Shown: one piece after another, positions 1-64,000 of the stretch | How positions within the stretch are numbered: position 1 is the stretch's first letter | How the letters are laid out: every line of letters starts with the position of its first letter | Assembly (NCBI RefSeq): GCF_026967935.1 | Contig: NZ_JAPVBL010000002.1 | Coordinates: 698,969 to 762,968, forward strand | Source: Modestobacter sp. VKM Ac-2982 | Lineage (GTDB): Bacteria > Actinomycetota > Actinomycetes > Mycobacteriales > Geodermatophilaceae | Direction: 5' to 3' | Length of the DNA stretch: 64,000 nt | Notes under the pieces: model-generated | The model's input: only the letters and a program-made list of their open reading frames with translations | What the model was told of the DNA's origin: nothing | The model's database searches: none | Made by a program: the position numbers and the translations under genes

Positions 1-2
1 CC

Positions 3-47
3 GGTCGGCTCGACCGGCTCTGGCTGAGCGGCAAGGCCGCCGGCTGA
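3..47 (+). CDS. C-terminal tail of a protein cut by the window edge
   Basis: An open frame runs from the left edge to a TGA at 45-47 and reads GRLDRLWLSGKAAG. It is followed after 34 bases by a perfect palindrome that could act as terminator or operator. Only 14 residues are visible, so neither family nor reality can be established. It is listed because the frame and the downstream palindrome fit the end of a gene that starts outside the window. Confidence 0.3.
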   Translation, partial: GRLDRLWLSGKAAG

Positions 48-81
48 GCCACCGGTCGGCCGACACCACGTGCTGGCCGCG

Positions 82-102
82 GATGCGTCACTGTGACGCA
101 TC
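82..102. promoter_or_regulatory. Perfect 10+1+10 palindrome
   Basis: Arms GATGCGTCAC and GTGACGCATC surround a single T. It could be an operator for a dimeric regulator or the stem of a terminator for the gene ending at 47. A shorter palindrome of the same core (CGTCA, TCG, TGACG) lies at 302-314, and a further CGTCA half-site at 294-298, which favours an operator. Confidence 0.45.
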
Positions 103-781
103 TCACCCTGGGCCGGTGGACCACAGGGGAGCGGCTCGGGATAGCCGGCCCTCGTCCCGGCCGGTGATCACCTCGAACCACTCCGGCGAACGCCCGTCGC
201 CCACAAAGGTGCTCACACCCCGACCTGGCGCCGGCCGCACGCGACACGGGCTTGCGCACGGGTGACCGCGGCCGCCCGAACCCCGCACAGAGGCGTCATT
301 TCGTCATCGTGACGTTTTCGGGACGGTGCAGGGAGACCGGGGGGAGTCGGGCAGGGTGATCGATCGAGGGCTGCGGAGGAGTGACCTGCGATGAGCAGCG
401 GCCGTCGGTCATCGATCGGCCACCGCGGCGGGCCAGCAAGATCGTCCGTCGATGGTCAGGTCGAGATGAACGACGCCGGTCGCCATGATCATCGCCGGGT
501 CACGTCGCCGCGGTGCGCTGGGCGCGCGCCGGACGGAACGGCTCGTCGAACGCGCCGTGGAACGACTCGCAGTCACAGCCGACTCGGCGGGCGCACCGAC
601 GTGCCACGACCTGGGATGCGACGGCCGACGCACACGTCGTCGAGCGGCGGTCCATCGATGGCCAAAAGCGGCTCCGACCAGCTCCATCCGTTGCGCCGAT
701 AATCGACATTATGTCAAGTAGTGGAGATCTGACCCGCTCCTGTTCGACTCACGACGCCACCCGGGCACCGGCCGTCCGGGT
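103..781. other. Gene-free stretch
   Basis: No open frame here looks like protein: all frames give Arg/Ser/Pro-rich strings typical of non-coding high-GC DNA. Visible landmarks are the CGTCA/TGACG palindrome at 302-314 and a locally AT-rich segment at 698-720. The latter contains a small palindrome GACAT-T-ATGTC at 705-715 and, on the minus strand, a TTGACA hexamer. These could be regulatory sites, but no flanking gene clearly uses them. Confidence 0.4.
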
Positions 782-810
782 TCACTGCACCGCGTCTCGC
801 CCGAGGAAGG

Positions 811-1359
811 TCACCAGCCGCTCGACCGGCGAGGCGTCCGCCCCGGGATCGACCCGGGCGGCGAACGACGCCCGCGGGACGCGTCGTCGAGCAGCTCGCT
901 CGCCAGGGTCAGCACGTCCTCGGCCAGGTCCGGCGGCAGCTGGCACGCCCGGCCTCGTGCTGCGGCGACGTCCCAGCCGTGGACGGTGAACTCGATGGCG
1001 GCCGCCTGCGCCGCAGGGGCCGCCCCGTCCGCCTGGAGGTCGTGACTCCCCCGCCGGCCGGCCGCCTGCAACTGCTCGAGCAGGTCCTGGACCCGCTCGC
1101 AGGTCCGGGCGACCGGTTCGCCGACGGGCGACCCCGGTGGCCCGGGGAGGTTCAGCTGAGCGGTGGCGAGCAGGCCGGTGAGGGCGTCGACGACGTCTGC
1201 CAGGTGCGTCACCACGGACGCCACGTCCCAGTCGGTGCAGGGAGTCGGCCGGTCGAGGTCGCCGACGACGAGGCCGCCGAGCTCGTCCAGGGCGTACCGC
1301 CCGGCTCGGCCGGCCAGGGCGACGGCAGCTGCGAGCCCGTCCTCACCGGAGTCGGTCAC
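811..1359 (-). CDS. DinB-like maleylpyruvate isomerase-family protein, C terminus frameshifted
   Basis: The protein (182 residues) belongs to the mycothiol-dependent maleylpyruvate isomerase N-terminal / DinB-like family of metal-binding four-helix bundles. It shows CTDWDVASVVTHLADVV near residue 45 and EFTVHGWDVAAA near 125, which carry the metal-ligand histidines. The last 27 residues are Arg/Pro-rich nonsense. Shifting frame near position 871, after GACGCGTCCCGCGGG, restores a natural ending that includes VERLVTFLGRDAVQ and stops at 782-784. One base therefore seems lost from the GGG run. This is either a recent inactivating frameshift or a sequence error. The metal-binding core is unaffected. 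Confidence 0.75.
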   Translation of the reverse strand: MTDSGEDGLAAAVALAGRAGRYALDELGGLVVGDLDRPTPCTDWDVASVVTHLADVVDALTGLLATAQLNLPGPPGSPVGEPVARTCERVQDLLEQLQAAGRRGSHDLQADGAAPAAQAAAIEFTVHGWDVAAARGRACQLPPDLAEDVLTLASELLDDASRGRRSPPGSIPGRTPRRSSGW

Positions 1360-1368
1360 GTCGGCGAC

Positions 1369-2238
1369 TCAGACGTCGGCGTGGGCGCGGCCGCCACGCA
1401 CGGGCGCCATGCCCCAGGGCTCGGCCGGCAGCACCTGGCCGGTCTCCAGGAGCGACTTGAGGTTGGCCAGCACGGCCGGCCAGCCGTGCGAGACGCCGTC
1501 GTGGCTGGCCTGGTCGGCCAGGCGCTCATGCGTGACGGTGAGCCGCACGATGTCCTCGTGCGGTTCGACCAGGAACGTCACGACCGACGGCTCCCCCGCC
1601 GGCTCGGCATCCGGATCGGCCGTCGGCTCCTGGAACGTGATCACCAGACGGGTCGGCGGAGACGACTCCAGCACTCGCCCGGCGACGTCCACCTGCCCCG
1701 AACCGTCGGTGCGCCGGTGCTCCCAGGTCGACCCGGTCTGCCAGTCGGAGACGTTGGCGTGCCCCCAGTAGCGAGCCGTCAGATCGGCGTCGGTGAGCGC
1801 GTGCCACACCTGATCGGCGCTCGCGCGGATGTAGGTGACGTACACGTAGTCGGGGACGCGTGCGGTGCTCGTGGCCATGGCCTGCTCCTCTGCCTGCTGC
1901 GTGATCGCGCTGATGGCGGAAAGCCGGGGCCGGTCGAAGGCCGAGATCCAGCGCTCCTGGATCTGGTGGATCGGCACCGGGTTGAGGTGGTGCAGCCGTT
2001 CTCGTCCCCGCCGGACGACGGTGACGAGATTGGCGCGGCGCAGGACGTCGAGGTGCTGGGTCGCCGACTGCCGGGCCATCTCCAGGTGTGCACAGAGCTC
2101 ACCGAGGGTCTGCCCGTCCCGCTCCCGCAGCTGGTCGAGCAGCAGCCGCCGGGTCGGGTCGGCGAGCGCCTTGAAGACCGGGTCCATCCCGCTCGCCTCG
2201 GCGTCCACGAGCAGAATCATGCAGGCGTTTGCCTGCAT
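1369..2238 (-). CDS. ArsR-type HTH fused to an AHSA1/SRPBCC domain
   Basis: This 289-residue protein has two domains. Residues about 17-100 form an ArsR/SmtB winged helix (DPVFKALADPTRRLLLDQL, then an ATQHLDVLRRANLV recognition region and a VVRRGRERLHHLNP wing). Residues about 125-270 form an AHSA1-like SRPBCC ligand-binding fold (YVTYIRASADQVWHALTD, GWPAVLANLKSLLETG). Such fusions are known in actinobacteria and presumably regulate transcription in response to a small ligand held by the SRPBCC cup. No ArsR-type cysteine metal site is evident. An internal ATG at the linker could start a stand-alone SRPBCC protein, but the frame is continuous. Confidence 0.85.
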   Translation of the reverse strand: MQANACMILLVDAEASGMDPVFKALADPTRRLLLDQLRERDGQTLGELCAHLEMARQSATQHLDVLRRANLVTVVRRGRERLHHLNPVPIHQIQERWISAFDRPRLSAISAITQQAEEQAMATSTARVPDYVYVTYIRASADQVWHALTDADLTARYWGHANVSDWQTGSTWEHRRTDGSGQVDVAGRVLESSPPTRLVITFQEPTADPDAEPAGEPSVVTFLVEPHEDIVRLTVTHERLADQASHDGVSHGWPAVLANLKSLLETGQVLPAEPWGMAPVRGGRAHADV

Positions 2239-2263
2239 GTGTCAACGGGTCAGCCGGGGCAGC

Positions 2264-2818
2264 TCATCCGCGGAAGGACACGTCCGTGGTCTCCACGACG
2301 CCGGCGGTGCGACCCGGCGCGGCCTGGAACTGCCAGTAGAGGTTCGTGTGCGCGATGACCTGCTCGACCGGTGGCGCACCCCAGGCTGTCTTGTCGCCGG
2401 CGGTGTGCGCATCGCCGACGAGCGTGACGTCGTAGCCGCGGGTGAAGGCCCCGTGGATGGTCGACCGGATGCACGCATCGGACTCCGCCCCGGCCACGAC
2501 CAGCCGGCCCACGGCGAGGTCGGCCAGCACGTCCGAGAGGTCGGTGCCCTCGAAGGAGTCGCCGTAGGACTTGTGCACGAGCGGCTCTGACTGCTGGCGG
2601 ACGAGTTCGGGGACGTACTGCCAGGCGTCACTCCCCTGCACCAACTCCTCGTCGGAGTGCTGCACCCAGACGACCGGGACGCCCGCACCGCGGGCCCTCT
2701 CGACCAAGGCGCTGATGTTGCCGACCACCTCGTCGCGTCCGGGCGCCTCGCCCACCACGCCCTGCTGGACGTCGATGACGACGAGGGCGGTGTTCGGTCG
2801 GTCAGGGAGCGTGCTCAT
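2264..2818 (-). CDS. Isochorismatase-family cysteine hydrolase
   Basis: The protein has 184 residues, normal for the family of cytosolic amidohydrolases that includes nicotinamidase-like and isochorismatase-like enzymes. The expected triad is visible: Asp16 in ALVVIDVQQGV, Lys83 in VHKSYGDSF and Cys116 in GAESDACIRSTIHGA. A cis-peptide motif precedes the cysteine (VVAGAESD). The substrate cannot be told from sequence. The gene lies 26 bp downstream of nothing obvious and 26 bp from the 3' side of the ArsR-SRPBCC gene, on the same strand. Confidence 0.88.
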   Translation of the reverse strand: MSTLPDRPNTALVVIDVQQGVVGEAPGRDEVVGNISALVERARGAGVPVVWVQHSDEELVQGSDAWQYVPELVRQQSEPLVHKSYGDSFEGTDLSDVLADLAVGRLVVAGAESDACIRSTIHGAFTRGYDVTLVGDAHTAGDKTAWGAPPVEQVIAHTNLYWQFQAAPGRTAGVVETTDVSFRG

Positions 2819-2913
2819 GGCGGTCTCCTGCGGTCAGCGGCCGGTGCGACAGCGAGGACGGTAGGCCGGACCCCCGACAAGATGACCCGTGCCGATCGCG
2901 TGCGGCCAGGCGT

Positions 2914-3270
2914 TCAGCGCTTCGCTGCCTTCGCGGCGGTCCGCTCGGCGTTGTGCTCCAGGACGGCGTCCATCCAGAACTGCAGGTCGCCGTCGTCCGT
3001 GAGCGCCTCGTCGTCGACGGCGATCCAGCCCTCGCCCATGGACCGGCCCGTGCCCATCTCGGCACGGCGGGTCCCGGCCACCGCGAGGTACTCGGCATCC
3101 CGACTGCGCGCCACCCGTACCAGCAGCGCTCCCCCACCGGCCGAGACGCAGGCGATCATCTCGTCGTCGACCATGAACGCGAGGCCACCGAACATCCTCA
3201 CCTCCCGAACGGTCCTCTCCCCCGGGACAGCCCTGCGGACACGGTCGGCGAGTTCGGCGTCGTAGGCCAC
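2914..3270 (-). CDS. TfoX N-terminal-domain protein
   Basis: From a GTG at 3270 the product is 118 residues and begins VAYDAELADRVRRAV, the usual start of the family. It then shows REVRMFGGLAFMVDDEMIACVS, the TfoX-N core, and an Ala/Lys-rich tail. A longer frame reaches an ATG at 3327, but those extra residues are not family-like. Stand-alone TfoX-N proteins are common in actinobacteria. Their function is not settled, and a competence role should not be assumed. Confidence 0.8.
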   Translation of the reverse strand: MAYDAELADRVRRAVPGERTVREVRMFGGLAFMVDDEMIACVSAGGGALLVRVARSRDAEYLAVAGTRRAEMGTGRSMGEGWIAVDDEALTDDGDLQFWMDAVLEHNAERTAAKAAKR

Positions 3271-3403
3271 GGACCGTCGCCTTCCTGACGAGCTGAGCGG
3301 CGTGGAGCCGCCGGTCGTTCCTAGCACCGTCCACGGCCATCCGGCCCCCCTCCCCCGTTGCTTGCGCTGTTGTTCCGTTCTTCCTTTTCTCGATGTGAGC
3401 CGA

Positions 3404-3419
3404 GTGTTGGGGATAACGG
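3404..3419 (+). promoter_or_regulatory. 16-bp motif GTGTTGGGGATAACGG, copy 1
   Basis: An exact 16-base match occurs again at 13986-14001. Both copies are on the plus strand, 117 and 119 bases upstream of the next start codon (GH15 gene here). The core GTTGGGGATAAC may be a -10-like element of an alternative sigma factor or a regulator site. Its reverse complement contains TTATCCCCA, one base from a DnaA-box-like sequence. Confidence 0.5.
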
Positions 3420-3535
3420 ATGATCATCACCCAGTCGTGGGGTTTGCCAGGCGGAGCAGGACGGTAGGGCCTGCTGGGCGCCTTCGTGCCATGACGCGGC
3501 CCAGCCCCGGCCGACCCACTCGAGAGGAACCGCCC

Positions 3536-5326
3536 GTGCCCAGCAGGATCGAAGACTACGGACTGATCGGGGACCTGCAGACCGCTGCGCTGGTCGGCAA
3601 GGACGGCTCGATCGACTGGCTGTGCCTGCCGTCCTTCGACTCCGCTGCCTGCTTCGCCGCCCTGCTCGGCGACGAGCGCAACGGTCGGTGGCGGCTCGCC
3701 CCGGCCGACGGGAGCAGCTGCACCAGCCGGCGCTACCGGGGTGACTCACTGGTGCTGGAGACCGAGTGGAAGACCCCGACCGGCACCGTCCGGGTCATCG
3801 ACTTCATGCCACCACGAGGTGAGAGCCCGGACGTCGTCCGGATCGTCGAAGGCGTGTCCGGGCGGGTGCCGATGCGGCTGGACCTGGTGCTCCGGTTCGA
3901 CTACGGCCACCTGGTGCCCTGGGTGCGCTCGGTGGACGGCGACCTGGTCGCCGTCGCCGGCCCCGACGCGGTCTCGCTGGCCACGCCGGTGCAGCTGCAC
4001 GGGGAGGACCACACCACCTCCGCCGAGTTCGAGGTGGCCGCCGGCGAGCGCATCCCGTTCGTGCTCACCCACCACGCCTCGCACCTCCCCCGGCCCGACC
4101 CGGTGGAGGCCGAGGAGGCGCTGGTCAGCACGGAGGCGTTCTGGGCCGAGTGGATCGGCCACTGCACCTACGACGGCGAGTGGGGTCCGGCGGTCCGCCG
4201 TTCGCTGATCACCCTCAAGGCGCTCACCTACCGGCCCACCGGCGGGATCGTCGCCGCGGCGACCACCTCCCTGCCCGAGGAGCTCGGCGGCAGCCGGAAC
4301 TGGGACTACCGGTACTGCTGGCTGCGCGACGCGGCGTTCACCCTGCAGGCCCTGCTGGGCACGGGCTACCTGGAGGAGGCCCGCGCCTGGCGGGAGTGGC
4401 TGCTGCGCGCCGTCGCCGGTGACCCCGCCGACCTGCGGATCATGTACGCGCTGGACGGGTCCCGGCGGATCCCGGAGTACGAGCTGCCGTGGCTGCCCGG
4501 GTACGAGGGCTCGGCCCCGGTGCGGGTGGGCAACGCCGCCGCCGGGCAGTTCCAGCTCGACGTCTGGGGTGAGCTGCTCGACGGCCTGCACCTGGCCCGC
4601 GAGTCCGGCCTCTCCCCCACCGCGGACGCCTGGGCCGTGCAGAAGGAGCTGCTGGCCTACCTGGAGGAGATCTGGGAGACCCCGGACAGCAGCCTCTGGG
4701 AGGTCCGCGGCAAGCCCCGGCACTTCGTGCACTCCAAGGTGCTGGCCTGGGCCGGGGTCAACGGCGCGATCGAGGCGGTGGAGCGGCACGGGTTGGACGG
4801 ACCGGTCGAGCGCTGGCGGGAGCTGCGCCAGCGGATCCACGACGACGTGTGCGCCCGCGGCTACGACCCCGAGCGCCGCACCTTCACCCAGTTCTACGGC
4901 TCGGAGGGGCTGGACGCCGCGCTCCTGCTCATCCCCCAGGTCGGCTTCCTGCCCTGGGACGACGAGCGGGTCGTGGGCACCGTGGAGGCCGTGCAGCGCG
5001 AGCTCACCTCCGACGGCTTCCTGCTCCGCTACCACACCTCCGCCGACGGCCGGGTCGACGGCCTGCCGGGCGACGAGGCCCCGTTCCTGCTGTGCAGCTT
5101 CTGGCTCGCCGACGCCCTCAACGGCATCGGCCGCACCGCCGAGGCCCGCGAGCTCTTCGAGCGGCTCCTCGGCCTGGGCAACGACCTCGGGCTGATGAGC
5201 GAGGAGTACGACCCGCGCACCGGCCGGCACCTGGGCAACACCCCGCAGGCGTTCAGCCACGTCGGGCTGGTCAACACCGCCCGGCACCTCAGCGGGGCGC
5301 TGCGGGTCCCCGGCGAGCACGCCTGA
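3536..5326 (+). CDS. GH15 family glycosidase (trehalase/glucoamylase-like)
   Basis: Starting at GTG 3536, with a GAGAGGA ribosome site eight bases before it, the product is 596 residues and begins VPSRIEDYGLIGDLQTAALV, the standard start of bacterial GH15 proteins. The N-terminal beta-sandwich precedes the (alpha/alpha)6 barrel, marked by GGSRNWDYRYCWLRDAAF at about residues 252-268. The SEEYDP segment near 554 carries the general-base glutamate region. The mycobacterial relative (Rv2402) is a trehalase, so trehalose or another alpha-glucan oligosaccharide is the likely substrate. There is no signal peptide, so it acts in the cytoplasm. The 16-bp motif at 3404 lies in its leader. Confidence 0.9.
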   Translation: MPSRIEDYGLIGDLQTAALVGKDGSIDWLCLPSFDSAACFAALLGDERNGRWRLAPADGSSCTSRRYRGDSLVLETEWKTPTGTVRVIDFMPPRGESPDVVRIVEGVSGRVPMRLDLVLRFDYGHLVPWVRSVDGDLVAVAGPDAVSLATPVQLHGEDHTTSAEFEVAAGERIPFVLTHHASHLPRPDPVEAEEALVSTEAFWAEWIGHCTYDGEWGPAVRRSLITLKALTYRPTGGIVAAATTSLPEELGGSRNWDYRYCWLRDAAFTLQALLGTGYLEEARAWREWLLRAVAGDPADLRIMYALDGSRRIPEYELPWLPGYEGSAPVRVGNAAAGQFQLDVWGELLDGLHLARESGLSPTADAWAVQKELLAYLEEIWETPDSSLWEVRGKPRHFVHSKVLAWAGVNGAIEAVERHGLDGPVERWRELRQRIHDDVCARGYDPERRTFTQFYGSEGLDAALLLIPQVGFLPWDDERVVGTVEAVQRELTSDGFLLRYHTSADGRVDGLPGDEAPFLLCSFWLADALNGIGRTAEARELFERLLGLGNDLGLMSEEYDPRTGRHLGNTPQAFSHVGLVNTARHLSGALRVPGEHA

Positions 5327-5328
5327 GC

Positions 5329-5362
5329 CGGTCGGCGGCGGGAGTCCCCCCGCCGCCGACCG
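5329..5362. terminator. Hairpin between convergent genes
   Basis: A perfect 14-bp stem (CGGTCGGCGGCGGG with its complement at 5349-5362) closes a six-base loop. It sits three bases after the GH15 stop and six bases before the stop of the opposing permease gene, so it probably serves both. There is no U-run, as is common in high-GC actinobacteria. Confidence 0.8.
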
Positions 5363-5367
5363 TCGGG

Positions 5368-6153
5368 TCAGGCGATCTCGGACCGCTGGATGCGCACCCA
5401 GCCGAGCAGCATCGGCAACGCCACCCACAGCCCCACCGAGGTGCCGAACTGCAGCCACCCCTGCGCGTCCACCCCGTCCTCGAACAGCGGCATCGAAGTG
5501 GTCGACAGGTCCAGCCAGTCGCGCACCCAGTCCAGCGCCGAGATCAGGCTGACGAGGATGGTGAACACCGTCGGCAGCACGAAGTACAGGACGATCGCCA
5601 GGGGTGAGCTGAGCAGCAGCATGCCGAACGCGACACCGGCCAGCACGCTCACCACCTGGACGACGAGCACCTGACCCACCAGCGCGGCGGTGATGTCCCA
5701 GTCCCGCTCCGCGTCGGAGAAGACCGGGGTCAGCACCGTCGCGAGCACGGAGGCCAGGGCCGCGACGGCCACGCCGAGCACGGCCAGCACGGTGGCTGCG
5801 AGCACCTTGGCGACGAGCACCCGGGACCGGCGGGGCACCAGGGTGAACGTCGTCATCGCGGTGCGCTGGGACCACTCGCTGGTCACCAACAAGATGCCCA
5901 GGACCGGCAGCAGGATGCTGATCGGCAGCTGGGTGATCCCGAAGTGATCGGTGAACCGCTTGGGCGCGTCCTCGACGAACAGGGAGATCGCCACGACGGC
6001 GAGCACGGCCAGGCCGATCACGATCAGCAGCCAGCGTCCGGCGCGGGTGTCGTAGGACTTGCGCAACTCCACCCGCACCAGCCGGAGCAGGGACGGCGCG
6101 GTCGGGGCGGTGCCGGTGGGGGCCCGGCCGGCGTCCAGGGTCGCGGTGCTCAT
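5368..6153 (-). CDS. ABC transporter permease (ABC-2 type)
   Basis: This is a 261-residue membrane protein with about six hydrophobic helices and a short charged N terminus ending LVRVELRKSYDTRAGRW, typical of ABC-2 export permeases. Its ATG overlaps the stop of the ATPase gene by four bases (ATGA), so the two are translationally coupled. The neighbouring divergent histidine kinase and LuxR regulator resemble bacterial efflux/resistance modules in which the two-component system controls the exporter. The substrate is unknown. Confidence 0.85.
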   Translation of the reverse strand: MSTATLDAGRAPTGTAPTAPSLLRLVRVELRKSYDTRAGRWLLIVIGLAVLAVVAISLFVEDAPKRFTDHFGITQLPISILLPVLGILLVTSEWSQRTAMTTFTLVPRRSRVLVAKVLAATVLAVLGVAVAALASVLATVLTPVFSDAERDWDITAALVGQVLVVQVVSVLAGVAFGMLLLSSPLAIVLYFVLPTVFTILVSLISALDWVRDWLDLSTTSMPLFEDGVDAQGWLQFGTSVGLWVALPMLLGWVRIQRSEIA

Positions 6154-7055
6154 GCCTGCACCTCCTGGACCTGGTGGGAAGAGCCGGTGAGGGAGCGGAA
6201 GAGATCCTCCAGTCCCGCTCCCCCGGCGGCCCGCAGCTCGGTGAGGACGACGCCGGCCGCCGCCACGGCCTGCCCGACGGCGAGGGCGTCGGCGTCGGCC
6301 ACCAGCGCGTCGTCCGGACCGGACGAGACGCTGATGCCCGCCGCGTCCAGCGCCTTGGCCAGCAGCGCCCGGTCCGGTCCGCGCACCAGCGTGCCGCCGG
6401 TGCCGGCGAGCAGCTCGGACTTGCTGCCCTGTGCCGCGATCCGGCCACCGGCGATGACCACCAACTGGTCGGCGACCGCCTCGACCTCGTGCAGCAGGTG
6501 CGAGGAGAGCAGCACCGTGCCGCCGCGGTCGGCGAAGCCGCGCAGCAGGCCACGCATCCAGAAGATGCCCTCGGGGTCCAGCCCGTTGGCCGGTTCGTCG
6601 AGCACCAGCACCTGCGGGTCGCCGAGCAGCGCCGTCGCCAGGCCGAGCCGCTGGCGCATCCCCAGGGAGTAGTTGCCCAGCCGCTTGCCCGCCGGCCGAC
6701 CGGCGAGGCCGACCAGGCCGAGCACCTCGTCGACCCGCTGGTGTCCCACCCCGAGCACCATCGCGGCGAGGGTGAGGGTCTCCCGGCCGGTCCGACCCGC
6801 GTGCTGGGCGCCTGCGTCGAGCAGCACCCCGACCTGGCGGCCGGCGTTGGGCAGCTCGCGGTAGTGCTTGCCGTCGAAGGTCGCGGTGCCGCTGGTCGGG
6901 CTGGCCAGCCCGACCAGCGCACGCATCGTGGTGGACTTGCCGGCACCGTTGGGGCCGAGGAAGCCGGTGACCGTGCCCGGCTGGCAGGCGAAGGAGACGT
7001 CGGAGACGGCGACCTGTGCGCCGTACCTCTTCGTCAGATGCTCGATCGTGATCAT
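6150..7055 (-). CDS. ABC transporter ATP-binding protein
   Basis: The 301-residue protein begins MITIEHLTKRYG. It has Walker A GPNGAGKST at 34-42, signature NYSLGMRQRLGLATALL near 130-146, Walker B VLVLDEPANGLDP and the H-loop SSHLLHEVE. A C-terminal extension of about 80 residues follows the nucleotide-binding domain, as in many drug and lantibiotic-type export ATPases. It pairs with the overlapping downstream permease. The start is chosen because the divergent kinase begins 139 bases away and upstream codons are not family-like. Confidence 0.92.
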   Translation of the reverse strand: MITIEHLTKRYGAQVAVSDVSFACQPGTVTGFLGPNGAGKSTTMRALVGLASPTSGTATFDGKHYRELPNAGRQVGVLLDAGAQHAGRTGRETLTLAAMVLGVGHQRVDEVLGLVGLAGRPAGKRLGNYSLGMRQRLGLATALLGDPQVLVLDEPANGLDPEGIFWMRGLLRGFADRGGTVLLSSHLLHEVEAVADQLVVIAGGRIAAQGSKSELLAGTGGTLVRGPDRALLAKALDAAGISVSSGPDDALVADADALAVGQAVAAAGVVLTELRAAGGAGLEDLFRSLTGSSHQVQEVQA

Positions 7056-7193
7056 GACCCCAGCCTGCCCGGGCCACCCGGCCGCGCACATCGGCCGGAA
7101 GTAGGTGATCACCTCCGCGGTCCGACCGACGGCGACGGCGAGGTAGACCTTGGTCGGTTCCAGCGGCAGTCTCCCGTCCGTAACCTCCGGTGG

Positions 7194-8501
7194 GTGACAG
7201 TGTCCTTCCGCCCGGGGGCGGCCGCGGACGACGGCGTCGAGCACCCCTCGCTGGTGCCGGCCCAACTGTTGGCCGACCTGGGTGCCGCACCCGAGCGGGG
7301 CCCGGACACCTCCACGAGCACCGGCCGGCGGCGCCGGGTCCGCCGCTCGGTCCGTGACTGGGTCGTCGACGTCACGGCCTTCGTCGCCTCGGTGCTGCTC
7401 GGGCTGGTGCTCGTGGGCGTCGCGCTCAGCCAGCCCGTCCCGCCGCCGGACGGCCTGCTGATCGCCGACGTGGTGCTGGGCTCGGTGGGCTGCGCCGCCC
7501 TGTGGCTGCGGCGCCGCTGGCCGGTCGGCGTCGCGGTCGGCCTTTCCCTGCTCGCGTCCTTCTCCGACATGGTCGCGATCGCCTGCCTGTTCAGCCTCTT
7601 CGCCGTGGCCGTACACCGCCGGTGGCCGACTGTCACCGCGGTCACCGCGGTCAGCCTCGCCTCCTTCGCCGTGTACATCGTCGTCCGACCCGACCCGGAG
7701 CTGCCGGCCTGGGTGTTCGCCGTGCTGGGTGTCGTGTGCACCGCCGCCGCCGTCGCCTGGGGCATGTTCGTCCGCGCACGTCGCCAGCTGGTGCTCTCGC
7801 TCCGCGAGCGTGCGGTGCGCGCCGAGAGCGAGCAGCAATTGCGGGTCGAGCAGGCCCGGCACACGGAGCGCACCCGGATCGCCCGCGAGATGCACGACGT
7901 GCTGGCGCACCGGCTGTCGCTGCTGAGCATGCACGCCGGCGCACTGGAGTTCCGCCCGGACGCCCCGGCGGCCGAGGTCGCGCAGGCCGCGGGGATCGTC
8001 CGGTCGAGCGCCCGGCAGGCACTGGAGGACCTGCGGGAGGTGATCGGGGTGCTGCGCCACGGTGGGGACGGCGGCGGTGACCCGGGCACCCGCCCGCAGC
8101 CCACGCTCGCGGACGTCCCGGCGCTGGTCGAGGAGAGCCGGAGAGCCGGCGTCCGGGTGCGGGTGCGCTATCGGGTGCCCGAGCTCGCCACCGTTCCCAG
8201 CGGCGCCGGCCGCAGCGCCTACCGCGTGCTGCAGGAGGGGCTGACCAACGTGCGCAAGCACGCGCCCGGCACGGTCGCCAGCGTCCTGGTCGAGGGCGGT
8301 CCGGGCGCCGGGCTGGTGGTGGAGCTGCGCAATCCCACACCGGCCGGCGGCGAGATCGTGCCCGCGCTGCCCGGTGGCGGCACCGGCCTGGTCGGCCTGC
8401 TGGAGCGGGTCAGCCTGAGCGGCGGCCACCTGGAGCACGGCTGGACCCCCGACGGGGAGTTCCGGCTGCGCGCCGAGCTGCCCTGGCCGGGGTCCGCGTG
8501 A
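7194..8501 (+). CDS. Sensor histidine kinase (NarL/DesK type)
   Basis: The product is 435 residues from GTG 7194. About five transmembrane helices span residues 57-193. The HisKA_3 dimerisation region follows, with the phosphoacceptor His234 in RIAREMHDVLAHRLS. The ATPase domain has the N-box YRVLQEGLTNVRKHA and glycine box GGGTGLVGLLERV. There is no separate extracytoplasmic domain, so the membrane itself is the likely sensor, as in cell-envelope stress kinases. Its stop overlaps the response regulator start by four bases. Confidence 0.9.
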   Translation: MTVSFRPGAAADDGVEHPSLVPAQLLADLGAAPERGPDTSTSTGRRRRVRRSVRDWVVDVTAFVASVLLGLVLVGVALSQPVPPPDGLLIADVVLGSVGCAALWLRRRWPVGVAVGLSLLASFSDMVAIACLFSLFAVAVHRRWPTVTAVTAVSLASFAVYIVVRPDPELPAWVFAVLGVVCTAAAVAWGMFVRARRQLVLSLRERAVRAESEQQLRVEQARHTERTRIAREMHDVLAHRLSLLSMHAGALEFRPDAPAAEVAQAAGIVRSSARQALEDLREVIGVLRHGGDGGGDPGTRPQPTLADVPALVEESRRAGVRVRVRYRVPELATVPSGAGRSAYRVLQEGLTNVRKHAPGTVASVLVEGGPGAGLVVELRNPTPAGGEIVPALPGGGTGLVGLLERVSLSGGHLEHGWTPDGEFRLRAELPWPGSA

Positions 8502-9169
8502 GGGAGCCGGTCCGGGTGCTCGTGGTGGACGACGACCCGCTGGTGCGCGCGGCCCTGGCGATGGTGCTCGGCGGGGTCGTGGACCTGGAGCTCGTCGGCG
8601 AGGCCACCGACGGCGACGAGGTGCCGGCGGCCGTCGCGGCCAGCGCCCCCGACGTCGTCCTGATGGACATCCGGATGCCGCGCACCGACGGGCTGACCGC
8701 CACCGAGCTGCTGCAGGCGCGGCCGGACGCCCCCGAGGTCATCGTGCTGACCACCTTCGACACCGACGATCAGGTGCTCCGGGCACTCCGGGCCGGCGCC
8801 AGCGGCTTCCTGCTCAAGGACACCCCGCCGGCTGCGATCCTGGAGGCCGTGCGCCGGGTCGCCGCCGGGGAGCCGATGCTCTCCCCCACCGTGACCCGCC
8901 AGCTCATCGCGCACGTCTCGGCGGACCGGCCGGCCGGACCGGGCGAGGATCGGCAGACCCGTGCCCGGGCTCGGCTCGACCTGCTCAGCGACCGGGAGCG
9001 GGAGGTGGCGCTCGCCGTCGGGCGAGGGTTGTCGAACGCCCAGATCGGCGCCGAGCTGTACCTCAGCGTGGCCACCGTCAAAGCGCACGTCTCCCGGCTG
9101 CTGGACAAGCTCGAGCTGGCCAACCGGGTGCAGATCGCCCTGCTCACCCACGACGCCGACCTGGTGTGA
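8498..9169 (+). CDS. LuxR-type response regulator
   Basis: This 223-residue protein has a receiver domain (acidic pair in VLVVDDDP, phosphoacceptor Asp57 in VVLMDIRMPRTDG, switch Thr in VLTTF, conserved Lys in LLKD). It ends in a GerE/LuxR helix-turn-helix (LSDREREVALAVGRGLSNAQ, LYLSVATVKAHVSRLLDKL). It is cotranscribed with the kinase through a GTGA overlap and is expected to control the divergent ABC exporter at 5368-7055. Confidence 0.93.
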   Translation: MREPVRVLVVDDDPLVRAALAMVLGGVVDLELVGEATDGDEVPAAVAASAPDVVLMDIRMPRTDGLTATELLQARPDAPEVIVLTTFDTDDQVLRALRAGASGFLLKDTPPAAILEAVRRVAAGEPMLSPTVTRQLIAHVSADRPAGPGEDRQTRARARLDLLSDREREVALAVGRGLSNAQIGAELYLSVATVKAHVSRLLDKLELANRVQIALLTHDADLV

Positions 9170-9175
9170 CGCCCG

Positions 9176-9832
9176 TCAGCGGTCGCGCCAGTTCGGCCCC
9201 GTCCGGAGGCTCGCCCCGAGCTTGCGAGGGGTGAGGGGGACGGGGTCCTTCCGGAGCCACCACCCCAACCGCCGGGTCATCCAGGGCAGCAGCAGGTAGG
9301 TCATCACCGGGGTGAGGGTCAGCGTCATCACCGCCACCCGGAGGACGACGTGGGCCTCGGTCAGCAGCGCGCCCAGGGTGACCGTGGCCAGCAGGTTGAG
9401 CGGGAAGAAGACCAGCCAGATGGTGACCGCCTGCTTCCACCGCGGAGGTGCGGTGGACGCGGGCAGCTCCGTCGCGGCGTCCAGCGGTGCGTCGAACCAG
9501 CCCTCGATGCCGGTGCGCCGCTCGGTGCGGGTCACCTCGGCCAGCCCCTGGGCCGACCCGAGCCACCAGCGTCGCTCCGGACTGGCCTCCCAGGCCGTCA
9601 TCGTCGCCGGTGAGTCGAAGCGGCACAGCATGTGCCACTCGTGGGCGTCGTGGCGGGGGCGGACCCAGCCACCGCCGAGGAACCCGGGGAAGGCCTCGGC
9701 CATCGTCAGTCCCGCCCGGATCCAGGCGGTCATCTCCACCGCGTGGGCCGGGTCGGCCCGCCGGGTGAAGGAGACGGTCACCGGCAGCTGCGGGGTCTCC
9801 GCGAGCGCCGGCACCGGGACAGTGCTCTCCAT
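9176..9832 (-). CDS. Membrane-anchored antibiotic-biosynthesis-monooxygenase (ABM) domain protein
   Basis: The protein is 218 residues. Residues about 15-100 form a ferredoxin-like ABM fold (PVTVSFTRRADPAHAVEMTAW, EWHMLCRFDSPATMTAWEAS). They are followed by two hydrophobic helices (about 132-155 and 163-185) and a basic tail. Similar ABM-plus-two-helix proteins are known in bacteria, usually with unknown substrate. The last 20 codons coincide with a copy of the stem-loop repeat described at 9197-9251. It converges on the response regulator gene with only six bases between stops. Confidence 0.75.
   Translation of the reverse strand: MESTVPVPALAETPQLPVTVSFTRRADPAHAVEMTAWIRAGLTMAEAFPGFLGGGWVRPRHDAHEWHMLCRFDSPATMTAWEASPERRWWLGSAQGLAEVTRTERRTGIEGWFDAPLDAATELPASTAPPRWKQAVTIWLVFFPLNLLATVTLGALLTEAHVVLRVAVMTLTLTPVMTYLLLPWMTRRLGWWLRKDPVPLTPRKLGASLRTGPNWRDR
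9197..9251 (-). repeat. Structured repeat, copy 3 (inside the ABM gene)
   Basis: On the minus strand this reads GGAAGGA, then CCCCGTCC, a 33-base interior, and GGACGGGG. The two 8-mers pair perfectly. The interior again has an inner stem (CTC-A-CCCC with GGGG-C-GAG). The edge and architecture match copies at 10713-10770 and 24327-24385, but the outer-stem sequence is different. Here the element is translated as the ABM protein tail instead of following a stop codon. Confidence 0.6.
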
Positions 9833-9909
9833 GGCCCCAGCATCCCTGGCGCGGATGTCGCGGGGATGTCGGGTCTGTCACCGGCGTCCAGCGGCGTGGC
9901 GCTGACCTC

Positions 9910-10659
9910 GTGCACAGGTCCACTGGCGACGATGCCTGGGTGGACGTCGTCAGCTCGCTCTGGGAACAGGTCTCCGCGACCTCTCCCCCGCTGCCGCTCT
10001 GGCTGCTCGTCCTGACCGCGGCGCTCGCCGCTGCCCTGGTCCTCTCCCCCACCCTGTGGCAGCGGGCCCGGCACTCGGTGACGATCGCGCACGAGGGGGC
10101 GCACGGCCTGGCCGCCCTGGTCACCGGCCGGCGGCTGGCCGGCATCCGCCTGCACTCCGACACCTCCGGCGTCACGGTGTCGGCCGGCCGGCCCAGCGGC
10201 CCCGGCATGGTGCTGACCGCGGCCGCGGGCTACACCGGCCCGGCCCTGTTCGGGCTGGGCGCGGCGGCGCTGCTGGCCGCCGGGTTCGCGATCGGCCTGC
10301 TGTGGGCCCTGCTCCTGTTGCTGGCCCTGCTGCTGGTGCAGATCCGCAACTGGTACGGCCTCTGGTCGGTGCTCGTCACCGGCACCCTGGTCTTCGCCGC
10401 CACCTGGTGGCTGCCCGCGGCGGGCCAGTCGGCGTTCGCGGCCGGCGTCACCTGGTTCCTGCTGCTGGCGGCGCCGAAGACCGTCCTGGAGCTCCAGGCC
10501 AAGCGCCGCTCGGGCACGGCCCGGGACTCCGACGCCGACCAACTGGCCCGGCTCACCGGGCTGCCGGGGATCGTGTGGGTCGCCGCCTTCCTGCTCGTCG
10601 ACGGTGGCGCCCTGCTGCTCGGCGGCTGGTGGCTCCTCCGCGACACCGCCCTCCTCTGA
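9910..10659 (+). CDS. M50-like integral membrane metalloprotease
   Basis: The 249-residue protein carries the zinc protease motif HEGAH (His61, Glu62, His65), placed after a first hydrophobic segment at 29-47. It then has several further helices (about 98-120, 122-138, 150-170, 220-245). It fits the actinobacterial M50B-like family of small membrane peptidases, some of which cleave within the membrane. The start is uncertain: an in-frame GTG at 9940 would remove ten residues. No partner anti-sigma factor is adjacent. Confidence 0.78.
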   Translation: MHRSTGDDAWVDVVSSLWEQVSATSPPLPLWLLVLTAALAAALVLSPTLWQRARHSVTIAHEGAHGLAALVTGRRLAGIRLHSDTSGVTVSAGRPSGPGMVLTAAAGYTGPALFGLGAAALLAAGFAIGLLWALLLLLALLLVQIRNWYGLWSVLVTGTLVFAATWWLPAAGQSAFAAGVTWFLLLAAPKTVLELQAKRRSGTARDSDADQLARLTGLPGIVWVAAFLLVDGGALLLGGWWLLRDTALL

Positions 10660-10702
10660 CCCCGTGACCACCAGAATGGCCATTCTGGTGGGCACGGGGT
10701 CA
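10657..10702. terminator. 23-bp inverted repeat at the M50 gene stop
   Basis: The arms begin with TGACCCCGTG and end with CACGGGGTCA, and the centre is CCACCAGAATGG / CCATTCTGGTGG. Only one position mismatches over 23 pairs. The left arm includes the TGA stop of the M50 gene itself. It can form a very stable hairpin and probably terminates transcription from the left. Confidence 0.8.
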
Positions 10703-10712
10703 GTCGCCCCGG

Positions 10713-10770
10713 CCCCTCGCAGGGGCCCGGGCTGAGCTGACGAGGTCCGGGGGGGCGAGGGGGTCCTTCT
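10713..10770 (-). repeat. Structured repeat, copy 1 (directly after the GH65 stop)
   Basis: On the minus strand the GH65 gene ends GAC TGA and is followed at once by AGAAGGAC. An outer stem CCCCTCGC / GCGAGGGG (10755-10762 with 10713-10720) encloses 34 bases. An inner stem pairs CCCGGGCT with GGTCCGGG on the plus strand. Length and loop sequence match copy 2 at 24327, while the outer stem differs compensatorily. Termination or mRNA 3'-end protection is a plausible role. Confidence 0.7.
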
Positions 10771-13143
10771 TCAGTCGCTGGTGGGGCGGTTGCGGCGGCG
10801 GGGGGCGGCGTGCGGCGGCTGGCGCACCGGCTCCACCTCGGGGGCAGGCGGGATCTCCCACTCCACCGTCTCGCCGGTGACCACGATCGGCTTCCCGTGG
10901 TGCGCGATCTCCAATGACCCCTCGCCGTAGACCAGCCGGTAGCTGGCCTTCTCCTGGGTCACCGTGACCGACAGGCACTTCCCCTGGAACACCACCCGGA
11001 AGCGCAGCCGGCGGATCCGGCCGGGCAGCCGCGGGGCGAAGGTCAGCCGGCCACCGTGGTCGCGCATCCCGCCGAAGCCGGCGACCGCGACCGTCCAGCC
11101 GCCGGCCAGCGAGGCGATGTGGAGCCCGTGCCCGCTGTTGCCGTGCAGGTTCTGCAGGTCGGTCAGCGCGGCTTCGGCCCAGTAGTCGTGCGCGAGGTCC
11201 AGGTGCCCGGTCTCGGCGGCCATCACCGCCTGCACCGACGCCGAGAGAGAGGAGTCACGCACCGTCCGGGCCTCGTAGTAGGCGAAGTCGGCGATCTTCT
11301 CCTCGAGGGTGAAGGCGTCCCCCCGCAGGTGCAGGGCCATCACCAGGTCGGCCTGCTTGATGACCTGCTTGCGGTAGATGTCGAAGTAGGGGAAGTGCAG
11401 CAACAGCGGGTACTGGTCGGGCCGGGTGCCCTCGAAGTCCCACTCCTCGTGGTGGGTGAACCCCTCCGACTGCTCGTGCACCCCGAGGTCGGCGTTGAAC
11501 GGCACCCGCATGGCGTCCGCGGCGCGGGACCACAGCTCGAGCTCGTCCTCGCCCACCTGCAGCCGCGCGGCGGTGTCGGGCTGGCGGCGGGCGGCCTCGA
11601 CCGCCTCGCGCAGGTTCCGCTGCGCCATCAGGTTCGTGTAGACGTTGTTGTCCACGACGGCGGTGTACTCGTCGGGCCCCGTGACGCCGTCGATCCGGAA
11701 GCCCTGGCCGTCGTCGAAGTGGCCGAGCGAGGCCCAGAGCCGGGCCGTCTCGACGAGCAGCTCGGTGCCGTGGTCGCGGTCGAAGTCGTCGTCCAGGGTG
11801 GCGGCGGTGTAGCGGGCGACGGCGTCGGCGATGTCGGCGTTGATGTGGAAGGCCGCCGTCCCGGCCGGCCAGTAGCCCGACGTCTCCTCCCCGCGGATGG
11901 TCCGCCACGGGAACGCCGCACCGGCGTGACCCAGCACCCGGGCCCGCTCGCGGGCCAGGTCCAGCGTCGAGTGCCGCCACATCAGCGCGTCGCGCACGGC
12001 TGCGGGAGCGGTGTAGGTGAGCACCGGCAGCACGTAGGTCTCGGTGTCCCAGAACGTGTGGCCGTCGTACCCGTCACCGGTCAGGCCCTTGGCCGGGATC
12101 GGCTGCCGCTCGGCGCGCAGGCCGGCCTGCAGGACGTGGAACATGCCGACCCGCACCGCCTGCTGCAGCTCGTCGTCGCCCTCGACCTCGACGTCGGCCT
12201 CGTCCCAGTGCCGGTCCAGCAGCTCGCGCTGCTCCCGGACCAGCCGGTTCCAGCCGGCGAGCTTCGCGGTGGCCAGCGCCCCCTCCACCTGGTCCCGGAC
12301 GGCGGCCGACGAGCGGCGGCTGGACCAGCCGTAGGCCAGGTACTTCACCAACCGCAGCTTGGAGCCGGCCGGCAGCCGGGCGGCCAGCGTGTAGCGGGCC
12401 AGGTCCGGGGAGACCTCCAGGTCCTCGGTGGCCGAGTCCGGGATGTCGACCTCGTGGTCCATCCCGGCGGCCATCCGCAGCCGGCTGCCGGGGGTCTGGT
12501 GCACCAGGACGGCGTGCCGGCCGCGGCCCACGTGCAGCTCCGACTGCAGCGGCCGGGTCATCGCCGAGGCCGCGCGCGGGTCGTCGGACTGGGTCGTGAT
12601 CACGAACTCGTTGGCCAGCAGGTCCGACTGCAGCGCGATGTAGAGGTCGCCCTGGTCGTCGGTGCACTCCACGGTGTACTCGATCGCGGCGATCGAGCGC
12701 CGGGTCAGCGAGACCAGCCGGGTGCTGGTGACCCGGACCTGACGGCCGCTGGGCCCCCGCCACTCGGTCGCGCGGCGGAGCACGCCGTTGCGCAGGTCCA
12801 GGGTGCGGCGGTGGTCGATGACGTCGCCGTACTGCAGGTCCAGCGGGGTGTCGCCGACCAGCAGCCGGATCAGCTTGCCGTCGGTCACGTTGACCACGGT
12901 CTGGCCCTGCTCCGGGAAGCCGTACCCGGCCTCCGCGTAGGGCATCGGCCGCTCCTCGAAGAAGCCGTTCAGGTAGGTGCCGGGGACGACGACCGGCTCC
13001 CCCTCGTCGAGCGTGCCGCGCATCCCGATGTGCCCGTTGGCCAGGGCGAACACCGACTCGTTGACCGCCAGGGAGGCCAGGTCGACGCCGACCTCGGTCA
13101 GCGACCAGGGCTCGACCAGGAAGTGCGCGCGCCCCTGGGTCAC
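10771..13143 (-). CDS. GH65 family glycoside phosphorylase/hydrolase
   Basis: At 790 residues this has full family length. An N-terminal beta-sandwich is followed by the (alpha/alpha)6 catalytic domain, with GDGYDGHTFWDTETYVLP, the GVTGPDEYTAVVDNN segment carrying the catalytic acid Glu492, and the phosphate-loop region KQVIKQADLVMAL. GH65 enzymes split trehalose, maltose or kojibiose, releasing beta-glucose-1-phosphate when phosphate is used. The overlapping beta-phosphoglucomutase-like gene strongly favours a phosphorylase. A basic, Pro-rich tail ends RNRPTSD. It is cytoplasmic. Confidence 0.9.
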   Translation of the reverse strand: MTQGRAHFLVEPWSLTEVGVDLASLAVNESVFALANGHIGMRGTLDEGEPVVVPGTYLNGFFEERPMPYAEAGYGFPEQGQTVVNVTDGKLIRLLVGDTPLDLQYGDVIDHRRTLDLRNGVLRRATEWRGPSGRQVRVTSTRLVSLTRRSIAAIEYTVECTDDQGDLYIALQSDLLANEFVITTQSDDPRAASAMTRPLQSELHVGRGRHAVLVHQTPGSRLRMAAGMDHEVDIPDSATEDLEVSPDLARYTLAARLPAGSKLRLVKYLAYGWSSRRSSAAVRDQVEGALATAKLAGWNRLVREQRELLDRHWDEADVEVEGDDELQQAVRVGMFHVLQAGLRAERQPIPAKGLTGDGYDGHTFWDTETYVLPVLTYTAPAAVRDALMWRHSTLDLARERARVLGHAGAAFPWRTIRGEETSGYWPAGTAAFHINADIADAVARYTAATLDDDFDRDHGTELLVETARLWASLGHFDDGQGFRIDGVTGPDEYTAVVDNNVYTNLMAQRNLREAVEAARRQPDTAARLQVGEDELELWSRAADAMRVPFNADLGVHEQSEGFTHHEEWDFEGTRPDQYPLLLHFPYFDIYRKQVIKQADLVMALHLRGDAFTLEEKIADFAYYEARTVRDSSLSASVQAVMAAETGHLDLAHDYWAEAALTDLQNLHGNSGHGLHIASLAGGWTVAVAGFGGMRDHGGRLTFAPRLPGRIRRLRFRVVFQGKCLSVTVTQEKASYRLVYGEGSLEIAHHGKPIVVTGETVEWEIPPAPEVEPVRQPPHAAPRRRNRPTSD

Positions 13144-13880
13144 GGGGCCTCCTCCAGCAGCTGGTCCAGGTCGGTGACGACGACGTCCGCGCCGCGCTCG
13201 CGCAGCCCGTCGGCCTGGCCCACCCGGTCGACCCCCACGACGTAGCCGAAGTCACCGGCCCGTCCGGCGGCGACCCCGGACAGCGCGTCCTCGAACACGG
13301 CGGCCTGGCCCGGCTCGACGCCGAGGGCCCGCGCACCGGCCAGGAAGGTGTCCGGGGCCGGCTTGCCGCGCAGCCCCTGGGCGGCCGCGACCACCCCGTC
13401 GATCCGGGCGTCGATCAGGTCGGCGAACCCGGCGACGGCGACCACGTGCTCCCCGTTCGCCGACGCCGTGACGACGGCGGTGGCCAGGCCGGCGTCCCGC
13501 GCCGCCCGCAGGTACCGCATCGAGCCCTCGTAGACCTGCACGCCGTGCTCGTCCAGCTCGGCCATGATGAGCTCGTTCTTCCGGGTCGCGACGCCGGCGA
13601 CGGTGACCACGTCGGCGAGGTCGTCGTCGCTGCCCTCGTCCAGGGTGATCCCCCGGCTGGCCAGGAAGTCCCGGACGCCGTCCTTGCGCGGCTTGCCGTC
13701 GACGAACTCGTTGTAGTCGGCGAGGCTGAACTCCGCCGCCCCGGGGTCCCGGTTCCGCAGGAACTCGTCGAAGGTGCGTTTCCAGGCAGCCTGGTGCACC
13801 TTGGCCGTCTGCGTCAGGACCCCGTCGAGGTCGAACAGGCAGGCCCGGATGTCTTCGGGGAGTCCCAGCACGCCCGACAC
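13140..13880 (-). CDS. HAD hydrolase, beta-phosphoglucomutase family
   Basis: The protein has 246 residues. It begins with the HAD nucleophile motif [12 protein letters not shown] (Asp17, Asp19), then a cap domain, the motif II threonine in [12 protein letters not shown], Lys in [15 protein letters not shown] and the acidic motif [14 protein letters not shown]. It overlaps the GH65 gene by four bases. Beta-glucose-1-phosphate from that phosphorylase would be converted here to glucose-6-phosphate. The pair thus forms a disaccharide catabolic unit. Confidence 0.9.
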
Positions 13881-13985
13881 GCTACGGCGAGACGACCGCC
13901 GGGACCTCTCGGGACCCCCTCCCCTCGCTGATCCGCACCCGCAGGGTGCGGTCGGTGGCCACGCGGGCGGTCGGTCGAGCGGGCG

Positions 13986-14001
13986 GTGTTGGGGATAACG
14001 G
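13986..14001 (+). promoter_or_regulatory. 16-bp motif GTGTTGGGGATAACGG, copy 2
   Basis: This is identical to 3404-3419 and lies 119 bases upstream of the PEBP gene start. Sequences on either side of the two copies do not match, so the conservation is confined to the motif. No shared -35-like hexamer was seen at a fixed distance. Confidence 0.5.
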
Positions 14002-14119
14002 TCAACTGACTGGGAACGACCACGCGACCAGGCGCCCGTGCGCGCGGCTGCCTAGGGTCGGCGGCGGGCACGCCGCCCCGGCGCCACCGCCGAGGCCCCA
14101 CCACCCGAGGAGGACCCGC

Positions 14120-14659
14120 ATGGCCGCTCGACCCACCGCGCCCGACCCCTACGACTCCCTGCCCCCCGTCCCCGCGTTCCAGGTGACCAGCACCGACCTC
14201 ACCGACGGCGAGCCGATGCCCCAGCCGCAGGTGAGCGGCAAGATGGGCCTCCCGGGGGGCGAGGACCGCTCACCGCAGCTCAGCTGGTCCGGGTTCCCGG
14301 ACGGGACCCGCGGCTTCGCGGTCACCGTCTACGACCCCGACGCCCCGACGGCCAGCGGCTTCTGGCACTGGGCGGTCACCGGCCTGCCGGCCTCGGTGAC
14401 CGAGCTGCCCACCGGCGCCGCCGACGGCGGGCTGCCCACCGGCGCGGTGCAGCTGCGCAACGACGCGGGGTTCGCCGGCTACGTGGGTGCGGCACCGCCG
14501 GCCGGGCACGGCCCGCACCGCTACTTCGTCGTGGTCCACGCACTCGACACCGACGACCTCGGCGTGCCGGCCGAGGCGACCCCGGCCTACCTCGGCTTCA
14601 ACCTGTTCAGCCACACCCTCGCCCGGGCCACGCTGGTCGCGACGTACGAGGTGCAGTGA
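14120..14659 (+). CDS. YbhB/YbcL-type PEBP (Raf kinase inhibitor-like) protein
   Basis: From ATG 14120, with an AGGAGG ribosome site, the protein is 179 residues. The phosphatidylethanolamine-binding fold is marked by [34 protein letters not shown] and [13 protein letters not shown], the ligand-pocket DPD and H residues among them. It has no signal peptide. Bacterial members bind small anions or lipids, and their physiological role is largely unknown. The 16-bp motif upstream suggests shared control with the GH15 gene. Confidence 0.9.
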
Positions 14660-14665
14660 CCTGTC

Positions 14666-14706
14666 GTCCGGCGGAGGCGGCGGGTCCCCGCCCGCCTCGG
14701 CCGGAC
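14666..14706. terminator. Imperfect hairpin between convergent genes
   Basis: A roughly 19-bp imperfect stem starts with GTCCGGC and returns as GCCGGAC around a short TCC loop. It lies just after the PEBP stop and before the stop of the opposing GNAT gene. Confidence 0.6.
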
Positions 14707-14744
14707 GGCCGCGCGGTGTCTCAGCCGGAGGGCCGTCCGGTCCG

Positions 14745-15575
14745 TCAGCCGGGAGGGCGCTCGGCGACGCAGCTGGTGGCCACCCGGGCGAAGCCGGCGC
14801 GTTCGTAGACCCGGGCGACGTCGTCGTCGCCGGCGGAGAGGAACACCAGGTCGGCGGTCTGCCGGGCGTGCTCGACCAGGGCCGAGGTGAGCCCGGCTCC
14901 CAGGCCGCGCCCGCGGAACCGGGGCAGGGTGGCAACGCCCACGACCTCGCTGACCTCGATGCCGTCGACCTGCAGCGGCTGGTGCGACCCGATCGCGACC
15001 GGCTCGCCGTCGTCGACGGCCACCATCATCACCGTCGAGCCCGAGGCCACCCGGTCGCGCAGCACCTCGGTCGGCGGCACCTCGGCGGGACCGGGGTCGT
15101 CCTGGGCCACCTCCGGGCCGCTGTGCGACCCCTGGTCGGCGGGTGCCGGACCGGGCGAGGCGAACGCGAGAGCGGCCAGCCGCTGGTACAGGCCCAGCCG
15201 GGGGTCATCGGCGCCCACCAGGTACAACCGCACCTCGCTGGGGAGCAGGACCGCGACCGGGTCGTCGGCGACCAGCAGCGGCAGCTCGTCGACCACCAGC
15301 CCGGCCGTCCGCGCAACGGTGGCCAGGCCGTGGCAGCGGTCCTCCAGCCACTCCAGCGCCGCCGGCAGCCCGGCCTGCTCCTGCAGCGCGATCGCGGCCC
15401 GGACGTCGTCCAGCGCGATGTCCCCCTCGAACCCCGGCCGCGGCCGGGCCGGGTAGGGCCACTCCACCCGGCCGATGGGCACCTGCAGCGCACCGATGGA
15501 GTGCACCCGGGCATCGGCCAGCGGGGCAAGGGCGAAGTAGCGCTCGATCCGGTCGAGCAGCCCGGGCGACGACAC
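14745..15575 (-). CDS. GNAT-family N-acetyltransferase
   Basis: In this 276-residue protein the C-terminal 110 residues are a typical GNAT domain, with acetyl-CoA pyrophosphate loop VATLPRFRGRGLGAGLTSAL near 216-236 and the AGDDDVARVYERAGF segment. The N-terminal 150 residues look like a degenerate second GNAT-like domain, as in two-domain GNAT proteins of actinobacteria. The acceptor substrate is unknown. It is convergent with the PEBP gene and divergent from coaA. Confidence 0.8.
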   Translation of the reverse strand: MSSPGLLDRIERYFALAPLADARVHSIGALQVPIGRVEWPYPARPRPGFEGDIALDDVRAAIALQEQAGLPAALEWLEDRCHGLATVARTAGLVVDELPLLVADDPVAVLLPSEVRLYLVGADDPRLGLYQRLAALAFASPGPAPADQGSHSGPEVAQDDPGPAEVPPTEVLRDRVASGSTVMMVAVDDGEPVAIGSHQPLQVDGIEVSEVVGVATLPRFRGRGLGAGLTSALVEHARQTADLVFLSAGDDDVARVYERAGFARVATSCVAERPPG

Positions 15576-15666
15576 CCCCGGACCCTAACGGCCGACGGGG
15601 GTCAGGCGCTCCGGCAGCCGCCCGGTACCCACCCGGCCGGGGGGCGCGCGGCGGGCAGACGGCACC

Positions 15667-16629
15667 ATGGGCGCCGTGACGGCCGGTCAGCGAGCGCAGG
15701 TCTCGCCCTTCACCGCGTTCGACCGCCAGTCCTGGCGGGCGTTGGCCGCGGGCGGTGAACTGCCGCTGGACGACGCCGACGTCCGGCAGCTGGCCACCCT
15801 GGGCGACCGGATCGACCTGGACGAGGTGTCCACCGTCTACCTGCCGCTGGCCCGGCTGCTGCACCTGCACGTCACCGCCAGCCGGCGGCTGTGGGCCGCC
15901 CAGACCCAGTTCCTCGGCGCCCGCACGGAGAAGGTGCCCTTCGTCATCGCCGTGGCCGGCAGCGTCGCCGTCGGCAAGAGCACCACCGCCCGGCTGCTGC
16001 AGGCGCTCCTGGCCGCCGCCCCCGACACCCCGCGGGTCGATCTGGTCACCACCGACGGCTTCCTGCTGCCCAACGCGGTCCTGGAGTCCCGGGGCCTGCT
16101 GGGCCGCAAGGGCTTCCCGGAGAGCTACGACCGGCGGGCACTGCTGCGTTTCCTGGCCGACGTCAAGTCCGGCAAGCCGGCGGTCAGCGCCCCGCTGTAC
16201 TCCCACCAGTCCTACGACGTGCTGCCCGACGAGCGCCAGGTCGTCGACTCCCCCGACGTGCTGGTGCTGGAGGGGCTCAACGTGCTGCAGGCCGGCGCCC
16301 GGAACGACGGCCGGGTACCCGAGGTCTTTCTCTCGGACTTCTTCGACTTCTCCGTCTACGTCGACGCCACCGAGCACGACATCTCCCAGTGGTACGTGGA
16401 GCGCTTCCTCGCCCTGCGCCGCACGGCGTTCCAGGACACCGGCGCCTACTTCCACCGCTTCGCCGACCTCACCGACGAGCAGGCCACGTCGACGGCCCGC
16501 GGGATCTGGGAAGCGGTCAACGAGCCCAACCTGCGGCTCAACATCGCCCCCACCCGGTCCCGCGCGCGCCTGGTGCTGCAGAAGGCCGCCGACCACTCGG
16601 TCCGCCGGGTGCTGCTGCGCAAGCTCTGA
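15667..16629 (+). CDS. coaA: Type I pantothenate kinase
   Basis: The 320-residue protein has the P-loop GSVAVGKST at 98-106, the DGFLLPN and KGFPESYD motifs, and [10 protein letters not shown], all standard for type I PanK. It catalyses ATP-dependent phosphorylation of pantothenate, the first and controlling step of coenzyme A synthesis, in the cytoplasm. A GTG three codons downstream is an alternative start. It appears to be transcribed alone. Confidence 0.95.
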
Positions 16630-16838
16630 CCCACCGCGCGCTGGCAGAAGGTGGCCACCGCGGACGACCGCGTGCTGGCGGTGCCGGTCAGCCGCCGTTC
16701 CGAGCGGGGGTCGACGCTGCAGTGCGCGGCGTGATCCTGTTCGACGGCGACGGCGGGCTGCGCCCCGACGGGCCGGTCGTGCTGCCCCGGCGCCGGGGCG
16801 GTCGTCGACACCGCGGTCACGCGGGCCGGGCGGTTCCC
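16630..16838. other. Intergenic stretch with possible coding debris
   Basis: The segment 16639-16734 reads in one plus frame as WQKVATADDRVLAVPVSRR and continues to a TGA. It has an amino-acid balance more protein-like than its surroundings but no start codon. It may be the tail of a lost gene. No family is recognised. Confidence 0.25.
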
Positions 16839-17717
16839 TCAGCCGAGGCCGGCTGCGTCGGCGGCCTGGGTCAGCAGGGTGGCGAACGCCGCCTGGTCCA
16901 GCGCGGCGTCGTCGGTGCCGGTCTGGGACAGCATCACCGCCCGCGGGCCGTCGGTGACGACCCCGACCAGCATCGAGACGGTGCCGGCCGGGTGGGTCAT
17001 CGTGACCGCCAGCCCAGCGGCGGAGTCCCCGCGGTCCGGCACGTCCAGCGCCGACACCCCGAAGCCGACCTCCATGCCCCAGGGCGCGTCGACGGTGGCG
17101 TCGGCGCACGCCTCGACGAGCTGGTCGACCGGCAGCTCCAGCCCTTCGACGGCCGGTCCCTCGGAGACCACCTGGAAGATGCGGACCTGATCAGAGGCGG
17201 CCACCTGGGCCGCGACCGCCGGCATCTCCTCGTCCTCGAGCGTCGGCAGGGCGGCCAGCGCGTCCGCGCAGGCGGCCGGCTCGACCGACGGCTCCGCGAC
17301 CGTGCCGTCCTCACCGGTGCCGTCGTCCTCGGTCGCGTCCTCGTCGGTGCCGTCCGCGTCGGTCCACCAGTGGTGACCACCCCACCCGCGGTGGTCACCC
17401 CACCCGCGGTGCCCCGCCCAGCCGTGGGGGTCACCCCACGACTCGCCCCCCGCCCACCATCCCGACCAGGGGCCGACCCACTCCGCCGGGAGCTGGTGGA
17501 CCGTGGCGTCGGGGCCGAACGCGGACTCCGGCAGCAGCGCACCGGCCAGGTCCTCCGCCGCGGCCTCCTCGGCCGCCGGGTCGGCGCTGCCCGTGGCCGC
17601 CGCCTCGCTCACCGCGGTCGGACCGGTGGCGTCGAACTGGCTCGCGCAGGAGCTCAGCACGGCCGTCCCGACGATCACTACCACACCGACCGACGAGCGA
17701 CGCACCAGGGTCCCCAT
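16839..17717 (-). CDS. Secreted lipoprotein with a His/Trp/Gly-rich segment
   Basis: The 292-residue protein starts with a lipoprotein signal: positive MGTLVRRSS, a hydrophobic core, and lipobox VLSSC with Cys24. Residues about 85-120 are packed with Gly, His and Trp in repeats of the type HGWAGHRGWGDHRGW. An acidic Asp/Glu/Thr linker follows, then a folded domain of about 150 residues with two cysteines. The His cluster could bind metal. No domain family is recognised. It is transcribed alone, downstream of gcvP but separated from it by 52 bases. Confidence 0.7.
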   Translation of the reverse strand: MGTLVRRSSVGVVVIVGTAVLSSCASQFDATGPTAVSEAAATGSADPAAEEAAAEDLAGALLPESAFGPDATVHQLPAEWVGPWSGWWAGGESWGDPHGWAGHRGWGDHRGWGGHHWWTDADGTDEDATEDDGTGEDGTVAEPSVEPAACADALAALPTLEDEEMPAVAAQVAASDQVRIFQVVSEGPAVEGLELPVDQLVEACADATVDAPWGMEVGFGVSALDVPDRGDSAAGLAVTMTHPAGTVSMLVGVVTDGPRAVMLSQTGTDDAALDQAAFATLLTQAADAAGLG

Positions 17718-17769
17718 GCATGGGGATGGTCCACCTTCCGGACCGCGCCGTCGACCCCTTCCCGGCGTG

Positions 17770-20784
<3,015 letters not shown>

Positions 20785-20851
20785 TGCTGGGACGGTACCA
20801 GCGTGTCGTCACCGTCCCGGTCCTCCAGGCGACCCAGGAGCCGGGGGTGTC

Positions 20852-21424
20852 CTAGGCCGAGGCGGCGCGGCGACGGCGGCGGGCGGACAGCTCGTCGTCG
20901 GCGGCGGAACCGCTGCCGTCCAGCCGCTCGGCCGGCAGCTCCGCCAGCTCACCGGAGAGCTCGCGGAGGGCGCCGGAGACCGCGATCCCGAAGACGCCCT
21001 GCCCACCGGCGAGCAGGTCGACGACCTCCTCGGCCGAGGTGCACTCGTACACGGTGGCGCCGTCGGAGAGCAGCGTGATGTTCGCGAGGTCCTTGACCCC
21101 GCGGGTGCGCAGGTGGTCGACGGCCTTGCGGATGTTCTGCAGCGAGACCCCGGTGTCCAGCAGCCGCTTCACGACCTTGAGCACCAGGATGTCGCGGAAG
21201 GAGTAGAGCCGCTGCGTGCCCGACCCGGTGGCGGTCCGCACCGACGGCGCGACCAGCCCGGTGCGGGCCCAGTAGTCCAGCTGCCGGTAGGTGATGCCGG
21301 CCGCGGCGCACGCCGTGGGGCCGCGGTAGCCGACGACGTCGGTGTCGACCTCGTCGTAGGACGGAACACCCACCGCCGCGTCGCTGAACAGTTGACCCTG
21401 TGAACCGTTGTCCTGGTCGCTCAC
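20852..21424 (-). CDS. MerR-family regulator (Rv1830-like)
   Basis: From GTG 21424 the product is 190 residues. The MerR winged helix (GYRGPTACAAAGITYRQLDY, RLYSFRDILVLKVVKRLLDTG) is followed by a domain without the metal-binding cysteines of classical MerR proteins, and a basic Ala/Arg tail. Its position beside the bifunctional nuclease and gcvP matches Rv1830 of M. tuberculosis. It lies 67 bases from gcvP on the same strand. Its target genes cannot be told from sequence. Confidence 0.88.
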   Translation of the reverse strand: MSDQDNGSQGQLFSDAAVGVPSYDEVDTDVVGYRGPTACAAAGITYRQLDYWARTGLVAPSVRTATGSGTQRLYSFRDILVLKVVKRLLDTGVSLQNIRKAVDHLRTRGVKDLANITLLSDGATVYECTSAEEVVDLLAGGQGVFGIAVSGALRELSGELAELPAERLDGSGSAADDELSARRRRRAASA

Positions 21425-21704
21425 GGGCACTCCTCGCTGGCACTGGTCTGCCGCGGTCGCGGCGCTGCTGGGTTCGTGCCGTCGCTCGCGGGCCCGCTCA
21501 CTCCAGCGCCTCCTCGACTCCGGCACCCAGCACCTGGGCCGTTCCCGCGCTGTCGCCGGGAGCGGTCACGGGCGCGACTCAGGGACTTCCACGCACGTGA
21601 TTCGCTGAAGGTAGGCCGGGGCCGCGACAGGGTCAACCGAGGGACGCGGCGTGTCGCTGCGCTCACCCGTGCGGGTGGGCCCGGTACCACGCAGAGCCGG
21701 TGGC

Positions 21705-22190
21705 TCAGCTGCCGCTGGAGCCGGAACCGGCGCCGAAGTCCTCGGGGCTGATGTTGTCCAGGAACTCGCGGAACTTCTCCACCTCGTCCTCCTGCTCGTC
21801 GGGGATCTCGATCCCGACCTCGTCGAGCAGGGCCTCGGCGCCGTAGATGGGGGCGCCGGTGCGGACGGCGAGGGCGACGGCGTCGGACGGCCGGGCGCTC
21901 ACCGTGCGCTCGTCGCCGAACTGCAGCTCGGCGAGGTAGATGCCGTCGCGCATCTCGGTGATGTGCACCGCCTCGAGGGTGGCGCCCAGGGCCGTGACCA
22001 CCTCACGCAGCAGGTCGTGGGTCATCGGCCGGGCCGGCCGGACGCCCTGCTGCTCGAAGGCGATCGCCGCGGCCTCGGTCGCGCCGATCCAGATCGGCAG
22101 GTACCGCTCCCCCTGGGTCTCCTTGAGCAGCAGGATGGGCTGGTTGCCGGGCAGCTCCACCCGGACGCCGACGACTCTGAGCTCCTGCAC
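21705..22190 (-). CDS. Bifunctional nuclease family protein (DUF151)
   Basis: From GTG 22190 the product is 161 residues. The BFN domain is evident: QPILLLKETQGERYLPIWIG, EAAAIAFEQQG, RPMTHDLLREVVTALGA and SARPSDAVALAVRTGAPIY. Plant relatives degrade RNA and DNA. The actinobacterial members (Rv1829-like) are conserved but little studied. The last 30 residues are acidic then Gly/Ser-rich. It lies between the two MerR genes. Confidence 0.9.
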   Translation of the reverse strand: MQELRVVGVRVELPGNQPILLLKETQGERYLPIWIGATEAAAIAFEQQGVRPARPMTHDLLREVVTALGATLEAVHITEMRDGIYLAELQFGDERTVSARPSDAVALAVRTGAPIYGAEALLDEVGIEIPDEQEDEVEKFREFLDNISPEDFGAGSGSSGS

Positions 22191-22308
22191 GTCTGGCTCC
22201 CCTCCGCTGAGTTCCCCGTGGCCGCCCCACTGGTCTGCCGACCGCCCACCGCGAGGCGGCCGACCGGTGTGCCGGGGCGCCCGCACCCCCGCAACGGTAC
22301 GCCAGCGA

Positions 22309-23031
22309 TCAGCCGCCGAGGACGTCGCGCAGCCGCGTCTCCAACAGCCCACCGTGCAGCTGTGCGGAGAGCTCGGCCAGCTCCTGGAGCTGCTCACCGG
22401 CCCGGGTGCGCGCCTCCTCGGAGCGGGCCAGTAGGACTGGGGCCACCAGCTGCTCCAGCAGGGCGGCCTCCCGCTCCACCGCCGTCCGGTACACCCGCAG
22501 GTGGCGCGGTTCGATGCCGTGCCGGGCCAGCCCCGCCACGGCCCGGCCCACGGGCAGGTCGGTGACCCGGTGCCGGCCCTGGGAGTCGGCGTTGAGCAGC
22601 CCGAACTGCACGCAGTCGGCCAGCTGGGCCGCCGACAGGCCGGCGGCCTCGGCGAACTCGCCGGCCGGCAGGGGCGCGCTGGGGACCGGCCCGCCGGCCA
22701 CCCCGCCGGCGGGGTGGCCGCCAGGGGGCCGCTCGCGACGATCGAGGGCGTCCAGGTGTTCCTTGATGACCCGCAACGGCAGGTACTGGTCCCGCTGGGC
22801 GGCCAGCACGTACCGCAGCCGGTCGACGTCGGCCACGGAGAACTTCCGGTAGCCCGACGGCGTCCGCTGCGGGTGGACCAGCTCCTCGGACTCGAGGTAA
22901 CGGATCTTGCTGATCGTCACGTCCGGGAAGTCGCCGCGCAGGGCGGACAGCACCTCACCGATGGTGAACCGGGGCGTGGTCTCAGCGGTGTCCCGGTCAG
23001 CGCTGGGGCTGGGCTGGGGCACCGCCGTCAT
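22309..23031 (-). CDS. ftsR: MerR-family regulator FtsR
   Basis: The 240-residue protein has an N-terminal MerR helix-turn-helix (FTIGEVLSALRGDFPDVTIS, YLESEELVHPQRTPSGYRKF), a Pro/Gly linker around 100-120 and an alpha-helical C-terminal domain. Position directly after garA and sequence match Rv1828 and Corynebacterium FtsR, which activates ftsZ transcription. It starts 47 bases after the garA stop, so the two are probably cotranscribed. Confidence 0.88.
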   Translation of the reverse strand: MTAVPQPSPSADRDTAETTPRFTIGEVLSALRGDFPDVTISKIRYLESEELVHPQRTPSGYRKFSVADVDRLRYVLAAQRDQYLPLRVIKEHLDALDRRERPPGGHPAGGVAGGPVPSAPLPAGEFAEAAGLSAAQLADCVQFGLLNADSQGRHRVTDLPVGRAVAGLARHGIEPRHLRVYRTAVEREAALLEQLVAPVLLARSEEARTRAGEQLQELAELSAQLHGGLLETRLRDVLGG

Positions 23032-23077
23032 GACCGGCGTCCGCTCTCGGCCCGCTCCTCGGTGCCCGACGCGGCGT

Positions 23078-23596
23078 TCATGCGCCGGCCGGCTCGCCCG
23101 TCCGCGGCCCGGTCAGGTAGACCAGGCGGAACTTGCCGATCTGGACCTCGTCGCCACCGGCGAGCGAGGCCACGTCGACCGGCTCGCGGTTGACGTAGGT
23201 GCCGTTCAGGCTGCCCACGTCGTGCACGGTGAACCCGCCGCCCTCGCGGTGGAACTCCACGTGCCGGCGGCTGACCGTCACGTCGTCGAGGAAGATGTCG
23301 CTGTCGGGGTGCCGACCGGCGGTGGTGACCTCCTGGTCGAGCAGGAAGCGGCTGCCCGCGTTGGGGCCCCGCTTCACGACCAGCAGGGCGGACCCGGCCG
23401 GCAGCGACTCGACGGCACCGGCGTGCGCGTCCGCGGTCGACTCGGCGACCTCGGCCTGCTCGCCGGAGTCCTCGCCGCCGACCTTGGGGATGATGCTGGT
23501 CGACTCGCCGACCCGCTCGGGGCTCAGCGCGGCCCCGCACTGCGCGCAGAAGCGGCTGCCCTCTGGGTTCTGGTGGCCACATCGAGTGCAGAGCAC
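23078..23596 (-). CDS. garA: GarA-like FHA protein with N-terminal zinc ribbon
   Basis: From GTG 23596, preceded by GGAGGAG at eight bases, the product is 172 residues. Cysteines 3, 6, 17 and 20 form a zinc ribbon (CTRCGHQN, CAQCG). Residues 31-34 read ESTS and align with the ETTS phosphorylation site of mycobacterial GarA. Residues about 72-165 are an FHA domain with GR, VSRRH and SLNGT phosphothreonine-binding motifs. By family knowledge, phosphorylated GarA folds back on its FHA domain and stops inhibiting 2-oxoglutarate dehydrogenase and activating glutamate synthase. Confidence 0.9.
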   Translation of the reverse strand: MLCTRCGHQNPEGSRFCAQCGAALSPERVGESTSIIPKVGGEDSGEQAEVAESTADAHAGAVESLPAGSALLVVKRGPNAGSRFLLDQEVTTAGRHPDSDIFLDDVTVSRRHVEFHREGGGFTVHDVGSLNGTYVNREPVDVASLAGGDEVQIGKFRLVYLTGPRTGEPAGA

Positions 23597-23869
23597 GTCG
23601 GTCTCCTCCGGTGCAGGCGGCACCGCCGCGGGCCTGGTGGTACGGGCCGCGGTCGGCCGGCGGACGACGGACCGGTCGGCCCGTCGTAGGTCGGCCGCCG
23701 CAGGATCACGGTCGGGCCGGGGGTCATGGAACCAGCGGCCGACCCGAGGGTCAACCGCACGTACAGGGTGAGGGTCGGACGCCGTCGTGGAGCTCACGGC
23801 CCGACCGTCGCAGTGATGATAGTGATCGTCGACCACCCCGGCGGGACGGTGGGGGGCCTGCTCCGCGAC

Positions 23870-24274
23870 TCAGGACGTCTGGACGATCGCCTCGTAGGCC
23901 GCGGCGTCCAGCAGTGCCGCGGTGGGGTCGCCGTCCTGCCCGGTCACCTGGACCTCGACCAGCCAGCCGGCGCCGTAGGGGTCGCTGTTGACCGTCTCCG
24001 GCGCGTCGGCCAGGGCCTCGTTCACGGCCGAGACGACACCGGCCACCGGCGAGTAGACGTCGGAGACGGACTTGGTCGACTCGACCTCACCGATCGCGTT
24101 GCCGGGGGCCACCTGCGCACCGACCTCGGGCAGCTGGACGAACACGATGTCGCCCAGGGCGTCCTGGGCGTGGTCGGTGATCCCGACGCGGACCACCGCG
24201 GCGGCACCCTCGGTGCCCTGGACCAGCGCCCACTCGTGCTGGGCGGTGTAGCGGCGGTCATCGGGCGTGGCCAT
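23870..24274 (-). CDS. gcvH: Glycine cleavage system H protein
   Basis: The protein is 134 residues, normal for the family. The lipoyl-accepting Lys68 lies in GEVESTKSVSDVYSP and is followed by the conserved NEAL and GAGWLVEV segments. It shuttles the aminomethyl group between P-, T- and L-proteins. It lies upstream of garA with a 270-base gap, which may contain a separate promoter for garA. Confidence 0.95.
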   Translation of the reverse strand: MATPDDRRYTAQHEWALVQGTEGAAAVVRVGITDHAQDALGDIVFVQLPEVGAQVAPGNAIGEVESTKSVSDVYSPVAGVVSAVNEALADAPETVNSDPYGAGWLVEVQVTGQDGDPTAALLDAAAYEAIVQTS

Positions 24275-24326
24275 GCGGCATCTCCAGGGATCGGGGTCGG
24301 TTCGGTGGCTGCAGTGGTGGCCGTGG

Positions 24327-24385
24327 CCTCGGTGCAGGGGCCCGGGCCGAGCGCCAGCGAGGTCTGGGGGCACCGAGGTCCTTCC
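24327..24385 (-). repeat. Structured repeat, copy 2 (directly after a DUF881 stop)
   Basis: On the minus strand the DUF881 gene ends GAC TGA, followed by GGAAGGAC. Outer stem CCTCGGTGC / GCACCGAGG (24370-24378 with 24327-24335) encloses 34 bases, the same length as copy 1. The inner stem pairs CCCGGGCC with GGTCTGGG on the plus strand. It separates the DUF881 gene from gcvH. Confidence 0.7.
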
Positions 24386-25360
24386 TCAGTCCCCGTCGTC
24401 CGGCTCAGCGTATTGAGGCGTGTCCAGTGGCCGCAACGCGTCCACGACGACGTCCTGCGAGGGCGCGATCACCACCTCGCCCCGGCGCTGGTTGACGGTC
24501 GCGGAGACCCCGCCGGGGATGTTCAGGGCGGTGGCCATGTCCTGGGGCGAGCCGATCACCCGGATGACGTAGGGGGCCTCCACGGGCTCCCCGTCGATCT
24601 CCAGGGCGCCCGGCTCGCCGGTGATGGCGCTGCTCACGCCGATCCGGACGTCGTCGATCTGCATCGTCTCCGCTCCCGCCCCGCGCAGCTCCTGGACGGC
24701 GTTCAGCACGACGCCGGCGGTGACCCGGTCGGCGGGGTCGCGGATGACCACCTCGAGCCCGGGACCGCGGGCGGCGACGGTGCCGTTGAGGACGCCCAGC
24801 GCCTCGGCCCGCTGCTCGGCCTCCGCGAGGGCAGCGGCCGCGGCGCTGTCGGAGCTGCCCAGTTGGGACAGCGCCGCCCGCTGGTCGCTGATCTCCTGGC
24901 GGAGCCGGTCCTCCCGGGCGGAGAGGTCGTCGAGGATGCGCACGAGGTCCTCTTCGCGCAGGCCGGCCAGCTGGGCGTCGGTGTCGGTGCTGCGCACCTG
25001 CACCGCGAAGGCGAAGCCCAGCAGCAGGGTGAGCACGCCGATGAGGAGCGCCGCCACCGGATCGCGCCGCCGTCGTCCGCCGGCCGGCGTCGCCCCGCCG
25101 CCGTCCCCGGCGGACGGCGGGTCGGCCGCCTCTGGCTCCCTCACGCCGTCCGCACCGGCGGGGTCGGCCTGGGGGCCCGGGGTCTGGGGGCCCGGGGTCT
25201 GGGGGTCCGGGGTCTGGTGGTCCGGGGTCTGGTGGTCCGGGGTCTGGTGGTCCGGGGTCTGGTGGTCCGGGGTCTGGTGGTCCGGGGTCTGGGTGTCCGG
25301 GGTGTCCCCCTCCGGCGGCTCGGGGTCGGACCGACGACCCACGGTCGGGTCCTCGGTCAT
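24386..25360 (-). CDS. DUF881 membrane protein with QTPDH repeats (Rv1825-like)
   Basis: The 324-residue protein has three parts. A hydrophilic N terminus (1-100) contains a nine-unit, five-residue repeat mostly QTPDH. One transmembrane helix lies at about 103-122 (AALLIGVLTLLLGFAFAV). An extracytoplasmic coiled coil and DUF881 domain follow. Mycobacterial relatives are linked to the cell envelope. It is the third gene of the pgsA-DUF881-Sbp-DUF881 operon, overlapping the upstream gene by four bases. Confidence 0.88.
   Translation of the reverse strand: MTEDPTVGRRSDPEPPEGDTPDTQTPDHQTPDHQTPDHQTPDHQTPDHQTPDPQTPGPQTPGPQADPAGADGVREPEAADPPSAGDGGGATPAGGRRRRDPVAALLIGVLTLLLGFAFAVQVRSTDTDAQLAGLREEDLVRILDDLSAREDRLRQEISDQRAALSQLGSSDSAAAAALAEAEQRAEALGVLNGTVAARGPGLEVVIRDPADRVTAGVVLNAVQELRGAGAETMQIDDVRIGVSSAITGEPGALEIDGEPVEAPYVIRVIGSPQDMATALNIPGGVSATVNQRRGEVVIAPSQDVVVDALRPLDTPQYAEPDDGD
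25171..25305. repeat. 15-bp tandem repeat, nine units, inside the DUF881 gene
   Basis: Nine head-to-tail copies of a 15-base unit of the type GGTGGTCCGGGGTCT occur. Five central copies are identical and the edges have drifted. Being a multiple of three, copy-number change preserves the frame and only alters the cytoplasmic QTPDH tract of the protein. Confidence 0.95.
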
Positions 25361-25689
25361 GCGCGGAACAGGTGCCGGCGGATCGCCGCGGCGTTGCCGA
25401 AGATGCGGATGCCGAGCACCACCACCACGGCGGTCGACAGCTGCGCGCCGACCCCGAGCTGGTCACCGAGGAAGACGATCAGCGCGGCGACGACGACGTT
25501 GGAGACGAAGGAGACCACGAAGACCTTGGCGTCGAAGATCCGGTCGAAGCGTGCCCGCACCCCGCCGAACACCGCGTCCAGCGCTGCGACCACCGCGATC
25601 GGCAGGTAGGGCTGCAGCCAGAGCGGGACGTTGGGGTCCAGCAGCAGCCCCAGCACCACGCCGACCGCCAGTCCGATGATCGGGATCAC
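25357..25689 (-). CDS. sbp: Small basic membrane protein, DUF1290 (Rv1824-like)
   Basis: The 110-residue, mostly hydrophobic protein has three to four helices (MIPIIGLAVGVVLGLLLD at the start, then WLQPYLPIAVVAALDAVFGG). It ends with basic residues. The motif LDAVFGGVRARFD is characteristic of the family. It always sits between two DUF881 genes in actinobacteria, as it does here, with a four-base overlap downstream and three bases upstream. Confidence 0.9.
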   Translation of the reverse strand: MIPIIGLAVGVVLGLLLDPNVPLWLQPYLPIAVVAALDAVFGGVRARFDRIFDAKVFVVSFVSNVVVAALIVFLGDQLGVGAQLSTAVVVVLGIRIFGNAAAIRRHLFRA

Positions 25690-25692
25690 GCG

Positions 25693-26664
25693 TCAGCCTC
25701 CATCGGTGGGTGGTTCGGGGGTGGCGGGTGGCAGCGCCTCACCCTGCTCGTCGGTGGCGGCCAGCGGATCGGCGAACAGCAGCTCCGCGTTGCTGCCGGC
25801 CGGCAGCTCGAGCTCATCGGCCCGGGCGAAGTCGAAGACCACGCCGAAGTCCTTCGTCAGCTCGGCCAGGTCGTTGGCCTCCGGGGTGCTCAGGAAGGCC
25901 CGGGCCAGGTCGTCGGGGTCGCCGACGGCGGAGATCTCGTAGGGGTTCATCACCGGGCGGAAGTCGACCAGGATCGCGTCACCGGCCTGGCGGATGGCGG
26001 TGGTCGGGCCCACCCGCTGGCCGTTGATGCTGACCGCCTCGGCGCCGGAGGCCCACAGCGCGTTGACGGCCAGCTGCAGGTCGCCGTCCTGCACCCGTCC
26101 GGCCAGCGCGATCTGGTCGGACCCACCGACCGGGTCGCTGTCGGCGGCCGGCGGGGCGTTGCCGAGCGTCACGCGCAGCCCCGGCCCGGTCACCGCGACC
26201 GCTGCCGCGCCGTGCTGGGCCTGCGCGAGCTGGTTCAGCGCGCGCTGCCCGACCACGCTGGTGTCCAGCGCCTGCTGCCGGGTCTGCGCCACCTCCGCGG
26301 TCAGCGCCTCCAGCTGGGCGGCCAGCTCGTCGCCGACCGCCGACTCCTGGACGATGTCCTCGCGCAGCGCCTCCCGGGCCGCCTCGCGCCCCTGCGCTCC
26401 GGCCGCCGCCTCCTGGTAGGTCACCGCGGCCAGCAGCCCGCCCAGCAGCAGCGCGGCGGCGACGAGCAGCTGTCCCCGGTTCCGCTGCAGCCAGGTCGGC
26501 CGGGCGGCCGGACCGGTGCCCGCGGTCGCGGCCTGCTCCTCGGCGGCCCGGGCAGCCCTCGCCGCAGCCACCTGGGCGTAGGCCGGGTCCAGGGTGTCGG
26601 CCAGCACCTGGTCCAGCAGGGAGGCACCCAGCGATCGTGGCCGGCCGGGTGCGGGCGCGCTCAC
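25693..26664 (-). CDS. DUF881 membrane protein (Rv1823-like)
   Basis: From GTG 26664, overlapping the upstream gene by four bases, the product is 323 residues. One transmembrane helix near residues 68-85 (LLVAAALLLGGLLAAVTY) is followed by a coiled-coil stretch and the DUF881 domain (SINGQRVGPTTAIRQAGDAI, NPYEISAVGDPDDL). It is a paralogue of the gene at 24386. The two flank the small basic protein and may form a membrane complex with it. Confidence 0.88.
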   Translation of the reverse strand: MSAPAPGRPRSLGASLLDQVLADTLDPAYAQVAAARAARAAEEQAATAGTGPAARPTWLQRNRGQLLVAAALLLGGLLAAVTYQEAAAGAQGREAAREALREDIVQESAVGDELAAQLEALTAEVAQTRQQALDTSVVGQRALNQLAQAQHGAAAVAVTGPGLRVTLGNAPPAADSDPVGGSDQIALAGRVQDGDLQLAVNALWASGAEAVSINGQRVGPTTAIRQAGDAILVDFRPVMNPYEISAVGDPDDLARAFLSTPEANDLAELTKDFGVVFDFARADELELPAGSNAELLFADPLAATDEQGEALPPATPEPPTDGG

Positions 26665-27335
26665 GCCTCCACTCCGGCCCGGTGGCTCCCGGACAGCAGC
26701 TGGACGGCCTGGACCACGTAGAGGACCCCCGCGAGCAGGTAGAGCGCCGCACCCCAGACGGTGAGCGCGTAGGCGACCGGCTGGACCACCGCGGCCGCCG
26801 GCCCCGCGCCGTCGGCCAGCAGCAGGAGGGGGAAGGCGTAGAGCAACAGGAAGGTGGCCGCCTTGCCCAGGTAGTGGACCTGCAGCGGTGGCCAGCCCGC
26901 GCGCCGGAGCACCAGCAGGGTCCCGGCCAGCACCACCTCGCGCAGCAGCAGGACGACCACCACCCACAGCGGCACGACGTCGCGGATGACGAAGGCGATC
27001 AGCGTCGCGACGATGTAGAGCCGGTCGGCGGCCGGGTCGAGCAGCGCGCCGAGCCGGCTGGACTGCCCCAGCGCCCGGGCCAGCTTGCCGTCGAGCCAGT
27101 CGGTGGCGCCGGAGACGGCGAGCACCACGATCGCCCAGCCGTCGGCGTGCGGGCCCAGCAGCAGCCACAGGAACAGCGGCACGCCCAGCAGCCGGACGAC
27201 GGAGAGCAGGTTGGGCAGCGTGAACACGCGGTCGCCGAGCTCGTCCCGGTTCGGCAGCGCACGGCGACGCCTCGCCGGACCGTCGGCCGGACCGTCGGCC
27301 GGGACGCCGGCCGACCGGTCGTCCGCCGTCGTCAT
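26661..27335 (-). CDS. pgsA: CDP-alcohol phosphatidyltransferase (phosphatidylglycerophosphate synthase-like)
   Basis: The 224-residue membrane enzyme has the full CDP-alcohol transferase signature at residues 79-104: Asp79, Asp82-Gly83, Ala87-Arg88, Asp100 and Asp104 in WLDGKLARALG and ALLDPAAD. The remaining sequence is hydrophobic helices. It transfers a phosphatidyl group from CDP-diacylglycerol to an alcohol such as glycerol-3-phosphate. The mycobacterial counterpart at this locus is pgsA2 (Rv1822), whose exact acceptor is not certain. It is the first gene of the operon running to 24386. Confidence 0.85.
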   Translation of the reverse strand: MTTADDRSAGVPADGPADGPARRRRALPNRDELGDRVFTLPNLLSVVRLLGVPLFLWLLLGPHADGWAIVVLAVSGATDWLDGKLARALGQSSRLGALLDPAADRLYIVATLIAFVIRDVVPLWVVVVLLLREVVLAGTLLVLRRAGWPPLQVHYLGKAATFLLLYAFPLLLLADGAGPAAAVVQPVAYALTVWGAALYLLAGVLYVVQAVQLLSGSHRAGVEA

Positions 27336-27481
27336 CGCAGCTCCACCTCGCCGTCCACCGGGGGTCAGGCTAGTGCCCGACGTCCATGGTGCCCCGGGCG
27401 ACCGGCCGGTCGCCCGGCCCGTGGCGACGGGGGCCGCCGAAGACCTTGACGACGGGGGTCCCGGTGCCGTCAGGTTCTCCG

Positions 27482-28633
27482 ATGACCACCGGACCCCTCG
27501 CCGGGCTGCGCGTCGTGGAGCTCACCGGTCTGGGCCCGGCGCCGTTCGCGGCGATGCTGCTGGCCGACCTGGGCGCCGACGTGCTGCGGGTCGACCGCCC
27601 CGGAGCCCGGCCCCCCACGCCGGCCGCCGAGCACGACCTGCTGGCCCGGGGCCGGCGGTCGGTGGCCGTCGACCTCAAGGACCCGGACGGCGCGGAGCTG
27701 GTCCGGCGCCTCGCCGAGCGCGCCGACGTGCTGCTGGAGGGCTTCCGGCCCGGGGTCACCGAGCGGCTGGGCCTCGGGCCGCAGGAGTGCCTCGCCCGCA
27801 ACCCCCGCCTGGTCTACGGCCGGATGACCGGGTGGGGCCAGGACGGCCCGCTGGCGGCGACGGCCGGGCACGACCTCGGCTACATCGCGGTCACCGGCGT
27901 CCTGCACGCCATCGGCCGGGCGGGCGGGCCGCCGCAGGTCCCGCTGAACCTGGTCGGCGACTTCGGCGGCGGCGCGATGTACCTGGTGGTCGGGGTGCTC
28001 GCCGCGCTGCTGGAGGCCCGCGCGAGCGGCCGGGGCCAGGTCGTGGACGCCGCGATCGTCGACGGCACCGCGCACCTGGCGACGATGGTCCTCGGCATGC
28101 TGGCCGGCGGGGTCTGGCGGGACACCCGGGGGGTGAACCTGCTGGACTCCGGCGTCCCCTGGTACGACGTCCACGAGACCGCCGACGGCCGACACCTGGC
28201 CGTCGCGGCGCTGGAGCCGCAGTTCTACGCCGAGCTGGTCGACCGGCTCGGCCTGGCCGATCGCGCGCCCGACCGGGCCGACGCGGACCCCGAGGTGCTG
28301 CGTGGCCTGCTCGCCGACGCGATCCGCCGGCGCACCCGGGACGAGTGGGTCGAGGTGTTCGCCGGCAGCGACGCCTGCGTGGCCCCGGTGCTGTCCTTCG
28401 CCGAGGCCCGCGACCACCCACAGCTGGCGGCGCGGCAGACCTACGTCGAGCGGGACGGCGTCGTCCAGCCGGCGCCCGCGCCGCGGTTCTCCCGGACGCC
28501 GGCCACCCTCGACCGGCCGCCGTCCCGCGCCGGAGAGCACACCCGCGCGGCGCTGTCGGACTGGGGCATCGCCGACGTCGACGCGCTGCTGACCGCCGGC
28601 ACGGTCGTCCAGGCCCCGACTCGCCACAGCTGA
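27482..28633 (+). CDS. Family III CoA-transferase / alpha-methylacyl-CoA racemase-like
   Basis: From ATG 27482 the product is 383 residues and begins MTTGPLAGLRVVELTGLGPA, the usual start of the CaiB/BaiF family. The GHDLGYIAVTG segment aligns with the GHD catalytic Asp region of 2-methylacyl-CoA racemases. Typical VVELTG, GADVLRVDRP and GRGQVVDAAIVDG motifs are present. Racemase is more likely than transferase because of GHDLGYIA, and this would feed branched acyl-CoAs into beta-oxidation. It is divergent from pgsA. Confidence 0.88.
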   Translation: MTTGPLAGLRVVELTGLGPAPFAAMLLADLGADVLRVDRPGARPPTPAAEHDLLARGRRSVAVDLKDPDGAELVRRLAERADVLLEGFRPGVTERLGLGPQECLARNPRLVYGRMTGWGQDGPLAATAGHDLGYIAVTGVLHAIGRAGGPPQVPLNLVGDFGGGAMYLVVGVLAALLEARASGRGQVVDAAIVDGTAHLATMVLGMLAGGVWRDTRGVNLLDSGVPWYDVHETADGRHLAVAALEPQFYAELVDRLGLADRAPDRADADPEVLRGLLADAIRRRTRDEWVEVFAGSDACVAPVLSFAEARDHPQLAARQTYVERDGVVQPAPAPRFSRTPATLDRPPSRAGEHTRAALSDWGIADVDALLTAGTVVQAPTRHS

Positions 28634-28756
28634 CGGTCGACCGGGAGGAGAACACTCCCGGAACACCTCTCGTCGTTGTGCAGCGGGTCACACATGGCCT
28701 AGCGTTCCCCTCTTACCGGACATGTCGTTCGCTTATCGAGCAGAACGAGGGAGCTC

Positions 28757-29788
28757 ATGGTCACGACGCCCTGCACCTCCGCGGCCGCCCGGGCGGCCTC
28801 CGCAGCCGGCTGGCCCGACGCGGCGAGCGACCCGGCCGACCGGGCCCGTCCCGTCCCGCTGGACGCGGAGACGGCCCTCGGCTCCTTCGAGGCGGCGGTG
28901 TCCTCCGCGTGCGCACCGGTCCGGGTGCGGCCGGTCGAGGGCGTCGCGTTCCGCGGTCGGCTGCGCAGCGCCACCGCCGACGGGCTGCTGGTCACCGCAC
29001 TGCGGACCAGCCCCAACTCGGTGTCCCGCACCGGGCGCCTGCTCAGCTCCACCGACCCGGAGTTCGTGAAGCTGATCTGGCAGCGCCAGGGCGTCAGCCG
29101 GCTCAGCCAGGACGGCCGCCGGGGCGAGGTGCGCCCCAACGACCTGGTGGTCTACGAGACGACCCGGGCCTACCAGCTGGACAGCGCGGGCCCGGACTGG
29201 GCGGCGGTCGTCGTCGCCGTGCCGCGGGACCGGCTCCAGCCGCACCTGCGGCCGTTCAGCGAGCGCACCGCGGTGCCGGTGCCCGCGACGGGCGGCCCGG
29301 CCCGGGCACTGGCGTTGATGCTGGCGGAGCTGGCCAGGTGCGAGGACGCCGGGATGGGCGACTCCCCCGCTGCCTGCCACCTGGGCGATGCCCTGGTGTC
29401 GATGATGCTCGCCGTCTACGCCGGCCTCCCCGCGCTGCCCGGCGGCAGCGGACCGACCCTCGCCGACCGGGTGCGCTCCTACGCGCAGGCGCACCTCGGC
29501 GACCCCGACCTCGGCGTCGAGTCGATCGCGGTGGCGCTGGGCGTCTCGGTGCGCCAGGTGCACAAGATGTGCGCCCAGGAGGGGTTCACCGCCGCGGCCT
29601 GGATCCGGCGCCGTCGGCTGGAGCGGATCCGCCGCGACCTGCTGGACCCCACGCTCGCCGGCCGCAGCACGGCGTCGATCGCCGCCCGCTGGGGGATCCT
29701 CGACGTCACCCATCTCGCCCGGCAGTTCCGCGCGGCCTTCGGCGAGTCCCCCGCCGAGCTCCGCCGTCGGCAGACGACCGCGGCCTGA
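28757..29788 (+). CDS. AraC-family transcriptional regulator
   Basis: The 343-residue protein starts at ATG 28757 after an AGGGAG ribosome site. Residues about 60-210 are an AraC-binding-like (cupin-type) domain. The C-terminal 100 residues hold the double helix-turn-helix (SIAVALGVSVRQVHKMCAQE, ARWGILDVTHLARQFRAAFG). It precedes an amidohydrolase and an SDR gene on the same strand and may regulate them, but 205 bases separate it from the next gene. Confidence 0.88.
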   Translation: MVTTPCTSAAARAASAAGWPDAASDPADRARPVPLDAETALGSFEAAVSSACAPVRVRPVEGVAFRGRLRSATADGLLVTALRTSPNSVSRTGRLLSSTDPEFVKLIWQRQGVSRLSQDGRRGEVRPNDLVVYETTRAYQLDSAGPDWAAVVVAVPRDRLQPHLRPFSERTAVPVPATGGPARALALMLAELARCEDAGMGDSPAACHLGDALVSMMLAVYAGLPALPGGSGPTLADRVRSYAQAHLGDPDLGVESIAVALGVSVRQVHKMCAQEGFTAAAWIRRRRLERIRRDLLDPTLAGRSTASIAARWGILDVTHLARQFRAAFGESPAELRRRQTTAA

Positions 29789-29993
29789 CCCGCCGTGGTC
29801 CCCCGGCGCCGTGCACGAAATGGCGGCCGGGCGTGCGCGGGATGGTCGACCCCGGCCGGCGCGGTGTCGTGGACTGGCCGGTGTCGGCACGGCCGGTCGC
29901 CGGTCGGCCGGTCCATGCCCGCTCGGCAGGCCGTCCACCCCGTGGCCCCGGGCGTCGCACGTCCCCAGCCGCCCACGCCCGCCCGGAGGCCCG

Positions 29994-31670
29994 ATGTCCC
30001 CCACCCCGCTCCCCGCTGACCTCCTCGTCACCGGAGGCCGCATCTGGACGTCGGACCCGGCGCGCCCATGGGCCGAGGCGCTGGCGGTCCGCGACGGGGT
30101 GCTGCTGGCGGTCGGCACGGTCGAGGAGGTCGCGCCGCACCGCGGGCCGGACACCGAGGTGCACGACCTGGCCGGGTCGCTGGTGCTGCCGGGGCTGGTC
30201 GACGGGCACGTGCACCTGAACCTCGCCGGCGCCCAGGCGGCCTTCGAGCTGCCGCTGCTGCCGAGCGACTCGCTGGCCGAGGTGCTGGCGAAGGTGCGCG
30301 CCTGGGCCGACCGGCTGGAGCCGGACGCCTGGGTCGTCGGCGGGATCCTCGGCAGCACGCTGGTCGGGCAGCTGGCCGAGGAGCGTCACCGGCTCACCCT
30401 CGACGAGGCCAGCGGCGGGCGGCCGGTGCTGCTGCGCGACGACACGATGCACAACCGCTGGGTCAGCTCCCGGGCGCTCGAGCTGATGGGCGTGGGCCCG
30501 GACACCCCGGACGTCGAGGGCGGCCGCTACGTCCGGGACGACGCCGGCCGGCTCACCGGCGTGCTGCACGAGCTGGCCTCGGCGCGGGCGGAGTCGGCCT
30601 TCGCCGCCTCGGTCGCCGACCCGCAGGCCCGCATCCGGGAGGCGGTCGCCACCGCGGTCCGGGTGCTGAACTCCTACGGCATCACCGCCGTGCAGGAGGC
30701 CGCGACCATGGGCGCGCCCCTGGCTGCGCTCCGCGAGCTCGAGGCGGAGGGCGGGCTGACGCTGCGCGTGGTCGCCTCCCTCCCGGTGCGGCCCTTCCTC
30801 GAGGACGGCCCGGTGGGCGGGGAGCTGATCGCCGAGGCGCGGGCGCAGCGCAGCGACCTGATCCGGCCGGACTTCGTGAAGATCGTGCTGGACGGGGTCC
30901 CGATGACCCGGACGACGGCGCTGCTGGAGCCCTACCTGTGCCGGCACGGCGAGCCGGCCACGACCGGCGACCTCTACTACGACCTGCCGGACCTGGTCGC
31001 CGAGGTCGAGCGGTGCCACGACCTCGGCCTGGGCGCGAAGTTCCACGCGACCGGGGACGCCTCCGTGCGGCTCGTGTTGGACGCCGTGGAGCAGGTGCGC
31101 TCCCGCCGCGGGCCCGGGCCGCGGTTTCAGATCGCGCACGCCGAGTACGTGCACCCCGACGACCTGCGCCGCTTCGCCGCGCTCGACGTGGTCGCCGACG
31201 CGTCTCCCTACATCTGGTTCCCCGGGGTGATCCAGGACAGCATCGCCGCTCACGTGCCCGAGGAGGTCGTCGCCGCCTCCTGGCCGTTCCGTGACTTCGT
31301 CGACTCGGGCGCGCTGGTCGCCGCCGGGTCGGACTGGCCGTGCGCCGCGCCCACGCCGGACCCGTGGACCGGGCTGGAGGCGATGGTCACCCGGCGCAAC
31401 CCCGACCCCGCGGTGCCCGGTGCGCTCAACCCCGGGCAGGCGCTGACCGTGCAGGAGGCGGTCACCGCCTTCACCACGCACCCGGCCGAGGCGATGGGCC
31501 TCGGTGAGGTGACCGGGCGGCTCACCCCGGGCCGGTCGGCGGACTTCATCGTCCTGGACCGCGACGTCTTCACCGTGGACCCGGCGCAGGTGCACGCCAC
31601 CCAGGTGCTGCGCACCTGGTTCGCCGGCCGGCTGGTGCACACCGCCGACGCCCCGGCCGCGCAGGCATGA
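29994..31670 (+). CDS. YtcJ-like amidohydrolase
   Basis: From ATG 29994, after CCCGGAGG, the product is 558 residues. It belongs to the amidohydrolase_3 family: small beta domain (LLVTGGRIWTSDPARPWAEA), metal ligands HVHLN in LVDGHVHLNLAGA, AYxLKHATGDA-like KFHATGDASVRLVLD, QIAHAEYVHPDDL and GSDWPCAAPTPDPW. These enzymes hydrolyse amides or formamides in the cytoplasm, with real substrates mostly unknown. It is followed after 40 bases by an SDR gene. Confidence 0.88.
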   Translation: MSPTPLPADLLVTGGRIWTSDPARPWAEALAVRDGVLLAVGTVEEVAPHRGPDTEVHDLAGSLVLPGLVDGHVHLNLAGAQAAFELPLLPSDSLAEVLAKVRAWADRLEPDAWVVGGILGSTLVGQLAEERHRLTLDEASGGRPVLLRDDTMHNRWVSSRALELMGVGPDTPDVEGGRYVRDDAGRLTGVLHELASARAESAFAASVADPQARIREAVATAVRVLNSYGITAVQEAATMGAPLAALRELEAEGGLTLRVVASLPVRPFLEDGPVGGELIAEARAQRSDLIRPDFVKIVLDGVPMTRTTALLEPYLCRHGEPATTGDLYYDLPDLVAEVERCHDLGLGAKFHATGDASVRLVLDAVEQVRSRRGPGPRFQIAHAEYVHPDDLRRFAALDVVADASPYIWFPGVIQDSIAAHVPEEVVAASWPFRDFVDSGALVAAGSDWPCAAPTPDPWTGLEAMVTRRNPDPAVPGALNPGQALTVQEAVTAFTTHPAEAMGLGEVTGRLTPGRSADFIVLDRDVFTVDPAQVHATQVLRTWFAGRLVHTADAPAAQA

Positions 31671-31710
31671 CCCGCGCGACGGGCCCGGGCGCGCCGCCGG
31701 CCCGCACCCC

Positions 31711-32514
31711 GTGACGTCCGGCCCGGTCACGCTGGTGACCGGCGGCGGCGCCGGCATCGGCGCGGCGACCGCCCGAACGCTGGCGCGCGCCGGGTCCCGC
31801 GTCGCCGTCTGCGGTCGCCGGCCCGAGCCGCTGCAGCGGACGGCGCAGGAGACCGGTGGGCTCGCCGTGACCGGTGACGTCGCCGACCCGGCCGACGCCG
31901 CCCGGGTCGTCGAACGCACCGTCGAGCACTTCGGCCGGCTCGACGGCCTGGTGCTCAACGCCGGGGTGATGCACCCCGGGGCGCTGCTGGACGTCTCCCC
32001 CGAGGCGTTCGAGGCGACGCTGCGGGTCAACGTCGGCGGTCTCTTCCACGTGCTCCGGGCGGCGCTGCCGCACCTGCTGGCGGCCCGGGGGGCGGTGGTC
32101 ACCGTCGCCTCGGTGGCCGGCCTGCGGGCCAGCGCCGAGATGTCGGTCTACGCCGCCTCGAAGGCGGCCGCCACCGCGCTCACCCAGTCCCTGGCCGTCG
32201 ACTACGGACCCCAGGGGCTGCGGGCGAACGTCGTCTGCCCCGGCTGGACGGCGACCGAGATGGCGGACGCGGAGATGGCCGAGTTCGGCGGTCCCCGCGG
32301 CCTCGACGGCGACGCCGCCTACGGGCTGGTGACCTCGCTGGTCCCCGCCCGCCGGCCGGCCGGCGCCGAAGAGGTCGCCGCGTGCATCGCCTGGCTGCTG
32401 TCGGACCAGGCGCGCTACGTCAACGCGGCGGTCGTCCCGGTCGACGGCGGGCAGGTGGCCGTGGACGTGGGCACGGTGCCCTTCGACCCGCGGGTGTCCG
32501 TCGACCGGTCCTGA
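31711..32514 (+). CDS. Short-chain dehydrogenase/reductase
   Basis: In this 267-residue classical SDR, the cofactor-binding TGGGAGIG motif is at about 10-17, followed by NAG in LVLNAGVM. Catalytic Ser, Tyr and Lys are in VASVAGL and YAASKAA, and PGW follows. The GRR after the second beta strand suggests NADP(H). It is probably cotranscribed with the upstream amidohydrolase. The substrate is unknown. Confidence 0.9.
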   Translation: MTSGPVTLVTGGGAGIGAATARTLARAGSRVAVCGRRPEPLQRTAQETGGLAVTGDVADPADAARVVERTVEHFGRLDGLVLNAGVMHPGALLDVSPEAFEATLRVNVGGLFHVLRAALPHLLAARGAVVTVASVAGLRASAEMSVYAASKAAATALTQSLAVDYGPQGLRANVVCPGWTATEMADAEMAEFGGPRGLDGDAAYGLVTSLVPARRPAGAEEVAACIAWLLSDQARYVNAAVVPVDGGQVAVDVGTVPFDPRVSVDRS

Positions 32515-32594
32515 CCCGGCCTCGCCGCGCGACACCGGCCGGTGACCCGGCCGAGGGCACCCGCCCCCGGCCGGGTCGCCGGCCTCAGCCGGCC

Positions 32595-33665
32595 TCAGCC
32601 GGCGGTGGCCGGCTCGTCGGGCCGGTGGGCCTCCCGGGCCTGCATCCTCCCGCGGACGACGTGGGTGCCGGCGGCGATGGCGATCGCCGCGACCAACGCG
32701 AGGCCGCTGGCGACGTTCTGCCAGAAGGTGGTGACGCCCAGCAGCGTGAGGCCGTTGCGCAGCAGCCCCATGAACAGCACCCCGACCAGGACGTCGACCA
32801 TGCTGCCCTCACCGCCGGTGAGCGCGATGCCGCCGAGCAGCACGGCGGTGATCACCGACAGCTCGAAGCCGGCGCCGAGCTGCCCGGCCGGGGCGCTGTT
32901 GAGCCGGGCGACGGTGATCGCGCCGGCCAGCCCGGCGGCGGCCCCGCTGGTGACGAACAGCAGGAACGGGATGCGCCGCACGTCGACCCCGGACAGGTAG
33001 GCGGCCTCCCGGTTCACCCCGATCGCGTAGACGTGCCGCCCGGCGGGCGTGCGGGTCAGGAACACCCCGGCGGCCAGCAGCACGGCCACGGCCAGCAGCG
33101 CCGGCAGCGGGATCCCGGCGATGTTGCCGATGCCCAGGAAGCCGAAGGCCTCCCCGAAGTTGCTCAGCGGCAACGGGCTGACCAGCTGGGCGACGCCGCG
33201 GACGGCGGTGAGCATGCCCAAGGTCACGATGAAGGAGGAGAGCCCGAACACCGTGGCCAGCACGGCGTTGACCACCCCGACCGCGGCACCGGCCAGCAGC
33301 GCACACCCGACGGCGACCAGCGGGGACCCGCCGGACTGCACCACCTTGCCGGCCACCACGCCGCCCAGGGCGAGGGTCGACCCGACCGACAGGTCGATGT
33401 AGCCGGCGATCACCAGCATCGCGACCGGGGCGGCGACGATCGCGATGACCGCCGCGTCCAGGAAGACCCCGCGCAGGTTGCCCCAGCCCAGCTGTGACCC
33501 GGTGGCCAGCTGCACGCCGGCCACCATCACCACCAGCAGCACGAGCAGCGGGTTCTTCACCAGCCAGCCCGCGGCGGCGGCGACCGGGGAGGGTGCGGCG
33601 GCGCGCCCGGTGGACGGGGTGCGACGGTCGGCACCGTCGACGGTGGGAGGTGAGGCGGTCGTCAT
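32595..33665 (-). CDS. Ribose-type ABC transporter permease
   Basis: The 356-residue RbsC/BPD_transp_2 permease has about ten membrane segments. The motif YIDLSVGSTLALGGVVAGKV is characteristic of sugar permeases of this class, as is GGIALTGGEGSMVDVLVGVL. Its ATG overlaps the ATPase stop by one base (TGATG), so it is the last gene of the importer operon 36260-32595. Confidence 0.92.
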   Translation of the reverse strand: MTTASPPTVDGADRRTPSTGRAAAPSPVAAAAGWLVKNPLLVLLVVMVAGVQLATGSQLGWGNLRGVFLDAAVIAIVAAPVAMLVIAGYIDLSVGSTLALGGVVAGKVVQSGGSPLVAVGCALLAGAAVGVVNAVLATVFGLSSFIVTLGMLTAVRGVAQLVSPLPLSNFGEAFGFLGIGNIAGIPLPALLAVAVLLAAGVFLTRTPAGRHVYAIGVNREAAYLSGVDVRRIPFLLFVTSGAAAGLAGAITVARLNSAPAGQLGAGFELSVITAVLLGGIALTGGEGSMVDVLVGVLFMGLLRNGLTLLGVTTFWQNVASGLALVAAIAIAAGTHVVRGRMQAREAHRPDEPATAG

Positions 33666-35164
33666 CAGGAGGGCTCCAGCTCGGTGTGGATGAGGTCGAG
33701 CAGCTGCTCTTCGCCGGTGTGGCGCATGTCGAGGTCGTCGACGACCCGGCCCTGGCGCATCACCAGGCACCGCTGGGCCAGCGCGACCACCTCGTCGGGG
33801 TCGTTGCTGGCGAACAGCACCGCCAGGCCACGCTCGGCGGCCACCTGCCGCAGCACCTCGTAGATCTCGGCCCGGGCGCCGACGTCGACGCCCTGGGTCG
33901 GGTCGTCCAGCAGGAGCACCCGGGTACCGGCCCGGTCGTTGACCCAGCGGGCGATGAGCACCTTCTGCTGGTTGCCGCCGGACAGCCGGGACACCGGCAC
34001 CTCGGGGTCGGCCGGGCGCAGCCCGAAGGCGGCCGCGGTGCTCCGGAAGACCTCCTGCTCCGCGCGGGGGCGGCGCCACCCCGCGCGCGCGGTGAGCGAC
34101 ATGACCCGCAGCACGGTGTTCTCCCCGGAGGACAGGGAGCCGAAGAGCCCCTGCCGGAGCCGGTCACCGGGGACGAGCGCCAGCCCGGCGCGGAGCGCGT
34201 CGTCGGGACGGCGGACCCGCACCGTGCGCCCGTCCACGGCGACCGTGCCGGAGGTGACCGGCCGGCGACCGAAGAGGGTCTCCAGCAGCCGCGACCGGCC
34301 GGACCCGACCAGCCCGTAGAGGCCGACGATCTCCCCGGGGCGGACCACCAGGGAGACGTCGTGCAGGCCCGGTGCCTGCAGGTGGTCGACGGTCAGCGCC
34401 GGGGGCGTGTCCGGGTCCACCGGCCGCGGCGCCACGGCCGCCCCGTGCGCGCGGCCGCTCACCGCGGTCACCAGGTCGGTCTTGCTGACCCCGGCCATCG
34501 GCTGGGACCACACGACCCGCCCGTCCCGCATGACCGTGGTGCGGTCGGCGAGCTCGACGACCTCGTTGAGCAGGTGGGTCACGTACAGGACGGCGATCCC
34601 CTCGGCCTTGAGCAGCCGCACCAGGTCGGCCAGCCGGCGTGACTCCACCGGGGACAGCGCGGCGCTCGGCTCGTCCAGGACGAGCAGCCGTGCCTCCCGG
34701 CTCAGCGCCTTCGCGATCTCGACCAGCTGCCGCTGGCCGATGGTCAGCTGCCGGACCGGGGTGTCCGGGGAGACGTCCAGGCCCACCCGCTCGAGCAGGC
34801 GCACCGCACGTGCCCGCTGGTCGGCGCGGCGCAGGAAGACCCCCGCCGTCGTCGTCTCCTGGCCGAGGAAGAGGTTCTCGGTGACGTCGAGCCGGTCGAT
34901 GAGGCTCAGGTGCTGGTAGATCACCGCGATCCCCGCGGCGATGGAGGACCGGGGGTCCAGTGCGTCGTGCGTCGTCCCGCCGATCGTGATCGAGCCGGCG
35001 CTGGGTGCGGTGCCACCGCCGAGGCACTTGATCACGGTGGACTTGCCGGCGCCGTTGTGGCCGAGCAGGGCGTGCACCTCACCGGCGGCGATGTCCAGGT
35101 CGACGTGGTCGAGGGCCAGGGTCGGGCCGTACCTCTTGGTGAGGCCACGGATGGAGACGGTCAT
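33665..35164 (-). CDS. Ribose-type ABC transporter ATP-binding protein (duplicated NBD)
   Basis: The 499-residue protein has two fused ATPase domains, as in RbsA/XylG. The first has Walker A GHNGAGKST, signature LTIGQRQLVEIAKAL and Walker B LLVLDEPSAAL. The second has GLVGSGRS in place of a normal Walker A, signature LSGGNQQKVLIARW and LLLDDPTQGVD. The degenerate second site is normal for this family. The start at 35164 follows AGGA at seven bases. An alternative ATG lies five codons upstream. Confidence 0.93.
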   Translation of the reverse strand: MTVSIRGLTKRYGPTLALDHVDLDIAAGEVHALLGHNGAGKSTVIKCLGGGTAPSAGSITIGGTTHDALDPRSSIAAGIAVIYQHLSLIDRLDVTENLFLGQETTTAGVFLRRADQRARAVRLLERVGLDVSPDTPVRQLTIGQRQLVEIAKALSREARLLVLDEPSAALSPVESRRLADLVRLLKAEGIAVLYVTHLLNEVVELADRTTVMRDGRVVWSQPMAGVSKTDLVTAVSGRAHGAAVAPRPVDPDTPPALTVDHLQAPGLHDVSLVVRPGEIVGLYGLVGSGRSRLLETLFGRRPVTSGTVAVDGRTVRVRRPDDALRAGLALVPGDRLRQGLFGSLSSGENTVLRVMSLTARAGWRRPRAEQEVFRSTAAAFGLRPADPEVPVSRLSGGNQQKVLIARWVNDRAGTRVLLLDDPTQGVDVGARAEIYEVLRQVAAERGLAVLFASNDPDEVVALAQRCLVMRQGRVVDDLDMRHTGEEQLLDLIHTELEPS

Positions 35165-35258
35165 GCGGGGTCCTGTCATCCGGGGTGCAGGGGCGCCGTC
35201 GCGCAGCGGGCAGTGGCCGGGAGCGGCGGGCAGGGGGCCGACCGCCGCTCCCGGCGGC

Positions 35259-36260
35259 TCAGCCGCCGAAGGCGGTGATGTACTCCTGCAGGTCGGGGCT
35301 GTCCGGGGTGACCAGGTACACCGGGACGTCGGTCTCCGGCTCCTCACCGCGGCCCAGGGCCAGCGGGATGTCGATCGTCGCCTTCACGATGTCCTCGGAC
35401 TTGACGGTGACGACGCCGCGCACGAAGTTCCCCTTCTGCATCTCCTGGAAGAGCGAGAGGTTGCCGTCCAGGCCCCCGACGTAGGTCTCCGGGTCGTCCG
35501 CGGCCCGGCCGGAGGACAGCAGGGCCTGGTAGGCGCCCTGGGCGGCGTCACCGACGGCGGCCAGCACCATGTCCACGTCGGGGTTCGAGGCCAGCACCGA
35601 GTTGGTGACCGTGAGCGCCTCCTGCGGGGTGACCGCCTGCTGCTGGGCGACGATCTCGGCGTCCGGCGCGGCGGCGCGCAGCCCCTCGAGGATCCCGTTG
35701 GTCCGCTCCTGCCCGATCTGGGTCAGCTGGTCCTCCAGCACCAGCACCGTGGGGGCCTCACCGAGGTTCTCCTGCGCCCACTGACCGGCGTCCTCACCGA
35801 GCATCCGCCCGGACTCGGTGAAGCTGAACTGCAGCGTGCTGCTCTGGTTCTCCAGGTCGCCGCCGTAGGTGACCCAGTACTTGCCGGCGTCCATGTACTG
35901 CTGCGCGATGGAGTCGACGCTGGCCGGGTCCATCGGGAAGGACACCACCGCGTCGACGTCGCTGTTGAGGTAGGTGGTCAGGTTCGACACCTGCGTCGAC
36001 AGGTCGCTGTTGTCGTTGGTGAACTCGACGGTCACGCCCTGTTCCGCGGCGTAGTCCTGCATCTGCTGGCTCAGCACCGCGTAGATCGGCAGGGACGTGA
36101 AGGGGAAGTCGAAGAGGATCGTGTCGACCTCGGTGTCGCCACCGTCGGGAGCGGCCGCGGCGCTGCCGCTCTCGGTCGTCGTGCTGCAGCCGGTGAGGGC
36201 CAGGGTCACCGCGAGCGGGGCGACGACGACGGCGGTGGCTCGATGACGGCGTGCGGACAT
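35259..36260 (-). CDS. Substrate-binding lipoprotein of the ribose-type importer
   Basis: The 333-residue protein has a lipoprotein signal (MSARRHRATAVVVAPLAVTL) and lipobox LTGC with Cys25. The mature part is a periplasmic-binding-protein type 1 fold (VDAVVSFPMDPASVDSIAQQ, PDVDMVLAAVGDAAQGAYQA, GGLDGNLSLFQEM). This class usually binds a monosaccharide or related small molecule. The ligand is not inferable. It is the first gene of the three-gene importer operon, 94 bases before the ATPase. Confidence 0.9.
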   Translation of the reverse strand: MSARRHRATAVVVAPLAVTLALTGCSTTTESGSAAAAPDGGDTEVDTILFDFPFTSLPIYAVLSQQMQDYAAEQGVTVEFTNDNSDLSTQVSNLTTYLNSDVDAVVSFPMDPASVDSIAQQYMDAGKYWVTYGGDLENQSSTLQFSFTESGRMLGEDAGQWAQENLGEAPTVLVLEDQLTQIGQERTNGILEGLRAAAPDAEIVAQQQAVTPQEALTVTNSVLASNPDVDMVLAAVGDAAQGAYQALLSSGRAADDPETYVGGLDGNLSLFQEMQKGNFVRGVVTVKSEDIVKATIDIPLALGRGEEPETDVPVYLVTPDSPDLQEYITAFGG

Positions 36261-36514
36261 GGGGGCCTCGTTCTCTCCAGCGCGGGACGGGGGCAGGCCC
36301 CGGTCTCGACGGGCGAGCCGGGTCCGGTAGACCCTCGGGCCGGGCGGCACCGGTCGAGGACCATCGCGCGCACCCGATCTCGCCCTTTCACGCACCGTGG
36401 CCGCTCCGCCCGGCGGCGCGCACGCCACGGCCGGCCGCCCGGGGACCGGTCCCCGAGCGTGCTGTTCCCGCACGTCCGCCTCAGCTCAGGGACGCGCCGA
36501 CCGTCCCCGGCTGC

Positions 36515-37918
36515 TCAGTGGGCCGTGGTCGCCTGCCGGCGCACCCGCCGGTCGAAGCGGTCGCGCCGGGCGCCCAGCGGCCGGCCGAAGAACCTGCCCA
36601 GCACGACGCCGGCGGCGAGCGCCAGCCCGATCGCCGCGGCCCCGACGAGTCCGTTCACCCCACGGCCGACGTCTCCCTCGACGACGACCGCGAAGAGCCC
36701 CCGGTAGATGGTCAGCCCGGGCAGCAGCGGGACGATGCTGCAGATCGCGAGCAGCAGGGGCGGGATCCGGAGCCGATCGGTCAGCGACTCCCCGCAGAAC
36801 CCGGCGACCACGGCCGCCGCCGCACTCGCCACCGCGGGACCGGCTCCGAACGCGGCGGTCGCCGACGCCGTCGTCCAGGCCAGCGCGCCGGCCGCCGTGG
36901 CGACCCCGATGGCCGCCGGGCGGGCGTGCGAGGCCAGTGCCCAGGCCCCGGCCATCCCGGCGGCCGCGGCCAGCGTCACGGCGAACGGGACGCCGGACGT
37001 GCCCGGGTCGAGCACGGCCAGCGGGACCTGCGCCCGCTGCGCCAGGTCCAGGACCGCGGCGATGCCGACGACGATCCCGGTCGTCAGCGTCAGCACCTCG
37101 AAGCCCCGTGCCGCGGCGGTGACCGGGAAGCCGCTGATCGCGTCCTCGGCGGCGCCCACGAAGGAGAGGCCCGCCAGGAGCACCACGATCCCGGCGGCGA
37201 CGACCAGCGAGGTGCGGACCTCGACCTCCCAGACGACGAGCAGGACGGCCGACGCCGTGGCCACCGCCGCACCGGCCACCTGCTGGAAGAACATCGGGAG
37301 CCCGCGCCGGTCGAGTGCGCGGATGGTCTGCTCGATCGCAGCCGTGGTCACCGCTGCGACCAGGGCCACCAGCCAGCCACCCCCGAGCAGGAAGGCGACG
37401 CAGCCCGCCACCCCCGACCAGCCGAGGGCGTGGATCGACCGGCGGTAGGGGTGCGGTGCGGCCAGGACCTGGTCCAGCTGGCGGTGCGCGTCCTCCAGCG
37501 CCAGGCCCTCGGCCTTGATCGCCGCCGCCAGGTCGGTGATCCCCTGCAGCCGGGTGTAGTCCAGCCCCCGGGGTCGGACGATGCGCATCAGCATCAGCGG
37601 CGGGACGTCGTCCGGGTCCCAGCTGATGGTCAGCGAGGTGAAGGTGATGTCGACCTGGCAGTCGGTCAACCCGTAGGCCGCCGCCACCCGGAGCACCGTG
37701 GCGGTCACGTCGGCCGCCGAGGCCCCGACCGCCATCATCGACTCCCCGATGCGGAGGGCCAGACCCAGCGCCGAGCGGGCGGTGCCCGCGTCGACCGGGC
37801 TGGGCCGGGCACGCAGCGCGAAGGGCGCCGTCGGCGGCCCGGATCCCGAGATCGCCTTCCGCGCGCGGTCCGGCAGGCGGGTCAGGTGCCGCTGGCGGCC
37901 GGGGCTCGTGGAGGGCAC
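36515..37918 (-). CDS. ThrE-family threonine/serine exporter
   Basis: In this 467-residue protein, residues about 45-170 are the ThrE N-terminal cytoplasmic domain (ALRIGESMMAVGASAADVTA, YGLTDCQVDITFTSLTISW). They are followed by about ten membrane helices in two halves (ThrE and ThrE_2), with FFQQVAGAAVA and PGLTIYRGLFAVV as recognisable landmarks. Corynebacterium ThrE exports L-threonine and L-serine. Transcribed alone. Confidence 0.88.
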   Translation of the reverse strand: MPSTSPGRQRHLTRLPDRARKAISGSGPPTAPFALRARPSPVDAGTARSALGLALRIGESMMAVGASAADVTATVLRVAAAYGLTDCQVDITFTSLTISWDPDDVPPLMLMRIVRPRGLDYTRLQGITDLAAAIKAEGLALEDAHRQLDQVLAAPHPYRRSIHALGWSGVAGCVAFLLGGGWLVALVAAVTTAAIEQTIRALDRRGLPMFFQQVAGAAVATASAVLLVVWEVEVRTSLVVAAGIVVLLAGLSFVGAAEDAISGFPVTAAARGFEVLTLTTGIVVGIAAVLDLAQRAQVPLAVLDPGTSGVPFAVTLAAAAGMAGAWALASHARPAAIGVATAAGALAWTTASATAAFGAGPAVASAAAAVVAGFCGESLTDRLRIPPLLLAICSIVPLLPGLTIYRGLFAVVVEGDVGRGVNGLVGAAAIGLALAAGVVLGRFFGRPLGARRDRFDRRVRRQATTAH

Positions 37919-38173
37919 TCCACCAGGCTACGGATCACCGACGGCACGCACCGCTGACAGCGAAGGGCCGGCTCGTGGCCTTCCCCACAGCGACCGGAGA
38001 CCATCGGCGACGGCCTCGTCCGGACCGACTCGCCACCGGGCACCACTTCCGACCCCCGGTCGGCGCGCCGTCGGCGGCGCGCCGAGAGGGTGAGACGCGT
38101 CACGAGGACAGTCCGGTCTCTTTTCCATAACGTGCCCGTCGCGCCGACTCAGTGGGCGTGACGCCGGCCCGCC

Positions 38174-38336
38174 CAACCCTGCCTGCCGACCGTCATCCGC
38201 AACTCGTCAAGGCAGGGGTGGGGGAACCACCGCACACGACGCGCCGACGACCAGTCGGCTCGTCTCGGGGTGAAGCCGGCATCGCCGGCCGGGCACCGAT
38301 CGCCCGAACCCGACAGCTAACCCCTCAGGCGGTGAT
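38174..38336 (+). ncRNA. Cyclic-di-AMP riboswitch (ydaO-yuaA type)
   Basis: The leader contains the conserved islands of the actinobacterial ydaO class in order. These are a CCTGCC/GGCAGG closing helix (about 38179 with 38210), GGGGGAACCA at 38219-38228, CGGGGTGAAGCCGGC at 38266-38280, a CGCCGGCC hairpin, and CCCGAACCCGACAGCTAACC at 38303-38322 followed by CAGGCG. In actinobacteria this class switches off cell-wall remodelling genes, such as rpf and NlpC/P60-type genes, when c-di-AMP is high. Here it precedes a secreted envelope protein. Boundaries are approximate. Confidence 0.88.
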
Positions 38337-38347
38337 CGGAGATCACC
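38331..38347 (+). promoter_or_regulatory. Hairpin overlapping the ribosome-binding site
   Basis: GGTGATC, loop GGA, GATCACC form a perfect 7-bp stem that ends on the base before the ATG at 38348. The likely Shine-Dalgarno bases (GGAG) lie in its loop and stem. It directly abuts the riboswitch and could be its expression platform acting on translation. No terminator-like hairpin was found between the riboswitch and the gene. Confidence 0.5.
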
Positions 38348-39286
38348 ATGCCCAAGCACTCTGCACCTCGTCTCGTCCGTCCCCTCGTCGTGGCCGGCGT
38401 CTCCGCCGTCACGCTCGGGCTGCTGGCCTTCCCGGCACAGGCCCACACCACCACCGCGCCACCCGCAGCAGCCGCTGCACCCGCCGCCGTCCCGGCAGAC
38501 CAGGAGACCGTCGAGCGGCGCGCCGCGATCGCCGCGCTCCTGGAGGCCAACGGCGGGTCCTGGCGGGCGCTCTACGAGCGCAACCGCGACCTCCACGGCG
38601 GGCGTGACGACTCCCGCTCCGAAGGGCAGCTGCGGTTCGCCCTCGGCCTGGAGGACGGCGCACCGGCACCCGAGGCGGCTGTGACACCCGCCCTCGAAGC
38701 CGCCCCGGCCCCGGCTCCCGAGGTGGCCCCGGCCCCGGCTCCCGCCCCGGCCCCGGCTCCCGCCCCGGCAGTGGCTCCGGCCCCGGCACCCGCGCCGGCA
38801 GTGGCTCCCGCCCCGGCCCCGGCTCCCGAGGCGGCTCCGGCCCCCGCTCCGGCACCGGCCCCCGCTCCGGCGGTGGTCCCGGTCCCGGCGGTGGCGGTGG
38901 CCGCTGCCTCCCCGTCCACGGTCGCCCAGATCAGCAACAGCGCCGGTCCCGTGCAGCCGCGTGCGCAGGCCGCCGCGGACGCCGTCGTGACCGACGTGCC
39001 GGGCGCCGCGGGCATCACCATCGGTGGGACGCGGGCCAGCGCCGCCGACCCCAACGGCCACCCCTCCGGGCTCGCCCTGGACTACATGGTGATGTCCGAC
39101 GCCGCTCTCGGGGACGCGATCGTCGCCTACCACATCGCCCAATGGGACCAGCTCGGCGTGGACTACATCATCTGGCAGCAGCGGATCCTCACCTCGCCGA
39201 ACGGCTCCTGGAAGCCCATGGAGGACCGCGGCAGCGTGACGGCGAACCACTTCGACCACCCGCACGTGAACTACCAGGCAGGCTGA
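38348..39286 (+). CDS. Secreted Pro/Ala-rich protein with M15-like C-terminal domain
   Basis: The 312-residue protein has a signal peptide ending near FPAQA, then a short helical region and a long Pro/Ala tract (about 110-195, APAPAP type) that would cross the cell wall. A C-terminal domain of about 110 residues follows. That domain has HPSGLALDYMV and a terminal HFDHPHVNY, spaced like zinc ligands H-x6-D and H-x-H of M15/VanY-type peptidases. It resembles domains found on resuscitation-promoting and cell-wall proteins. The c-di-AMP riboswitch upstream supports an envelope role. Catalysis is unproven. Confidence 0.85.
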   Translation: MPKHSAPRLVRPLVVAGVSAVTLGLLAFPAQAHTTTAPPAAAAAPAAVPADQETVERRAAIAALLEANGGSWRALYERNRDLHGGRDDSRSEGQLRFALGLEDGAPAPEAAVTPALEAAPAPAPEVAPAPAPAPAPAPAPAVAPAPAPAPAVAPAPAPAPEAAPAPAPAPAPAPAVVPVPAVAVAAASPSTVAQISNSAGPVQPRAQAAADAVVTDVPGAAGITIGGTRASAADPNGHPSGLALDYMVMSDAALGDAIVAYHIAQWDQLGVDYIIWQQRILTSPNGSWKPMEDRGSVTANHFDHPHVNYQAG

Positions 39287-39317
39287 CCCGCCCGGGTCCC
39301 GCCACCAGGGTCCAGAC

Positions 39318-39354
39318 CGTGCCCTCCTGCCCGCGCTGCGGGCAGGAGGGCACG
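39318..39354 (+). terminator. Strong terminator hairpin
   Basis: A perfect 17-bp stem (arms CGTGCCCTCCTGCCCGC and its complement) closes a GCT loop, 31 bases after the secreted protein's stop. There is no U-run. Confidence 0.85.
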
Positions 39355-39640
39355 TCCGCTCTCCCCACCGGCACGACCCCTCGGCCACGCCCGAGGCCCG
39401 CCGACCACCTCCGAGCCCGGGCGTGGGAGGGTCGGGTGGAACCAGCTGTTGTGGGGTGGCGTGCCCAGCCGCGGGCACCGTCGAGATCGACCGCCTGCGA
39501 CCCGTGAGCCGATCGAGGGTCCCCGACCCGTGGCCCGGGAGGCGCAGCGCAGTCAGCACTCGGCGTCGGCCGGGTGGCGCTCGCCGGTGGGCCCGATGCG
39601 CTCGTCGCCGCACCGGTGCCCCGACGACGACGAGGGATCC

Positions 39641-41032
39641 ATGTCCACGATCGACTTCTCACCACGCAGGCCCGGGCGTCGCCGCCTGCGTCGGACCGCC
39701 GCGCCCACCGACCGCCCGGCGATGCGCGGGTCGAGCCGGCGACCGCGCCGCCAGCGCAGGGCCCGGGCCCTGGCCCAGGCCTGGCTGGGACGCCTCGTGG
39801 AGCGGCGGATCCGGCGGAAGGGCATCGACCTCACCGAGCTGACCTTCTTCCCGGAGGTCGCCCGGCTGCCCCTGCTGCGGAACGGCGTGGACCCCGTGCC
39901 GGAACTCGCGGAGCAGCGCGCCCGGTGTCCGGTGGCGCGGTTGGACCTGCCGATGGGGTTGGCCGTGCACCTCGTGACCGGCTACGAGCAGGCTCGCGCC
40001 GTCCTGACCGACCGCGACTCCTACAGCAACGACATCCGGCACCTGTTCCGTGACGCCGGACCGGGGTCGACAGCCGACGTCGGCGGCCTCGGCTTCACCG
40101 ACCCGCCGGTGCACACCCGGCTGCGCAAGCTGGTCGCGCCGGAGTTCACCCGGCGCCGGCTGGACCGGCTGGAGCCCACGGTCCAGGCGATCGTCGACCG
40201 CCGGCTGGACGAGCTCGCGGCCGCGGGATCGCCGGCGGACCTGGCCGAGTACGTCTCCTGGCGGGTCCCCATGGACGTGATCTGCGGGCTGCTGGGCCTG
40301 GACGACGCCGACCACGAGGCCTTCGTCCGACTGGGCACCCAGCGGTTCGACGCCACCGGCGGCGCCGCGGCGGCGCTCGGCGCGGTGTCCGAGCAGAAGC
40401 GGATCCTCCTCGACGTGGTGGCCCGGCAGCGGCTGGCACCCGGGGACGGCCTGATCGGGCGGATCCTCCGGGCCGAGGGCGACGGGATCTCCGACGACGA
40501 CCTCGCGGGCCTGGTCGACGGCATCGTCACCGGCGGGTACGAGACGACCGCCAGCTCCATCTCCCTGGGCACCATGGTGCTGCTGCGGGACCCCGCGCAC
40601 GCCGCCCTCGTCCGGGACGGTTCGCCGGCCGACGTCGACGGCCTGGTGGAGGAGCTGCTGCGCCACCTGTCGGTGGTCCAGGTGGCCTTCCCGCGGTTCG
40701 CCAAGCAGGACCTGGAACTGTCCGGCTGCCCGGTCCGGCAGGGCGACCTCGTCGCCGTCTCCCTCAGTGGGGCCGACCGCGACCCGGACTGGGCGGGCCC
40801 GGAGCCCGACCGGTTCCGGCCGGGGCGGTCGACCGACGGAGGGCACCTGGCGTTCGGCCACGGGATGCACCGCTGCGTCGGTGCCGAGCTCGCCCGCATG
40901 GAGCTCCGGATCGTGCTCCCCGCGCTGTTCCGCCGGTTCCCCGACCTGGCCGTCGCCGTCCCGGAGGAGCAGCTCCCCTGGCGCGAGCTGTCCTTCGTGT
41001 ACGGCGTCGAGCAGCTGCCGGTCACCTTCTGA
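39641..41032 (+). CDS. Cytochrome P450
   Basis: From ATG 39641 the product is 463 residues, somewhat longer than usual because of a very basic 60-residue N terminus (RRPGRRRLRR, RRPRRQRRAR). The P450 core is intact: I-helix TGGYETTASS with Glu301, ExxR in EELLR, and heme-binding FGHGMHRCVGAELA with Cys412. Soluble bacterial class; it needs a ferredoxin and reductase not encoded nearby. The substrate is unknown. It borders a decayed amylase gene and marks the beginning of the accessory part of the window. Confidence 0.92.
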   Translation: MSTIDFSPRRPGRRRLRRTAAPTDRPAMRGSSRRPRRQRRARALAQAWLGRLVERRIRRKGIDLTELTFFPEVARLPLLRNGVDPVPELAEQRARCPVARLDLPMGLAVHLVTGYEQARAVLTDRDSYSNDIRHLFRDAGPGSTADVGGLGFTDPPVHTRLRKLVAPEFTRRRLDRLEPTVQAIVDRRLDELAAAGSPADLAEYVSWRVPMDVICGLLGLDDADHEAFVRLGTQRFDATGGAAAALGAVSEQKRILLDVVARQRLAPGDGLIGRILRAEGDGISDDDLAGLVDGIVTGGYETTASSISLGTMVLLRDPAHAALVRDGSPADVDGLVEELLRHLSVVQVAFPRFAKQDLELSGCPVRQGDLVAVSLSGADRDPDWAGPEPDRFRPGRSTDGGHLAFGHGMHRCVGAELARMELRIVLPALFRRFPDLAVAVPEEQLPWRELSFVYGVEQLPVTF

Positions 41033-41106
41033 CCGCCCCGGACGGGGCGCTGGGGAGTCTGCGCCGTGTCCGCGTCGGAGCCGGTCGACCGGGGTAGCAA
41101 GGCCCC

Positions 41107-41199
41107 GTGTTCGATCCGGCGGACCCGGTGTTCCGGCTCTCCCCCTACGGCTACCGGTGGCTGCGCGGCCGGGTGGCCGGCAGCGAGGTGGCGCTGTGA
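41107..41199 (+). pseudogene. Short remnant resembling an amylase C terminus
   Basis: A 30-residue frame reads VFDPADPVFRLSPYGYRWLR and continues to a TGA. The PYGYRWLR ending is typical of the last beta-sandwich of GH13 enzymes. The stop overlaps the GTG of the next gene (GTGA), as in an operon. The rest of the upstream gene is missing, and the P450 ends 74 bases before it. It is therefore probably the tail of a deleted GH13 gene. Confidence 0.4.
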
Positions 41200-42763
41200 C
41201 CGCCCCCGTTCCGGTGAGCCGGGACCGGCCGCCCCGGAGACGGCGCCGTGGTGGCGCACCGCCGTCGTCTACCAGCTCTGCCCGCGGTCCTTCGCCGACG
41301 CCTCCGGGGACGGCATCGGGGACCTGGAGGGGATCCGGGCGCACCTGGACCACCTCAGCTGGCTCGGCGTCGACGCGCTGTGGCTGTCACCGATCCACCC
41401 CTCCCCCATGGCCGACGCCGGCTACGACGTCAGCGACCACCGCGACGTCGACCCGGTGTTCGGCGACCTGGAGGCCTTCGACCGGCTGCTCGCCGAGGTC
41501 CGCGCCCGGGGGAAGCGGCTGATGCTGGACTGGGTGCCGAACCACACCAGCGACCAGCACCCGTGGTTCCTGGACTGCCGCAGCTCCCGGGACTCCCCCC
41601 GCCGGAGCTGGTACCTGTGGCACGCCGGACGCGCCGCCGAACAACTGGCTTGCCCAGTTCACCGGCGGCCCGGCCTGGACCTGGGACGAGCACACCGGCC
41701 AGTGGTACCTGCACCTGTTCCTGCCCGAGCAACCGGACCTCGACTGGAGCGAGCCGGCGGTCCGGGAGGCGATGCACGAGGTGCTGCGCTTCTGGCTGCG
41801 CCGCGGGGTCGACGGTTTCCGCGCCGACGTCGTCCACCTCATCGGCAAGGACCCCGCCCTGCCCGACCACCCGCCGGAGCTGGTCGGGACGAACATCGTG
41901 CACGACCACGACCTGCCGGTCACCCACGAACTGCTCCGCGGCATCCGCGCGGTGCTCGACGAGTTCCCCGGGGACCGTGCGATGGTCGGCGAGGTCAACC
42001 TGCGCTCACCGGGCCTGGTCGCCCCGTACCACGGGGCCGGCGACGAGCTGCACCTCGCGTTCAACTTCCTGCCCATGCTCGGGCCGTGGGACTCGGACTT
42101 CTGGCGGTCCACGATCTCCGAGACGCTCGCGGCGCTGACCGCCGTCGGGGCCTGGCCGACCTGGGTGCTGTCCAACCACGACAACCCCCGGCACCGCACC
42201 CGGTACGGCGGGTCGGAGCAGCGGGCGCGCGCCGCCGCGGTGCTGCTGCTCACCCTCCCCGGGACCCCGTTCCTGTACGCGGGTGAGGAGCTGGGCCTGG
42301 AGGACGCCGTCGTCACCCCGGACCAGCGGGTGGACCCCGGCGGGCGCGACGGGTGCCGGGCACCGGTGCCGTGGACGCCGGACGCCGGCCACGGCTGGCC
42401 CACCCAGCCGTGGCTGTTCTTCCCCCCGGACGCCGCGGCCCGCAGCGCCGCAGCCAGCGCGCGGACCCGACGTCGGTGCTCGCCCTCTACCGGCGGCTGC
42501 TGTCCGCCCGCCGCGGCTCACCGGCGCTGCACCAGGGCTCGTGGACGGCGGTGCCCGCCCCGGACGGCGTCCTGGCCTACGAGCGTCGCGCGGACGGCGA
42601 CCGCCGGATCGTCGCGGTCAACTTCCGGGACGCACCCGCCGACCTGCCGCTGGCCGAGCCGGCGACGGTGCAGGTCGCCTAGACGGGCCGGGACGAGGGC
42701 GCAGCGTGGTCGGGGACCCTGCTGCCGTCGGAGGCGGTCGTTCTCGTCCCGACGCCGACCTGA
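41196..42763 (+). pseudogene. GH13 alpha-amylase-family pseudogene
   Basis: Consecutive pieces of one GH13 enzyme are spread over two frames. They run VVYQLCPRSFADASGDGIGD, then MLDWVPNHTSDQHPWFLD, then after a shift near 41625 NNWLAQFTGGPAW and GVDGFRADVVHLIGKD, then GEVNLRSPG and LSNHDNPRH. After a shift near 42455 comes SVLALYRRLLSARRGSPALH. A further shift lies between the GTG at 41196 and about 41240. An in-frame TAG at 42674-42676 precedes the natural ending WSGTLLPSEAVVLVPTPT at 42763. Catalytic motifs remain recognisable, so decay is recent, but at least three frameshifts and one stop make it non-functional as read. Confidence 0.85.
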
Positions 42764-42794
42764 CCGCTCCCCCGACGTCGAGGCGACGGCAGCG

Positions 42795-42995
42795 TCAGCG
42801 CCGCTGCTGCCGGCGGGCGACGACGACCAGACCGCCGAGCACCACCGCGATGGGCAGCCAGGGCGGCAGCCCGAACGGGCCCAGCAGCAGTGACGCCACG
42901 AACAGCAGCAGCTGGAAGGCCACGAAGAAGCCGACCAGCACGACAGCGAAGAAGACGACCGGCCGCTCGATCTGCAGGCGGCGCAAGTGCTCCAT
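42795..42995 (-). CDS. Small two-helix membrane protein
   Basis: From ATG 42995 the product is 66 residues. A charged N terminus (MEHLRRLQIERP) is followed by two hydrophobic stretches (VVFFAVVLVGFFVAFQLLLF, then LPPWLPIAVVLGGLVVV) and a basic end ARRQQRR. No family is recognised. Amino-acid composition and topology are plausible for a real small membrane protein. Confidence 0.5.
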   Translation of the reverse strand: MEHLRRLQIERPVVFFAVVLVGFFVAFQLLLFVASLLLGPFGLPPWLPIAVVLGGLVVVARRQQRR

Positions 42996-43325
42996 GACCC
43001 ATCCCCTCGTCGGTGTGCGTCCCGCAGGGGACACCAGCCACATCGGCAGACCCGGCCAGAAGTCGAGCCGACCCCGGCCCCGGCCCCGGCCTCGATGTCG
43101 CCGGAGCAGGACCTGTCGGGCTCACCGGACCTGAACACGCGCCCCATCGACCCGCATTCCTGCCCGGGTCCACCGCGGCCGTGATCCGGGCTGCTCTCGT
43201 CAGCCCGCACCACGTCCCAGCAGCGGCAGGGAGCGCGGCGGGCCGCAGGACGACCGATGCGGTCCGTCGTCGGCGGAGGCAAGGAACGATGAACAGATCC
43301 GGGCATGCCAGTCGGAGGAACCCGC
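42996..43325. other. Gene-free stretch
   Basis: No supported gene is present. A short CCGGCC-rich low-complexity run lies at 43073-43095. Nothing else is visible apart from possible promoter sequence for the small membrane protein on one side and the dead phosphatase gene on the other. Confidence 0.4.
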
Positions 43326-43545
43326 GTGGGTGGTGAGCGACGCGGCCGTTGGCCGCTGGCCATCGCCGTCGGTGCGCTGTTGGCGACCGTCGCCTTCACG
43401 GCCAGCGGGGTCGGCACCGCGGCCGCCGGCGACGACGACCGCGGCCAGGGGTGCCATGGCCCAGAACGCCATCCTGTTCATCGGCGACGGCATGGGCGTG
43501 GCCGCGCGCGATCCCGGGGCGCTCACCACCGTCGGCCTCGCAGCA
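43326..43545 (+). pseudogene. N-terminal remnant of a secreted alkaline phosphatase
   Basis: A signal-peptide-like start from GTG 43326 (VGGERRGRWPLAIAVGALLA, then VAFTASGVGTAAAG) is followed, after a frameshift near 43452, by AQNAILFIGDGMGVAARD. This is the metal- and nucleophile-proximal signature of PhoA-type alkaline phosphatases. The sequence then becomes unrelated at about 43540, so the rest of the gene is gone. Confidence 0.75.
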
Positions 43546-43737
43546 TCACCACCGTGCGCGAGACGACTTCTTCCACGATCGGGAGGTCGTCAGCCTCGGC
43601 GACACGCGCCACCTCGAGTCGTGATGCTCCTGCACGAATGCTGGTGGAGGCCACCGCCGTCCGGCCGGAACCAGAGGAGCTCCCGAACGCGCGGGGTGGC
43701 GACGCCCCGTCCGTCGAGGCCGGCGGGCGCGCTCGGG

Positions 43738-44550
43738 CTACCCCGTGCCCACGAGGCGCACGTGCACCACCTTGTTGCCGCCGGCGCTCTGCACCTCCCG
43801 GAGCTCGATGTTGGGCTGCGCAGACATCAGCAATCCAAGGCGGGCGTAACCGTAGTTCCTCGAGTCGAAGGCCGGATGGTTGGCGACGAGCTGGAACCCG
43901 ACGTTGGACAACAGCGCCCACCCGTCGTCCTCGAGTCGCGCCGACACTGCCGATTCCAGCATGTCAGCCAGCTCCGGCACGTCTCCTGCAGATGGCCCGG
44001 CTTCCGCTGCCCCGAGGCCCAGAACGGGTTGAGCGTCTCCAGGTGGAGGAGCGGCTGCGACTTCCTCCATCGCCTGCTCCTCGTCAACGCTGTCGGCGCC
44101 CGCGAGCACCTCGAGGAAGGTGAAGCGATCACACGCGTTGCTGAAGGCACCCGAAGCGCTCTTCGCGCCGATGCCCACGACTCGCGTGCCCGCTTCGCGG
44201 AGCCTCATGGCCAATCTGGTGTAGTCGCTGTCATTGGCGACCAGACAGAAGGTGTCCACCTGACCGGAGTACAACAGGTCCATCGCGTCGATGACCAACG
44301 CGATGTCGGTGGCCCCCTTTCCGTACGAATATGCTATCTGCTGGACCGGTTGGATCGCGAGGCTGGGCAGCACCGATCGCCATCCCTTCAGATATGAACT
44401 CCCCCAATCGCCGTACCCGCGCTTCACCCCCAGCACCCCATGAGTCGTTGCTTCAGCGATGATGGCGGCAGCCCGCTGCCACGAGACATTGTCACAGTCG
44501 ATGAGCAATGCGACCCGCGCTGGACGCCGCTGCGCTTGCTCAGCGCTCAT
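43738..44550 (-). CDS. NYN-domain RNase-like protein with a C-terminal LOTUS/OST-HTH domain
   Basis: The 270-residue protein starts at ATG 44550 after AGGAGG. Residues 10-150 are a PIN-like NYN domain with the acidic set LLIDCDN (Asp18, Asp20), ATDIALVIDAMDL (Asp82, Asp88) and VANDSDYTRL (Asp107, Asp109), suited to metal-dependent RNA cleavage. Residues about 190-268 resemble a LOTUS (OST-HTH) domain that binds RNA (DVPELADMLESAV, GFQLVANHPAFDSRNYGYAR). Bacterial members (LabA-like) are RNases or of unknown role. GC content is visibly lower than in neighbouring genes, suggesting transfer. Confidence 0.88.
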   Translation of the reverse strand: MSAEQAQRRPARVALLIDCDNVSWQRAAAIIAEATTHGVLGVKRGYGDWGSSYLKGWRSVLPSLAIQPVQQIAYSYGKGATDIALVIDAMDLLYSGQVDTFCLVANDSDYTRLAMRLREAGTRVVGIGAKSASGAFSNACDRFTFLEVLAGADSVDEEQAMEEVAAAPPPGDAQPVLGLGAAEAGPSAGDVPELADMLESAVSARLEDDGWALLSNVGFQLVANHPAFDSRNYGYARLGLLMSAQPNIELREVQSAGGNKVVHVRLVGTG

Positions 44551-44753
44551 TCATCCTCCTGGGCATTCAGGTACTAGGTCGATGTCGCGAACCTAGCAGG
44601 GCCATTTCTTCTGCGGAAGGTCACCGAGCGGCTGCGACGGAATGCAACTCAGCCGGCAGCAACTGGTCCGTTCATGCTGATCCGCGTCCCGCAGGGAGTC
44701 CCGTTCGGGCCGCGGTGACTCCAGCCGCCGACGGCAGTGGACCGGAACCACGG

Positions 44754-45395
44754 TCACAGCACGGGGCTCGCCCGGCGGTCGATGCCGAGGGTGGCGACGA
44801 GGTCCTCGTGGAGCTCGAACCAGACCCGGTGGCAGGAGTCGACGTCAGTGCGGTCCACCCATGCCACCTCATCCGCCCGAGCCCGCGCCGGTGCGGCGCT
44901 GAAGCGGCTGTCGTGGTCGCGGAACCGGCTGAGGACGGCGGCGAGTCGCTCGATCAGCGGCGCGAGGTCCTCGTCGACGGCTTCGAGGACCGGCAGGACG
45001 TGGTCGTCCCAGGCGGGGTCGGTGTGGTCGTTGGGCGCCAACCGATCACCGGGGGCGGGTCGGAGCTGCCAGTCGGTACAGGCCTGCAGCACACGACCGT
45101 TCAGCGACAGAAAGCCGTCGTAGGCGTCGCGGACCTCCTCGGCCCGGCCGGTACGGGCGAGCTCGGCGGCCAACTGGCGCTCGTTCTCGCGGCGCCCGCG
45201 GTCGGTCAGGGACCAGCCGGCCGTGCCGGCGAAGGCGGTGTGGGCGACCCACCCGTTGGCCTCGGCGTCGAGCAGGTGCTCGCCCGTCCCGGCCTGGTCG
45301 AGCTCGAATCGTCGAGCGACCGCAGCGCTGTCAGCGAACCCGACGACACGTACGGCGTGGAGCACCAGCAGCTCCGTTGGCGAGGTCTGGGTCAC
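44754..45395 (-). CDS. Winged-helix transcriptional-regulator-like protein
   Basis: From GTG 45395 the product is 213 residues. Residues 1-75 look like a MarR-type winged helix (TELLVLHAVRVVGFADSAAV, GWVAHTAFAGTAGWSLTDRG). The rest is helical with an acidic patch and a WVDRTDVDSCHRVWFELHED motif. It overlaps the upstream helix-turn-helix gene by four bases, so the two form an actinobacterial gene pair. No target is inferable. Confidence 0.7.
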   Translation of the reverse strand: MTQTSPTELLVLHAVRVVGFADSAAVARRFELDQAGTGEHLLDAEANGWVAHTAFAGTAGWSLTDRGRRENERQLAAELARTGRAEEVRDAYDGFLSLNGRVLQACTDWQLRPAPGDRLAPNDHTDPAWDDHVLPVLEAVDEDLAPLIERLAAVLSRFRDHDSRFSAAPARARADEVAWVDRTDVDSCHRVWFELHEDLVATLGIDRRASPVL

Positions 45396-45737
45396 GTGTC
45401 GCGGTCCTGCCGCGCCGCCAGGCGGGTGTGGTGCTGCTGACAGGCCTGCGGCGACCTGAGCCCCATCGCCGTCGCCATCTGCGCCCAGGTCAACCCAGCT
45501 GCTCTGGCGGTGAACAGCAGACCGGCCTCGAGCTGGTCGACCTCGGCGTGGGCGGCGGGGACCAACGTCAGTGCGCACAGCAGGTCGTCTGGCTGCAGGT
45601 CTGCGGAGCGCCAGAGGGCGACGTGCAGGAGGTCGACGGCAGCCGGCGGCACCGACGCCGGCCGCCACGGACGCTCGGTCACCGCCCCCGAGGCGAGCTC
45701 GGTCAGGCGCGCCTGGGCCTGCTGCTCACGCGCCGTG
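45392..45737 (-). pseudogene. Helix-turn-helix protein gene lacking its 5' end
   Basis: The C-terminal 110 residues are protein-like (REQQAQARLTELASGAV, VDQLEAGLLFTARAAGLTWA, MGLRSPQACQQHHTRL, an HTH-like ending). Upstream of about 45737 the frame continues only into antisense-like nonsense, because a copD fragment is joined there in another frame. No start codon is available at the natural position. The gene is therefore 5'-truncated, or expressed only as a chimera from 45979. Confidence 0.6.
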
Positions 45738-46349
45738 CCGCAACGATGAACTGCGCCCGTCCCTGCTCGATGGAGGTGATGAAGCCATAGATGCCGCGCA
45801 GCGTCATGAACGGAAGCTCGGTGCCGAGGAAGTCGGCGAGAAGCACCGGCAGGGAGGTCAGTGCGACCAGCGCTCAGACCAGCGCCGCCCAACTGCCGCG
45901 CGCACCCAGGAGTAGGCAGTGGGGCTGCGGACATTGTCACCTGGCACGAAGACAGCGGCACCGAGCAGGCAGCCGACAACGACCACCGCTGCGCCGTCGG
46001 AGACCAGCCGCAGGGTGGGCACCAGCCAGGTCACCAGTGCACAGGGCATGGGAATTCCCGGCAGTGGTTCGGGATCCAGGGCGCCAGCGGCCCAGATGGT
46101 CACCGCGCAGGTTGCAAGGGCGACCAACGCGGCACCGGCAAGAAGGACACGGCGTCGTGGTGGCGTGACCGGTGCCTTGGAGACCTGTGCGGGCGGATCA
46201 CCCATGTGCCCGTCTCCGCCGGAGGTGGGCAAGCGCGGCGCAGGATCGCCGCGGCCGAGTCCCGGTGACGTGGGCCCCGGGCCAGCGGGTCGCTGCCCAG
46301 GACCCTTCCTCGATCCTCGATCGGGGTCACCGGCGACGGTCATGGTCAC
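45735..46349 (-). pseudogene. copD: Decayed copD (copper resistance membrane protein) fragment
   Basis: The first part reads VLLAGAALVALATCAVTIWA, LDPEPLPGIPMPCALVTWLV and GAAVVVVGCLLGAAVFVPGD, a typical start of the CopD/CtaG membrane family. It stops early (RRWSERWSH). After an indel plus a TGA in place of a Trp codon, the next helix region continues as LPVLLADFLGTELPFMTLRG and ITSIEQGRAQFIVAAR, then ends at the junction with the HTH gene. The remaining two thirds of copD are missing. Confidence 0.8.
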
Positions 46350-46385
46350 GCCTCACCGAACGTGTCCCGCACACGATCGTCTCGC

Positions 46386-46407
46386 ATACCCCAGGGGGGT
46401 AAGGGTA
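46386..46407. promoter_or_regulatory. CsoR-type copper operator
   Basis: The sequence ATACCCCAGGGGGGTA (46386-46401), followed by AGGGTA, matches the pseudo-palindromic TACCCC-N-GGGGTA operator of the copper-sensing repressor CsoR. It lies between the divergent copD remnant and copZ, where it could repress both until Cu(I) is bound. No csoR gene is in this window. Confidence 0.75.
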
Positions 46408-46518
46408 TGGTCAGGTGTGGCGACATGGCCCCTCCCGGCCAAGCCTCCTGATCACCGCCCCACGGACCTCGACATCCCGAGACGTCTGCATGAAACAAGA
46501 GAGCAAAGGTAAAGACTC

Positions 46519-46806
46519 ATGAGCATGTCCACCTACACGGTCGTCGGCATGACCTGCGCGCACTGCGTCAACTCGGTGACTCAGGAGGTGAGTCAGGTTG
46601 CGGGTGTGAGCGACGTCAGCGTCGACCTGCCCACGGGCGGCCTGACCGTGACCACCGCCACCGACGTCGACGAGTCGGCGGTCCGCGCCGCCGTCGAGCA
46701 GGCGGGCTACCAGGTCATCGAGCCCGTCAGCAGCGTGGCGACGTCAAGCCTCCCCTTGCTGATGGCCAACGGACGAGGTTCGGGCTGCGGCTGCGGTTGC
46801 AGCTGA
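46519..46806 (+). CDS. copZ: Heavy-metal-associated (HMA) copper chaperone with Cys-rich tail
   Basis: In this 95-residue protein, residues 1-72 are a ferredoxin-like HMA domain with the metal site MTCAHC (VVGMTCAHCVNSVTQEVSQV) and the usual ending AVRAAVEQAGYQV. About 25 extra residues follow, ending GSGCGCGCS, a possible second Cu(I) site not present in ordinary CopZ. A CsoR-like operator is 112 bases upstream. The expected partner copper ATPase is absent: downstream sequence to 47567 has no gene. Confidence 0.85.
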   Translation: MSMSTYTVVGMTCAHCVNSVTQEVSQVAGVSDVSVDLPTGGLTVTTATDVDESAVRAAVEQAGYQVIEPVSSVATSSLPLLMANGRGSGCGCGCS

Positions 46807-47567
46807 GTTCGACCAGCCCTGCTCGGTTGCACTGACACGGCCATCGGCTCGGTCGACGTCCAGCCAAAGCAGCCTTGACGCGTGGACGCCACGCCCATCG
46901 CACCGACTCCTGACACAGCCCGCGCAACTCGCCCCAGGCCGCGCAGCGTCACTCCATCAGGGCCGGGTGGAGAGACGCTGCGCTGCGGGCTGCGGGAACT
47001 CGGTGACCCCCCGGCGTTCGCTGCTTCGAACTCCGTGTGCGTCAGCCGGCACGACCTCGCCGATGCCCGGCCGGCCCGCCCCACCGCCGTCGTCGTCAGC
47101 GAGGGCGCCGCGCGGGATTGCCCCCCACGTATGGGCAGTCGTCGCAGCGCGGATCGGAACGGCAGCACTTCTCTGGCTCGGCAGAGTCCGCCGGCGCCGA
47201 CAGACGACCAAACACCTGACAGAGCGTGTCGACGACCAGCCCTCTTGACCACTCTGCCGGGATCCACCGACAGCAGATGCGCCGTGGCAGGACCATCGGG
47301 AGTCGTGTTGGAGACCATTGGGAGCAGGGAACCAGTGACAGCCGTTCGCATTCGCCTCGTCCCCGACGCCCCAGCCAACAAATGCCGTCAGGCGAAGCCC
47401 GCAGGTGTTCTGCGCCGGCCCGCTGATCATCCGGAAAGGCCGAAGCCCCAGCTCGACCGCATCTTCGGCGGGCGACCTCCCATGCGATCACACGCGACGA
47501 TGGCGTGCGGCAGTCCGGTCTCTGTCACCGAAGGAAGACCCTCGCGTCGGCAGGCGGCAGCAGGTGC
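46807..47567. other. Gene-free stretch downstream of copZ
   Basis: Several long frames cross this region on both strands, but all are Arg/Pro/Ser-rich and share no recognisable domain. GC is slightly lower than average. The region may be a decayed gene (a copper ATPase would be expected here), but no conserved ATPase motif can be read in any frame. Confidence 0.45.
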
Positions 47568-48482
47568 TCAAGTTGCATAACCGTGATCGGCCGCGTAGCG
47601 GCCGAGGCTCTCCTCCAGGTCCTCGCCGGCCTCGACCAACTGCTGCGTCAGAACGGTCACGTAGTCGTGGAGCGCACCATCCAGCACAGCCGCGGCGAGT
47701 CGTACGTCAGCGCGGGCGGATCTGCTGGCGGCCCTTGTCAGATCGAGGACATAAGGGAGCTTGGCTGGTAGGGACGACACGACGTCGGCCTCGCGGAAGT
47801 AGTACGTCTCGGAGTACTGCGTGAGATCGACGCGCACCTGAGCGAGTTGCTCTGCCAACGAGTGCAGGAGTGTGGACGCTGCCGATGAGTCCAACGTCGA
47901 GAGGGCCCCGGCGGTGCCGGCCTTCTCCAGGAGGGACAGCCGGATGGCCAGCACCCGTCGCCGAGCCAGGGCGGGATAGACCTGGAGCACCCATGAGACT
48001 GCGGCCGTCAACAACGCGAAGCCGATGAAGGCCTCAACCGGTGCCAGCATTCGGAGCCAACCGTAGATCGGGACGATGTCGCCGTATCCGAGCGTGGCAA
48101 GCGTCACCAGAGACACGTAGAGGGAGTCTGCGAAGTCTCCCCGCTGCGCGGGGTTCAGGCTGGAACCGAACGAGAATCCCTCGGCCATGTGCGGCCAGTA
48201 GATGAGGGTCCACCCGAACAAGATGAGAAGGGCCCACGTCAGGATCACGGCCAACAGGGCAGCAGGCCCGATCACCGATGTCTGCTCACTCCGACTCTTC
48301 AGCAGCCGGGTACCTCGCCACACGGCCTGCAGGACCAGGCGGCTGATGGTGCCCTGACCACTCGGGTGCCAGATCCGGTGGAACATGTCCCGCAAAGAAA
48401 GCAGCACCAAGATGGCGCCTGCCACGGAGATGAGCCAGCCCACGCGTCGTTCCCCTGTCGTTTCGTTCGTTCTTGTGGTCAT
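47568..48482 (-). CDS. Two-helix potassium channel-like protein
   Basis: The 304-residue protein has hydrophobic segments at about 15-30, 70-95 and 145-165 flanking a pore loop with selectivity filter TLATLGYGDIVP (127-138). The cytoplasmic C-terminal half (165-304) is helical and lacks an RCK/TrkA nucleotide-binding motif. It is similar to stand-alone bacterial Ion_trans_2 channels. It carries a GC content lower than the housekeeping genes and lies between two gene-poor stretches. Confidence 0.82.
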   Translation of the reverse strand: MTTRTNETTGERRVGWLISVAGAILVLLSLRDMFHRIWHPSGQGTISRLVLQAVWRGTRLLKSRSEQTSVIGPAALLAVILTWALLILFGWTLIYWPHMAEGFSFGSSLNPAQRGDFADSLYVSLVTLATLGYGDIVPIYGWLRMLAPVEAFIGFALLTAAVSWVLQVYPALARRRVLAIRLSLLEKAGTAGALSTLDSSAASTLLHSLAEQLAQVRVDLTQYSETYYFREADVVSSLPAKLPYVLDLTRAASRSARADVRLAAAVLDGALHDYVTVLTQQLVEAGEDLEESLGRYAADHGYAT

Positions 48483-49099
48483 TGCCCGGCCCGTGCACCA
48501 CAGCTTCCCCCTGCTGCTGACCGGTTGGTGGGGTGCACTGATGATCTGGCTGCGGGCCTGGCCAGGAGCCACCGGGCTCGGTGTCTCTGTCCTCTGAGCG
48601 ACAAGTACAGCCGGTCCTGCATGCCGGTCAGCAGGTTCGGCTCAACGCGCTGGTGGCGGCCCAGCTTGAACGACGGGGGTGATGAACAGCGAGTCCCGCG
48701 CCCCGTCAACGACCCTGGGGCTGAGTCGCCTGAACGGCTGGGCAGGCCGATTGTCGTGCCTCTGCCCCGCCTCCAGCGGTGCCGTCGTCGGCCTCCATCG
48801 GCAGCTCAACCAGCACTGCGACCGACGTCGGTCTGGCGCGACTACGGCTTTGGTAGCACCGCCTCGCTCAGGCTGCTTGGGAGAATGGGCGGAGCTGTTG
48901 GCCACTCGAGACCCTGGCCCACTGCGTGCAACGGACGGCGGTGCCGCCGGTCAGCCAGTGGCCGGTGCCCAGACCTCTACGTACGGTCTTCCCACTCAGC
49001 CTGTCGTCGAACGACGGCGTGGCCTGCCCGGAGCAACTGCCCCGCGGCGTGGACTGCCCAGGGGGGCCACCCGGTGGAGATTGAGTGGCCCCGTCGAGG
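48483..49099. other. Gene-free stretch
   Basis: No supported gene. A minus-strand segment around 48590-48670 reads EPNLLTGMQDRLYLSLRG in one frame, which is protein-like but lacks context. It may be a gene fragment. The right part overlaps only shadow frames of the M23 gene. Confidence 0.35.
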
Positions 49100-50410
49100 T
49101 CAGCCGCAGCCACCGCCCAGCGGCATGCCGCGCGAGGCCAGCCACGGAACCGGATTGCTGCGGTTCTGGTAGAGCCCGCCCTGGTGAACCTCGAAGTGCA
49201 GGTGCGGGCCGGTGGACTGACCCGTGTTGCCCACCAGCGCGATCTGCTGGCCAGCGGACACCTGCTGTCCCGCGTCGACCGAGTAGCTGTCGATGTGCCC
49301 GTAGAGGGTGATCGAGCCGTCCTCATGCTCCAGGTAGACGGCCAGCCCAAAGCCGGATGCGGGGCCGGCCTGGAGCACCACGCCGGCTTCGGGCGCGTAG
49401 ATGGGTGTGCCGATCGGGGCGGCGATGTCCACGCCGTAGTGCATGGTCCCCCAGCGGGCGCCATAACAGGAGGTCACCCGCCCCGACGTCGGAATGCCAG
49501 CGCCGGAAGCAGCTCGCTCACCTCCCCGGGAAGCCGCACCATCCAGCCGTTCCGCCACAAGTGGATCGACATCTCCGCTGCTCTGTTGCTCCGTCGGTAC
49601 CGCAGCGGCGTCGCCGCCGGCCTGCTGTCCCATCGGCCCCGCAGCAGCATCGCCTCCGAGGGTGACCACCCGCTCCCGCGCCTCCTGCAACTGCTGCTCC
49701 ACCGCGGCCCTGTCCCTCACGGCGACGTCGTAGGTCTGCTGCGCCGCAGCGAGCTCGTCGTTGGCGACCCGTTCGGCCTCGGCGGCGGATGCGGCGGCCG
49801 TATCGCGGGCACCCACGGCGGCTTTCGCTGCCTCCGTAGCCGCCTGCTGCTGGCGCTGGACGACCTCGAGCTCGTCCAGTTGCTCGCCCCGGTCATCACC
49901 CAGGATCTCCAGCGTGGCGGCTCGTTGGAGGACTTCCTCGGGGCTGCCTGCAGCGAAGAAGGCCGACGCACTGCCGTAGGCGTCGGCACCCATGTAGCTC
50001 TGCCGGGCCAGCGCGACGACGTCGGCTTGCGCCTGCCCGACTGCTACCTGCGCAGCCGCCAGCTCGGCCACCCGGGCGTCGGCCTCCTGCCGGGCTGCGA
50101 GCAGCTCGGCCTGGGCGACCAGGCTCCGATCGGCGACCGCCTCAGCCTCCACCGTCAGGCGCTGCAGGGTCTCCTCTGCCGTGACCACCGACTTCTCGAT
50201 GCTGGCAAGCGCAGCCTCGGCCTCGGCGAGTCCGGGTTGGCCTGCCGGGGCCGGCGGGGGCCCATGTGCGGCGTGGGCTGCCGGACCGGTGAGGACCAGC
50301 AGCAGGGCAGCACCGGCGGCCAGCGTCGGCGCGGTGAACGCGGCGCGCCACCGGGGGCGGCGGCGTGAGTGGACATGGTGCCGCAAGACGGTGTCGTGCG
50401 ATGTCGCCAA
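49100..50410 (-). CDS. Secreted M23 peptidoglycan endopeptidase with coiled coil
   Basis: The 436-residue protein has a basic start and hydrophobic signal segment (LAAGAALLLVLTGPAAHAAH). A long coiled coil spans about 60-260 (EAEAALASIEKSVV, RERV). The C-terminal LytM/M23 zinc domain shows HYGVDIAAPIGTPIYAP, LYGHIDSYSV and TGPHLHFEVHQGG, with the H-x-H and H/D ligands intact. This architecture (EnvC/RipA-like coiled coil plus M23) cleaves or regulates cleavage of peptide cross-links. The usual site cysteine SCYGARWG precedes the domain. Transcribed alone. Confidence 0.92.
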   Translation of the reverse strand: MATSHDTVLRHHVHSRRRPRWRAAFTAPTLAAGAALLLVLTGPAAHAAHGPPPAPAGQPGLAEAEAALASIEKSVVTAEETLQRLTVEAEAVADRSLVAQAELLAARQEADARVAELAAAQVAVGQAQADVVALARQSYMGADAYGSASAFFAAGSPEEVLQRAATLEILGDDRGEQLDELEVVQRQQQAATEAAKAAVGARDTAAASAAEAERVANDELAAAQQTYDVAVRDRAAVEQQLQEARERVVTLGGDAAAGPMGQQAGGDAAAVPTEQQSSGDVDPLVAERLDGAASRGGERAASGAGIPTSGRVTSCYGARWGTMHYGVDIAAPIGTPIYAPEAGVVLQAGPASGFGLAVYLEHEDGSITLYGHIDSYSVDAGQQVSAGQQIALVGNTGQSTGPHLHFEVHQGGLYQNRSNPVPWLASRGMPLGGGCG

Positions 50411-51160
50411 CGTGGCGAGCTCCGTTCTCCCTCACCGTCTACCGAGTTAGCTGACGGGTTCGGGCCGGAGACAGCCCTACTCGCGGCGGCCCACTGGCCA
50501 GGCGAGACTCACCCCAAGGGAACGATGGGTCCCCGGTCTGCCACCGCGTGAGCGGCAGCAGTTCGACGGGGTCCGCGCGAGGACCTCTGGGCGAGATCGG
50601 GGCTCGGGTGGACCGGCCGAGACGCTACAACGAATCCCGATGGTCGTCACAATCCCGTAACGCCAGCCAACCATCGTGGCCAGCCGCACCTCTGCGGGCC
50701 AGTGCGTGTGCGCAGGCGGCCGATCAGGCGGATGCCGGACCGGACTCGATGCGCCTGAGCAGATCAGCAGCCCAAAGGCATGGACGGCAGGGTCGCGAGC
50801 CACCTGCCCGCGACCGACCGGGCCACCCTGCAGGCAGTTGCCGACGACGCCGGCGTGCCCCACCGGACCCTGTCCCGGTTCCTGATCACCTCGGCTGCCG
50901 TGACCGCCCTAGCACCAGCGCACTCCTGGGCCCGGTTGTCGACACTTCGAGCACACGCCCGCCTGCAGTGGCGTGCTCCTGCTTGTCGGAACTGTTCAGG
51001 CGGCTCTTCCCCTCGGGAACCCCAGTCGGTCATGCCCGGACGTTGGGACGAGCCAACGCTGCGGCCGGCACCCTGAGGTGCGGTGTTGCCGATGCTCCCA
51101 ATCCCAATCCCGATCGCAGGAGCGGAGGACCTCTGACTCCCGGCAACGCGCAGTGGCCCG
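50411..51160. other. Gene-free stretch
   Basis: No supported gene in 750 bases. The part next to 50410 should contain the M23 promoter. A relatively AT-rich patch lies at 50625-50665. On the plus strand around 50800-50900 one frame reads TDRATLQAVADDAGVPHRTL, which is protein-like but isolated and without a recognisable family, possibly a gene scrap. Confidence 0.35.
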
Positions 51161-51835
51161 CTACCGCATGGACGCCGAGCGGATCCCGTCCTCGTCGTCC
51201 CGGCCTTCAGCTCGGTCTCGGAGGTTCAGGAGCATCTTGCGGATCATCCAGAAGTCCGCGACCTCAAGGAGTACCGAGAAGGCAATGGACATGGGAAACA
51301 GCCGGATCCGAGATCGGATCCGGGTGAGCACGCGCGTCGTCCCGTCCGGGCGTGGCTCCAGCTGCCAGACCCAGGTGGTGTCGCCCGGCGTGCCCCAGAC
51401 CATCGTGCGGGGCGGATCCATGGCGTGGACCCGCAGCCCCTGCCGGCCGTCCGGGCTCATCGGCACGACGTCGCCGGGCGCGAGGTTCTGGAGTTCGGGG
51501 ACGACGCGCCGGGCGCTGGGGCGACCGAGGTTGTCCAGGAGGTCATAGCTGTACCAGCCGGCGCGTGTCACTCCGACCTGGACGAGCCATGGCCAGATCT
51601 CTTCGGGCGGTGCGGCTACTGAGATCGCCCGGGTGGCAAGGAACGTCGGACAGGCGACCAGGTCGTCTCCCGGAAGCGGACGCGAGACTTCATCGGCGGT
51701 CGCGCCCCAGGTCAGCTGTCGCGGTCGCACCACCGCGAGATGGATCGCTGCCCCGGCGAGGCCGAACAGGACCAGGAGTCCGCGCCACGGCCCCACGGCC
51801 ATGAGCGCCGCTCGCCTCCCGCACGGCGCGGTCAT
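51161..51835 (-). CDS. SRPBCC-family protein with N-terminal membrane helix
   Basis: From ATG 51835 the product is 224 residues. A hydrophobic helix (GLLVLFGLAGAAIHLAVV) is followed by an SRPBCC-type domain (TRAISVAAPPEEIWPWLVQV, GWYSYDLLDNLGRPSA, EPRPDGTTRVLTRIRSRIR). Membrane-anchored polyketide-cyclase-like proteins of this type are frequent in actinobacteria and have no assigned function. It overlaps the upstream gene by four bases. Confidence 0.75.
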   Translation of the reverse strand: MTAPCGRRAALMAVGPWRGLLVLFGLAGAAIHLAVVRPRQLTWGATADEVSRPLPGDDLVACPTFLATRAISVAAPPEEIWPWLVQVGVTRAGWYSYDLLDNLGRPSARRVVPELQNLAPGDVVPMSPDGRQGLRVHAMDPPRTMVWGTPGDTTWVWQLEPRPDGTTRVLTRIRSRIRLFPMSIAFSVLLEVADFWMIRKMLLNLRDRAEGRDDEDGIRSASMR

Positions 51836-52554
51836 GAGCGGGTCCAGCGGCGATAGCCCTGTGCGTCGTTGGAGGTGATGCGCTCCCACTTCGACGTCAT
51901 GGTGGGGATCGAGCCCAACTGCACGACCGCCCGCCAGCGACAGGTCGTGGGCCACCGGCGGAAGACCGGCACGACGCTGATCACCACACGCATCAGCCGC
52001 GACAGGCGTCCTCGCCGCCACCTCTCCGTCACCCGCCACCTCTCCGTCACGTCGAGGGCGAGCATCACCTGGTCGTCGTTGCGCTCTACCGACCACGCGC
52101 CACCGGTCAGCCGGACGTCGTCCACCGCGACATACCAGTGCCCTTCCTCGACGGTGCCGTCGGGGAAGGCGCGGATGTCGGGCAGCGCGGGATCGAGGTC
52201 CAGCCGAGCGCAGTGCCCGCCTTGCTCGGCGGCGATGACTTCGATCGCGGACCGGTCTGGCGTGAACTCCAGGTGCACCCCCGCGACCACGGCAGACAAG
52301 GGCCCGTGCTGGGTGCGATTTGCCTCGACGGCGCACAGTGGTGCGGCGTACTCGGTCAGATGCCGCCGGTGCAGGCGGGCACCCGGCAGGCGTCCGGTGG
52401 AGACCTCGCGGCCGCCGATGCTGATCGTGGGGCGTGTGCTGGTGACGCGCCGACGCTCCCCTGCCGGGAGCCGGACCAGCCGGAACGAGTTCCTTGCGCC
52501 GGGGCGGTTCCTCGAGCCATCAGCGTGGACCAGCACCTCAACCCTGACCGGCAC
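51832..52554 (-). CDS. Conserved-looking hypothetical protein
   Basis: The 240-residue protein has no recognised domain. Its middle (LEFTPDRSAIEVIAAEQGGH, VEEGHWYVAVDDVRLTGGAW) and C terminus (MRVVISVVPVFRRWPTT, VVQLGSIPTMTSKWERI) look like real protein. A six-residue direct duplication VTERWR VTERWR is encoded by a short tandem repeat at about 52028-52055. The first 30 residues may not be translated. It overlaps the VOC gene by 17 bases and the SRPBCC gene by four, so the three may be an operon. Confidence 0.55.
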   Translation of the reverse strand: MPVRVEVLVHADGSRNRPGARNSFRLVRLPAGERRRVTSTRPTISIGGREVSTGRLPGARLHRRHLTEYAAPLCAVEANRTQHGPLSAVVAGVHLEFTPDRSAIEVIAAEQGGHCARLDLDPALPDIRAFPDGTVEEGHWYVAVDDVRLTGGAWSVERNDDQVMLALDVTERWRVTERWRRGRLSRLMRVVISVVPVFRRWPTTCRWRAVVQLGSIPTMTSKWERITSNDAQGYRRWTRS

Positions 52555-53011
52555 TCCACTTGGCCAGCCGCCGCTCCGACTCCTCGGGGCTGACCTCCTC
52601 GACCTTGGTCATGATCGCCCAGCGGTGACCGAACGGGTCGTAGATCGAGGCGAACCGGTCGCCGGTCACGAAGGTGCTCGGCTTCTCGCGCACTGTGGCG
52701 CCACGATCCACCGCCCTCGCGAACACCGCGTCGACCTCGGGGACGTAGACGCACGTCGAGCGGCTGACCGTGTCGCCGTCGAGGATCGGTGCGCCCAGCC
52801 CGAACCCGTCGTTGGGGTCGGAGAGCTGCAGCCGTCCCGCACCGAAGTCCATCTCCGCGTGCATGACCGAGCCGTCGGGGCCGTCCATCCGGCTCACGAG
52901 GGTCGCTCCGAATACCGCTCCGTAGAAATCGATGGCGGCAGCGGCCGGGGAGCACACCAGGAAGGGGGTCAGCGCGGTGTAGCCCTCGGGCCGTCCATTC
53001 GTGATCGTCAT
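52538..53011 (-). CDS. VOC-family (glyoxalase-like) protein
   Basis: From ATG 53011 the product is 157 residues with a tandem beta-alpha-beta-beta-beta fold: FLVCSPAAAAIDFYGAVFGA, MHAEMDFGAGRLQLSD, CVYVPEVDAVFARAVDRGA and FGHRWAIMTKVEEVSPEE. It resembles the PhnB-like subfamily of glyoxalase/bleomycin-resistance proteins, where histidines and glutamates hold a metal. The role is unknown. It is divergent from the AraC gene with 27 bases between starts, so the two are likely co-regulated. Confidence 0.85.
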   Translation of the reverse strand: MTITNGRPEGYTALTPFLVCSPAAAAIDFYGAVFGATLVSRMDGPDGSVMHAEMDFGAGRLQLSDPNDGFGLGAPILDGDTVSRSTCVYVPEVDAVFARAVDRGATVREKPSTFVTGDRFASIYDPFGHRWAIMTKVEEVSPEESERRLAKWSAGQG

Positions 53012-53038
53012 GTGCCTGAGCCTGGTTACGCTCCAGAC

Positions 53039-54034
53039 GTGGCGTCTTGGAAGAACGCGACAACCACCGAGCCGACGACGCGCGGCGTGCTGCGTCCGGC
53101 CGAGACCGAGGCCACGGCTCACTTGCGGCGTGACGCCGACGTCCATCCCATGCTGGCGCCGTTCGTGGAGCGCTACTGGTCGGTGCGCTGGGATCGCACC
53201 GGCCGCCCGCCCTTCCGCTCCGAGGTGCTGAGCCATCCCAGCGTCAACCTGTCAGTGGAGTCCGGCGACGGGACGCGCTTCGGACTCGCGCTGCCCGCCG
53301 TCCTGGTGCACGGAGTGGTCACCCGCCGGTTCACCGTCGACCTGGTGGGCGTCGGTCGGGTGACGGCGGTCAAGTTCCGCCCGGGCGGGTTCCGGGCGTT
53401 CACCGGTGTGCTGCCGGCCCGCAACGCTGTTGCACCGCTCGGCAGCGAGCTGGGGATCGATTCGGATCGGTTGCGCGTGACGGTCCTGGCCGCGGAGGAC
53501 GACGCCGACCGGGCCGCCGTCCTGGACGCTGTCCTCGCCCCGCGCGCGCCGAACCCGGAGCCCGCGTACCTCGACCTGCTCGCGGTGCTCGACCGGATGA
53601 TCGGCGACCGCTCGCTGGTGCGGGTCGAGCAGGTCGCCGCCTTGGCCGGCCTGAGCATCCGGTCCCTGCAGCGGCTGTTCGCCGGCTACGTCGGCGTCAG
53701 CCCCAAGGCGGTGATGGCCCGGTACCGGTTGCAGGACGCCGCAGCGCTCATCGACACCGCGGAGGTCGATGACCTCGCGGGCCTGGCGGCGTCTCTGGGC
53801 TGGTTCGACCAGGCCCACTTCAGCCGCGACTTCCGCTCCGTCGTCGGGATGCCTCCGGCGGCCTACCTACGACGGGCGCGTCAGGACAACCAGCCGGTGA
53901 CCCCGCCTGATGCCCAGCCACGGCATCCCGCTCAAGGTGGTGTCCGACATCTCGGTCACTCCTCCATCGCGGCTACTGCCCCGTCGACGGCCACGTCTCC
54001 CCCGACGCCGTGGCCACCCTGGGCGCCGTCCTGA
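53039..54034 (+). CDS. AraC-family regulator with an acquired C-terminal tail
   Basis: The product is 331 residues from GTG 53039. An N-terminal domain (MLAPFVERYWSVRWDRTGR, VTAVKFRPGGFRAFTGVLP; DUF6597-like) is followed by the AraC double helix-turn-helix (QVAALAGLSIRSLQRLFAGY, LAASLGWFDQAHFSRDF, VVGMPPAAYLRRAR). After about residue 280 the frame runs into an integrase remnant and yields a Pro/Ser/Thr-rich tail. The natural stop has been lost at the junction near 53890-53918. Confidence 0.8.
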   Translation: MASWKNATTTEPTTRGVLRPAETEATAHLRRDADVHPMLAPFVERYWSVRWDRTGRPPFRSEVLSHPSVNLSVESGDGTRFGLALPAVLVHGVVTRRFTVDLVGVGRVTAVKFRPGGFRAFTGVLPARNAVAPLGSELGIDSDRLRVTVLAAEDDADRAAVLDAVLAPRAPNPEPAYLDLLAVLDRMIGDRSLVRVEQVAALAGLSIRSLQRLFAGYVGVSPKAVMARYRLQDAAALIDTAEVDDLAGLAASLGWFDQAHFSRDFRSVVGMPPAAYLRRARQDNQPVTPPDAQPRHPAQGGVRHLGHSSIAATAPSTATSPPTPWPPWAPS

Positions 54035-54129
54035 CCGACTTAGGGTCGGCTAATGGTGGTCAAAATGGTGGTCAATCCATCCGAAAGAGCAACAGGGGCC
54101 GTTCCCGGTCTCCCGGAAACGGCCCCTGA
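53919..54129 (+). pseudogene. C-terminal remnant of a tyrosine recombinase (integrase)
   Basis: Reading across two small indels gives HGIPLKVVSDI then LGHSSIA, a lost stretch, then DGHVSPDAVATLGAVLTDLG and ANGGQNGGQSIRKSNRGRS to a TGA at 54127. This is the end of a phage/ICE-type integrase (LGHSSI box; the nucleophile Tyr would follow). A terminator hairpin and a tRNA-derived attachment site follow immediately, the normal arrangement for such elements. Confidence 0.8.
54093..54128 (+). terminator. Integrase terminator
   Basis: A 16-bp stem with one mismatch (left arm CAGGGGCCGTTCCCGG) closes a TCTC loop, at the very end of the integrase remnant and overlapping the first bases of the direct repeat. 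Confidence 0.75.
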
Positions 54130-54256
54130 CCTGTGACTTCTTCTGTCGGGCTGACAGGATTGGAACCTGCGACCCCTTGACCCCCAGTTTCCTGAGCGGG
54201 GTCCGCCGCCGTCCACCCTGATCAGAGTTCCCCTGGTCAGCGCGTCACCACGTCCG
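54122..54256. repeat. 135-bp direct repeat, left copy, with tRNA-Pro(GGG) 3' half (att site)
   Basis: Bases 54146-54187, read on the minus strand, are the 3' half of a tRNA-Pro from the GGG anticodon to the acceptor stem (begins CTGGGGGTCAAGG, ends CAGCCCGA). The 5' half is absent. About 122 of 135 bases match the copy at 57566-57700 without gaps. In this copy the T-loop reads TTCCAAT, not TTCGAAT. Confidence 0.85.
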
Positions 54257-54354
54257 ACCGCCCAGCGGCAGGGGGTGCCAGGACTTGTCTCCGTGCCACC
54301 CCGTCCCGGACCCGGCCCGGGCTGGACGGCGGATCGCCGTCCAGCCCGTCGTCC

Positions 54355-56541
54355 TCAGCGCACCCCGGCGCTCTCGAGCCGGTCGGCATCGGTGCGGTCG
54401 GTCCCGTCCCGGTCGGCGTCCTCGTTCGCCGCCCCGGGAGGCGAGGGGCGGCCGTCCGGCCCGGGGACGCCGGTCCCGTCCTCCCGGCGCCGCAGCCACC
54501 GGTCCACGACGAGGTTGAGCAGCAGTCCGATGACGCCCCATACGGCGATGACCAGGAGGTCCCGGCCGACCCCGGCACCGTCGAAGTAGACCAGCGACCT
54601 CGCCGCGTCCACCGCCGCGGGCAGCGGCAGCACCTCCGACAGGCCGCGGAAGACCTCGGGGACCATGTACAGCGACAGTCCGCCCCCCGAGGCCGGGACG
54701 CCGGCCAGCATCAGCACGACCATCACCGGCACGATCGCGGCCAGCCCCAGCGTCCGGGTGAAGGCGCCGGTCACCACCGCCATGGCGAAGATGGTCGCCG
54801 CCCCGAAGCCGATCATCTGCCAGGCGTTCCCGTTGACCGCACCGATGACCACGTCGAAGAGCAGCCACAGCCAGACGGCCATGCCGACCGACCAACCGGC
54901 GAGGTGCGGCACGAACTGGCGGAAGCGCTTCAGCTCGGGAGCACCACCGCGGAAGACGGCCATGATCAGGAAGCCGGCCATGATCCAGGCCATGCCGACG
55001 TACATGCTGTTGCTGCCCATGGTGTCGGAGTCGCGCAGCGGCGTCAGGTCGGTCTCTGTGAGTGGCACCTGCTGCCCGGCAGCGACCTGACCGAACACCG
55101 CGCGCACCACGCTCTGCTGGCTGACGCCGGCGCCCGCGGAGGTGTAGAGGGTGGCGTCCTCACCTGGGCCGGCGGGGAGCACGTAGGCGGCGACGACCTC
55201 CCCGTCGACGACGGCGTCGGTCGCGGCGTCCACCGACCCGGCCACCTGGACGTCGACCATCGACCCCAGGCTCGACTGGAGACCGTCGGCCACCTGCGAC
55301 GCCTGCTGCTCCGTCGACCCGACCACGGCCACCGGGAGCTCACGCACCGTCGGCTCGTGCATGGCGAAGCTCATCAGGCCGACCACCATGACCAGGATGG
55401 ACAGCGGGAACGCCGCTGCGGTCACGTAGCGGAACCGCAGGGACCGCAGCGGGCCGCCGGCCAACGCCGGGAGTGGCGCGTCCGGGTCGGTGACCGGTGG
55501 GGCGCCGGGAACCGCCAGGCCGCTCGCGCGCTCCTTGAGCAGCGACAGCCCCAGCGCGACCACGACCCAGACGGTGAGCGTGAGCAGGTGCCTGCCGAGC
55601 CGCTCACCGTCGAAGTAGACGAGCGAGCGCAGCGCCTCCCCCGCGGCCGGGAGCGGCAGCACGCCGTGCAGAAAGGAGAAGAAGCCCGGCATGACGTCGA
55701 CCGACAGCGCCAAGCCCGAGGCCGGCATGCCCAGCACGACGTAGAGCAGCATGCCGATGAGGACGGCGAGGGGGCCCATCAGCTTGGTGAACAGCAACTG
55801 GGCCGCCCCGACCGCGCCGATGGCCAGCATGCCGACGCCGAAGAAGCCGAGGAAGTGCCCGTCCACGGCACCCACGATCGGCCCGAGGATGAGCCAGATG
55901 AGCGCGCTCGTCCCGGCCGCCCAGCCCAGGAGCACCGGAACGAACCGCCGGACCGCCAGCAGCTGCGGCAGGCCCAGCAGGATCACGCTGAGCGGGACGT
56001 ACCCGGCCAGCATCATCCCCATGGCGGCGAAGAGCACCGCCGTGCCGGAGGAGTCACCCGGGTTCAGCGGGGCGACGTCCTCGGACTCGATGGTCCAGCC
56101 CTGCTGGACGGCGACCGGCGCGAGCAGCTGCTGGACGGTCGTGGCCTGTGAGGGCCCGGCCGCGTTCGCGGTGTAGAGGGTCGCCGCGTCGGTGCCCGGC
56201 TGCGGGACACGCAGCGCGCCGACGACCTCACGGCTCTCCAGCAGCTCGACAGCCTCGTCCGCCGAGCGGACCAGACGCGGCTCCACGGCGTCGTCCGGGA
56301 CGGCGGCGAGCGAGTCGACGACCGCTTCGGCCTGCGCGCCGACGCCCACCACCGCAACCGGCATGTCCCGCGGGTGCGGCGCGTGCATGGTCCCGACGTA
56401 CGTCGCGTACATCATCGTGACCATCAGGAAGGGGATGAGGAACAGGAAGACGTAGCGCGCGATGCGGGTCCGGCGGTCCTCGATCGGTGGGCCGACCACG
56501 GGAGGACCGGCAGCGGACGATGCGGCAGTGAGGGGCTCCAT
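54355..56541 (-). CDS. Internally duplicated ABC-2/DUF3533-like membrane protein
   Basis: The 728-residue protein consists of two similar halves. Each has an N-terminal helix (YVFLFLIPFLMVTMMYATYV; FPLSILVMVVGLMSFAM), an extracytoplasmic domain starting with a VAVVG strand, then five to six helices and the closing motif LPLPAAxxAxRSLVYFDG (near 310 and 665). This is the plan of the YhgE/Pip or DUF3533 family fused head to tail. It is divergent from a TetR gene with a perfect palindromic operator between, so it is probably a repressed efflux or envelope-stress transporter. Confidence 0.8.
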   Translation of the reverse strand: MEPLTAASSAAGPPVVGPPIEDRRTRIARYVFLFLIPFLMVTMMYATYVGTMHAPHPRDMPVAVVGVGAQAEAVVDSLAAVPDDAVEPRLVRSADEAVELLESREVVGALRVPQPGTDAATLYTANAAGPSQATTVQQLLAPVAVQQGWTIESEDVAPLNPGDSSGTAVLFAAMGMMLAGYVPLSVILLGLPQLLAVRRFVPVLLGWAAGTSALIWLILGPIVGAVDGHFLGFFGVGMLAIGAVGAAQLLFTKLMGPLAVLIGMLLYVVLGMPASGLALSVDVMPGFFSFLHGVLPLPAAGEALRSLVYFDGERLGRHLLTLTVWVVVALGLSLLKERASGLAVPGAPPVTDPDAPLPALAGGPLRSLRFRYVTAAAFPLSILVMVVGLMSFAMHEPTVRELPVAVVGSTEQQASQVADGLQSSLGSMVDVQVAGSVDAATDAVVDGEVVAAYVLPAGPGEDATLYTSAGAGVSQQSVVRAVFGQVAAGQQVPLTETDLTPLRDSDTMGSNSMYVGMAWIMAGFLIMAVFRGGAPELKRFRQFVPHLAGWSVGMAVWLWLLFDVVIGAVNGNAWQMIGFGAATIFAMAVVTGAFTRTLGLAAIVPVMVVLMLAGVPASGGGLSLYMVPEVFRGLSEVLPLPAAVDAARSLVYFDGAGVGRDLLVIAVWGVIGLLLNLVVDRWLRRREDGTGVPGPDGRPSPPGAANEDADRDGTDRTDADRLESAGVR

Positions 56542-56641
56542 GCGACTGCTCCTGACGAGGGCGGGCGAGCATCGGTGAGGTGACCGACTCCGGCTGCGGC
56601 GGCGGAGCGGGACGCGTGCGCCCGGGCTGAGACGATCAAAA

Positions 56642-56661
56642 TGTAAGTCATGTGACTTACA
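56642..56661. promoter_or_regulatory. 20-bp perfect palindromic operator
   Basis: The sequence TGTAAGTCA-TG-TGACTTACA is perfectly symmetrical and noticeably AT-rich. It lies in the 184-base region between the divergent transporter (start 56541) and TetR (start 56726) genes. It is the obvious binding site for the TetR protein. Confidence 0.85.
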
Positions 56662-56725
56662 AAGTCAGCAACCGGCTAGCTTGACGCGGGTCACAACAGA
56701 GGAAGCCAGCCGAGGAGGCACCCAG

Positions 56726-57385
56726 GTGGCACGGTCCGACGCTGCCCGCACGGCTCTGCTGGACGCGGCCGAGCGCCTGTTCGCCGAGGCCGGCATCGCC
56801 CAGGTCTCCGACCGGAAGGTCGCCGAGAGCGCGGGCAACACCAACCACTCCGCCGTGCGGTACTACTTCGGCGGCCGGGAAGGGCTGCTCCAGGCGCTGA
56901 TCACCCGCCACCTCGTCGCGCTGGAGCCCCCCCGGCGGGCGATGTTCGCCGGCTCCGACTCGCTCCTGGAGGACGTCCGCAGCCTGGTGGTCCCGTTCAC
57001 CGACGCGTTGGGGGCGTTGCCGCAGCCCAGCAGCCGGGCCCGCTTCCTCGCCCAGGCGCTGCACGACCCGATGGCCGCGGGCCTGCTGGGCGATTCGACG
57101 GACCTGGCACCATCCGCTTCCGCGATCACCCATTCCGTGGTGGCTCGTCTCGACCACCTGGACCGGGACGTCGTCGTGGGGCGAGCGAGGCTGATGACCC
57201 GGATCGTCTCGACGACGTGCGCGGACGTCGAGCGGCTGTCCGACCACGACGGCGCGGCCCCCTCCTGGCAGGCGGTGGGCGACTTCCTCGCCGACGCGAT
57301 CGCCGGGATGCTGTCGGCTCCTGTCACCCACCGGCCCGGCGTCCCGCTGGACGTGACCGACCACCCGGCCGCCCTGGTGCTGTGA
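56726..57385 (+). CDS. TetR-family regulator
   Basis: The product is 219 residues from GTG 56726, with GAGGAGG eight bases upstream. The N-terminal helix-turn-helix (ALLDAAERLFAEAGIAQVSD, NHSAVRYYFGGREGLLQALI) is standard. The C-terminal domain is a TetR_C ligand-binding bundle (RARFLAQALHDPMAAGLLG). It presumably represses the divergent duplicated transporter through the palindrome at 56642. Confidence 0.92.
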   Translation: MARSDAARTALLDAAERLFAEAGIAQVSDRKVAESAGNTNHSAVRYYFGGREGLLQALITRHLVALEPPRRAMFAGSDSLLEDVRSLVVPFTDALGALPQPSSRARFLAQALHDPMAAGLLGDSTDLAPSASAITHSVVARLDHLDRDVVVGRARLMTRIVSTTCADVERLSDHDGAAPSWQAVGDFLADAIAGMLSAPVTHRPGVPLDVTDHPAALVL

Positions 57386-57540
57386 CGCACCAGGGCCGCG
57401 CCGGGCCGGCGGCAGACATGGCCGCCGACCGCAGGCCCTGTCGATCTCGATGACCCGGGCGCCGACATGTGGCCAGACCGGCCGACCCGAAGCCAGCCGA
57501 GATCCCCGATGTCGTGATGGGCGCGCCCGAACACGTCGAA

Positions 57541-57568
57541 GGCGGGCCGACCTGGTGGTCGACCCGCC
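57541..57568. terminator. Hairpin before the right direct repeat
   Basis: GGCGGGCCGACC, loop TGGT, GGTCGACCCGCC form a 12-bp stem with one mismatch. It occupies the same position relative to the right direct repeat as the integrase terminator does to the left one, suggesting that a second integrase gene once ended here. Confidence 0.6.
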
Positions 57569-57700
57569 CCTGACCTGCAACTGCTTCTGTCGGGCTGACA
57601 GGATTCGAACCTGCGACCCCTTGACCCCCAGTTTCCTGCGTGGGGTCCGCCGCCGTTCACCCCGATACGGTTTTCCCTGGTCAGCGCGTCACCACGTCCG
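57566..57700. repeat. 135-bp direct repeat, right copy, with tRNA-Pro(GGG) 3' half (att site)
   Basis: Bases 57590-57631 on the minus strand carry the same 42-base tRNA-Pro 3' half with an intact T-loop (TTCGAAT). The repeat is gap-free against 54122-54256 at about 90% identity and includes the identical distal end TCAGCGCGTCACCACGTCCG. No 5' tRNA half is present. An intact tRNA-Pro(GGG) is expected beyond the right edge. Confidence 0.85.
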
Positions 57701-57727
57701 CGGTCGTCCACCGCCGTTCGGACCGCG

Positions 57728-58360
57728 TTGCTGTACCGGTTGCTGTACTTCTTCCCCTGCGCTGGGCATGCCTTCTCTGCAGCGGGCAGGGAAGAACCCG
57801 ACGCGGCGGCCGGGCTGTGCGTGGCCCTGGTCAGTGCCTACGACGGCGACACGTACCGGCTGCTGATCGACCTGGCTGGCCTGCTCGAAGCGAGCGTGGC
57901 GTACGTCGATCGACTCACCGTCGAAGCCCACCTGGAACGGTTGCTGTCCGACCCCGAATGGTCGGCCATCACCTCCAGAAGCACCGCACTGGCCTTCGAC
58001 GAGCACATCGGGAACGCCGGCACGATTCGCACCGACTGGATGACGACGTACTGCTCCAAGCCGGCCTCCCGGTCAGACCCCAGGCAACAGCCTCCCGCCG
58101 CCCTCACCCCCGCATCAGCGCTGGCGATGAGGACCACCCAGACCTGCTCGAGCTGCGGTCACACCGCCGACTACGCCAGCGCGCCGCTGGCCGATACGCA
58201 CGATTCCCGACACTCCTGCGTCAAGCACCTGCTGGCTCTGGAACGGGCCGCTCGTCGCGCCATGCAGGACCCAGCACGTCCACGGCACCAGGGCCGCCTA
58301 CGTCAAAGACCGGTGCCGCTGCACCGCGTGCACCGTACGGAATGTCGACTACGACGGCTC
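57728..58360 (+). pseudogene. Mosaic of truncated element-borne gene fragments
   Basis: One frame from 57728 gives LCVALVSAYDGDTYRLLIDL and AFDEHIGNAGTIRTDWMTTY, protein-like pieces resembling hypothetical genes of actinobacterial integrative elements. In another frame 58282-58359 reads HGTRAAYVKDRCRCTACT, a Cys-rich motif of small element-encoded proteins, followed by stop codons. The pieces are not in one frame, and none has a complete gene, so this is debris between the att site and the copper cluster. Confidence 0.55.
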
Positions 58361-58534
58361 GTGACGGCCGATTGCGGAAGAGCGCGAGCGCCACGCCGAC
58401 CCCAGCTCCGGTCCGGACTCGACGATCTGGAACCGGAGGCCGCGCCGCGCCGGGTGACAGCCGATCGACAGACCGGCCTGACCTCCGCCGACGACCAGCA
58501 CGTCCAACGCCGGCCGGACCGGTCCGGCCGTCAT
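58349..58534 (-). pseudogene. Truncated flavin-dependent monooxygenase/oxidoreductase start
   Basis: From ATG 58534 the frame reads LDVLVVGGGQAGLSIGCHPA then LRFQIVESGPELGSAWRSR, the FAD-binding N terminus of a CzcO/flavin monooxygenase-type protein. It breaks off at 58349 where mosaic debris begins. Its ATG overlaps the multicopper oxidase stop by four bases, so it was the second gene of that operon before the deletion. Confidence 0.8.
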
Positions 58535-60177
58535 CGGACTGGCTCCGAGCGACGGGCCACGTTGAAGCTGAACATCATGCCGCTCTCGGCATGTTCGGCG
58601 ATGTGGCAGTGCGTCATCCACAGTCCCGGGTTGCTGACGTCGAGCAGGACGTCGATCGTCTGACCGGCCCGCAGCAGCACGGTGTCCTTCCACACGAGGT
58701 TCGGCTCCGGTGCACCGTCCCGGGACAGGACGAGGAAGCGCCCGGCCCCGTGAACATGCCAGGGATGGTGCATCGGGTGATCCTGGTGAATCTCGTTGAC
58801 CAGCCGGATCTTCACCCGGTCCCCGACGGTGAACGCCCAATCGATCGCCTGGTTGACGGCGCCGGACTCCCGGTCGACGAGCTGCCAGATCATGTTGTCC
58901 GGATTCGATGCACGGTTGATGTCGGGCATCAGGTCCTGCCATTCGAGACCGTCTCCGCCGCCGTGGGCGTGGAACTCCCCGGCCGCATGTGAGGCAGCAG
59001 GTACCGCGTCCGACGGCACGAGCTCCATCCCGCACTCGGGGCAGGTCGACGGTTTCGCCGCGGTGACATGGGGGTGCATCGGGCAGACGTAGGACGACGC
59101 AACTGGAGCGTCCTCGTCGTACAGCAGCGGCATCTTCGACACGAAAGCCAGTACCTTGTCGGGCTCACGGTCGAGGTGGTGCTCGATCATCCGGCGCTCG
59201 GCGGTCAGTTCCGGGTCGGTCCGCAGCGTGGCGAACGCCCCGGCCGCGGCGCCGCCGCCGTTGGCTGCCGGTGCGACGGTGAACGCGCCCAGGTCGTAGG
59301 TCTGGTCCGGGGTCCGGTGCTCCAGCCGTACCTCCCCCGGGGCGTCGAAGAGCACGTCGACGACGGCCCGCTCCGATGGCGCCAGCAGAACGTCTTTGAT
59401 GAACGTCTCCCGCTCGTAGCGGCCGCTGTCCCCGCCGACCAACTTCATCCGGGCTCCGCGCAGCGCGAAGTCGAACAGCCGGGTGTTGGCGGTGTTGACC
59501 AGGTACAGGCGCACGACCTCGCCGGCTGTTGCCGTCCCCGCGAAGGCCGTCTCGCCGTTGATCAGCAGCACGTTGCCGAACCGGCCCATCGCGGTGAAGT
59601 TCGGCCCGACCCGCGAGAACGCGGCGATGTGCCCGTCCTCGACGAGCAGGTCGTCGAGGGTGAACGTCAGCTCCCGGTCGACCTCCGGCCAGTACTCGGG
59701 GTCGGTCGGGTCAACGACGAGCGTTCCGTAGAGGCCCATCTCCTGCGCGAAGTCCTCGCGGACGTGCGGGTGGTACCAGTAGAAGCCGGCGTCGGGGAAC
59801 TGCACCTGGCAGCTGTAGCCGCCGCCCACCGGGATCGGCTCCTGGGTCTCGTGCGGGACGCCGTCGAAGCGGTTCTCCAGCCGGAGCCCGTGCCAATGCA
59901 CCGTGGTCTCCACGTCGCCGTGATTACGGATGTCCACGGTGATCTCGGCTCCCTGTGGGACGCGGAGCGTCGGGCCGGGAATCGAGCCGTTGTAGGCCAA
60001 CATCCGCAACTCAGCGACCGAGCCTGCATCGCCGATGTCCTTCCCTTCCAGGTCCTTGCGCACCGCGCCGATCGACAGGCCGAATCGGCTTCCGTCGGCC
60101 AGCCGCACGGTCTGCGGCCGGGAGACCTGAGCCAGCCCGACCGTGTCTGTCGAGAACAGGTCGTGGTCAGTGGTCAT
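58531..60177 (-). CDS. Multicopper oxidase with embedded heavy-metal-binding module
   Basis: The 548-residue protein has copper ligands in VHWHGLRL (94-96), FYWYHPHVR (136-138), HPMHHPWHVHG and MTHCHIAEHAESGMM, giving complete type 1, 2 and 3 sites. Between the cupredoxin domains, residues about 362-388 form a separate module YVCPMHPHV... STCPECGMELVP (Cys365, Cys379, Cys382), the heavy-metal-binding domain seen in copper ATPases and CusB-type proteins. No Tat signal is evident at the chosen start, so location is unclear. It probably oxidises Cu(I). Confidence 0.9.
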   Translation of the reverse strand: MTTDHDLFSTDTVGLAQVSRPQTVRLADGSRFGLSIGAVRKDLEGKDIGDAGSVAELRMLAYNGSIPGPTLRVPQGAEITVDIRNHGDVETTVHWHGLRLENRFDGVPHETQEPIPVGGGYSCQVQFPDAGFYWYHPHVREDFAQEMGLYGTLVVDPTDPEYWPEVDRELTFTLDDLLVEDGHIAAFSRVGPNFTAMGRFGNVLLINGETAFAGTATAGEVVRLYLVNTANTRLFDFALRGARMKLVGGDSGRYERETFIKDVLLAPSERAVVDVLFDAPGEVRLEHRTPDQTYDLGAFTVAPAANGGGAAAGAFATLRTDPELTAERRMIEHHLDREPDKVLAFVSKMPLLYDEDAPVASSYVCPMHPHVTAAKPSTCPECGMELVPSDAVPAASHAAGEFHAHGGGDGLEWQDLMPDINRASNPDNMIWQLVDRESGAVNQAIDWAFTVGDRVKIRLVNEIHQDHPMHHPWHVHGAGRFLVLSRDGAPEPNLVWKDTVLLRAGQTIDVLLDVSNPGLWMTHCHIAEHAESGMMFSFNVARRSEPVR

Positions 60178-60557
60178 GGTGCGTTCCTTCCGACGTCGAG
60201 CCGAGGACGAGCGGGGCCGGGCGCTCAAGGGGAGCCGGTGCAGCTGAGACAGGCCTACTGGTGGCCGTCGAGGGAGATCAGCTGTGCGGGTGGTGCGGAC
60301 GCGGGGCACGCTTCGGAGGCTGCCCGGTCATGACGCGACCGGCCCGTCCGCGCAAGCGACGCGGGACTGCGCTCGGTCCCGGAGGAGCCGGTGGTGGGCG
60401 ACGGGGCCGTCCTCGGCGATGCGTTCACCGAACTCGGCGGGCACGCGTGTGCTGGCCATCGCTTCTCTCCGATCTGATGAGCTGGAGAGGGGGGACGGCT
60501 GGCGCGGCCGCAGGAGTGACCGCGCCAGCCGGGTCGTGCGCAGGCCGTGCGGTGGTG
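60178..60557. other. Intergenic region upstream of the multicopper oxidase
   Basis: It should contain the oxidase promoter. No CsoR-like palindrome or GGACAG array was found here. The only candidate gene is the short minus-strand frame at 60328-60459. Confidence 0.4.
60328..60459 (-). CDS. Possible 43-residue peptide
   Basis: A short frame begins MASTRVPAEFGERIAEDGPV eight bases after a GGAGAG ribosome site and ends at 60328. It lies between the DHA2 exporter stop and the multicopper oxidase start on the same strand. No family is recognised and the C-terminal part is Arg-rich, so it may be non-coding. Confidence 0.3.
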   Translation of the reverse strand: MASTRVPAEFGERIAEDGPVAHHRLLRDRAQSRVACADGPVAS

Positions 60558-62006
60558 TCAGGCGGCGATGGGCTCACTGTCGGTGCTGTTGGCGGCCGGG
60601 CTGTCGGCGGGCTTCTTCAGCAGCACGGAGGTGAGGACAGCACCGACGGCGGCGATGCCGGCGGCGCCGAGCAGAGCGGCCGAGAACCCGTCGGTGAGGC
60701 CGGACGGGTTGCCGATCTGGTCGGCACCGAACGCAGCCGCGACCGCGGTCATCGCCGCCAGGCCCAGCGCGGAGCCGATCTGGTAGCTGGTGTTGACGAT
60801 CCCGGCGGCCAGGCCGCCCTCCTGGGGCGCCGCAGACGACAGCGCGGTGCCGAGCGAGGGGATGAAGGCCATCGCCATGCCTGCGGCGGTCACCAGCGAC
60901 GCGGGCAGGATGTCGACGATGAAGCTGCCGTTGGCGTCGATGAACGACAGCCACACCAGGCCAGCGGCCAGCGTGGTGAGACCCGAGATGGTCATCGCGT
61001 TCGGGCCGAAGCGGGCGATGAGCTTGGGGGCGACCGCGACCATCCCGATCATGATCGTGATCGTCAGCGGCAGGAGCGCGGCGCCGGACGCGAACGCACC
61101 CAGGCCGAGGATCTGCTGCAGGTAGAGGTTCACGAAGAAGAACATCGGAATCCAGGCGGCGCCGAGCAGGAGTTGCGCGACGTTGGCTGCAGCGAGGTTC
61201 GGTGCGCGGAAGATGCCCAGGCGCATCAGCGGCTGACGGAGCTTGGCCTGCAGTGCGACGAACACACCGAGGAACGCGAGGCCGCCGAGGCCGGCGAGCA
61301 GGGTGCCGCCGGAGGTCCAGCCGGCTTCAGGGGCGCGGACGATCGCGAAGACGACGGCGCCGAGGCCGAGCGTGGCGGTGGTTGCGCCGGCGAGGTCGAG
61401 CGAGCCGCGGCCGGTCATCCCGGCCGGCATGACCGAGCGGGTGAGCAGCAGCACGACGGCGGCCACCGGCAGGTTGATGAAGAACACCCACGGCCAGGAC
61501 GCGTACTCGGTCAGGACTCCGCCGAGGAAGACGCCGGCGGTGCCGCCGGCAGGTGCGGCCGCGCCGTACAGGGCGAGGGCCTTCGGGAGCTCGCTGGTGC
61601 CGCCGAACACCTGGAACAGCAGGGTGAGCGCGGCCGGGGCGATGAGGGCTGAGCCGGCGCCCTGGATCGCGCGGCCGGTCAGTTCGACGGCGACCCCGTT
61701 GGCCAGGCCGGCGACGATCGAGCCGACGGCGAGGACCACCCAGCCAGTGGTGAAGACGCGGCGGGCGCCGAACAGGTCGGACAGCCGTCCACCGAGCAGC
61801 AGCAGCCCGCCGAAGGCGATGACGTAGGCGTTGAAGACCCAGCTGAGGTCCTGCGGGTCGAAGCCGAGGTCGGCCTGCATCTTCGGCAAGGCGACGCCGA
61901 TGATCGAGGTGTCCATGATGACCATGAACTGAGCGGCGGCGATGAGCGCGAGCGCCAGCCGGCGCCGGCTGCTCGTCGAACTCGCCGCGGGTGCGGTGGT
62001 TGTCAT
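60558..62006 (-). CDS. DHA2-family MFS drug/proton antiporter
   Basis: From ATG 62006 the product is 482 residues with 14 predicted helices (EmrB/QacA type). Family motifs include FMVIMDTSIIGVALPKMQAD in helix 1, GGRLSDLFGARRVF (motif A) and AGGTAGVFLGGVLTEYASWP (motif C region). It exports hydrophobic compounds using the proton gradient. A three-unit GGACAG array lies 68 bases upstream of the start codon. Confidence 0.92.
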   Translation of the reverse strand: MTTTAPAASSTSSRRRLALALIAAAQFMVIMDTSIIGVALPKMQADLGFDPQDLSWVFNAYVIAFGGLLLLGGRLSDLFGARRVFTTGWVVLAVGSIVAGLANGVAVELTGRAIQGAGSALIAPAALTLLFQVFGGTSELPKALALYGAAAPAGGTAGVFLGGVLTEYASWPWVFFINLPVAAVVLLLTRSVMPAGMTGRGSLDLAGATTATLGLGAVVFAIVRAPEAGWTSGGTLLAGLGGLAFLGVFVALQAKLRQPLMRLGIFRAPNLAAANVAQLLLGAAWIPMFFFVNLYLQQILGLGAFASGAALLPLTITIMIGMVAVAPKLIARFGPNAMTISGLTTLAAGLVWLSFIDANGSFIVDILPASLVTAAGMAMAFIPSLGTALSSAAPQEGGLAAGIVNTSYQIGSALGLAAMTAVAAAFGADQIGNPSGLTDGFSAALLGAAGIAAVGAVLTSVLLKKPADSPAANSTDSEPIAA

Positions 62007-62073
62007 GACGGTTCCTGTCTTCTGCGAAGGACAGCCGGCGGTGGCTGTCAAGAACGCAGGTTCGCGAAGCCCT

Positions 62074-62101
62074 CTGTCCTGCCGCTGTCCTCGCTCTGTC
62101 G
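62074..62101 (-). promoter_or_regulatory. GGACAG direct-repeat array, MFS promoter
   Basis: On the plus strand CTGTCC, CTGTCC and CTGTCG start at 62074, 62085 and 62096, exactly 11 bases apart. In the gene's direction this is three GGACAG-type hexamers in tandem, the pattern bound by OmpR/PhoB-family response regulators. The same arrangement occurs at 63554 and 63629. Confidence 0.7.
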
Positions 62102-62602
62102 TCCTCGCCACCGCACGTCGGCGACAGCTGCGGTCGTCGAGGTCCGTACCGGTCCTGTCAGGTTGCGTCCGTCGCCGTGGCACGTCTTCCGCTGCCCGTA
62201 CTGTCGCCGCACTCGTGTGCGAGGCCTCAGGCGCCGTCGGCGCAGACGTCAACGACACCCCGTCGTGTCCCCCGTTGGGTTCTCCACCCATGGCAGGCAC
62301 GGCGTGTCGTCCTCTGTCGCGTATCTGCCGCTGGACAGCGCGCTTTGCCCTGCCGTTCGGACCCCGAGGCCGTGCTGACCGCACGTCTTGACGATCAGCG
62401 ACTCGTCGACGTCAGCAGAGCCTGCGTGGACGCCCGGCTCCGGGAGCCACCGCTGGCGGCTGCGCCGGCCGGCACGACGACGAACACCAGGCCAGACCGC
62501 TCGCCGTCTCCCCCCGATGGCGCGCCGTGGCGATGCGCAACGTCCGCGTCCAGCTCGTCGACGGCGGGTGGTCCGGTCTCACCGTGCCGCCCGGTGTCTG
62601 GT
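62102..62602. other. Gene-free stretch
   Basis: No convincing gene in 500 bases. Minus-strand frames here are Arg/Ser/Gly-rich without motifs. Isolated CTGTC hexamers occur (about 62154 and 62191), but not in the 11-bp register. Confidence 0.4.
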
Positions 62603-63340
62603 CTACGCCAGGTGGCACGTGAGTCCAGCGGTGGCCACATCGGCGTTCCGCGGCGTGCCATCGGGTGCGAACAGGGCCGGCGAGCTCTGCTCGCACTGGC
62701 GCCAGCGACGCTGCTGATCAGCCAGCAGGCCGACCAGCACTAGAACAGCCAGAACGACACCGACCACAGCGGTCGCCGGCAGGGTCAGCGGTGAGGCCGT
62801 GTCGACCGCCAGGCCACCGAGCACACCGGCGATGACCGCGGTCAACGCAGCGACGGCCGTCGCCTGGTGCGTCCAGTGGTGCCAGCCAGTGAGCCGCTGA
62901 CCGGCGTGCCGCATGACAACGTGCTGGTCATCGCCTGCGCCCAGCAGCCAGTACTTGCGGGCCTCCGGCCCGGCGACGTCGAAGTAGAAGCTGCGGATCC
63001 GGCCGATCGCGCGGGCGTAGTACGCGTCGTGGACGGCCAGGTCGGCCAGGCGCGCGTAGCTCATGACGCCGAGCATCAGCAGCGCTGGCAAGACGGAGAA
63101 CGCGAACACCAGGAAGGTGTCGCCGAACCGGTCGAGCTGGGCGACCAGCGCCAGGGCGACCAGTGCGCCGCTGACGGCGGACAGGAACAGCGAGCTGCGT
63201 CCGTTTGCCTCGATGACCGTCGACGAGCGTGAGGCCTGCAGCGTGTAGTGCTCGGTCGTCAGCGCAGACATCAGCGCGCTGCTCGGCACCGTCTCGCCGG
63301 ACGGGCGCAGACCTTGCCCGCGCGGTTCGGGGATGTTCAT
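62603..63340 (-). CDS. Four-helix membrane protein of unknown function
   Basis: From ATG 63340 the product is 245 residues. Two hydrophobic helices near 50-90 (LFLSAVSGALVALALVAQL, FLVFAFSVLPALLMLGVMSY) are followed by a cytoplasmic middle domain (YARAIGRIRSFYFDVAGPEA). Two more helices lie near 160-205, and a soluble tail ends the protein. The pattern TLQASRSSTVIEANGR before helix 1 is typical of a hypothetical family common in actinobacteria. It lies 47 bases downstream of the small CxxC peptide gene and is probably cotranscribed with it. Confidence 0.75.
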   Translation of the reverse strand: MNIPEPRGQGLRPSGETVPSSALMSALTTEHYTLQASRSSTVIEANGRSSLFLSAVSGALVALALVAQLDRFGDTFLVFAFSVLPALLMLGVMSYARLADLAVHDAYYARAIGRIRSFYFDVAGPEARKYWLLGAGDDQHVVMRHAGQRLTGWHHWTHQATAVAALTAVIAGVLGGLAVDTASPLTLPATAVVGVVLAVLVLVGLLADQQRRWRQCEQSSPALFAPDGTPRNADVATAGLTCHLA

Positions 63341-63387
63341 GGCGGACTCCGGGGCTGATGGTTCTGGGACGCGACAGGGCTTGCGAG

Positions 63388-63495
63388 TCAGGTGGCACGT
63401 GGCTCGTCGGGCAGGTCGATGACGATCGCGGCGGAGGGCACGTCGAAGGTCAGCTGGCAACCGTCGCAGATGATGCGGAGCGTCGTGGTGGTCAT
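63388..63495 (-). CDS. 35-residue CxxC peptide
   Basis: From ATG 63495 the product begins MTTTTLRIICDGCQLTFDVP and ends DLPDEPRAT. The CDGC pair suggests metal or redox chemistry, as a half zinc ribbon. Reality is supported by a three-unit GGACAG array 58 bases upstream and by position at the head of the transcript for the four-helix membrane protein. No family is known to me. Confidence 0.5.
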   Translation of the reverse strand: MTTTTLRIICDGCQLTFDVPSAAIVIDLPDEPRAT

Positions 63496-63553
63496 CCCCG
63501 CTCCCGGGCCTCGTGTCGCTACTGGGTTGCGATGCACACGGTCGACCGAGGCG

Positions 63554-63581
63554 CTGTCCCTGCCCTGTCCCACTTCTGTCA
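63554..63581 (-). promoter_or_regulatory. GGACAG direct-repeat array, CxxC peptide promoter
   Basis: On the plus strand CTGTCC, CTGTCC and CTGTCA start at 63554, 63565 and 63576, again exactly 11 bases apart. The array reads toward the minus-strand gene starting at 63495, 58 bases away. Confidence 0.7.
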
Positions 63582-63628
63582 CCGGAACGGACCATCTGGT
63601 CCCGGGCGCCGTCCCCGAGCGCGTCGGT

Positions 63629-63645
63629 GGACAGCGGACGGACAG
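63629..63645 (+). promoter_or_regulatory. GGACAG direct-repeat pair, HMA gene promoter
   Basis: GGACAG starts at 63629 and 63640, 11 bases apart. It reads toward the plus-strand HMA gene starting at 63704, 58 bases away. With the array at 63554 it forms a back-to-back divergent control region. Confidence 0.65.
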
Positions 63646-63703
63646 CGCCGCGAGGCACCGTAGGTGGCGTCAGAAGAACGCCCGCTGGACGAAGGTGAGC
63701 GCG

Positions 63704-63931
63704 ATGCCCGAGGTCAGGCTCTCGGTCGGCTCGATGCAGTGCAGGCACTGTGTGCGCGAGGTGACCGGCTGGCTCCGTGACGTCGGCGGCGTCGAGACGA
63801 TCATGGCCGACGCGAAGACCGGCACGGTGGTCCTCGGCGGCACGATGACCATCGCCGACGTCCTGACCGTGTTCGCCGGCTCCGACTACACCCCGCAGGT
63901 CGTGGACGCAGCGCCGGCTACCGAGACGTGA
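63704..63931 (+). CDS. Heavy-metal-associated (HMA) domain protein
   Basis: The 75-residue protein has a ferredoxin-like HMA fold with metal site MQCRHC (LSVGSMQCRHCVREVTGWLR), followed by VGGVETIMADAKTGTVVLGG. The usual Gly-Met-x-Cys start is replaced by Ser-Met-Gln-Cys, and the conserved C-terminal helix ends in SDYTPQVVDA instead of AGY. It is likely a copper or other soft-metal chaperone. It shares the divergent GGACAG control region with the CxxC peptide gene. Confidence 0.8.
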   Translation: MPEVRLSVGSMQCRHCVREVTGWLRDVGGVETIMADAKTGTVVLGGTMTIADVLTVFAGSDYTPQVVDAAPATET

Positions 63932-64000
63932 ACTGCCCGGACCTCGCGACGTCCATCGAAGCTCGAGGCGCACCCAGCCGGACGGCCGCCCCGGCTACTT

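Follow-up and report, generated by a model that had tools for sequence, protein, structure and literature searches.

A REP-like folded repeat anchored at stop codons in Modestobacter and other Geodermatophilaceae

Why should copies of one palindromic sequence lie at the ends of genes in a Modestobacter genome, and are they a chance resemblance, an RNA signal or a repeat that spreads? The question is raised by the 64,000-nucleotide stretch of Modestobacter sp. VKM Ac-2982 DNA analysed here (the window), in which a first-pass annotation had described three copies of a structured repeat on the minus strand. All three were found in the sequence, and their outer stems pair as claimed.

The repeat in the window, the genome and the family

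Copy 1 (9195..9252, folding strand +) lies within the 3' part of ORF 9176-9832(-), the reading frame of which continues through it. Where relatives have GWWL[QGRR]WRDR this ORF has GWWL[RKDPVPLTPRKLGASLRTGPN]WRDR, and its C-terminus is partly made of repeat-encoded residues. Copy 2 (10711..10770, +) abuts the TGA (10771-10773, minus strand) of gene 10771-13143(-), which from its sequence we take to be of the GH65 type; it is missing behind the orthologous stop in some sister species. An 8-nt repeat, GCGACTGA, occurs on both sides of this copy and was not found at the orthologous copies looked at. Copy 3 (24325..24385, +) abuts the TGA (24386-24388, minus strand) of gene 24386-25360(-), presumably of the DUF881 type, and separates it from the co-directional gene 23870-24274(-), presumably of the gcvH type. 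The repeat is present behind the same stop in 16/29 other orthologous loci compared.

By themselves the three window copies could be due to chance, since the octamer GAAGGACC occurs four times in the window where 1.7 would be expected, a count reached by 14/100 shuffles, and single-sequence folding of either strand of the copies gave weak z-scores (0.0 to -1.6). The repeat is nevertheless real, because a BLASTN search of the Modestobacter genome with a single copy detected 17 places, and the covariance model gave 89 matches there at E <= 0.01 (150 candidates scored). The window copies scored between 60.4 and 62.7 bits, with E values from 5e-12 to 2e-11 for 1.7 Mb, under a model built from 14 genome rows (A2), the three window copies not among them.

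The Geodermatophilaceae are soil bacteria, and a search of their genomes with the covariance model gave at least one match in 102/112, with at least 45 matches each among the best 48 candidates in 85/112. Genome G008 has at least 146 (150 candidates scored); at the other extreme are G039 (0), G067 (1), G055 (2), and G045 and G114 (5 each). Copies are mostly single: four pairs lie <=150 nt apart in the Modestobacter genome, one of them inverted, and partial units in tandem at two loci (L040, L061) were the only tandem arrangement seen. Among copies taken by pattern, 8/86 extend by GTTCCAGCACGTCACC, and no gene that might indicate a larger autonomous element was seen inside any of them. As a test for carriage on phages or plasmids, one copy was used as query and gave no match, nor did viral contigs match one exact repeat pattern. 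At the Rfam gathering score the window contains only two c-di-AMP riboswitches, both elsewhere than the repeat, and, with E allowed up to 1, no Rfam family matched any of four loci with repeats or distant relatives. The main texts of PMC12306157 and PMC3733652 contain none of the family names looked for in them.

Anatomy and the folding strand

The repeat is about 60 nt long. Its folding strand begins with an 11-bp outer stem, variable in the middle and bearing a near-fixed G.U at pair 2 (60/71 and 82/89 cells), followed by a purine internal loop (5/2 nt, AGGGG/GG) and an inner stem of 8 bp with the loop GAGCnnGCGA. After these come CTTC-N and the host gene's stop codon in complement, and in the alignments the hairpin has GAAG/CTTC at its foot. 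Among 14 genome copies 99.2% of cells pair and 7/19 pairs vary on both sides, and the compensatory change reported for the inner stem is borne out as a G-U/A-U/G-C exchange at pair 20-40. The covariation score, in which sequences and not independent events are counted, was 0.335 as compared with 0.138 in shuffles (0/500 reach 0.335) and at most 0.079 in slid controls. The first-pass annotation took such pairing to imply selection on structure. A conserved structure is supported and selection likely acts on it, but covariation is no proof of this, since other subtypes occur at the same stop in sister species and the paired arms may travel together.

The strand was defined by wobble pairs and by stability. 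At 17 pairs, the near-fixed G.U pairs being left out, G.U exceeded A.C on the folding strand by 43:7 in 75 distinct aligned copies (binomial 2e-7) and by 39:8 in 91 distinct copies (binomial 6e-6). This strand, which is antisense to the preceding gene, was the more stable in 69/69 copies parsed (of 70), whether the neighbours were co-directional (36) or convergent (33). Since the better fold and the wobbles are both on the antisense strand, the conserved hairpin is not one that the preceding gene's mRNA would carry in its 3' UTR; the RNA 3' element offered earlier as one reading is not supported in that form, and the structured strand is reassigned from the minus to the plus strand of the window.

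Stop codons, turnover and the replacement of coding DNA

The left end of the repeat rests on the preceding gene's stop codon. Of the 89 copies in the Modestobacter genome, 64 are -3..+4 nt from a called in-frame stop, with 7 further copies at 5..12 nt, 3 at -12..-4 and 15 without a called stop near, whereas 0.8% of random intergenic positions are so placed. Among relatives, 35/47 copies were <=12 nt from a stop (48 loci given, one being unparsed and one, misoriented, scored as a miss). The suggested location at 3' gene ends is supported, copy 1 being one that lies within coding sequence. The spacing from the stop to RGGAC, measured in 65/74, was TGA+3 in 35 and TAG+1 in 8, and a spacer of 2 occurred in 0 of the 65. 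Copies 5-50 nt past a stop are very rare.

Position -5 is A before 24/65 repeat-bearing stops of the genome itself vs 26/237 other stops (p 5e-6), and before 17/61 vs 15/168 in relatives (p 8e-4). The bias at this position is not one fixed motif, since T is enriched in relatives (0.34 vs 0.07), above the enrichment of A, but not in the own genome (0.15 vs 0.14). In DNA called intergenic by a simple gene caller, which may miss genes, [AC]CTGA occurs 43 times away from stops vs 13 times at stops in the window, and 44 vs 58 times in 60 loci around copies; the figures for TGA are 277 vs 51 and 277 vs 169, respectively. Pure sequence targeting to TGA or CTGA was rejected as a sufficient cause because, in the window, most such sites are not at stops. 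A short target sequence by itself cannot account for copies being confined to real stops: [AC]CTGA is common elsewhere, yet none of the eight copies lacking any stop triplet nearby lies at such a site, and the few with an uncalled stop triplet may follow genes missed by the caller.

When 31 gene ends were compared with those of two sister species, some of the sister ends had kept the repeat and others lacked it or had it inverted, shortened or as a different subtype; it was absent from the same gene end in 27/62 comparisons. Intergenic pairs with and without the repeat, in which gain and loss are not told apart, differ by 44-69 nt in 16/27, by -18..+10 in 7 and otherwise in 4. Inside genes, 3/4 cases compared are equal-length replacements (net -2, +3 and +3 nt). 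Two of these places are in an SDR-type gene, the first with 64 nt between anchors vs 66 in seven intact orthologues and the second with 67 nt vs 61-64 in eight; the other is in an FxsA-like gene of Geodermatophilus tzadiensis, with 140 nt vs 137 in nine orthologues. In the fourth case, that of copy 1, 63 nt stand for 12. No target-site duplication was seen at the intragenic junctions, and for these cases a MITE moved by a DDE transposase was rejected because the junctions are equal-length replacements without duplication; intergenic cases are often net additions.

In two of the three equal-length replacements the donor's stop triplet was apparently carried along: the SDR gene has TAG behind CCAG, and the FxsA-like gene CTGA behind CGCCAG, each flank being found also at real gene ends with the repeat. 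At L030 the TGA of the repeat replaces the CAG-GTC-TGA of both sisters. A change of stop type along with the repeat is no more than suggestive, being found at 10/58 comparable ends vs 1/32 (p 0.09), and at 4 of the 10 the sister is without the repeat.

Possible modes of spread and known systems

The explanation that we favour, with confidence that is evenly balanced, is that of a REP-like, transposase-orphan repeat, the short folded strand of which would be copied into short matching sites, chiefly stop codons. It would spread as a short single strand, either the folding strand or its copy, annealing at its ends, where a few bases match, and then being copied or ligated in, so that a target of similar length is overwritten or about 60 nt are added, often together with the donor's stop triplet. 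Since donors sit on stop codons, the stop codons of other genes would be the preferred landing sites. The hairpins left at gene 3' ends may end transcription or slow terminating ribosomes. A more specific formulation is offered tentatively: a transposase-free, folded, single-stranded patch of ~62 nt might overwrite an equal length of target and carry the donor stop with it, making gene ends a self-reinforcing niche throughout the family.

Alternatively, though somewhat doubtfully, the repeat may be a functional 3'-end element under selection (a terminator, a protector of mRNA 3' ends or a ribosome-slowing hairpin), with duplication as a by-product. Its placement agrees with this, as do other hairpin-like sequences seen by eye at the same gene ends of sister species (L044, L089, L040), and ribosome stalling has been reported for E. 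coli REPs <=15 nt from a stop (PMC12306157). Such an element is harder to reconcile with a folding strand that is antisense to the preceding gene in both neighbour contexts, with the many sister gene ends that lack the repeat, and with gaps that are not clearly enriched for convergent ones (42 convergent and 47 co-directional copies vs 20 and 33 in the window, p 0.3). Nor is there a U-run after the hairpin, the folding-strand tail being GUCCUUCNUCA, and a terminator scan flagged 0/3 window copies. A terminator of the convergent gene was rejected, there being no clear convergent bias and equal fold quality in both contexts.

It is unlikely that the repeat is a non-autonomous transposon that owes its movement to an unrecognised nuclease acting on the folded single strand, as in REPs or attC sites, with the stop codon as part of its target rule. 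Strand polarity, the conserved mismatches and G.U, the precise left end and the REP-like distribution would all suit such an element, and GTAG REPs likewise supply stop codons (PMC3733652). A search confined to Y1_Tnp (PF01797, REP transposase/RAYT), however, gave matches in 0/112 Geodermatophilaceae genomes at E <= 0.001, the control search being positive in 5/14 genomes; no constant target-site duplication was seen, and coding DNA is replaced at equal length. The strand bias is also mild (40:29 and 45:32 among the matches listed on one chromosome, the origin not being located), and a lagging-strand preference was rejected on the same figures.

The paired arms, under any of these readings, might owe their pairing to mutation by template switching in imperfect palindromes and not to selection. 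Hairpins are prone to arm correction, and one orthologous row (L128) has non-matching arms; we consider this improbable because correction would erase the fixed mismatches, which survive at the pair-2 G.U, the internal loop and the GA positions. It is very improbable that a reverse transcriptase, primed at stop codons, inserts RNA copies, for although the folding strand continues into the gene's antisense and the Modestobacter genome has one RVT_1 match (C9:555876), RVT_1 presence does not fit copy number, being found in only 49/112 genomes, absent from the repeat-rich complete G004 and G014, and represented once in the low-copy G045.

To what known system, then, does the favoured transposase-orphan repeat come closest? 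GTAG/CGTC REPs are palindromic, of high copy number and mostly extragenic, and adjoin ORF 3' ends; they often supply the stop codon, and some REPs lie inside ORFs (PMC3733652). These traits are shared by the Geodermatophilaceae repeat, and the label REP-like from the first-pass annotation is apt for a dispersed, mainly extragenic palindrome with 89 matches. The repeat is unlike REPs in its 60-nt two-stem fold with a purine internal loop, its mostly single copies, and replacement instead of insertion in 3/4 intragenic cases. A REP in the strict sense, mobilised by a RAYT, was rejected on the lack of Y1_Tnp and on the foot, which is GAAG/CTTC and not GTAG/CGTC.

Mycobacterial interspersed repetitive units (MIRU) are, like this repeat, actinobacterial elements at stop codons in one orientation; their sequence and fold are not known to be related to it, and the present repeat lacks tandem arrays beyond the partial units. 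Integron attC sites also lie directly behind stop codons and are active as a folded single (bottom) strand, but no core boxes are seen in the repeat consensus and the comparison here involves syntenic genes of the chromosome, not cassettes. In the short-patch double illegitimate recombination of Acinetobacter, a replacement of single-strand patches, ectopic DNA overwrites a short segment through microhomology at its ends; that process is rare and random, whereas here one repeat family would use it repeatedly.

REP-like repeats are textbook examples of domesticated remnants of transposons for which an enzyme is named. The Geodermatophilaceae repeat has the REP habit, with its stop codons and strand-specific fold, without a match to the REP enzyme, and it is family-wide and high-copy, turns over fast between sister species and overwrites coding DNA at equal length. 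It alters stop codons, C-termini and gene calls, and it offers a testable case of short repeats spreading by means of host single-strand annealing or gap repair, and of the gain and loss of hairpins at gene 3' ends.

Copies and distribution of the repeat

The three repeat copies in the window (9195–9252, 10711–10770 and 24325–24385) are members of one dispersed hairpin of about 60 nt. A BLASTN search with one copy as query revealed 17 places in the Modestobacter sp. VKM Ac-2982 genome, and a covariance model built on an alignment (A2) of 14 other copies from this genome gave 89 matches at E ≤ 0.01 among 150 candidates scored, so the structured repeat proposed in the first-pass annotation is borne out by further copies. 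In 22 relatives within Modestobacter the model gave 18 to at least 148 matches per genome, the high values being lower bounds since the counts saturate near 140 candidates scored. A scan of the Geodermatophilaceae with stricter filters and 48 candidates per genome found at least one match in 102 of 112 genomes, spread over 9 of 12 genera, and at least 45 in 85 genomes. Low-copy genomes include G067 (1 match), G055 (2), G045 and G114 (5 each); the ten without a match (G039 and nine from genera g22–g24) are all fragmented assemblies.

Outside the family but within the same order, 16 genomes gave no match with the covariance model. In a class-wide sample of 296 genomes (E ≤ 1e-5; 18 candidates scored per genome), matches were confined to the genome of origin and to two genomes from a single other family, where they were weak (39–42 bits). 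The four copies in these two genomes (loci L411–L414 in G405 and G129) are distant relatives of the repeat. They share the core of the repeat (TTCGCAAGCTC or CTCGCnnGCTCG, plus GGGGCCCTC or similar) and have different outer arms; the GAAGGACC foot is absent, and two of the four begin no more than 5 nt from a called gene end.

Loci L040 and L061 each contain a full copy followed by partial units (3' half plus GTTCCAGCACGTCACC), which at L040 are in tandem. The convergent gene gap that contains copy 2 also has another hairpin, at 10658–10701, with TGGCCA at its centre (CCACCAGAATGGCCATTCTGGTGG plus additional paired arms). By eye, sister species have TGGCCA-centred palindromes with different arms, either at that gene end or at others; these hairpins look like a second, unrelated 3'-end class. 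Two riboswitch aptamers of the c-di-AMP (ydaO/yuaA) type in the window, at 38188–38346 (+) and 50425–50568 (–), also exceed the Rfam gathering score.

Position relative to stop codons

Using gene ends from a simple gene caller, 64 of the 89 copies begin –3 to +4 nt from the in-frame stop of the co-directional preceding gene, in agreement with the suggested placement at 3' gene ends; such a distance applies to 0.8% (233/28060) of random intergenic starts in the window. Seven others begin at 5 to 12 nt and three at –12 to –4, while 15 have no called stop nearby, seven of them possessing a stop triplet by pattern (two being second units of clusters) and eight having none. The spacing from stop to RGGAC is quantised: of the 65 copies whose spacer was measured, 35 have TGA plus 3 nt, 8 have TAG plus 1 nt, and none has a 2-nt spacer. 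In relatives, 35 of 47 copies lie within 12 nt of a stop, as do 29 of 46 in a syntenic set that takes in the three window copies (49 matches less three overlapping or weak ones).

Stops with a copy more often have A at –5, both in the genome of origin (24/65 vs. 26/237 other stops) and in relatives (17/61 vs. 15/168; 61 of 77 loci usable). C at –4 is likewise raised (0.80 vs. 0.59 and 0.77 vs. 0.58, respectively), and an excess of T at –5 is confined to relatives. The orientation of the downstream neighbour (42 convergent, 47 co-directional) did not differ from that in the window (20 and 33; p 0.3).

Fold, covariation and strand

The repeat folds into an 11-bp outer stem, an internal loop (AGGGG/GG), an 8-bp inner stem and a GAGCnnGCGA loop, followed by the tail CTTC-N. 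Compensatory changes of the kind claimed from the window copies are also present in A2, where 7 of 19 pairs show double-sided changes, a count which, like those below, comes from sequences sharing descent and perhaps replacing one another, and thus overstates independent events. The covariation score was 0.335, against 0.138 in shuffles and at most 0.079 in slid controls. The stop of the gene preceding gcvH provided an orthologous site with 17 sequences (the window copy and 16 of 29 others). Here 8 of 19 pairs had double changes, which 3/500 shuffles reach, and the score was 0.328 against 0.121 in shuffles (0/500 reach it); the number of pair types was unremarkable (54/500). The protein of this preceding gene (24386–25360, –) opens with a tandem PDHQT repeat at its N-terminus.

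In two larger sets of 77 and 94 matches (75 and 91 distinct), whose alignment by the model leans towards it, the 17 pairs left after setting aside two near-fixed G.U pairs showed more G.U than A.C (43:7 and 39:8). The strand with the conserved fold was the more stable in all 69 copies parsed from 70 given (mean difference 7.3 kcal/mol), irrespective of whether the neighbour was co-directional (36) or convergent (33). The wobble asymmetry and the stabler fold indicate that the folding strand is antisense to the gene whose stop the repeat touches.

Turnover, copies within genes and proposed mode of spread

Thirty-one copies were compared at the same gene ends (100 nt, 84–100% identical) in sister species G001 and G005. 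The 62 comparisons revealed 26 same-orientation copies, 6 inverted, 3 shortened or weak, and 27 ends with none. All six inverted copies (L045, L051, and L093 and L094 twice each) abut a convergent gene, called in the respective genome, at its 3' end; at L039, counted among the 26, G005 has a same-orientation copy beside an inverted one, and at L084 the same stop carries different subtypes in different species. Some empty ends (L087, L048) look, by eye, like hairpin deletions leaving AGG..GGCC. The stop triplet differed at 10 of 58 comparable ends (in four of the 62 the position lacked a stop); for window genes set against two sister loci the figure was 1 of 32 (p 0.09). Where an intergenic region with the repeat was paired with one lacking it, gain and loss being pooled, the difference was 44–69 nt in 16 of 27 cases, –18 to +10 nt in 7, and another value in 4.

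In the genome of origin, an SDR/epimerase-type gene (contig C9, about 368064–368682) contains two repeats; it is intact in seven orthologues, and G005 has the first repeat only. At the first place, the distance between fixed anchors is 64 nt when the repeat is present and 66 in all seven intact genes; at the second it is 67 nt, against 61–64 in eight genes without the repeat, the three closest having 64. In a Geodermatophilus tzadiensis gene, which we take to be FxsA-like, the anchors lie 140 nt apart with a copy between them and 137 apart in nine orthologues; the reading frame remains open. Window copy 1 (9197) differs, 12 nt being replaced by 63 nt in frame; L055 is one further copy inside a called gene. 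The repeat adds a stop triplet absent from the target in the SDR-type gene (CCAG/TAG) and, out of frame, in the FxsA-like gene (CGCCAG/CTGA). Real gene ends with such flanks and a repeat exist (L032, L034, L281), and at L030 the gene, which ends at the TGA of the repeat, is two codons shorter than in both sisters.

In habit, the closest known relatives of the repeat are REPs, which PMC3733652 describes as lying at 3' ends, supplying stop codons and sometimes residing inside ORFs, as this repeat does. According to PMC12306157, 446 of 4,072 predicted REPs in E. coli lie no more than 15 nt from a stop, and REPs that close are said to stall ribosomes. The earlier designation as REP-like thus holds for habit but not for two defining features, the foot tetranucleotide and the REP transposase (RAYT), and the repeat is therefore filed among repetitive palindromes, not as a REP. 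The enzyme domains looked for were Y1_Tnp, found in none of 112 family genomes, and RVT_1, present in 49 of 112; element-rich genomes lack RVT_1, and one low-copy genome has it. The genome of origin has a single RVT_1 match (C9:555876–556526, open frame 484 aa), as do many others in the genus, in frames of similar length. Searches with one copy as query, and with one exact pattern in viral contigs, revealed no carrier among phages or plasmids.

The simplest reading is host-driven copying, in which the short folded strand would be copied into sites matching its ends. The stop triplet of the donor would travel with it, and the location of donors on stops would make stops the preferred targets. 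The host-copying reading is weak in one respect: intergenic DNA has many matching sites distant from stops, yet no use of them was seen; either translation termination or selection on copy survival must therefore contribute.
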